Shown here: piece by piece, positions 1 to 26,795 of the stretch | How positions within the stretch are numbered: the stretch's first letter is position 1 | Layout of the letters: the number at the start of each line of letters is the position of its first letter | From: a virus | Strand: one strand, 5' to 3' | DNA length: 26,795 nt | IMG/VR virus record: IMGVR_UViG_3300023180_000332 | Coordinates: 1-26,795 of that record | Position numbers and translations under genes: made by a program | The notes under the pieces: model-generated | The model's input: the letters and a program-made list of their open reading frames with translations, nothing else | What the model was told of the DNA's origin: nothing | Database searches by the model: none

Positions 1-1730
1 ACTCCTGTAAGGTGTCCAAATTCATCTACTGTTACATTCTGGATATATGTTCTACCAGAGTTTGATGTAGAGGCCAGAGATGAGGTATTAGCGTGACTAA
101 ATACAGTACCAGCTTGATCTAAACCATTGCCAGTAGCGCTGTATGTTGTATCTGTAACAGTTTCTGTAGCAGTTGTTAATCCTGTAACATGACCAAAAGT
201 ATCTAGAGTCACGCCAGTTACATAAGTTCTGGAGCTTGCTGTTAAAGATGCCTGGCTAGATGTATCATCGTGAGCTAGTCCATTTGTTTCCTGTGTTAAT
301 CCATTTCCAGCGGCTACTGTAAACTCATTAGATCCATCTAGAGCTATTCCCTGTCCAGCTGTATAAGTATTACCTAATTCTACAAAACTAGAGCCATCAT
401 AAACCTCATATTGATTTAAGGTAGTATTATATCTAAACATTCCTACCTCTGGCGTTCCTGGTCGCTCTGCTGTAGTACCTACTGGAATTGTTACAGCTCC
501 ATTTAAATCTACATCTAAAATATTGTTAGCCTGGGAAATACTAGAGTTTCCTACCTCAGTTGATGTTGTAAATATTGGTAAAAAGTTTGTTGATCCAGAG
601 CCGCCTAATAATGTTACTGAGGTAGCTCCAAAAGTTATTACCTCTATCTCTACTCCAGATTCTACCTCATTTCCTGTACCAAAATCTAAAGTAGTACCAG
701 ATACAGAGAAATTATCTTTTGATTGATATACCCCATCAAAATAAACCTGGATGTCATTCTCATCTGATACTGACTGTGACAGCGTGTACTGGTAGTCAGT
801 TCCATCCGCTGTAAAGTTATCTCTATAAATCTCTAAGTTTACATTTGTAGTACCACCGCCTCCAGAAACATCATCCCAGCTAAATGATCCATCGCCATCA
901 GATGTTAAAACTTGACCAGGCGATCCATCTCCAGATACATTTAACTGATCAGCTCCTATTGAGTTATTTGCGAGTGATAATGTAACAGCTCCTGTATTTA
1001 CATTAGCTGCTATTATTGAGTCAGTGGCTATTGATCTAACTACATCAACCCAGGAAAAAGTGCCATCCCCATCAGATAATAATGCTTTTAGTGCAGTTCC
1101 GTTCCCATCTACTTTTAATTCACTAGCGCCCACTGAGTTAGCTGCTATTTTATCATCTGTAACAGCATCTGAGGCTAGTTGATCAGTATCTATTCCGCCA
1201 TCAGCTACAGCAAATTGATTGCTGCCATCTAGATTTAAAGTAACCTCATCAGCGATGTAGGTTTCGCCTAAATCAGTAACCTCAAAATTTAACTTTCCAT
1301 TAGTATCATCATAGGTTACTGTGATATTTGTTTCTGTATTACCAGAAACCATAGCGCCTATAAGATCCTGGAAATCCTCTGTATTTAGAGAAATAGTCAC
1401 ATCGCCTTGGCTGTAATCAGCATCTATACCAGTTCCCCCTGTTAATGATGTCACTGAAAATGTGCTAGCATCTACCCAGTCAGTTCCTGTAAGTGTGCTG
1501 CTTAATAGTTGGCCATTTGTGCCTGGCGAGTTTAGAGAATCTTTTATAGTTCCATCAACTCTGAGATCACCCTCGACTCTTAAATCACCAGATGTATTTA
1601 CATGGAGTCCTAATTCATTGCCAACTCCATCAGTTAGCTGTTTGTCAGTTCCGCCTACCTCATCATTATCTATAGCTTTAACTATTGATTGATAGGTATC
1701 TTTTATTTTATTTCCAGTGAATGTAGCCAT
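1..1730 (-). CDS. Tail fibre protein, partial (C-terminal part beyond left end)
   Basis: Reading on the minus strand from an ATG at 1730, the frame stays open for about 576 codons to the left edge with no stop, so the 3' end is missing. The product is rich in Gly, Thr, Ser, Asp and Asn and is visibly repetitive. Two units about 58 residues apart (around residues 222 and 280) contain S-DGDG-x-F-S-W. Later units carry D-x-F-GH-V/L-TG, seen twice near the left end, and a segment resembling IGAMVSGNTETNITVTYDD that is common in marine phage fibres. Such beta-rich repeats are typical of trimeric fibres that bind the host surface. It follows a small structural candidate and lies downstream of the lysis cluster. 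The continuation may be the glycine-rich frame at the right window end (see findings). Confidence is high for a fibre-type protein and low for the receptor. Confidence 0.8.
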   Translation of the reverse strand, partial: MATFTGNKIKDTYQSIVKAIDNDEVGGTDKQLTDGVGNELGLHVNTSGDLRVEGDLRVDGTIKDSLNSPGTNGQLLSSTLTGTDWVDASTFSVTSLTGGTGIDADYSQGDVTISLNTEDFQDLIGAMVSGNTETNITVTYDDTNGKLNFEVTDLGETYIADEVTLNLDGSNQFAVADGGIDTDQLASDAVTDDKIAANSVGASELKVDGNGTALKALLSDGDGTFSWVDVVRSIATDSIIAANVNTGAVTLSLANNSIGADQLNVSGDGSPGQVLTSDGDGSFSWDDVSGGGGTTNVNLEIYRDNFTADGTDYQYTLSQSVSDENDIQVYFDGVYQSKDNFSVSGTTLDFGTGNEVESGVEIEVITFGATSVTLLGGSGSTNFLPIFTTSTEVGNSSISQANNILDVDLNGAVTIPVGTTAERPGTPEVGMFRYNTTLNQYEVYDGSSFVELGNTYTAGQGIALDGSNEFTVAAGNGLTQETNGLAHDDTSSQASLTASSRTYVTGVTLDTFGHVTGLTTATETVTDTTYSATGNGLDQAGTVFSHANTSSLASTSNSGRTYIQNVTVDEFGHLTG

Positions 1731-1753
1731 CTATGTATTTTCTACAAATTTAA

Positions 1754-2035
1754 TCATTTTCTAAGGTATGCTATGCACTCTCCAGCAGTCACAGTAATAT
1801 CGGTCATGTGACCTCTAATAGAATGGAAATCTTTTAGTGTTAATGTCACTGTGGTATCACCTCCATTAGTAAGGTTTGTAAAAGTCAAAGTAGTGTTTCC
1901 TAGTGACTCTATCAAACCATAATGCTCTCCATCTGGAGTAGTATTTGTATTGTTAGAATCTAGGTGTCTAAACCCAAAATCGCCAAACTGTAATCTATAA
2001 AAATTGTTAGCACTATATAATTCCTGTGTAGCCAT
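1754..2035 (-). CDS. Small beta-rich protein, probable virion component, unknown
   Basis: A 93-residue protein starting at an ATG only one base after the stop of the preceding 29-codon gene and ending 23 bases before the fibre start. The composition alternates Thr, Asn, Gly and hydrophobic residues (for example LGNTTLTFTNLTNGG, then VTLTLKDF), which predicts a small beta-sandwich rather than an enzyme. No signal peptide, membrane segment or catalytic motif is visible. The position directly before the fibre gene suggests a fibre-associated, tail or capsid decoration protein. That role is inferred only from context and composition, and I do not recognise a named family. Confidence 0.7.
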   Translation of the reverse strand: MATQELYSANNFYRLQFGDFGFRHLDSNNTNTTPDGEHYGLIESLGNTTLTFTNLTNGGDTTVTLTLKDFHSIRGHMTDITVTAGECIAYLRK

Positions 2036-2036
2036 A

Positions 2037-2126
2037 TTATTTCTTTTTAGCTGGTTTATTTCTGCCTTGCTTTTGCGCTCTGGTGCAGTGACTATATTTA
2101 CCTCTACGATTTAATGCTTTGCCCAT
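2037..2126 (-). CDS. 29-residue highly basic peptide, unknown
   Basis: A very short frame (ATG at 2126, TAA at 2037-2039). Its ATG overlaps the holin TGA as ATGA, and its stop lies one base before the next ATG at 2035, so it fits the gap between neighbours exactly. That tight packing argues for a real translationally coupled gene. The product starts MGKALNRRGKYSHC and ends PAKKK, with 10 Lys or Arg residues among its 29, one Cys and no acidic residues. A nucleic-acid-binding or membrane-active peptide is conceivable, but no function can be assigned. Confidence 0.6.
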   Translation of the reverse strand: MGKALNRRGKYSHCTRAQKQGRNKPAKKK

Positions 2127-2500
2127 CACTTAGTTTTATCTTTTAGCTTTTCGTATGTTCTAAGTCCACCTAAACCTAGCATTCCCATTAGTACTGTGAA
2201 AAGGCTGTTAGTGTCAAACTCTACTGGATCAATGTCAGTATAAGCTATCAGCAATGGCATTACTATATAATGAAAGCCAAAAGCAGCTGCGCAAATCCAG
2301 CCGACCATAGGCCGCCAGCCACTAACAAAAATACTCCTATTCTGAGCCTCTACTTTATTAATCTCTGCCTGGAGTTCTATAAGGCGTTGAGGATCCATTT
2401 CCTTTCCTTTGATTGCCTCACGAATATCTAAAGCTAGGCCACCTAGATTGGTGTTACCTTTATCGCCTTTGCCCAGTAGAGATAATAAAAATTTAATCAT
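2126..2500 (-). CDS. Holin, three-TM gene-transfer-release type
   Basis: This 124-residue protein resembles the holin-of-3TMs family first described for gene-transfer-agent release (PF11351). After an amphipathic N-terminus and a charged helix (about residues 25-52), there is a conserved-looking R-P-M-V-GW segment at about residues 63-68. It leads into a membrane span ending PLLIAY and a second hydrophobic span around residues 100-112 (LFTVLMGMLGLGGL), before a basic tail. Holins form lesions in the inner membrane that let the endolysin reach the cell wall. The gene overlaps the M15 endolysin upstream by 8 bases and the 29-codon gene downstream by one base, so lysis genes are translationally coupled. 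Confidence 0.85.
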   Translation of the reverse strand: MIKFLLSLLGKGDKGNTNLGGLALDIREAIKGKEMDPQRLIELQAEINKVEAQNRSIFVSGWRPMVGWICAAAFGFHYIVMPLLIAYTDIDPVEFDTNSLFTVLMGMLGLGGLRTYEKLKDKTK

Positions 2501-2954
2501 ATAACTCGTATGTAGTTTTACGCCCTTTTTTTACAGCTCTGAGTACATTTTTTCTATTTCCACTTGGGCCTACATAAGATACATGGATCCAGTCTGGATT
2601 TTCATCATCACCATGCTCCCAGATTAATTGATCGAAATCTAATTCATCTTTGATGTAATTAAATAACTCTGCATTAGTTTTCATACCAGTTGCATCTATA
2701 TCAATAGCTTGCCCTTTAGTGTGTTGAGATGTACGTTTAGATCTGATTGCATCACAAAGATCTGGCGATCTATAAAAACTATTTACACGAATCGGCTCTG
2801 CTGCCCATTCTCTGAGCGGCTCGAATACATTTTTGGCAAGTTTTTTCATGTTTTGCACAGCCACCTCTGGTGGTGTATTGTCGATCTCTTTTTTCTCCGC
2901 TGTCGCTGAATGACTCGCCTCCCTCCAGCTGATGTGTTTGCTGATATATCTCAT
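2493..2954 (-). CDS. Endolysin, M15-family peptidase
   Basis: A 153-residue zinc peptidase of the Peptidase_M15_3 type (PF08291), expected to cut peptide cross-links of peptidoglycan at the end of infection. The zinc-site signature is complete: H78-T-K-G-x-A-x-D85-x-D87, and W-I-H124-V-S in the C-terminal part. E113 in L-I-W-E-H is a good candidate for the general base. The substrate-cleft segment V-N-S-F-YRSP at about 57-64 is also typical. No signal peptide is seen, so export depends on the adjacent holin. The length fits single-domain phage M15 endolysins without a cell-wall-binding domain, as is usual for phages of Gram-negative hosts. Confidence 0.93.
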   Translation of the reverse strand: MRYISKHISWREASHSATAEKKEIDNTPPEVAVQNMKKLAKNVFEPLREWAAEPIRVNSFYRSPDLCDAIRSKRTSQHTKGQAIDIDATGMKTNAELFNYIKDELDFDQLIWEHGDDENPDWIHVSYVGPSGNRKNVLRAVKKGRKTTYELYD

Positions 2955-2957
2955 TGC

Positions 2958-3125
2958 TTATTTTTTAAGTTTTTTGATTTCATCTTTTAAATCTGCAAAT
3001 TTCTGCTCTACCCAGTCTGGGATCTTATTATTATTGTCATCCTTGACAATTTTGCGAGATGCTAAAATCATAGCAATAGCCGAGATAAAAATTACTCCAG
3101 CAATTATAATCATTAAAGTGTCCAT
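2958..3125 (-). CDS. Small single-span membrane protein in the lysis cluster
   Basis: A 55-residue protein. The ATG at 3125 is chosen because an upstream in-frame GTG at 3182 would add a polar 19-residue extension before the membrane span. One strong hydrophobic segment (about residues 4-22) is followed by a basic stop-transfer patch (SRKIVK). Next comes a short Asp/Asn loop, DDNNNKIPD, and a charged C-terminal helix ending in Lys. It ends three bases before the endolysin start. The layout suits a spanin-like or holin-accessory protein. The Asp/Asn loop resembles a calcium-binding turn, though there is no direct support for metal binding. Confidence 0.7.
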   Translation of the reverse strand: MDTLMIIIAGVIFISAIAMILASRKIVKDDNNNKIPDWVEQKFADLKDEIKKLKK

Positions 3126-3178
3126 ATTTATTGTATTAGTATTATTTAAATTTAACGTACTGCCTACAGTTCCTGTCC

Positions 3179-3466
3179 TCACCTACGTTTATCCTTTTGT
3201 AGGTACTCAATGTCTTTCATAAAGGCACGCATTTCGAGTTCCATCTCTTTCATTTCTGCCTCTAATTTTCTTTGAGCTGGCCAGGTATATTTTTGTTCAT
3301 TCTCTTTTAGCTTTGCAGCAGCGGTTTCCACTGCATCAATTCTAGCGTTTAGAGTATAATAGGATCCTATAATAGATGCAAACATTGCAGCTATTGTGAT
3401 TATTTGTGTAATGTTTATGGAAAAATCCGCTTTTCCATCGTTATTAATATCAATTTTTGGGGACAT
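3179..3466 (-). CDS. Membrane-anchored coiled-coil protein, possible inner-membrane spanin
   Basis: A 95-residue protein with a short polar N-terminus containing D-I-N-N-DG-K-A-D, one hydrophobic span at about residues 20-42, and a long charged heptad-like helix from about 45 to the end (many Glu, Lys and Ala). An N-terminal span followed by a coiled coil is the layout of inner-membrane spanins, which help disrupt the outer membrane. It sits two genes upstream of the endolysin, which fits. No outer-membrane lipoprotein partner was recognised, so the spanin call is an inference. A tail- or cell-wall-related scaffold function remains possible. Confidence 0.7.
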   Translation of the reverse strand: MSPKIDINNDGKADFSINITQIITIAAMFASIIGSYYTLNARIDAVETAAAKLKENEQKYTWPAQRKLEAEMKEMELEMRAFMKDIEYLQKDKRR

Positions 3467-3470
3467 ATAA

Positions 3471-3617
3471 TTACTTTTTTAAATCTTTATTTATTTTAAC
3501 TAATAATGAAACAACTGTCAAAACCAATACTAAAAACTGTACCCAGGGATTAATGGCCTGGATACCACCAATAATTAAACTGACAAAAGCCAGTATATAA
3601 ATTTTTAAATCCGCCAT
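3471..3617 (-). CDS. 48-residue two-span membrane protein
   Basis: A short frame with ATG at 3617, just after the tail-terminator stop at 3619-3621, and TAA at 3471-3473, four bases before the next ATG. The product begins MADLKIYILAFVSLIIGG and has two hydrophobic spans (about residues 6-20 and 26-40) separated by a turn with N-P-W, then a basic tail KINKDLKK. The hairpin with charged ends resembles small class II holins. With a separate three-TM-type holin nearby, it may be an antiholin or a second holin. It fills the gap between neighbours exactly, which supports it as a gene. Confidence 0.65.
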   Translation of the reverse strand: MADLKIYILAFVSLIIGGIQAINPWVQFLVLVLTVVSLLVKINKDLKK

Positions 3618-3618
3618 A

Positions 3619-4059
3619 TTAACTAATTTGCTCAACACGATTAGAAATATTTAAAATAGCTCTAAAATATGTTTTATCACCGCCATCCTCATAAAGATAA
3701 TTAGTACCCTCATTGGTGCAAGTGTAAACATTAAAACCATCAGAACTCAAGTCAAAATAGCTATCTGATCTGGTGCGAATCAAATTCAATATCTCAGAGG
3801 TGATCTGGTTAGCTTGCAACTCTCCGCCATCATCACCTACAAAAGATGTTACTACCTCGATTCTAGTAGAACAGTCTAGCATAAAATTATCAGAGTTTTG
3901 ATCTACCTCAGTAGAGGTTACGGAATAGACTCGTATATATGGCTCAGAGGCATCATTAGGCACTCTATTATAAACTGGCACATAACTACCATTTACAGTA
4001 ATTGCATCCGTTAGGCGGCTTATAATTGCCCTCCTAATAAAGTGTATGGCCTCATTCAT
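3619..4059 (-). CDS. Tail terminator / tail-completion protein
   Basis: A 146-residue protein at the conserved position after the gp10-like protein, overlapping it by four bases (ATGA). The sequence begins with a helix (AIHFIRRAIISRL), followed by V-P-V-Y-N-x-V-P and P-Y-I-R-V-Y. Beta strands and a central helix with A-N-Q-I-T-S-E-I-L come next. This is the pattern of DUF3168 or gpU-like tail terminators, which cap the tail tube where it meets the head. The assignment rests on order (connector, closure, gp10-like, terminator) plus the overall pattern rather than a diagnostic motif. Confidence 0.75.
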   Translation of the reverse strand: MNEAIHFIRRAIISRLTDAITVNGSYVPVYNRVPNDASEPYIRVYSVTSTEVDQNSDNFMLDCSTRIEVVTSFVGDDGGELQANQITSEILNLIRTRSDSYFDLSSDGFNVYTCTNEGTNYLYEDGGDKTYFRAILNISNRVEQIS

Positions 4060-4427
4060 TTAAGTAGTTTTTTTATTGTGTTATCTATACTGGTCATCAT
4101 TTCTTTTATTCCCTTGTTTACAGTAGGGTAAAAAAATGGGATCTCAGCATTACCATTTTTTCTTGGGCTGGGCGTTCCGCCACCAAATTCTACAAAGCCA
4201 GAATAATTAGCATCAGATCTGATCTCAGCTTGTTTATTATTTACTACAGCTTTAATATTTCTCCTTAGATGACCTTTGTCAACTGGCGCAACTTTTTTCA
4301 TTTCTCTGGCCATCTTTAAAGCGCCTTTTCCTATCTCAGTAGAAAGCGCTGTTTTATCTATAGCCTTTAGCTTTATGAGTTTGCCCTGGAGCTTATTATA
4401 GCTGTTTTTATCTAGCTCTATTTTCAT
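4056..4427 (-). CDS. HK97 gp10-like head-tail protein
   Basis: A 123-residue protein of the HK97-gp10_like family (PF04883), a head-to-tail joining component. Features typical of the family are the N-terminal helical region, A-P-V-D-K-G-H-L-R-R-N-I at about residues 66-77, and A-x-Y-S-G-F-VEFG-G-G-T at about 93-106 followed by PRKNG and P-F-F-Y-P. Its ATG shares one base with the preceding gene's stop, and its own stop overlaps the next start by four bases, so the connector genes are translationally coupled. Confidence 0.88.
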   Translation of the reverse strand: MKIELDKNSYNKLQGKLIKLKAIDKTALSTEIGKGALKMAREMKKVAPVDKGHLRRNIKAVVNNKQAEIRSDANYSGFVEFGGGTPSPRKNGNAEIPFFYPTVNKGIKEMMTSIDNTIKKLLK

Positions 4428-4753
4428 TAATCTAATTTAGTGGCTTGTATGGTAGTAAAAAAATCCTGTTCACTATCATAAAAACCATTTATGCGATACA
4501 GGCCATCTTTGCCCTCTATCTTTAACAGATCATTATCCTGGATCTGATCAGCGGCCTTTTTCCTTAGCTCTAATTCAATTAAAACATGGCGGCCTCTTTT
4601 ACCCTCAGTGTCTTTTATTTCGCCCTTTATATCCTTTTTATTTGCCCATAGCGTTTCTACAGTTGCATTTGTAGAGGTGTATCCGCCATAGCCATCAGCT
4701 GTTTTAGTCAATCTTTTGACCTCAATTCTAGTATTTAATCTACCAGCACTCAT
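4427..4753 (-). CDS. Head-closure / head-tail joining protein
   Basis: A 108-residue protein matching the phage head-tail joining family (PF05521, SPP1 gp16-like). It begins with M-S-A-G-R-L-x-x-R-I-E-V-K-R, continues with T-A-D-G-Y-G-G at about 18-24, and has the beta-barrel-like core with T-L-W-A. The C-terminal half includes R-I-N-G-F-Y-D near residue 90. Members sit under the portal-connector complex and close the head after packaging. It begins directly after the connector stop and ends in a TAATG overlap with the gp10-like gene. Confidence 0.85.
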   Translation of the reverse strand: MSAGRLNTRIEVKRLTKTADGYGGYTSTNATVETLWANKKDIKGEIKDTEGKRGRHVLIELELRKKAADQIQDNDLLKIEGKDGLYRINGFYDSEQDFFTTIQATKLD

Positions 4754-5266
4754 TTAGAAATACATTGTTTTAAAGGATTGTAGTATGTCCTTAGTCTTTA
4801 CAGGCACCTCTGCTACTATAGTTCCAGTTACAAAGTCAGCTCTATAATCATAAAGGCTTGACACTAGGTGTAGTATGGCGTGCTTTACAAGCTCATGAGT
4901 GAGTCCGCTAGTTACATAGGTGACCTTGACCTCTTTAGCTGGTAGGCTCTTTATTTCTACCATAGTATCATCCAGGCCATAGGTGTCATAATCTATAGCA
5001 GTTCCCTCAGAGGTTACTGAGCTGATAGATGCTACTGGTGCAAAAGGCAAAGTAAAACGCTGGTCAACCTCCTGGAGGTAGAATGTTCTATTTTTAGCGA
5101 CTATATCTTTTCCGATATAGTTTTCACACCATTCTCTGGCAGTAGTGATCATTTGATCTATGATAGTATCATCAGCGCTAGTGTCGATGCGCACAAAATC
5201 TTTTACGTTTTGTGTAGTTAATACCTCGCTGCCAGTTACAGAGTTGACCTTAATATCGTGCATCAT
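4754..5266 (-). CDS. Head-tail connector (gp6-like adaptor)
   Basis: This 170-residue protein resembles phage gp6-like head-tail connectors (PF05135). Those proteins form a ring under the portal. The N-terminal part contains V-K-D-F-V-R-I-D and D-D-T-I-I-D-Q-M-I-T-T-A-R-E-W-C-E-N-Y, the alpha-helical core with the usual AR-x-W-x-E pattern. Next comes F-x-L-P-F-A-P-V-A-S-I, then a C-terminal helix, H-A-I-L-H-L-V-x-x-L-Y. Two adjacent ATGs (5266 and 5263) overlap the stop of the upstream lysine-rich gene, so either may be used. Confidence 0.88.
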   Translation of the reverse strand: MMHDIKVNSVTGSEVLTTQNVKDFVRIDTSADDTIIDQMITTAREWCENYIGKDIVAKNRTFYLQEVDQRFTLPFAPVASISSVTSEGTAIDYDTYGLDDTMVEIKSLPAKEVKVTYVTSGLTHELVKHAILHLVSSLYDYRADFVTGTIVAEVPVKTKDILQSFKTMYF

Positions 5267-5460
5267 TTTTTACTTTTAGTTACTCTCTTTTTAGGAGCTT
5301 TGGCCTCTTTGGTTTCTTTTACAGCCTTTTCCTCTTTGTATTCTATAGCTATTCCTTTTCTAATATAGTGCTTTGCTATCTTAGGATCCAGATCAACAAT
5401 GTCACCCTCTTTGCGCCATCCTGGCCCAGAATAGACATCTCTAGTCATTTTGATTTTCAT
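5263..5460 (-). CDS. Small lysine-rich protein at the head-connector junction, unknown
   Basis: A 65-residue protein. I place the start at the ATG at 5460, because an upstream GTG (5499) would extend it into a terminator hairpin. The N-terminal half, with Y-S-G-P-G-W-R-K-E-G-D-I-V-D-L and A-K-H-Y-I-R-K-G-I-A, looks like a small beta barrel or SH3-like fold. The C-terminal half is a low-complexity Lys/Ala/Glu tail ending KKRVTKSKK. Small genes of this type often lie before connector genes in HK97-like phages. A head accessory or decoration role is possible but not shown. It appears to have its own promoter element just upstream. Confidence 0.75.
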   Translation of the reverse strand: MKIKMTRDVYSGPGWRKEGDIVDLDPKIAKHYIRKGIAIEYKEEKAVKETKEAKAPKKRVTKSKK

Positions 5461-5476
5461 ACTATATAATTTACAA

Positions 5477-5484
5477 CAAAGATA
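5477..5484 (-). promoter_or_regulatory. Possible Bacteroidota -7 promoter element before the connector operon
   Basis: On the minus strand the sequence TATCTTTG matches TAnnTTTG exactly and begins in the last T of the preceding terminator's T-run. Transcription would start near 5470, about 10 bases before the ATG at 5460. No TTTG or TTG -33 element is found at 19-21 bases, so this is only a half-match. It would restart transcription of the connector and lysis genes after the terminator. Confidence 0.35.
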
Positions 5485-5514
5485 AAAAAAAAGCGCCACA
5501 GTAATTGTAGCGCT
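5484..5514 (-). terminator. Rho-independent terminator after the endonuclease gene
   Basis: On the minus strand an eight-pair stem AGCGCTAC / GTGGCGCT (one G-U pair) with a seven-base loop is followed at once by nine T residues. It lies 40 bases downstream of the endonuclease stop and directly upstream of the lysine-rich gene. It separates the inserted island from the connector operon. Confidence 0.85.
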
Positions 5515-5553
5515 CTCTCCTTAAACAAACCAAACAAAATTACGATTATGAAA

Positions 5554-5931
5554 TCATTCTTTAAATGCAAAGTTATTAAAATATTTTTTGTTTTTTCCTG
5601 TAAGTGAAACTCTTATAGATTGCATTTTTCCAGTATTTTTAAAAATAAACCAACCATTAAAAAAATCAGACCAGACAGCAAAGTAGTCAATTTTGTCTTT
5701 AGTGTAGTTACGTTTATTGTTTTGTAGGGGAATATGTACGTTTTGCCTGGTTTTACTTTCTGGGGTTTTAGTAGATGATTTTATTTGTACTCTGAGGAGT
5801 CGATCCCCTGTATCCACAATACAGTCGTAAAGGGATGAATCTATAAGAGGCATGGATACCTGGTAATTATTTTTCATGCACTCAGTGGCGAATATGTACT
5901 CCGCCAAACAACCTCTTTGGTTATTATCCAC
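5554..5931 (-). CDS. PD-(D/E)XK endonuclease, group I intron-associated type
   Basis: A 125-residue nuclease resembling the group I intron-encoded PD-(D/E)XK family (PF11645, I-Ssp6803I-like). The N-terminus carries NQRGCLAEYIFA with E11, then S-L-Y-D36-C-I-V, and the core L-R-V-Q49-I-K51-S-S. The Q-x-K in place of E-x-K is usual in this family. No ATG is available in frame upstream: a TAG precedes it at 5956-5958, so the start is the GTG at 5931, placed six residues before the family motif. It is free-standing, with no intron seen nearby, and is flanked by terminators on both sides. Homing endonuclease, resolvase-like and moron roles are all possible. Confidence 0.82.
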   Translation of the reverse strand: MDNNQRGCLAEYIFATECMKNNYQVSMPLIDSSLYDCIVDTGDRLLRVQIKSSTKTPESKTRQNVHIPLQNNKRNYTKDKIDYFAVWSDFFNGWFIFKNTGKMQSIRVSLTGKNKKYFNNFAFKE

Positions 5932-5943
5932 GAAATCAAATCT

Positions 5944-5980
5944 ACGAAAAAAACCCTAAACATATCTCAGTCTAGGGTTT
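5944..5980 (-). terminator. Rho-independent terminator after the small-gene cluster
   Basis: On the minus strand AAACCCTA pairs with TAGGGTTT (eight pairs, loop of 14 bases), followed by a run of T residues. It lies 27 bases after the stop of the 40-residue Cys-rich gene and just before the endonuclease GTG. The sequence TAGATTTG, matching TAnnTTTG, overlaps its downstream edge (5937-5944) and could serve as the endonuclease promoter, giving a nearly leaderless message. Confidence 0.75.
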
Positions 5981-6006
5981 TGCATCAAATGAAAAAAAAC
6001 AAAACT

Positions 6007-6129
6007 TTACAGCATAAATGCCTCAAAACAAGTTGCGCTGCAAATATCATCACCATAACTAGGGCGATCGCAAACCTTGCAATAGCCTCCCTCGTAATCA
6101 TCTGGCGGTGTGTTCGGATAAAATTCCAT
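6007..6129 (-). CDS. 40-residue Cys-rich putative zinc-binding protein
   Basis: A short frame (ATG at 6129, TAA at 6007-6009) starting two bases after the stop of the upstream small gene. The product contains Y-C-K-V-C and, nine residues on, C-S-A-T-C. The resulting C-x2-C / C-x3-C arrangement would suit one zinc ion. The flanking segment D-R-P-S-Y-G-D-D is acidic and polar. It resembles the small zinc-ribbon proteins common in phage accessory regions. The function is unknown. Tight spacing in a run of four tiny genes and the strong terminator that follows support it as a real gene. Confidence 0.6.
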   Translation of the reverse strand: MEFYPNTPPDDYEGGYCKVCDRPSYGDDICSATCFEAFML

Positions 6130-6131
6130 AA

Positions 6132-6272
6132 CTATCTCTTTTTAATTTCCTCTAGCCTATCGGCAAAATCCCATATCTTATCACTAAGATACAAATAATC
6201 TGCTGGCTGCATTTTGCTCACCAGATTCTCAATGCTTTTTAAATAAAAATCGTATGGATCAAGCTCATCCAT
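6132..6272 (-). CDS. 46-residue acidic helical protein, unknown
   Basis: A short frame beginning MDELDPYDFYLKSIENLV with ATG at 6272 and TAG at 6132-6134. It overlaps the end of the upstream membrane-protein gene by eight bases and stops two bases before the next ATG. The residues suggest two amphipathic helices with many Asp and Glu and a few aromatic residues. The small size and acidity are reminiscent of inhibitor-type phage proteins, but there is no specific evidence for that. It belongs to the island between capsid and connector genes. Confidence 0.6.
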   Translation of the reverse strand: MDELDPYDFYLKSIENLVSKMQPADYLYLSDKIWDFADRLEEIKKR

Positions 6273-6411
6273 TGTTATATCGTATTAAGGTGAATGATAT
6301 AGCAAACATTACAAGCGCATCCCATATAGCCTGGAATCTAATGCCCAGGGAAAATCCCCAGGCAATAAATCCCACTATTAAAACAATCCTAACCTTTTGT
6401 TGCAAATTCAT
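6265..6411 (-). CDS. 48-residue two-span membrane protein, unknown
   Basis: A short frame (ATG at 6411, TGA at 6265-6267), starting three bases after the stop of the 53-residue gene upstream. The product starts MNLQQKVRIVLIVGFIAWGF and has two hydrophobic stretches, about residues 8-24 and 30-44, joined by a short loop with Arg and Gln. The second predicted membrane protein in a row in this island, it may act at the envelope, for example in superinfection exclusion. That is inference from location and topology only. Confidence 0.6.
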   Translation of the reverse strand: MNLQQKVRIVLIVGFIAWGFSLGIRFQAIWDALVMFAISFTLIRYNNG

Positions 6412-6414
6412 AAT

Positions 6415-6579
6415 TTATAGATTGTAATGTATGTATAAAAGCAAATCTAAAAATCCATACATAAAAACAAATGCACAGATATTAAATAATAATGCGCCTA
6501 AAATTATTTTAGGTTTTGTCATCTCTCCGATGATTTCCCACTCAGTAGATTGTTTGATTTTTTGAATAATAGTTCTCAT
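6415..6579 (-). CDS. 54-residue single-span membrane protein, unknown
   Basis: The frame is open further upstream to 6630, but that start would lie within the promoter and operator-like sequence. I choose the ATG at 6579, preceded by an A/T-rich leader. The product starts MRTIIQKIKQSTEW and has a charged N-terminal helix, then a hydrophobic region from about residue 25 to the end, including ALLFNICAFVFMYGFL. It is the first gene of the small-gene island and thus closest to the promoter-like element. No family is recognised. Confidence 0.65.
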   Translation of the reverse strand: MRTIIQKIKQSTEWEIIGEMTKPKIILGALLFNICAFVFMYGFLDLLLYIHYNL

Positions 6580-6615
6580 AATTAAAATAGTTTGTTTCCC
6601 CAAATTTAAAGAATT

Positions 6616-6658
6616 ATTTGGAAATTCCAAATATATGGGGAAATTAATTCATTGACAA
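6616..6658 (-). promoter_or_regulatory. Bacteroidota-type promoter with palindromic operator for the small-gene island
   Basis: On the minus strand a TTG (6656-6658) and TATATTTG (6628-6635) are separated by 20 bases, matching the Bacteroidota -33/-7 pattern. The -7 element overlaps a perfect hyphenated palindrome, TTTGGAAATTCCAAA (6617-6631), so a repressor binding there would block the promoter. The 29-base block 6616-6644 recurs at 20634-20662 with three mismatches. The first gene starts at 6579, about 37 bases downstream. Confidence 0.6.
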
Positions 6659-6688
6659 TAAAAAAAGGGTAACCCATAAAGGCTACCC
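6659..6688 (-). terminator. Rho-independent terminator after the capsid gene
   Basis: On the minus strand GGGTAGCC pairs with GGTTACCC (eight pairs, one G-U) around a six-base loop, followed by a T-run. It lies 45 bases after the major capsid stop. It separates the head operon from the small-gene island, whose promoter begins immediately downstream. Confidence 0.85.
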
Positions 6689-6732
6689 TCTTTAATAAAA
6701 TTCTCATACTAAATGAGCTATATTAACTGTGA

Positions 6733-7938
6733 TTAAGCAGTTTCTAGAGCGGCTTTAGCAGTTGAGAAAGTTCCTTGTACAATCGCATTAGGTAGGTAGT
6801 TAGTTAAAGCTACTCTCTCCATTGCTCGTACAGTTACAAAATTCTTTTGGAAATTATCGCTGTCCTCTCTTGAGAACTCTACAGCTAGATTCTCACGAAT
6901 CCAAAGCTGAGATGCTTGGCGTAAATTACCTACAAGAAATTTTCCGCTAGTCACGGCCGTGTTAACCGTCACAGGGATTCCATTGATTGTTGGCTGTAAA
7001 CCGCTAAAGATTTGATTTCTCAAATACTCATTAGCAGTAGATTTCAACAAGATCATTTTGTGTAGATCAGTAGGATTCAAAAGAATTGTATCCGCCTGGT
7101 AGTTAGCTAGTGCTAATTGGTTAAGCGCTACAGTCAATACATCAAACTCATTAGCTGATTCAATAGCTAAAGCGAATCCGCCAGCAGCAAATGCAGTTCC
7201 ATCAGTAAACAATCCATCTAAGTTTGGTGATGATCCATCCCCATTTAAGATTTCATTATCCTCTACAGATAATACTTTTTCTGGAACTCTAGCTGATAGA
7301 TATGATGTTAATTGCTTAATATCATCTAGCATCTCTCCAGTGATTCTCATGTAAGTACCGATTTTCTCGACATTTACAGTAGATGCAGCTAGATCGAAAT
7401 CTGACTGTCCAAATGCAGCAGCCTCAGCAGTAGCAGCAGCTCCATCAGAGTATGCAGTTTCTTTAGGGAAACGGATAGTCTGTGCATCAGTTGATCCTAA
7501 AGGTAGTAAAGAGCGGATATGTACTGAGCGGCTAGGATCGTATTTGATTTGATCTACGATAGTTTCAGCAGCTACAACTCCTGTAACATCAGCACCTAGG
7601 CTCATATCAGCTTTAACCTCGAAACGAGCAGCGTTTGCATTTCCTTTTACCATTGCATCGATTGCGCCATCTTTAAGCGCTCCCTCGATAGCAGCTTTAA
7701 ATGATTTAGGAGTTGCGCCAGCAGCAGTTTTCTTAGCGGCCATTTCCATCTCATCTAATCTCTTGTTAAGAGCATCACTTTTTTCTACATACTGAGTAGT
7801 AAGGTTATCAATCTCTGATTTTAGAGATGATTCCATTTCACCCTTGGCGTTATCTTTCGCCTGGTTAAATGCTTTCTCGATTTTCTCGTCAACAATGTTT
7901 CCGATCTGATCGAGTTGGTTTTTAATTTCGTTGTCCAT
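6733..7938 (-). CDS. Major capsid protein, HK97 fold
   Basis: A 401-residue protein of the phage capsid family (PF05065). Residues 1-75 or so are a charged coiled coil (the scaffolding-like delta domain), followed by an Ala/Lys/Gly linker and the mature domain starting near residue 108. The mature region contains R-S-V-H-I-R-S-L-L-P-L-G, the long P-loop and E-loop region, T-I-L-L-N-P-T-D and the C-terminal A-V-E-F-S-R-E with F-V-T-V-R-A-M-E-R. The upstream gene encodes the protease expected to remove the N-terminal domain. The start is preceded by an A-rich leader and not by a Shine-Dalgarno sequence. A strong terminator follows, as expected for a highly expressed gene. Confidence 0.95.
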   Translation of the reverse strand: MDNEIKNQLDQIGNIVDEKIEKAFNQAKDNAKGEMESSLKSEIDNLTTQYVEKSDALNKRLDEMEMAAKKTAAGATPKSFKAAIEGALKDGAIDAMVKGNANAARFEVKADMSLGADVTGVVAAETIVDQIKYDPSRSVHIRSLLPLGSTDAQTIRFPKETAYSDGAAATAEAAAFGQSDFDLAASTVNVEKIGTYMRITGEMLDDIKQLTSYLSARVPEKVLSVEDNEILNGDGSSPNLDGLFTDGTAFAAGGFALAIESANEFDVLTVALNQLALANYQADTILLNPTDLHKMILLKSTANEYLRNQIFSGLQPTINGIPVTVNTAVTSGKFLVGNLRQASQLWIRENLAVEFSREDSDNFQKNFVTVRAMERVALTNYLPNAIVQGTFSTAKAALETA

Positions 7939-7942
7939 TATA

Positions 7943-8635
7943 TTATTTTTTTAAGACATTAAACAAATAGTTGTAAATTTCGCCATTGTCTGCTTTTACC
8001 TCGATCGGCTCAGTGACCTCTATTTCAGTCGGCTGAGTGACATTTACATAAATTGACTTTAGCTTTAATATTTCCGCCTCTAAGGCGTATCCCAGATCAT
8101 CAGAGATTTCTCCCTTTCTGATTAATTGAGCTAGTTTATCATAGCGGTTAGCAATTTTCTCTGGATCTACATTTCCTTTTACATCCATAATCATTGCCTG
8201 GTCATTGGCCGCTAATGTCACAGCTGATATTTCAAACAGCTTGACCTCGTTAATATGGCGATAGCCATCATGGCCCATTTCTTTTTGGATCGGTAAGATC
8301 CCTACAGAGTTCTCAGTAATCACTCCAGCTTTCATTAACTCTACAACATCTTTTCCTAATTGTGTTTTAGGAATTTGCGCCTCGAATATTAAACCTTTGT
8401 CATCCTCCTCTAGGTGTACCATTTTCCCTAGCGGCTTATCCATATCATGCTGATATAGATATTTAACTCTCTGGCCATTCTCTTGAATAGTTTTTTTGTA
8501 TGCTCCCTTATTGATTACATCGCCATCAGAATCGACATTACCAAAAACAGATCCATATCCTTTTACAACTCCAGCAGCAGCATCGGCATCTACCAGCTCG
8601 CCTATTTGAGTTGATTTATAAATGATTGTATTCAT
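7943..8635 (-). CDS. Prohead protease (HK97 family, S78)
   Basis: A 230-residue serine protease of the HK97 prohead protease family (PF04586) that matures the capsid by trimming the delta domain. Y-G-S-V-F-G-N-V-D-S-D-G-D at about 27-39 is the family N-terminal motif. The likely catalytic residues are H63 (L-Y-Q-H-D), S110 (I-T-E-N-S-V-G) and E135 (K-L-F-E-I-S-A-V-T). A C-terminal tail beyond residue 155 is probably self-processed. The gene ends four bases before the capsid start. TATATTTG at 8640-8647, just before the ATG, could be a promoter -7 element but sits very close to the start. Confidence 0.93.
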   Translation of the reverse strand: MNTIIYKSTQIGELVDADAAAGVVKGYGSVFGNVDSDGDVINKGAYKKTIQENGQRVKYLYQHDMDKPLGKMVHLEEDDKGLIFEAQIPKTQLGKDVVELMKAGVITENSVGILPIQKEMGHDGYRHINEVKLFEISAVTLAANDQAMIMDVKGNVDPEKIANRYDKLAQLIRKGEISDDLGYALEAEILKLKSIYVNVTQPTEIEVTEPIEVKADNGEIYNYLFNVLKK

Positions 8636-8647
8636 ATTGCAAATATA

Positions 8648-8839
8648 TTAATTAAAAAATTTATCCTCCTCAGACTGGCCCTCCTCAAAAACTATATTGT
8701 TTTTTTGATCTGGTAGTGGAGCATCATGTATATTGTCCAATAGTATTGTTTCTGGTATTCCCTCCTTAAAAGCATTGCATCCTCCTGTTATTGGTTTAAA
8801 ATGTTTGCATTTTTCGCAAATCAAATCTTTTGTTGTCAT
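8648..8839 (-). CDS. Small Cys-rich protein between head genes, unknown
   Basis: A 63-residue protein. Its ATG overlaps the TGA of the MuF-type gene (ATGA). The N-terminal half contains C8-E-K-C11 and G-G-C21-N-A-F-K-E-G-I-P-E, a C-x2-C then C pattern suited to a small zinc or disulphide-stabilised knot. The C-terminal half is acidic, with K-N-N-I-V-F-E. Similar small genes with the G-C-x-A-F-x-x-GIP pattern occur between portal or head-morphogenesis genes and the protease in many phages. I recall no experimental role. Confidence 0.75.
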   Translation of the reverse strand: MTTKDLICEKCKHFKPITGGCNAFKEGIPETILLDNIHDAPLPDQKNNIVFEEGQSEEDKFFN

Positions 8840-10545
8840 TTTTTAAAATATTTGTTTACTAATTCACCCACCAACCTAGCATATTTGCTGGGATTTGATT
8901 TTAATTCATATTCAGTAAAGCACTCTGCCAAAAACTCATCTAAATTAGTACTGGCATAGGATCCCATATATGTTTCACTAAAAGCCTTTACATTTCCTGT
9001 ATCTAAGTATTTATCTATATCCTCAAAATACTGTTTACGGATTGCCTCTAATTCTTTATAAAATTCTGCATCTATAACATTTCTGCGATCTGATATAATA
9101 TGGGCAAACTCATGAGTGACTGTAGATATTACATTATTTTCTGGATCAACTGGCGATTTAAAGGTTTTTTTGAATTTATCATAATTTAGATTCCTAGATC
9201 TAGTTTCAGCACTATCAGTTCTATCGCCAAAATTGATTCTATGCAGCTTGTTTGCTGGTCCAGAGAAATATCGCCTTTCTACAAACCCATACATCCTTTT
9301 AGAGGATTTAAATATTAATTTTACTGGTGTATTTACATTCCCAGGAGTTTTAACATTATATTTATTTGTAAGTTTATTGATCTGCTTTAAATATTGATTC
9401 AAGGTATCAATACTTATAGTCCTAGAAATTGTTACAGATTGTATATTAATATCAGATTTAGAAAATATTTTAGTAGCTAAATCTTTTGCCTCTTTAACTG
9501 TTTTAACATCTTTAAAATCATCTACAACCTCCACAGCCTCTCTAACTGGCTTTGGCGTTCTAAGTACACTCTGAGTTGATCCTCCTGGAGGTCGCACTCC
9601 AAATCCCTCTATAGTTCCAGCAGCCTGTGCATCCTCTTTAGGAAATGGCGCTACAGAGCATCTACATCTAACCACATTTTTAGCACTACCAGCTGGATCC
9701 CCTGGATGAAATAATAACTCGCCACCTACTAAAAACCTTTCTTTAAAATCTACTATCTGAGCATCAGCTGCTCTATGAGCTGGGCGCTCTCTGCCATCTA
9801 CAGATGTCATCCATTCCTTTTGTAGATTTTCCTGGCCAAACATATCAGTAGCACTTTCCAGCGTTGCATAGTTAGCAGCATTAGTGGCCTCAGTTCTTAC
9901 TAATCGCTCTGCCTGGCTCTTAGAATACTGTCCAAACTTTTGGCGTAATATGCGGCCAGCCTCTACCTCGCCCATAGCCATAAACTCTGGATCAGAGGAC
10001 AGGCGTTTAAATATACTAATCAGAGTAGCCTTAGCTGTACCCTGTACCAGCACTACTCTCTCTGCTGCTATTTGCTGGCTTACTCTAGCAAAGCGTTCCG
10101 CCCAGATGTCATCATATCCAGATACATCTGTTTGCTTAGAGATTACCTTGTCAAAATTCTTAGAATACCATTTAGCGAACTTGAGGCCTATGTTCACATA
10201 GATCTGGCGATAGATCTCAGACAAATCTGCTGATCTAAATAGGTTATCAAAACCATTGCTTTTTCCTGTCTTTAGAAAATTTGCTATAGCCTCACTGTAT
10301 TGGCCCTCATAGTATTTACGAACTCCAGCAAATTCTTTGCGCTCTGAGCTAGCTAGGAGTTTATCAAAATTACCTTTCCAGGATTCTTTGGCTTTCTTTA
10401 TGATTGTTTTTTGATCATATAAGGAATAACAAACAGCCACACGCTGCTCATTAGTTCCAAAATCAGCCTGGATCTCTGGATTAATTACACAGCGGCTAAT
10501 AAACTCGCTGCGACTCTCATTTGCTCTGGGTTTTGGTAATGGCAT
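8836..10545 (-). CDS. MuF-type minor head protein fused to a zincin-like domain
   Basis: A 569-residue protein. The N-terminus (P-L-P-K-P-R-x-N-E with S-R-C and Q-R-V-A-V-C-Y-S) is a short module often found on phage head proteins. The central region, about 90-310, matches the Mu F / SPP1 gp7 family (PF04233): R-T-E-A-T-N-A-A-N-Y, then R-E-R-P-A-H-R-A-A-D, F-H-P-G-D-P-A-G and V-V-R-C-R-C-S-V-A-P. The C-terminal domain, from about 340, has H478-E-F-A-H482, an HExxH zinc-peptidase motif. Further on comes N-L-D-E537-F-L-A-E541-C-F-T-E-Y, a plausible third ligand. MuF proteins are packaged with or near the DNA and are known to carry toxin or enzyme domains. The target of this one is unknown. Confidence 0.88.
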   Translation of the reverse strand: MPLPKPRANESRSEFISRCVINPEIQADFGTNEQRVAVCYSLYDQKTIIKKAKESWKGNFDKLLASSERKEFAGVRKYYEGQYSEAIANFLKTGKSNGFDNLFRSADLSEIYRQIYVNIGLKFAKWYSKNFDKVISKQTDVSGYDDIWAERFARVSQQIAAERVVLVQGTAKATLISIFKRLSSDPEFMAMGEVEAGRILRQKFGQYSKSQAERLVRTEATNAANYATLESATDMFGQENLQKEWMTSVDGRERPAHRAADAQIVDFKERFLVGGELLFHPGDPAGSAKNVVRCRCSVAPFPKEDAQAAGTIEGFGVRPPGGSTQSVLRTPKPVREAVEVVDDFKDVKTVKEAKDLATKIFSKSDINIQSVTISRTISIDTLNQYLKQINKLTNKYNVKTPGNVNTPVKLIFKSSKRMYGFVERRYFSGPANKLHRINFGDRTDSAETRSRNLNYDKFKKTFKSPVDPENNVISTVTHEFAHIISDRRNVIDAEFYKELEAIRKQYFEDIDKYLDTGNVKAFSETYMGSYASTNLDEFLAECFTEYELKSNPSKYARLVGELVNKYFKK

Positions 10546-12497
10546 TATCCCTCATTTTCTGCTATTCTTTTTGCCCAGGATACCATAGCAGCACCACCCC
10601 ATAGATTGTATGCTACATAGCCTTTGTCCCTCCAGGGTGTATCCTTATACTTAGGATCTATCTTAGCGTTATCCTCATGGCGTGCTAGAAAGCTATGAAC
10701 CCTCTTGACAGTTGACAAACTGAGCGCCTCTCTGTTTGCTAATTGGCTTGCTCTCTGCCAGCCTGTGGGTGTCCCAGCAGTCACCTCATCTCTGCCATAT
10801 TTCTCACGCCACTCAATCATTCTACGAGCGTTATTAGTAGCGCCCTGGGGATAATCCTTGTAAGTTTCCTCTTTTGTTTCTATTGAGTTATAGTCTATTG
10901 GTTCATTATCACCAGCCTCTCTCCTTTGGGCCGCATAGAACTCATCCAGGCGATTGTTTTTAGCTGCCTCATATTCAGCGTGACTAGAGAATGGCATAAA
11001 TACAGTAGAGCCATTAAATAGATGCTCATGGTATCCAGTGCCTCCCATCTCTATAGCTCTGGCCTGGGCCTCCTCTATAGTGGTATAAGTATCTACAGTG
11101 TTAATTACTGCTGACTTAAATAACTCAGCCATATCCATGTTTATGCTCTTAGGAGCTATCTCTGGAATGATTTCGCCATCAATAGGTAGTAAGTTGGCTG
11201 GCACATAGTAGTCATTTAGCTTTTCGTTTTCCTCATCCATACCATAAGACATAGCAGCACGCTTTTCGTTTGGCGTGATCCACCAGGCCTGGCTCATCTG
11301 GCCCACTACTTTCTCCATTTCCTCCTGGAGTTCTGGAATAGCACTATAGTCAAAGTCGATATAGATTTTATCACCATACTGTGGAGCTAGCCATCTATTT
11401 AACTCATCTCTGATTTTGTTGAGTTCTGGTATTACAGCATTTTGATAGAGCGCCTTTTTAGCCTCTTTCATATTGTTGTATGTAGTGCTGTCTGTATTGT
11501 TTAGCAGCTGTACTGGTACGTTATAGATATTACAAAGATCTTTGATTGTGGCGTTGTATTGCTCTATGAGTGATAGATCAGAGGCATTTAGTCCAAAGTT
11601 TACCCAGCTCAGTTTCTTAGGCGTGATGATTACATCCCCAGCATTATTGCTGCCCTGGTATTGTTGGCGGAATTTATCCTTTAACTGTTTGGCCTGTACC
11701 TCATTTAGATCACCCTCATCAGACATTAGGATACCTCTAGCAGTTTGATTCTGTAAATATTTTACTCCAGTAGTTAGTGCCTGGTTATTAGCATCCATTA
11801 CTCTCAGTCCAGCCTTGAGCGGTGACATACCATATAAGTGAGATCCAGTTCCATCATAGTAGAGGTTTTGATCTTTGATGTGGCAAATGTCCTCAGCTGC
11901 TATTCTGTACGTTCCATTGTACTCAAGTGTGTACTCTTTAACTGGCTCCATAATGCCGCCAGAATTAATTTCTACCTTTTGTGAGGGTAAAACATACAGC
12001 TCTCTATATTTAGCTGCTAGCGCACCAGTGTCTGGGCCAATACCATAGATGTATCGGTTTCCAGTAAGTTTACCAAATGCAATGATTTCCTGGATCCAGG
12101 AGTTGTAGCTTTGTGCTGGATTTGGGCGGTCTAGTAACTCATGCAGCTCGGTGTCCTCAAGTTCTACCAGCGCTTTTTTCTGTAGCATCTTAGCCTGGAG
12201 TACTGTATTAGAATTAAACTCTCCAGAGGTTAGCGCTTTATATCTTTTTAGATCATTAGATTTCTGTACCTCGTAAACTTGAAATGGAATATTGGTAGCT
12301 GATTTAGTGATCAGATTTATAATTGAGTAGATTGTAGCGTTGTATCTATAGCCTTTGTCTATGTAGGTATCATCATTCTCTGGATTCCAAACTAAGGTAT
12401 CACCCAAATAGTTGTAGATTGCTTTGTTGAAATCTATGTGAGTTTTTTGTGCGCTTTTAGAAACAAGGTTTTTGAATCTATCTAAGAAACTAGCCAT
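10545..12497 (-). CDS. Portal protein with a long C-terminal extension
   Basis: A 650-residue portal of the HK97 type (PF04860). I start at the ATG at 12497; a TTG nine bases upstream is less likely. The portal core covers about residues 1-430, including the clip and wing region with L-Y-G-M-S-P-L-K-A and the C-terminal core Y-N-V-P-V-Q-L-L-N. Two extra modules follow: T-I-E-E-A-Q-A-R-A-I-E-M-G-G-T-G-Y-H-E-H at about 473-492, and about 105 residues from 546 with N-N-A-R-R-M, G-T-P-T-G-W-x-R-A-x-Q-L-A, and Y-V-A-Y-N-L-W-G-G. Similar modules occur on other phage head or protease proteins, so a scaffold or maturation link is possible. The gene ends with a one-base overlap into the MuF gene. Confidence 0.9.
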   Translation of the reverse strand: MASFLDRFKNLVSKSAQKTHIDFNKAIYNYLGDTLVWNPENDDTYIDKGYRYNATIYSIINLITKSATNIPFQVYEVQKSNDLKRYKALTSGEFNSNTVLQAKMLQKKALVELEDTELHELLDRPNPAQSYNSWIQEIIAFGKLTGNRYIYGIGPDTGALAAKYRELYVLPSQKVEINSGGIMEPVKEYTLEYNGTYRIAAEDICHIKDQNLYYDGTGSHLYGMSPLKAGLRVMDANNQALTTGVKYLQNQTARGILMSDEGDLNEVQAKQLKDKFRQQYQGSNNAGDVIITPKKLSWVNFGLNASDLSLIEQYNATIKDLCNIYNVPVQLLNNTDSTTYNNMKEAKKALYQNAVIPELNKIRDELNRWLAPQYGDKIYIDFDYSAIPELQEEMEKVVGQMSQAWWITPNEKRAAMSYGMDEENEKLNDYYVPANLLPIDGEIIPEIAPKSINMDMAELFKSAVINTVDTYTTIEEAQARAIEMGGTGYHEHLFNGSTVFMPFSSHAEYEAAKNNRLDEFYAAQRREAGDNEPIDYNSIETKEETYKDYPQGATNNARRMIEWREKYGRDEVTAGTPTGWQRASQLANREALSLSTVKRVHSFLARHEDNAKIDPKYKDTPWRDKGYVAYNLWGGAAMVSWAKRIAENEG

Positions 12498-12520
12498 CCA
12501 ATACAAAAATTTTAATTATA

Positions 12521-12528
12521 CAAAAATA
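12521..12528 (-). promoter_or_regulatory. Possible -7 promoter element before the portal gene
   Basis: TATTTTTG on the minus strand, 24 bases upstream of the portal ATG, lies in the 26-base gap after the large terminase. The surrounding 15-base block at 12515-12529 is identical to one at 14216-14230 upstream of the terminase genes. No -33 TTTG or TTG is found at the usual distance. Confidence 0.35.
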
Positions 12529-12532
12529 GTAA

Positions 12533-13714
12533 TTATATTACAAAGAAATCATTACGCTTACTGTATTGCGAATAAACACCATATCTGATAGCATCCATAG
12601 CGTGATTAAAGCGATCCATAGGCTTGTTTATGATAGTCCCATCCTTTAACTGCTCCCAGTAGTAATTGTGATACTCTTTGATTATATTTTTTGATTCCTG
12701 GCTCACCACTATGTCAAACTCTTTGAGCAGTGATATACCAGCATTAATAGATCCAGCGCCTTTTATAGCTGGCTTTACATACATTCCCAGGCGTTTCATT
12801 TCCTCTCCAGACTTAGGCTCTGCTGCATCATAGAAAATTAGTGTCTGATCATACCCTAGGCGTTTCAACTCATCTACTATGTCGCTGTTTGTTAGGCCTG
12901 TTTTATAGATTAGCTCATGGATGTAAATAGTATCGCCTTTACGAGCAATTAAACAGGCTGAGGTGGGATCATTTGTGTAGCCAAAATCGAGTCCTATTGA
13001 TGCCTCAGTGTAAATATCAAACTCTGGAAAATCCGCCAATGGCTTAAATGTCCAGTTACTAAATATCTGGCGTGCTGAGAATACAGCCTTTTGGCCCTCA
13101 CCAAAGACTCGCCAATAGTCTGGATCACGCTCTCGCATCCGCTCTATCTCATGTACTAAATCTTTAGATAGAAACTTGTTATCCTTATAGGTTGTTATCC
13201 AGGTGTCACAGTCATCTCTAGGAATGATCTCATCATAGATCCAATGCACAGGATCACTAGGGTTAAAGTCCAGGATAATGTAGTCAGTACAGCGCATATT
13301 AATTTGGCGAAAGTCCTCCATAGTCAGCTCATTGGCCTCGTTTAAAAAAGCTATGTTGCGCTTTCTACCTCTGATTTTCTGGCTATCATCTACAGATAGG
13401 AACTCTACTAAATGGCCATTATACATGAAATGGCCCTCCACCTTGTTATGTACAGCGCCATCTAAAAACATTCCCACATTTTCTGCTATCTCTAGGAAAT
13501 CCCTTTGTACTGATCCTTTGAGTGCTGGTAGTGTTTTTCTAACTATTGAAATGACTAGAGGCTCCTCAGACTCTGTAATTAACCAAATAATGTACTGGCA
13601 TATAGCATAGGTTTTACCAGATCTGGTCCCACCCTGGTGAACCCTTAGCCTGGCTTTTGATTTTCTAAGCTGTCGGAATTGTTTATTTATTTTCTGGCGC
13701 ATCATCCTGGTCAT
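12533..13714 (-). CDS. Terminase large subunit
   Basis: A 393-residue DNA-packaging motor of the PBSX-like Terminase_3 group. Walker A is G28-G-T-R-S-G-K34-T35, and the Walker B glutamate is E126 in N-I-A-F-L-N-E-A. The coupling motif resembles D-F-N-P-S-D at about 149-154. The nuclease half carries three acidic residues: D243 (G-L-D-F-G-Y-T-N-D), D296 (F-Y-D-A-A-E-P) and D374 (N-H-A-M-D-A-I-R-Y). ATGs at 13714, 13705 and 13702 all lie inside the end of the small-subunit gene, so the start is uncertain by a few residues. The 32-base overlap implies translational coupling. The product threads DNA through the portal and cuts it at headful or site. Confidence 0.95.
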   Translation of the reverse strand: MTRMMRQKINKQFRQLRKSKARLRVHQGGTRSGKTYAICQYIIWLITESEEPLVISIVRKTLPALKGSVQRDFLEIAENVGMFLDGAVHNKVEGHFMYNGHLVEFLSVDDSQKIRGRKRNIAFLNEANELTMEDFRQINMRCTDYIILDFNPSDPVHWIYDEIIPRDDCDTWITTYKDNKFLSKDLVHEIERMRERDPDYWRVFGEGQKAVFSARQIFSNWTFKPLADFPEFDIYTEASIGLDFGYTNDPTSACLIARKGDTIYIHELIYKTGLTNSDIVDELKRLGYDQTLIFYDAAEPKSGEEMKRLGMYVKPAIKGAGSINAGISLLKEFDIVVSQESKNIIKEYHNYYWEQLKDGTIINKPMDRFNHAMDAIRYGVYSQYSKRNDFFVI

Positions 13715-14069
13715 CGTATTCCGCTGGAACCCATTCGATAACCCTAGATTTTAATCCCCCTGTTTGTTTTATCTCTTGTTTAGTTCCATTGAGCCTATGA
13801 GCCTCATGCTCCTCTGCTATCATTTTCATGGCCGCTATTTGTAAGCTAGGTGTTTCCGAGTTTATCCAATTACTAAGCATTTTAGTTTTTTTAGATACTC
13901 TCATTTCCTCTACTGCCTTTTTTATAGCGTTCGATTCGTTAAGTTCTAAAGCATAAAAAGTAGTCTTAGAGCAAGGTAAAAACGCCACAATATGCTCAAT
14001 GAACATTAGTTTGTGTTTGTCTATTGCTGCCAGAGCTTTCTTTTCTAGTTCTTTTTTATCGTATGCCAT
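13683..14069 (-). CDS. Terminase small subunit
   Basis: A 128-residue protein just upstream of the large terminase and overlapping it by 32 bases. The ATG at 14069 is chosen; an upstream TTG at 14096 would overlap the preceding small gene. The N-terminal half (E-L-E-K-K-A-L-A-A-I, then F-L-P-C-S-K-T-T-F-Y) contains a likely helix-turn-helix for recognising phage DNA. The middle is helical, and the C-terminus is acidic (D-D-Q-D-D-A-P-E-N-K), as expected for docking on the large subunit. The call rests on position, size and the HTH-like segment. Confidence 0.8.
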   Translation of the reverse strand: MAYDKKELEKKALAAIDKHKLMFIEHIVAFLPCSKTTFYALELNESNAIKKAVEEMRVSKKTKMLSNWINSETPSLQIAAMKMIAEEHEAHRLNGTKQEIKQTGGLKSRVIEWVPAEYDDQDDAPENK

Positions 14070-14070
14070 A

Positions 14071-14205
14071 TTAATTCCACCTAAATGAGATGCCAATAAT
14101 AAAAATGTAGATGTCTATGCTTTTCATTGTGTGATCCTCAAATGAGTTTAGATACTCTACACCTACACAAAATCCCATCAAAGGATAAATTTGGATCTCA
14201 GTCAT
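14071..14205 (-). CDS. 44-residue hydrophobic protein, unknown
   Basis: I place this gene at the ATG at 14205 (in frame with a longer open stretch) because the ATG overlaps the end of the upstream nuclease gene by eight bases and fits the gap. The product begins MTEIQIYPLMGFCVGVEY, and its second half (S-I-D-I-Y-I-F-I-I-G-I-S-F) alternates in a strongly hydrophobic beta-like pattern. Small proteins of this kind commonly precede terminase genes in phages of Bacteroidota. It ends one base before the terminase small ATG. Function unknown. Confidence 0.6.
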   Translation of the reverse strand: MTEIQIYPLMGFCVGVEYLNSFEDHTMKSIDIYIFIIGISFRWN

Positions 14206-14929
14206 TTTTGAGTTTATTATACAAAAATAGATAAAAATCCCAGATAGCTTGCTGATAGTTTTTAGGATCATGCAGTTTGTTTGTTGTATGGGCCTGGCCA
14301 TCAACTACATATACCAGAATAAACTTACCATTTCTAGGTTTAGGATAGATTCGGATTCCATTCTCATCGCACCATTTAAATGCTTTATAGTGATCCTCCT
14401 GGGTGTTTACTAATGGCTGTTTATATTGCTGTTTTCTAGGCATATCTTTTAGAATTTTAAATGTTTGTATTGGCTCCAATTCTTTATTAGGCACAAATAC
14501 TGTAGCGCCATGGCCATATTCTTTTAGTTTATGATTATTGTCTATGTATCCCCTGGTAGTATGTCCTATTATTTCTAGGGCATTATCCCTGTACCAGGTT
14601 AGTATATAATACTCAGCGTGTTTACGTTTATACTGAGTGACAGGAAACATTAGGTTTGGCTTGTTTTTACTATCAGAGCATTTTACCTGGATGCTATAGT
14701 CAAAATCAGTTCCATCATCACCTCCATAGGTAAAATATTCCATTTTTAAACCGCTGTATTTTTCAAATCCTATTTCTCCTAGAGCGCCTATGTAACCTCT
14801 ATGAACATGATCTTTATTTTTAAAAAAGTTTTGGCTATTTATTGTTTCATCAAAACCGACACTAGCGTGTCTGCCCACTGCTACAAACCTGGCCAATATG
14901 TGATCTCGCTGTGTTAGATTTATAATCAT
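14198..14929 (-). CDS. PD-(D/E)XK-like nuclease, unknown specificity
   Basis: A 243-residue protein with a restriction-endonuclease-like core in the first third: G-A-L-G-E52-I-G-F-E-K-Y, then G-T-D75-F-D, then S-I-Q81-V-K83-C. This gives the E...D...Q-x-K layout of PD-(D/E)XK enzymes. The remainder is rich in aromatic and basic residues, including A-E-Y-Y-I-L-T-W-Y. A possible role is resolving or trimming branched DNA before packaging, or attack on competing DNA. It lies between the primase-helicase and the terminase genes, starting one base before the former's stop. I do not recognise a named family. Confidence 0.72.
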   Translation of the reverse strand: MIINLTQRDHILARFVAVGRHASVGFDETINSQNFFKNKDHVHRGYIGALGEIGFEKYSGLKMEYFTYGGDDGTDFDYSIQVKCSDSKNKPNLMFPVTQYKRKHAEYYILTWYRDNALEIIGHTTRGYIDNNHKLKEYGHGATVFVPNKELEPIQTFKILKDMPRKQQYKQPLVNTQEDHYKAFKWCDENGIRIYPKPRNGKFILVYVVDGQAHTTNKLHDPKNYQQAIWDFYLFLYNKLKND

Positions 14930-14930
14930 A

Positions 14931-16610
14931 CTAAAAAGGAACCTGGTCCCTCACTACTGTGAATCTCTGTTTTTTCTCATCTATTGTTTTATATACTCCG
15001 CCATATTTAAAGTCTGGAGCTACTGTAAAGCTACCCTGTTGCCCATTCTCTTTACGTTTTACTTTCTGAATATGTATCTGGACAGCATCTGATTTAAATT
15101 GCGTTATTTCTCCAAGGCTCCTAAATACTGTGATACAGTTAAACGCCTTGTTAAAAAAGTCACTTGAGCCAGAAATATCATAAGGAGTAGGCACTTTGTA
15201 ATTACCATTGTCATTAGATTCCATTTTTCTAGGGTGTGCTACTAGAAATAAATGCGTTTTAGTCTGCTGACAAAACTGGGTAATTTTAGAAAGCATTAAA
15301 CCTACATAGGAATGGTCACGCTGTGCTGAGTGATCTAACATATTCCAGGGATCAATCACTAATAAATTAACTCCCTTTTGAAAAACTAAATCTTTAAAAG
15401 CATCTAATATGCCATCTAAAGTGAGGTTTTTCAAGTCAATTTTAATAAAATAAAAATGCTCCTCAATAAAGTTTTTAGTTTTATTTAGATCCTCATTAGT
15501 GCAATTACGCTCATTTAGCTTATTAGCCAGGCGTTTTATATGTCCCTCATAGGGAAATGACTCTGGAGCAAAGAAAGCAGTTCTATGCCCATATTTGACT
15601 GCCATATTACAGGCAATCTGATCGACTACATCTGATTTACCAGAGTTTGGTATTCCTGTGACTACAGTCCAAGATCCCTCAAAATCGACCTTAAAATAAT
15701 CATCGCTATCACCCAGAGCAATGCTGTAATTTTTAATCCCATAATCATTATAATTTAAAACATCTTTCCAAATATCATCAATATTTACCACTCCCTCTAG
15801 TGGAAAGTGTTTAGCTGTCTTTAAAATTGTTCTAAGTACCTCAGCACCTTTTTCTACTAAAACCTCATTAGCATCCTTAAAATCGCCAAATTCGATATAC
15901 TTACATCTGTACTGACCAAACCTCCTGGCTAATTCATTTCTAAGGGCCAAACCAGGCTGATCATTATCAGTACAGAGAATAATTTCCTCTTTGTCTTTAA
16001 AAAACTCCCAGCAGTTATCTAAATACTCTAGCCTCTGATTGCCTTTAGATGCTCCATTTGGCACTGAGCAAACAGAATAAACACCAGCCTCATGTAATGA
16101 CAGTGCATCTAATTCACCCTCTACTATGTATATTTTATCCATTGTGCTGATATTATCTAATCCATAAAAGATTAATTCAGCTCCAGATACCATTTTAAAA
16201 TTTTTTTCGCCATCTCTGTATTTACAGTTGATCAGCTGGCCCTCTCTGTAGTAATTAAAATTTATTGCTTTACGTTTTTTTTGGACCTGGGGAAAATATT
16301 CTATTGACTCACCTACTTTCCAATGGCTTAAAGTAGCCTCAGAAATACCTCGTTTGTTAAACCAGGAAATAGTCCTATCTGATAACTCAGTTTTTATCTC
16401 TGGTGGCTTTACATATTCCTTTTTCTCTTTGAATTGTACATTTCCACTCCAGCCACAGTTGTGACAATTATAAAAACCTTTTTGAATGTTTATAGATAGG
16501 CAAGGATCTTTTTTGTTTTTTCTCGTTTGTGAGCATTGCGGACAAAGTACCTTTTGCTCTATGGCGTTTCCTTTCGGAATGATACCAATGTTTAAAAATT
16601 CATTTATCAT
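14931..16610 (-). CDS. Primase-helicase (T7 gp4 / TWINKLE-like)
   Basis: A 559-residue replicative primase-helicase. The N-terminal zinc module uses C23-P-Q-C26 and C49-H-N-C52. The TOPRIM primase core includes Y-I-V-E164-G-E-L-D168-A-L-S and L-C-T-D215-N-D217-Q-P-G. The helicase domain has Walker A G-I-P-N-S-G-K325-S, Walker B L-L-V-I-D420-P-W-N, and a basic segment K-V-K-R-K in the arginine-finger region. It would unwind the fork and make primers for a host polymerase, since no phage polymerase is seen. It overlaps the initiator gene by 11 bases and probably cooperates with it at the internal origin. Confidence 0.92.
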   Translation of the reverse strand: MINEFLNIGIIPKGNAIEQKVLCPQCSQTRKNKKDPCLSINIQKGFYNCHNCGWSGNVQFKEKKEYVKPPEIKTELSDRTISWFNKRGISEATLSHWKVGESIEYFPQVQKKRKAINFNYYREGQLINCKYRDGEKNFKMVSGAELIFYGLDNISTMDKIYIVEGELDALSLHEAGVYSVCSVPNGASKGNQRLEYLDNCWEFFKDKEEIILCTDNDQPGLALRNELARRFGQYRCKYIEFGDFKDANEVLVEKGAEVLRTILKTAKHFPLEGVVNIDDIWKDVLNYNDYGIKNYSIALGDSDDYFKVDFEGSWTVVTGIPNSGKSDVVDQIACNMAVKYGHRTAFFAPESFPYEGHIKRLANKLNERNCTNEDLNKTKNFIEEHFYFIKIDLKNLTLDGILDAFKDLVFQKGVNLLVIDPWNMLDHSAQRDHSYVGLMLSKITQFCQQTKTHLFLVAHPRKMESNDNGNYKVPTPYDISGSSDFFNKAFNCITVFRSLGEITQFKSDAVQIHIQKVKRKENGQQGSFTVAPDFKYGGVYKTIDEKKQRFTVVRDQVPF

Positions 16611-17319
16611 TATTTTGTTTGTTTGCTAGTAGGCTAAATTCATCCCCTCCGAATTGTAATTTAAATTGATCAATTCTGCGGAGTCCAGATTTAGAGTTTG
16701 TTTTTCTTAGGGAAAGTAATCCAAAATTTACACCTTTCCAAAAAGTATCTTGTTTGGCTTTTTTAATTAAGTAGTAAAGCTGTCTGGGATTTACTTTGTC
16801 TTTTTGATCAGCTAACCTAATTACATTTAGCCAGTCAACTTTTATTTTAGTGTCTTTTGGATGAAATTCCTCTGGAAATAAATTTAAAATATGCTCATAG
16901 GCGTTTAGATAAAAATCAGAGAAATCTGACACTTTTTTAAAAGTGGCACTATTATTAATTGTATTATTATTATTATTATTTATATTATTATAGGGTTTAA
17001 ACTTTTCTTTAACCCCCCCTTTAACTTTTCTTTGTACCCCCTTAAACTTTTCTTTAACCCCTATTAGGTAGATTTCACGCTTTCCACCCTGGTTTATTTG
17101 TGTTCTGATTAGCGCCTCATCAATCAGCTGAGATACCCATTTTGAAACAGATACCTCACTAACATTATATAGGTCTGCAAAATATTTATTAGTGGCCCAG
17201 CACATTCCTTTTTTATTAGATAGCGCTGTGATTTCACCATATAGGAGCTTGGAATTAGCGGTGAGTTTGTCATTATACCTAACCTCCGCTGGTATTATCG
17301 CATAATAGTTTGGTCTCAT
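16600..17319 (-). CDS. Replication initiator, winged-helix, with an internal origin
   Basis: A 239-residue protein. Residues about 15-95 form a helix_turn_helix / winged-helix domain (R-Y-N-D-K-L-x-x-N-S-K-L-L-Y-G-E-I, then W-A-T-N-K-Y-F-A, then V-S-K-W-V-S). A low-complexity linker follows, with three copies of a K-F-K or K-V-K peptide and an Asn-rich stretch of N-N-I-N-N-N-N. The C-terminal half, about 130-239, is helical and resembles the DnaD or phage replisome organiser C-terminus, a likely helicase-loading platform. The linker coincides with DNA repeats (see the origin entry). It works with the adjacent primase-helicase. Confidence 0.85.
   Translation of the reverse strand: MRPNYYAIIPAEVRYNDKLTANSKLLYGEITALSNKKGMCWATNKYFADLYNVSEVSVSKWVSQLIDEALIRTQINQGGKREIYLIGVKEKFKGVQRKVKGGVKEKFKPYNNINNNNNNTINNSATFKKVSDFSDFYLNAYEHILNLFPEEFHPKDTKIKVDWLNVIRLADQKDKVNPRQLYYLIKKAKQDTFWKGVNFGLLSLRKTNSKSGLRRIDQFKLQFGGDEFSLLANKQNNDK
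16951..17061. other. Candidate replication origin inside the initiator gene
   Basis: Three near-identical 21-base direct repeats (16996-17061) sit next to a very A+T-rich tract with AAT/ATT repeats (16951-16994) and a 6-bp inverted repeat ACTTTT / AAAAGT (16931-16944). Iterons plus an AT-rich unwinding element inside the initiator gene is the arrangement of the lambda O gene. The repeats encode the flexible linker between the DNA-binding and C-terminal domains, so they are free to evolve as binding sites. The origin call is inferred from structure and context. Confidence 0.6.
16996..17061. repeat. Three iteron-like direct repeats
   Basis: On the plus strand the common core ACTTTTCTTT occurs at 17001-17010, 17024-17033 and 17046-17055, each followed by AACCCC or GTACCCC. 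The spacings are 23 and 22 bases, close to two helical turns, so a bound protein would be placed on one face of the DNA. Copies differ at a few positions only. They probably bind the initiator encoded around them. Confidence 0.75.
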
Positions 17320-17323
17320 TTGT

Positions 17324-17575
17324 TTAAGCCTTTTCCAGTAAATTCTTTATTTGGTCACAAAATGTACGAATATCGCCAAAGATTCTTTGAAACTCCGCCA
17401 GAGTAATTTTGTTGTCATCAAATAATTCCCATAATACCTCAATGAGTAGATCATACTCAGCTCTAGTCATTGTCCCCACATATTCATAGCGCACCGATAC
17501 ATCACTAACTGTAGTGGTAGTACGCCACATACGTTGATCTATTTCGTTCCAGTAAACATTTCTATAGTCACTCAT
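17324..17575 (-). CDS. 83-residue protein in the replication cluster, unknown
   Basis: A small protein whose start overlaps the VRR-NUC gene by eight bases and which ends four bases before the initiator start. The N-terminal half is polar with several aromatic residues (Y-R-N-V-Y-W-N-E, then M-W-R-T-T-T-T). The C-terminal half is helical and acidic, with L-I-E-V-L-W-E-L-F-D-D and I-F-G-D-I-R-T-F. I do not recognise a family. Its location between the VRR-NUC and initiator genes points to a replication or recombination role, which is inference only. Confidence 0.75.
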   Translation of the reverse strand: MSDYRNVYWNEIDQRMWRTTTTVSDVSVRYEYVGTMTRAEYDLLIEVLWELFDDNKITLAEFQRIFGDIRTFCDQIKNLLEKA

Positions 17576-17942
17576 GACTCATGTATTTATCTATTATTTC
17601 TTTTGCTTTCTCAAAGGAATTGCACCACTGCGCATCCCAGGAGGCGTTTTTAAGCCTCTCTAAGCAATTTAATTGGTTTTCTGTAGGTTTGTTATACCCT
17701 ACCTTTAATTCAAGCGCTAAACCGCTGTATTTGCCTTTAGGAGCAAATATCATTAAATCTGGTACTCCAGCAACCCCTCCTAAATATTTAAACTTATAGC
17801 GCTCAAATGGTGAGCGTTTACCCTCATTAGGTACATGAATAGCAAAGGTGCCTGGATACTGCATTTTAATGTAGTTTATAACGCTGTTTTGTAGCCTGTC
17901 CTCTTTGGTTAAATATTTGTCGAATGGATTTGTTCTGGCCAT
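17568..17942 (-). CDS. VRR-NUC domain nuclease
   Basis: A 124-residue stand-alone VRR-NUC protein (PF08774), a PD-(D/E)XK-type structure-specific nuclease. Motifs: E14 in the first helix, H-V-P-N-E40-G, G-V-P61-D62-L-M-I, L-A-L-E78-L-K80-V and Q90 in the next helix. In phages such proteins are associated with processing branched intermediates during replication, often acting like Holliday-junction resolvases. Its start lies inside the end of the DnaA-like gene (77-base overlap), and its stop overlaps the next gene by eight bases. Confidence 0.9.
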   Translation of the reverse strand: MARTNPFDKYLTKEDRLQNSVINYIKMQYPGTFAIHVPNEGKRSPFERYKFKYLGGVAGVPDLMIFAPKGKYSGLALELKVGYNKPTENQLNCLERLKNASWDAQWCNSFEKAKEIIDKYMSHE

Positions 17943-18288
17943 ATCTAAATCTACCTGGATGAATATACCTCGGAGTCACAAATAAATTCTTTTTGTACTT
18001 TTCCGAGTTTTTTATTTCTAGTTTCCTCCTCAAATTTAGATATTTAGCATTAAATTCCTTGTCTATAGCACAAATATCTTTGCAGCTGTTAATTGCAAAT
18101 AAAGCTGTAGCGTGATCTCTACCCATAGATGCGCCTAACTTATAAAGGCCATGAGTAGTAAATTCTCTAGCTAACCTAAAATACAAACGCCTGGCATCTA
18201 CTAAATTCCTACGCCTAGATTTTACATTAATTTTGAATCCAAAATGATCCTCAACAACATTTTGTATCATGTATAATTCTAATCTCAT
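17866..18288 (-). CDS. Stand-alone DnaA domain IV-like DNA-binding protein
   Basis: A 140-residue protein resembling the C-terminal DNA-binding domain of DnaA (PF08299). The N-terminal helix V-V-E-D-H-F-G-F and S-R-R-R-N-L-V-D-A-R-R-L-Y-F-R-L-A precede the family signature, G-A-S-M-G-R57-D-H-A-T-A-L-F-A-I at residues 52-66, with the R-D-H-A-T core intact. There is no AAA+ ATPase domain. The remaining C-terminal part is basic and unstructured. It might bind DnaA-box-like sites in the phage origin or compete with host DnaA. It lies directly downstream of the exonuclease gene and shares 77 bases with the nuclease gene. Confidence 0.85.
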   Translation of the reverse strand: MRLELYMIQNVVEDHFGFKINVKSRRRNLVDARRLYFRLAREFTTHGLYKLGASMGRDHATALFAINSCKDICAIDKEFNAKYLNLRRKLEIKNSEKYKKNLFVTPRYIHPGRFRYGQNKSIRQIFNQRGQATKQRYKLH

Positions 18289-18290
18289 AG

Positions 18291-19061
18291 CTATAATATT
18301 AGTGCGCCATCCTCAGCATAACCAGCAGCAGTATATCCTTTTACTATTCCACTTGTCAAATAAAATTTCCAGTCATTTAGTGCCATATTATATGCCTGTC
18401 GGCCTAGCTTAATCATATCCTCATCCATAGCATATACCTCTACACTGTATGGGTAATTTGTTTCTACTGTTATAAATCTAAAATTCTCTGGAGGAAAGCC
18501 TAGCATATCAGAATAAAAAACTGCCTGGAGGTGATAGGCATATTTGTATAAATCCCTCCTAAAGGCTACAGGCGAATTATCCTGGCAAGTTTTGACATCA
18601 CCGATCCAATTATCGCCAAATACATCTGGCCGCACTCTTATAGCTATGTCATTGACAGTTCCATAATGCGACAGCTCCACAGTTCCAGTACAGTATTTTT
18701 GCGCCAAATCATGCTGCTTAAAGTTGTACATAATACCAGAGATGATGTCCATATCAGTGTCCCTAAGTTGTTTGCGATCCCCAGCTAGCTTTTCGTGCTT
18801 TGCTTTTATTTGCTTTCCCTCTTTTGTGCGCCCATCATATTTAGGCATTAAATAATAGTCCTGGTCAAATTGTTTTTGGCCCTCTAGCATGATCGTATGG
18901 ACAGCTGTGCCTAATGCCATTGCTGGCGATTCTGTAAACTTTGCTGACAAAAAATGTTTTACTGATTTCTTATAAATCATTTTTAGTCCACTCGCTGAGA
19001 TTGAGTCATGTGAGTGATACTCAGCATTGGTGTCCTGTTTAGTATTTAATGTTATTTTCAT
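18291..19061 (-). CDS. RecE-like 5'-3' exonuclease (PD-(D/E)XK)
   Basis: A 256-residue protein matching the exodeoxyribonuclease VIII / PDDEXK_1-type phage family (PF12684-like). An N-terminal G-T-A-V-H55-T region is followed by V-E129-L, R-V-R-P-D146, and I-G-D155-V-K157-T, with Y-A-Y-H-L-Q179 in the following helix (the Q-x-x-x-Y motif of RecB-type nucleases). Such enzymes resect double-strand ends to give 3' single-stranded tails for an annealing protein. The annealing-protein candidate and an SSB-like gene lie just upstream. Together they resemble a Red/RecET-type recombination module. Confidence 0.87.
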   Translation of the reverse strand: MKITLNTKQDTNAEYHSHDSISASGLKMIYKKSVKHFLSAKFTESPAMALGTAVHTIMLEGQKQFDQDYYLMPKYDGRTKEGKQIKAKHEKLAGDRKQLRDTDMDIISGIMYNFKQHDLAQKYCTGTVELSHYGTVNDIAIRVRPDVFGDNWIGDVKTCQDNSPVAFRRDLYKYAYHLQAVFYSDMLGFPPENFRFITVETNYPYSVEVYAMDEDMIKLGRQAYNMALNDWKFYLTSGIVKGYTAAGYAEDGALIL

Positions 19062-19224
19062 TTAATTTGGTTTTTAAGTATGTTAGTTCGCCTCTGAGCA
19101 TTGTTACCTCATTGCGACTATTTGCTAAGTATTCTAACAATACAGTAATTCGCTCCTCCATGAATCTTTTATCATCCTCTGGAGTGCTATCGTATAAATC
19201 CGCTGGTGTGAATTGCTCTGGCAT
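19039..19224 (-). CDS. 61-residue helical protein upstream of the exonuclease, unknown
   Basis: This short protein has an N-terminal segment (P-E-Q-F-T-P-A-D-L-Y-D-S-T-P-E-D-D) and a long charged helix to the end with heptad-like Leu and Val positions, which suggests coiled-coil dimerisation. It overlaps the exonuclease start by 23 bases, so both are probably translated together. It follows a transcription terminator, so a promoter is needed, but none is clear. Role unknown. An accessory of the recombination genes is plausible from context. Confidence 0.6.
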   Translation of the reverse strand: MPEQFTPADLYDSTPEDDKRFMEERITVLLEYLANSRNEVTMLRGELTYLKTKLNENNIKY

Positions 19225-19253
19225 AACTGATAATTTATTGCATTTTTGTTATA

Positions 19254-19285
19254 AAAAATTAAGGGCAACCCTTTCGAGCTGCCCT
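19254..19285 (-). terminator. Rho-independent terminator after the SSB gene
   Basis: On the minus strand AGGGCA pairs with TGCCCT (six pairs) around a 12-base loop, followed by TAATTTTTT. It lies seven bases beyond the SSB-like stop and about 30 bases upstream of the next gene's ATG. It would limit transcription from the HTH-annealing-SSB unit into the nuclease and replication genes unless read through. Confidence 0.7.
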
Positions 19286-19291
19286 ATTTAA

Positions 19292-19564
19292 TTAAAATGG
19301 TAGATCATCATCCTGTGCTACAGGGTTGACTTGTTTTTTTATAGTTTCTACCTCGCCATTTGGCTCCCATTGATTTAATTCAATGTACTGCTTTCCGCTT
19401 TTAGCGGTTAAAATATCCAGGTTAACCCAGCCATTTTTAGCGTTTTTCTGTAAAAATGTTACAGCATCATCAACTTTTACACTGATGTTTCCTACTACAA
19501 AGTCTGGCGCTCCAGCTCTACGTTTAAAGCTGAATCCATCTGCAAAAACTTTCTCTTGTGTCAT
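19292..19564 (-). CDS. Single-stranded DNA-binding protein-like
   Basis: A 90-residue protein ending in Q-D-D-D-L-P-F. An acidic tail ending in -D-D-x-P-F is the hallmark of SSB proteins, where it recruits partner enzymes. The preceding part (F-A-D-G-F-S-F-K-R, F-V-V-G-N-I-S-V-K-V, W-V-N-L-D-I-L-T-A-K-S-G-K-Q-Y-I-E-L-N) has the beta-rich, aromatic pattern of a minimal OB fold. It is smaller than the cellular SSB fold. It lies between the annealing-protein candidate and the terminator, so it is probably the SSB of this phage's recombination module. Confidence 0.78.
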   Translation of the reverse strand: MTQEKVFADGFSFKRRAGAPDFVVGNISVKVDDAVTFLQKNAKNGWVNLDILTAKSGKQYIELNQWEPNGEVETIKKQVNPVAQDDDLPF

Positions 19565-20076
19565 AATTTAAATTTATTTAATATTTGATTTTTGTACTCA
19601 GTTTTCATTTGGTAGTCAGCGAGTACTTTTTCTGACTGTTTTTTAGTGCCTTTTTCTAAAAGCAGTTTTAACTCAGTTTCTTTAAGCCAGGGCCGCTCAT
19701 CTTTTTTCTGGTTAGCTATTGCATTAGATACCTCCTCAGCTGATGCTACAGATGTATCAATACCTATTCCTAAAAGTCCTAATGCTCTACCTATTGCTGA
19801 TGTTTCACAGTTCTCGATAAATGATGTTTTATTTATGTAGCTGCTGCCCATATACTCCTCAGCGTGACCAGTTGCTCTGATCATTTTATTTTCATCAAAG
19901 ATTACAGCTCTAAACTGCACCAGGCGATCCTTTTTTGTTTGGCACACCTCATCTTTAATTTTGATAGTTTCGATTCCCCATTTCTCGTATTTTTTCTGGG
20001 AATGAAAATAGCTAATGCGTTCATTGACCTGGACATACTCTTTGCCCTTAATGTTAATTGTTGGTAGTTTACTCAT
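19561..20076 (-). CDS. Putative single-strand annealing recombinase
   Basis: This 171-residue protein has a core with Y-F-H-S-Q-K-K-Y, F-R-A-V-I-F-D and the segment E-N-C-E-T-S-A-I-G-R-A-L-G-L-L-G-I-G. That last pattern is shared by phage proteins in annealing and recombination cassettes, including Rad52/ERF-like groups, though I cannot say which. The C-terminal third is charged and helical. Genes of this class sit beside a 5'-3' exonuclease and an SSB, as here. The starting ATG overlaps the HTH stop by four bases. A DNA-binding role is likely. The specific recombinase family is uncertain. Confidence 0.55.
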   Translation of the reverse strand: MSKLPTINIKGKEYVQVNERISYFHSQKKYEKWGIETIKIKDEVCQTKKDRLVQFRAVIFDENKMIRATGHAEEYMGSSYINKTSFIENCETSAIGRALGLLGIGIDTSVASAEEVSNAIANQKKDERPWLKETELKLLLEKGTKKQSEKVLADYQMKTEYKNQILNKFKL

Positions 20077-20264
20077 AATTCTAGGTTATTTAAGTTTAGT
20101 TTTAATTCTTTGAGCTTAATCAGCTCTGCATAAGTAAAGCGCCCAGGATCCTGGAGTTTTCTCTTTAGCGTTTCATAGGAAAATCCTAAATGATCCGCCA
20201 CATCTAACCTCCTAAGTCCTAGGCGTTTTATCTCGTTTACAAATTCTAATTCTAGGTTATTCAT
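20073..20264 (-). CDS. Small helix-turn-helix protein, possible regulator
   Basis: A 63-residue protein whose central part, L-R-R-L-D-V-A-D-H-L-G-F-S-Y-E-T-L-K-R-K-L, fits a helix-turn-helix motif of the XRE or Fis-like type. The recognition helix would be S-Y-E-T-L-K-R-K-L. It is small for a repressor with a sensor domain, so it probably acts as a simple DNA binder or subunit. It heads the HTH-annealing-SSB unit, and a strong terminator lies just upstream of its start. The 15-base direct repeats at its beginning and end may be binding sites or a trace of duplication. Confidence 0.65.
   Translation of the reverse strand: MNNLELEFVNEIKRLGLRRLDVADHLGFSYETLKRKLQDPGRFTYAELIKLKELKLNLNNLEL
20076..20090. 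repeat. 15-base direct repeat, copy 1
   Basis: The sequence TAATTCTAGGTTATT on the plus strand at 20076-20090 is identical to 20247-20261, 171 bases away. The two copies flank the HTH gene and encode N-N-L-E-L near its N-terminus and C-terminus. Confidence 0.75.
20247..20261. repeat. 15-base direct repeat, copy 2
   Basis: Identical to 20076-20090. It overlaps codons 2-6 of the HTH gene, just after its ATG. Confidence 0.75.
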
Positions 20265-20267
20265 ATA

Positions 20268-20295
20268 TAAAAAATGTAGGGGAGTTGCCTCCCCT
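20268..20295 (-). terminator. Rho-independent terminator with GCAA tetraloop, just before the HTH gene
   Basis: On the minus strand AGGGGAG pairs with CTCCCCT (seven pairs) around the GNRA tetraloop GCAA, followed by ACATTTTTT. It lies seven bases downstream of the stop of the 95-residue gene. The HTH ATG is only about four bases beyond the T-run, so expression of that unit probably depends on read-through or a promoter overlapping the hairpin. Confidence 0.85.
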
Positions 20296-20301
20296 GGGTT
20301 A

Positions 20302-20589
20302 TTATTTACCTACTATTTTTAATCTATTATTAATAAAATCAGCTTTATAATTTAATTTACTGAAATAAATAGCATCATCTAAAAATTCTTTTAACATATA
20401 GGTGCCATCAGATGATCCAAAACCTTGATCAGAATTTCTATAGTCATCAGTCCAATCTATAGCTATTGATGTAGCTATTTTAATCAAATCTTTTTCATTG
20501 ATTTGAGATTTAATCTGCGACCAATTATCCATTGATTCAGCTCTAAATATTAATGTTTCTGGCTCTACTAAAAAATTGTAATCTATCAT
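20302..20589 (-). CDS. 95-residue protein, first gene of the early region, unknown
   Basis: A mixed alpha/beta protein with acidic stretches (E-P-E-T-L-I-F-R-A-E-S-M-D-N-W, then A-I-D-W-T-D-D-Y-R-N-S-D-Q-G-F-G-S-S-D). No motif is recognised. The gene is flanked by a terminator on each side, and its upstream gap contains a 29-base block shared with the promoter-operator region of the small-gene island. Standing alone behind a regulatory motif suggests an early or regulated gene, but its function is unknown. Confidence 0.7.
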   Translation of the reverse strand: MIDYNFLVEPETLIFRAESMDNWSQIKSQINEKDLIKIATSIAIDWTDDYRNSDQGFGSSDGTYMLKEFLDDAIYFSKLNYKADFINNRLKIVGK

Positions 20590-20633
20590 AATTTCTGGTT
20601 TGTTATTGTTTTACTCTGTAAAATTACTCAAAT

Positions 20634-20662
20634 ATTTGGAATTTCCTAATATATGTGGAAAT
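20634..20662 (-). promoter_or_regulatory. Operator-like motif shared with the small-gene island
   Basis: This 29-base block matches 6616-6644 at 26 of 29 positions. It contains the partial palindrome TTTGGAATTTCCTAA and the -7-like TATATTAG (minus strand), but no clear -33 element. It lies about 45 bases upstream of the 95-residue gene. A common phage regulator acting on both units is the simplest reading. Confidence 0.55.
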
Positions 20663-20667
20663 ATTTT

Positions 20668-20707
20668 TAAAAAAAATCCCCATTCAAGTCGAAACTATCC
20701 TGGGGAT
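20668..20707 (-). terminator. Rho-independent terminator after the tail module
   Basis: On the minus strand ATCCCC pairs with GGGGAT around an internal mini-hairpin (AGT-TTCG-ACT), followed by a T-run of eight. It lies 28 bases after the stop of the large tail protein. It ends late-gene transcription before the early region. Confidence 0.75.
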
Positions 20708-20735
20708 CAGCAAACAAAAGGGAATTGTTAAACTG

Positions 20736-22832
20736 TTATTTTGTGAGTTTTACGCCAAATGTAGCATCTACATCATTAGTCTGGTTAGGCACATGGAGTG
20801 ACATTTCGTATTCATTAGCCTTTACATCATATCTCATAGAGTCTATGTAGCAGCTAGCGCCCTCCCTAAATGTGCCAGATCCAAAGTCGATCCAGACTTT
20901 ATTATGTGGCGCTACAGGAATAGGCTCAGATTTTAGATTATAGAATGTACCCTCATAGCGTTTGACAAAATCTCTAAAGTCATTCAGTATTTCTAGTGTC
21001 ACTAATTTCTCTACAGTAGGTTTTTCAGCACCGACTACATTTAAAAAGAAATCCCTGGGCCGCTCAAAAAATCCATCATAGCCACCCTGGAAATTATCAG
21101 CGCCTAAATAATTTGAAATAAAAATGTTTTTAATCTCATATTGAGCTGTAGTAGTTTTAACCTGGTTTTGTGTGTTTGTGACTACCATTTCGCTCGCATA
21201 GTCATTTACCTCAGCAATAAATATTTTATCAAAATAGGTAGCTGTAATTAATCCTGGATACTGACTAGGAGCTGGATGAGTTAAAATATTAGGATAGCGA
21301 ATACTAAACTCTATTTTGAAATCACCCTCGACATCCTCTAGCGGATTCATTTCTACCTCATAATTTTGCCAGGTAGATACTTTAGTAAATTTTAGTGATT
21401 TATTTTTATTTCGATTGAATAAGTTTCTTTCCCACTGATCATTTTTCCAATTATAAAAATATTCATCACCATCAGATGCAATACCTCTAGCAATTACTGT
21501 TATCTCATATTTCCATACATCTGAGAAATTTGTAAGATCTGGATCTGTTTCTACAAAAAATGAAAAGCCAGCTTTTAGCTTTTTAGTTTCATCCGTTATA
21601 ACTGTATTAATATCATTTTTAATAATTACATAGGGATCATCATAATTGCCATCCAAATAGGCCACAGTGGTTTTTATAGCTTTGTTTCCCACTAATGCTT
21701 TACTAGAATCATCTACTATAGATGTATTTGATCCTAATGTCCACTGATGATCATCATATAACATTTGAGGATTTTGATTTATAATTTTATCTGTAGCCAG
21801 CTCCACATCGTATTTTATAGAGCTATATGGTCTGAGATATTCTTTATACAAATCAGCGCCAACTGGTTTGAGTTCTGTAGGCGCTTTTAGTAATACATTC
21901 TCTGTAGTGGTGAATCTATAATTTCCTAGCCGATCAAATACCTTGTACTCTATAATTTCCTCGCCAGTTGTAGCAAGTTGATCCTCTATTGAAAATGCTA
22001 TATCAAAATTAAATAGCTGCTCAATATTAATGTCTATCAAATTACTATTTGAGATAACATACCAGCGGCCCTGTGATTGAAAAACTCTAGAGTTTGTGGC
22101 TTTTAAAAAAGACTCTAAAACATCTTTAGCGTTTCTAAATTCTAGTTTGTCAAATACACCAAATTCATTTAAAATAATATCATGATATAGCGTGTCATTA
22201 GCATTTCCTGTATTTTTTCTAATTGCGTTTGATACATAAATGTCTAGATCTAATTGAATATTATTCAAAATGTAGTATATGTAGAAAAACATAGTATCCT
22301 CATTAGAATCATATCCGCCATCAGCAGCATTAGAATAAGGCGCATCAAAAGCATCTAAACTACCTAGGCCATCATAGGCTACTAACTTTAGTGGATTAGG
22401 AAATGGCTGTAGGCTCTCCTGGTATTGATCAGCTTGTAGCCATCCCTCCCAGTATATCTCTGAGCTGCCTCCAGTACCTCCAGATCCCTCCCAAAGATAG
22501 TTAGCTTGCTCCCATTGGTCGTTTTCAGTATCCCATACTTTGTCTGCATTGTCTAAACTACCAGTTGAAATCCTTACTTTATATTCACGCTCACCAGCCG
22601 CATAGAATTGATCATAGAGTGTATTAGCAGTTTCAAATAGGTTTAATTCACAAGTTGAGCCGATAATTGGTGAATAAAAGTCATCATCACCCTCCCATTT
22701 AATTACTACTGGATTCGCTTGTCCTATGAGCGGAAAAATATCGCCATCGTAATCTTTTTGCAATATTTCAGCGACTCTATAATTCCCTTTAGTATCTGAG
22801 AACTCTAATCTAAATTTGACTCCGTATGCCAT
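20736..22832 (-). CDS. Large tail protein, probable tail tip / distal tail component
   Basis: This 698-residue protein begins three bases after the tape measure stop, the place where siphoviruses encode distal tail or tip proteins. The N-terminal region has M-A-Y-G-V-K-F-R-L-E-F and beta-rich stretches. D-Q-Y-Q-E-S, L-V-A-Y-D-G-L-G-S-L at about 160-180 resembles the distal tail pattern of Bacteroidota phages. The middle includes Y-I-Y-Y-I-L and R-F-Q-S-Q-G-R-W-Y-V-I-S. The C-terminal part is beta-rich, with many aromatic and Asp residues. No transmembrane or peptidase motif is visible. Adsorption apparatus is inferred from position. Confidence 0.75.
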   Translation of the reverse strand: MAYGVKFRLEFSDTKGNYRVAEILQKDYDGDIFPLIGQANPVVIKWEGDDDFYSPIIGSTCELNLFETANTLYDQFYAAGEREYKVRISTGSLDNADKVWDTENDQWEQANYLWEGSGGTGGSSEIYWEGWLQADQYQESLQPFPNPLKLVAYDGLGSLDAFDAPYSNAADGGYDSNEDTMFFYIYYILNNIQLDLDIYVSNAIRKNTGNANDTLYHDIILNEFGVFDKLEFRNAKDVLESFLKATNSRVFQSQGRWYVISNSNLIDINIEQLFNFDIAFSIEDQLATTGEEIIEYKVFDRLGNYRFTTTENVLLKAPTELKPVGADLYKEYLRPYSSIKYDVELATDKIINQNPQMLYDDHQWTLGSNTSIVDDSSKALVGNKAIKTTVAYLDGNYDDPYVIIKNDINTVITDETKKLKAGFSFFVETDPDLTNFSDVWKYEITVIARGIASDGDEYFYNWKNDQWERNLFNRNKNKSLKFTKVSTWQNYEVEMNPLEDVEGDFKIEFSIRYPNILTHPAPSQYPGLITATYFDKIFIAEVNDYASEMVVTNTQNQVKTTTAQYEIKNIFISNYLGADNFQGGYDGFFERPRDFFLNVVGAEKPTVEKLVTLEILNDFRDFVKRYEGTFYNLKSEPIPVAPHNKVWIDFGSGTFREGASCYIDSMRYDVKANEYEMSLHVPNQTNDVDATFGVKLTK

Positions 22833-22836
22833 TTAT

Positions 22837-24945
22837 TTATTTTATTCTGCTACGATTTCTGTCTGCTCTCTGTAATGCGACCACTAGATCCTGGCCATTT
22901 ATTTTAAACTCTCCGCCTACGTTTACATTTTGATTGCTTTGGCCCATCATGCCCTGTAATTTATCTAGTGGAGCAATTACCTCTGGATTAGCTTTAGCTC
23001 CTGGATATTCTCCCATAAGGCCCATAGTTGGCCCAGATACAATACCTCCATTTGCAAATTTTGGAATTGCTGCAAATGCTGAAAGCACACCACCTACAGC
23101 GGTTGCAATAAATGCTGGAGTTGTAAATATAGCTCCAGGCCCTGTAGCTGCTCCAGATGCTGTAGCACCAGCAATGGCCGAGGCAATAGACTGAGATAGA
23201 TACATAGATATTAACTGTAATACAGTATTTATCATGCCGCTTAAAAATCCTTGGAAACCAGACTCCGCTAATCCTAGTGATGAAATTAAAGATTGTCCCA
23301 TTTTATTAAAAGCATGGCCCACCTCGCTGCCTACCATTTGAGCTGTATCTTTTAGATTTTCCATCTTTTCGATGAATTGTTTATGCTCATCTGAATTTAA
23401 AATATTGTCTAAATCAATATCAGCAGTGTCAAATGGATCAATCACAGGCACTGACTCTGGATCAAATGCCTCAGCTATTTTATCGCCAAAAGCATCTGCA
23501 AAAGTCATATCAAAAGCAGCTATCTCGTTACCTATAGCCTCATCAAATTCTTTTACAAATTCTTTAGCCTCTGCCTGTAGATCCCATTCTATTTGTAAGT
23601 TTGCCAGCTCTATTTTTCTAAGATCCTCTAAAGATGTACCCAGATCCTGTGTTTCGCTAGTTGTATTTTTTATGCTTTTTTCCAGGCCACTGATAGACAT
23701 ATCATATCTTTTGATTGCCGACTCAGTAGCAGCTATTTCCTCAGCTAGCCTTTTATATTCTTTAGATTCTATTCCTAAAGCGCTAGCAATTAATCCTTGC
23801 TCCTTATCCTGTTCAACCTTTAAAAGCTCTAATTTGGTTTTTAAAAGTTTTTGTTCTGCTCGATGTAGATTTAAAGCTGATGAAACAGATCCATCCTGGG
23901 CAGCGCTAGCCGCTTTTATGGCTTTCTCGTTTTCCTTTAACTCAGCGTTTAAATCCTTTATAGTACTTAATAGTCCCTGGTGTTTACCCACCGCTATTAA
24001 AGCTGTAGCTAATGCGCCTAGAGCCAACAGAATACCTCCTGTAGCTAAATTTAAGGCCGCAAATGCAGTCGATAGAGTTCCAATAGCATATACTAAAGGC
24101 GGAATGGCCGCTGCAATACCACCCACAATAACTACTAATTTTTTAGATGCTGGCGATAAATTTTTAAAAGTCTTTAAAATATTGTTTGCTCCTTTTACTA
24201 ATTCCGTAAAGGCTGGCAATATTACAGCACCAAAACTAGCGCCTAGCTCTTTCATGGACTCCTGGAATATCCGCATCTGGTTAGCAGCTCCATCAGATGT
24301 CCTAGCAAAATCACCATGAGCGTTGGCGGTTTTAGCCATAACAAATTGATACCTCAGCTGTACTTTCTCAGCTTGAGTCATCTCTTTTATGGTTTTCTTT
24401 ATGCCTTGCTGCATAGCAAACTGCTCTAAATTGACTTGAGTCATTACAACTCCTAATCTTTTTAGAGATTCAGTTTCTCCAGTAAATACGCCATTGAGTG
24501 CAGTAGTAACCTCCTCAATGTTCATGTTTTTAAATGAGGCGAGATCACCAGCAAGTCCAACAAGTGAGGTAGATAGTTCAGCAGCGGAATCTACAGACAA
24601 TCCCATAGAGGTTGACATATCACCAAATAGGGCCGCCATATCTAAAGCAGTTCCCTGGGCGATTCCAAACTGATCTAATGTAGTTTGTGCAAATTCTTTA
24701 ACCTCTCCAGAGGCGGATCCAAACGCTACATTAACTTTATTTAATGACTCCTCAAAATCGGATGCCATTTTAATTGCAGCGCCTCCAGCGATTCCTAGAG
24801 GTAATGTGAGCCTGGTAGTAAGCGATTTACCTATTCCAGTTACTTTTGATCCAAAAGATTCTAATTTCCCAGATGCCTTATTTAAAGCTGTAGTGAGCTT
24901 ACTAGCATCCCCTATAATACTTACTTTGAGTTTTTGATCTTGCAT
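22837..24945 (-). CDS. Tape measure protein
   Basis: A 702-residue tape measure protein that sets tail length and probably leaves the tail during DNA ejection. The N-terminal segment (residues 1-70) is amphipathic with L-P-L-G-I-A-G-G-A. Residues 60-240 resemble the PhageMin_Tail region (PF10145), with A-S-D-F-E-E-S-L-N-K, F-G-D-M-S and T-A-L-N-G-V-F-T-G. A hydrophobic region at about 268-320 (V-V-I-V-G-G-I-A, then A-L-G-A-L-A-T-A-L-I-A-V-G) and a second at about 560-615 may insert into the host membrane. The length predicts a tail of about 100 nm. It is preceded by the G/GT chaperones. Confidence 0.92.
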   Translation of the reverse strand: MQDQKLKVSIIGDASKLTTALNKASGKLESFGSKVTGIGKSLTTRLTLPLGIAGGAAIKMASDFEESLNKVNVAFGSASGEVKEFAQTTLDQFGIAQGTALDMAALFGDMSTSMGLSVDSAAELSTSLVGLAGDLASFKNMNIEEVTTALNGVFTGETESLKRLGVVMTQVNLEQFAMQQGIKKTIKEMTQAEKVQLRYQFVMAKTANAHGDFARTSDGAANQMRIFQESMKELGASFGAVILPAFTELVKGANNILKTFKNLSPASKKLVVIVGGIAAAIPPLVYAIGTLSTAFAALNLATGGILLALGALATALIAVGKHQGLLSTIKDLNAELKENEKAIKAASAAQDGSVSSALNLHRAEQKLLKTKLELLKVEQDKEQGLIASALGIESKEYKRLAEEIAATESAIKRYDMSISGLEKSIKNTTSETQDLGTSLEDLRKIELANLQIEWDLQAEAKEFVKEFDEAIGNEIAAFDMTFADAFGDKIAEAFDPESVPVIDPFDTADIDLDNILNSDEHKQFIEKMENLKDTAQMVGSEVGHAFNKMGQSLISSLGLAESGFQGFLSGMINTVLQLISMYLSQSIASAIAGATASGAATGPGAIFTTPAFIATAVGGVLSAFAAIPKFANGGIVSGPTMGLMGEYPGAKANPEVIAPLDKLQGMMGQSNQNVNVGGEFKINGQDLVVALQRADRNRSRIK

Positions 24946-24972
24946 AGTACAAAAATACTAAAAAAAAGGGTG

Positions 24973-25685
24973 TTATAATTTCACGCCAGCAGCAATAGCT
25001 TTGGCTTTAAAATTCTCATAATCCTCTTTAGTTCCTTTAGGTTTTTGCGCCTTGTTAAACTTGTCCTGTGGTAGTGGAAATAGTTTCTCTGGTTTGATCA
25101 TTTGATTGCGCTTTCTACAGTTTACATTATGCAGCATAGTGGCCACATATCTTATGCGCTCCCATTCCAGGTTTTGTTTTATCATATAGGATTCGCCCAG
25201 GAGCTGGTTTTCTCTCCAGGTGTAATTCCAAAACTTGTCTGGATCAATGCCGACTTGCCCTATATAATAGTCCTCTAAGTCATCCCAGGTTAGGGAGTCG
25301 GCTGCTGCTTTCCCTGGGTATTAGCAACCTTTTTAGCCTGGCGATCAATTCCCATATTTAAGTCATTACCTAAAATACGAGATTCCATCATGGCGCCTAT
25401 CATTTTCTCTAGTTCCTCCTGGCCTAGATCCTCAAGCCATGCGCCTACTTTAAATTGATTGTAGTCTATATCATTACCCTCCTCCTGGTCATGCGCTAGC
25501 ATAGCGCTATAAACTAAAGCTCGAATAGCTGAAATAGAAACGCCACCAGCAAATAGTTCTCCTATTTTGTCTAGTGGCACATTCATTATCTCTGTAAAAT
25601 TCGCCCAGAAATTCATGCTAAAATGTAGCGTAACATTACGCCCACCTAGCTTAGTGGTATAATACCCTCTCCTCTTGTTTGCCAT
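24973..25685 (-). CDS. Tail assembly chaperone GT, made by -1 frameshift
   Basis: Translation of the G frame continues to the lysine at codon 126, slips back one base at GGGAAAG, and enters the downstream frame. That frame is open from 25320 to 24973 without a stop, giving about 237 residues. The downstream part contains L-T-W-D-D-L-E-D-Y-Y-I-G-Q, T-W-R-E-N-Q-L-L-G-E and P-E-K-L-F-P-L-P, the pattern of lambda T-type domains. GT recruits major tail protein onto the tape measure. Without the slip, the downstream frame has only an internal ATG (25185), which would miss the T domain's first half. Confidence 0.85.
25290..25685 (-). CDS. Tail assembly chaperone G
   Basis: A 131-residue protein between the major tail gene and the tape measure, where siphoviruses encode the G chaperone. 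It has L-G-G-R-N-V-T-L-H-F-S-M-N-F at about 13-26 (the N-terminal strands seen in many G-like proteins) and a helical core with A-L-V-Y-S-A-M-L-A-H. The tail is polar. The overlap with the downstream T frame holds the slippery heptamer, so this is the non-shifted product. It starts 16 bases after the major tail stop. Confidence 0.82.
   Translation of the reverse strand: MANKRRGYYTTKLGGRNVTLHFSMNFWANFTEIMNVPLDKIGELFAGGVSISAIRALVYSAMLAHDQEEGNDIDYNQFKVGAWLEDLGQEELEKMIGAMMESRILGNDLNMGIDRQAKKVANTQGKQQPTP
25308..25314 (-). promoter_or_regulatory. Slippery heptamer GGGAAAG for -1 frameshifting
   Basis: On the minus strand the bases are CA-G-GGA-AAG in the G frame, which allows the P-site and A-site tRNAs to re-pair on GGG and AAA. 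This heptamer is the same as that of lambda G-T. It lies 18 bases before the G stop, inside the 31-base overlap of the two open frames. A frameshift fraction cannot be read from sequence. Confidence 0.85.
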
Positions 25686-25701
25686 TATGTGTTACTTTAT
25701 A

Positions 25702-26103
25702 TTAAGAGTTGGTTGACTTAGTGATAGATCCAGTCAAAGTTATAGAACCGCTGTAGCTTACTGGTGACTCCATCTCAGCACTCATTTCTACGCTTGAAAG
25801 GAAACCCTCAGCAGTATAAATAGCATCTCCAGTAGTTGTAGTACCAAAAACGCAAGTGATTTGAGTTCTAGCCAATAAGTAGTCAGCTAATTCTATAGCA
25901 TTTGCGGAATCACTATAGTCCACTAATCCATCGAATGAGATCTCTCCAGACATTACTCCAGCAATTACCTCTTGAAATCCGCTACTATCTTTAGTAGTGG
26001 CCTCTGGCAAATCATTGTTGAGTGTTAATGTACAGCTAGTTGAATGTCCTAGAGCTGTATCCTCTATCTTTAAAATTAGGTTAGTTCCGTTAAATACTGC
26101 CAT
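25702..26103 (-). CDS. Major tail protein, TP901-1 type
   Basis: A 133-residue tail tube protein of the TP901-1 major tail protein family (PF06199). It starts M-A-V-F-N-G-T-N-L-I-L-K-I, then S-T-S-C-T-L-T-L-N-N-D-L-P-E-A-T-T-K-D-S-x-G-F-Q-E, followed by G-E-I-S-F-D-G-L-V-D-Y and the C-terminal S-Y-S-G-S-I-T-L-T-G-S. The single-domain size fits a tube protein without an added Ig-like domain. The gene is isolated behind a 46-base gap with a TATATTTG motif. Its stop is 16 bases before the chaperone start. Confidence 0.93.
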   Translation of the reverse strand: MAVFNGTNLILKIEDTALGHSTSCTLTLNNDLPEATTKDSSGFQEVIAGVMSGEISFDGLVDYSDSANAIELADYLLARTQITCVFGTTTTGDAIYTAEGFLSSVEMSAEMESPVSYSGSITLTGSITKSTNS

Positions 26104-26120
26104 TGTCTTTAAATTTTATA

Positions 26121-26128
26121 CAAATATA
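26121..26128 (-). promoter_or_regulatory. Possible -7 promoter element before the major tail gene
   Basis: TATATTTG (minus strand) matches TAnnTTTG exactly, 18 bases before the ATG in the gap after the fibre stop. The flanking bases GTATAA resemble those of the portal and terminase sites. No -33 match is visible. Confidence 0.4.
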
Positions 26129-26149
26129 GTTATTATTTTATTTATGTTT

Positions 26150-26795
26150 TTAGGTAGAGAATTGAATTGTACCATTTGCTCCAGCTGTGAATGTAGTAAT
26201 ATTATATCCAGATACCGATGATGAATCAGTAGTAAATGATAATACAGTTGGTGATGTTGTTTCACTTATTGTATAAGCATCTGGATAACGTAAAATAACT
26301 ACTCCAGATGCACCATTACCACCATTTGCAAAAGCAGTAGTATATCCACTACCACCTCCTCCACCTCCAGTGTTAGGGGTAGCATTACTCGGAGTAGATG
26401 TGTTACCAGTTCCATTTGCTCCACCACCAGCGCCACCAGTACCGGGAGTATAACTACTTTGGCATCCACCTCCACCACCTCCAGCATAATATGTAGCTGT
26501 TCCAGTTATAGATATTTGATCACCAATACCACCATTTCCGCCAGTTGTTGATGTTCCATTTGCTCCAGCACCACCAGCACCACCACCTCCACCACCGCCA
26601 TAAGCATTTGCGCTTGCACCGGTATTACCACCAGCATATCCTTGTCCAGATGTTCCAGATGCACCATAATGTTGAGTGCCTGATGAACAACCACCCCCTC
26701 CAGAGCCGCCAATCGCACCATCTCCATAAGAATGATTACCTCCACCACCACCGCCATCAGATGTTATAGTAGCAAAAGTTGAGCCTGTGCCATTA
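26150..26795 (-). CDS. Glycine-rich tail fibre C-terminal domain, partial (5' end outside window)
   Basis: The frame (TAA at 26150-26152) is open to the right window edge for 214 codons with no start required within it. The product consists mostly of Gly, Ala, Asn, Thr and Ser, with several runs of six to eight Gly residues and two Cys. It ends with S-G-V-V-I-L-R-Y-P-D and a short beta-rich tail, the signature of phage glycine-rich fibre domains (PF21722-like). It lies just upstream of the major tail gene. It may be the C-terminus of the fibre starting at 1730 if the ends of the window join. Its N-terminal residues look like the middle of such a domain. Confidence 0.75.
   Translation of the reverse strand, partial: NGTGSTFATITSDGGGGGGNHSYGDGAIGGSGGGGCSSGTQHYGASGTSGQGYAGGNTGASANAYGGGGGGGAGGAGANGTSTTGGNGGIGDQISITGTATYYAGGGGGGCQSSYTPGTGGAGGGANGTGNTSTPSNATPNTGGGGGGSGYTTAFANGGNGASGVVILRYPDAYTISETTSPTVLSFTTDSSSVSGYNITTFTAGANGTIQFST

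Follow-up and report, generated by a model that had tools for sequence, protein, structure and literature searches.

A block between the capsid and connector genes of a marine phage is probably a second early operon under the phage's Cro/Xre-like regulator

Results

Organization of the block and its small genes

The window, i.e., the whole stretch of DNA analysed here, is the 26,795-base virus record IMGVR_UViG_3300023180_000332 of a marine phage, in which all major genes lie on the minus strand (as do the parts of the block, its neighbours and the early-operon features located below). Between the stop of the capsid gene (6733) and a small head gene at 5460, it contains a terminator, a promoter-operator, four small genes, a second terminator, a PD-(D/E)XK endonuclease gene and a third terminator, in this order. 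The upstream neighbour of this block (the island) encodes a major capsid protein of the HK97 fold family (6733-7938; PF05065, E=3e-40; phrog_10, major head protein). Terminator 1 (6662-6693) ends the capsid transcript, terminator 2 (about 5943-5981) ends the small-gene transcript, and terminator 3 (5483-5523) follows the endonuclease gene, each being a hairpin with a T-tract. Right behind terminator 3 lies the −7-like box TATCTTTG (5477-5484), which is kept in nearly all junctions and is probably the restart promoter for the connector operon. It stands ahead of a conserved 65-aa head gene (5263-5460) located between the island and the downstream neighbour, a gp6-like head-tail connector gene (4754-5266; PF05135, E=2.5e-8). 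Every part of the block listed in the original prediction is thus present on the minus strand, with conserved terminators and small frames, and the sequence bears out its description of a self-contained, insulated unit in which accessory-type genes have a promoter-operator of their own.

Small gene 1 (6415-6579), encoding a 54-aa protein with one predicted membrane segment, is the fastest evolving of the four (mean identity 56%, median dN/dS 0.32) and is swapped among relatives by mosaic exchange. Small gene 2 (6265-6411; median dN/dS 0.18) forms the conserved core; its 48-aa product has two hydrophobic segments, with F15, W18, D31 and M35 invariant across distant relatives. Small gene 3 (6132-6272; median dN/dS 0.24) overlaps gene 2 by 8 bp and encodes an acidic protein of 46 aa, and small gene 4 (6007-6129; median dN/dS 0.15) encodes a 40-aa protein whose four cysteines (C-x2-C-x9-C-x3-C), invariant even in distant relatives, suggest that it is probably zinc-binding. 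All four genes are under purifying selection (compare median dN/dS values of 0.10 for the endonuclease and 0.08 for the capsid). The original prediction could have failed on the conservation of these frames at the protein level; all four are conserved, and they are therefore real genes. Searches of Pfam, PHROGs and PADLOC matched none of the small proteins to a family of known function, small gene 2 found no match in cultured phages, and no regulator gene was detected among the island genes using Pfam and PHROGs.

The block is a fixed feature of the junction

A capsid search of viral contigs returned 56 loci, among which 37 distinct contigs span the junction from capsid to connector. The block, including all three terminators, occurs in each of these 37, and a hairpin with a T-tract is found in each of the three gaps in all 37 junctions, although the sequences diverge. 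The arrangement is more than chance, because the terminators recur in all of these divergent relatives and the proteins of the four small frames are conserved. No empty site was found among the 37 distinct junction-spanning relatives; the plain capsid-connector order appears with a very remote capsid (24%; L057). The comparison of relatives that had been suggested for this junction revealed the variable cargo that it sought (described below) and no relative devoid of the block. As far as presence or absence goes, this is the outcome that the original prediction had itself named as refuting it, and the recent acquisition expected of a moron, with absence from some close relatives, is not what we observe. 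Judged from these sequences, the block is not a recent or mobile insertion. Capsid relatives were absent from the bacterial genomes searched, which thereby identified neither a host nor a prophage, and cultured phages include no close relatives (the capsid is at most 34% identical and the primase 38%).

The endonuclease occupies a single site

The 125-aa endonuclease gene (5554-5931, GTG start), isolated by terminators on both sides, matches PDDEXK_5 (PF11645, E=6e-12) and 2OST (E=7e-6). Together with this family profile, the catalytic residues E11, D36, Q49 and K51, invariant in an alignment of relatives, assign it to the PDDEXK_5/I-Ssp6803I type. In the window and most close relatives, its GTG start lies ~5 nt past a TAGATTTG/TAGCTTTG box (5923-5940), and the endonuclease mRNA would be leaderless if this box were the promoter. 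We considered TAGCTTTG for this function; the box is missing in several relatives, and promoters of F. johnsoniae hardly ever have a G at that −7 position (PMC6847099).

The membership in the I-Ssp6803I family (2OST), with all four catalytic residues invariant, raises the question of a homing-endonuclease island, in which the free-standing enzyme would retain the block and, through cleavage of alleles devoid of it, spread both the block and its flanks. Mosaic junctions, pointing to frequent local recombination, would suit such a process, as would one relative (L046) whose enzyme is nearer to that of the window (77%) than its capsid (73%) or connector (59%). However, a profile search identified about 70 endonuclease relatives, reaching down to 41% identity, and wherever the contig includes the flanks, the gene order runs from the capsid through the small genes and the endonuclease to the connector; none of them was seen at a different site, and alleles devoid of the gene were not found. 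Rather than the occupied and empty alleles at more than one site that characterize homing, there is a single site and no empty allele, and homing has no substrate because empty alleles are lacking. The median dN/dS of the enzyme equals that of structural genes, and the decay typical of homing cycles is not seen. The one-site distribution speaks against active homing, and the constant neighbours of the gene argue against the earlier suggestion that the endonuclease mobilised the block. We consider a homing island unlikely; the enzyme may once have been a homing enzyme. It shares the fold family and catalytic residues of I-Ssp6803I, but unlike the latter it is free-standing, outside any intron and syntenic in all relatives, with no evidence of homing.

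The island promoter-operator matches the early promoter of its own genome

The promoter-operator of the island (6595-6643) contains a dyad. The promoter itself (6601-6631) consists of a −33 TTTG (6628-6631), a 19-nt spacer and the −7 element TAAATTTG (6601-6608), and belongs to the Bacteroidetes TTTG-N19-TAnnTTTG type, with three such matches in the window; the published consensus is TTTG/TANNTTTG (PMC6847099). The palindrome TTTGGAATTTCCAAA (6617-6631), with outer arms TTTCCCC/GGGGAAA, covers the −33 box. The sigma-70 promoter class was rejected, as its scan gave no more hits than in shuffled sequences and it is the wrong class for the host group.

A partner copy, identical at 34 of 45 bases, lies at 20614-20661 and directly precedes the early (replication) operon. 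In 13 genomes, we compared the early promoter with every other position on both strands, ungapped over 45 bases. Situated 76-96 nt beyond the stop of the capsid gene in all 13, the island promoter is the best match to the early promoter of its own genome in 13/13: none of about 40,000-67,000 other positions is better in 12 genomes, and in the remaining one (G004), just one position scores better, namely its second island copy. Every pair entered the pairing statistics in the same way, with its best match inside a 100-nt stretch. Own-genome pairs share a mean of 30.9 of the 45 bases vs 26.3 for cross-genome pairs (permutation p=5e-5), and the pairing is also detected within the nine close genomes (permutation p=0.0015). 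Among more distant genomes, G021 supports it (p<=0.002) and G020 does so weakly (p=0.09), and no island operon of such layout is evident in G022.

The original prediction, in which the layout fitted a moron, had missed that the island promoter-operator duplicates the early promoter of the phage in matched form. With this match, the block looks like a built-in second early operon rather than a hitch-hiking element. A classical moron would be a horizontally gained cassette, expressed autonomously (e.g., in lysogeny) and untied to the phage regulator. The island resembles morons of the HK97/HK022 type in being a set of small accessory-type genes with their own promoter and terminators amid phage genes, and its first-slot cargo is variable. 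Unlike these morons, it is fixed in all relatives, with no empty site, and tied to the early promoter type of the phage, and its core genes are under purifying selection. As 12 related records yielded no tyrosine integrase, there is no sign of lysogeny, and expression of the island in lysogeny finds no support. We therefore give the moron reading little credence. A structural or lysis role, in which the small membrane proteins would be expressed late, alongside the head genes, and act like holins or in virion assembly, is just as improbable: the location amid head genes and the pair of hydrophobic proteins, in one of which an invariant Asp sits beside or inside a hydrophobic segment, would be compatible with it, but the terminators on both sides cut the small genes off from the late transcript, the promoter is of the early type, and a separate candidate holin/endopeptidase pair, judged from its sequence, is located at 2126-2954.

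Operator type and the recognition helix of a 63-aa regulator change together

Close relatives carry one of two operator types, GGAA-N-TTCC (type 1) or TGTAAA...TTTGCA (type 2). On the capsid tree, the operator type changes 7 times, at least 5 of these on well-supported branches, and it clusters no more than shuffled labels do. In all nine close genomes holding both loci, the island type equals the type of the early promoter and that of a 63-aa Cro/Xre-like helix-turn-helix (HTH) protein encoded in the early operon (20073-20264; phrog_4583 repressor, E=2e-4). It contains SY[E/D]TLKRK in type-1 genomes and TY[P/Y/A]TLR[S/T]K in type-2 genomes. Exactly five alignment columns (23, 29, 31, 34 and 35) split the two types, whereas ~25 other variable columns do not, and all five fall within the HTH, mostly in its recognition helix. 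In the AlphaFold2 model of the protein (pLDDT 86), helices 19-26 and 30-38 form the HTH, and Foldseek relates the model to the CapH, 434 and P2 C repressors (probability 0.9-0.99, with weak E-values), consistent with an Xre/434-type fold in the predicted structure. We found no other HTH_3-type match able to replace this regulator.

Recognition-helix residues thus change with the operator sequence, in few independent events: on the capsid tree, an independent-pairs test yields one or two contrasts from the nine genomes and no significance, and the covariation draws on these few events and on the residue-level match. We propose that the 63-aa protein binds both operators. Repression, rather than activation, would be its mode of action, because the palindrome lies over the −33 box and the fold is repressor-like. 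Although both promoters hold the host consensus boxes TTTG/TAnnTTTG and a 49% A+T-rich 45-mer can match moderately by chance, the notion that they are alike simply as two strong Bacteroidetes promoters in AT-rich DNA, with no common regulator, is very improbable, given that the best match is unique genome-wide in 13/13 genomes and that the likeness extends to the −33 palindrome, which is outside the consensus and varies with the genome and the HTH type.

Two observations concern the regulator gene itself. A hairpin with a T-tract, AGGGGAGGCAACTCCCCTACATTTTTT (20271-20300), is located between the early leader and HTH genes and kept in nearly all close relatives; it is a possible attenuator limiting regulator synthesis. 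In one genome (G006, L197:2808-3482), the HTH gene is frameshifted and continues into the next gene, reflecting either an assembly error or a broken regulator.

Operators are exchanged as cassettes, and the two leader slots share cargo

In the mosaic junction of L013, the capsid end is close to L008 (97%), the operator to the window (97%), small gene 1 again to L008 (99%), and the part beyond small gene 1 to L006/L018 (96-100%). Similarly, L023 carries a type-2 operator (94% to L008) inside a junction otherwise like L028/L016. From these two mosaics, we conclude that a ~100-bp cassette carries the operator between phages. More distant relatives have other genes in the first slot of the island and a longer block. 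The corresponding position of the early operon, occupied in the window by a 95-aa leader gene (20302-20589), is likewise a variable cargo slot, holding several unrelated genes over eleven close and distant genomes. The two slots share cargo: the 92-aa island cargo of L040 resembles the early leader gene of G011/G013/G014 (61%), and the 83-aa island cargo of L056 resembles that of G019 (67%). The shared cargo genes have no match in cultured phages, and Pfam, PHROGs and PADLOC assign no function to the alternative cargo.

Discussion

The promoter pairing, the recognition-helix covariation, the cassette exchange and the shared cargo together support the view that the block is probably a second early operon, located amid the head genes and governed by the phage's Cro/Xre-like regulator. 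In this model, the island promoter-operator would be a copy of the early (replication) promoter and a target of the same 63-aa HTH protein. Upon DNA entry, host RNA polymerase would fire both promoters, and the small membrane, acidic and zinc-binding proteins would be produced early, while the three terminators would separate the small-gene unit and the endonuclease from the strong late head transcript. Being encoded in the early operon, the HTH protein would then build up and shut both promoters in a Cro-like manner, with late transcription to follow. The first slot of the island would be a cargo position that the main early operon shares through its leader slot, and the cargo there would most likely meet host defence or competing phages. 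We infer the timing, solely from promoter identity, as well as the binding and repression by the HTH protein and the counter-defence or exclusion role, from the sequences.

In layout, the closest analogue appears to be the immI region of P22 (mnt-arc-ant, sieA), between late genes 16 and 9, which lies within the late operon, is largely unread by the late message and variable, and holds immunity and exclusion genes (PMC8022706). As in immI, the island looks like an insulated early-type unit inside a late structural operon. However, it has no repressor or antirepressor genes of its own: immI has its own repressors (Mnt, Arc), whereas the island operator is a copy of the one at the main early operon. 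P22, moreover, is temperate, whereas no integrase was found in this phage group, and the likeness drawn here is one of layout. For the co-varying sites and DNA-binding domain, the best analogue may be the cluster A mycobacteriophages, whose repressor has many sites that vary in sequence between phages together with its DNA-binding domain (PMC6550527). Those sites are mostly promoter-free stoperators of a lysogeny repressor, whereas the phages here, apparently lytic, have two promoter-embedded sites per genome and a tiny protein of Cro size.

It is quite possible, if somewhat short of likely, that these features extend across the lineage as a split early regulon of flavobacterial phages that appear to be lytic, in which a Cro-sized regulator would control two distant early operons, one of them amid the head genes; the operator type, the recognition helix and both promoters would move together as an immunity-like type without lysogeny, and counter-defence genes would shuttle between the two leader slots. 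An apparent accessory insertion would thereby become a regulatory rule, namely that a copy of the early promoter marks early accessory genes. Looking downstream of a second early-promoter copy could then point, from sequence alone, to likely counter-defence or host-takeover genes of Bacteroidetes phages that are uncultivated. The model also raises the question of why matched operator/regulator specificities and cassette exchange, as in temperate immunity types, occur without a visible lysogeny module.

Further observations in the window and its relatives

G004 (51,221 bases; L208, L209, L189) contains two different capsid-island copies about 33 kb apart, owing either to a chimeric assembly of two related phages or to a tandem arrangement. 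Elsewhere in the window, a 243-aa protein is encoded between the primase-helicase and terminase small subunit genes (14198-14929); its N-terminal half reads PD-(D/E)XK-like (GE...DFDYSIQVKCS), without a Pfam family, and several relatives match no more than about a third of its length. The head morphogenesis protein (Mu F-like) at 8836-10545 carries a C-terminal zinc-metallopeptidase-like domain (PF15890, E=2e-4).
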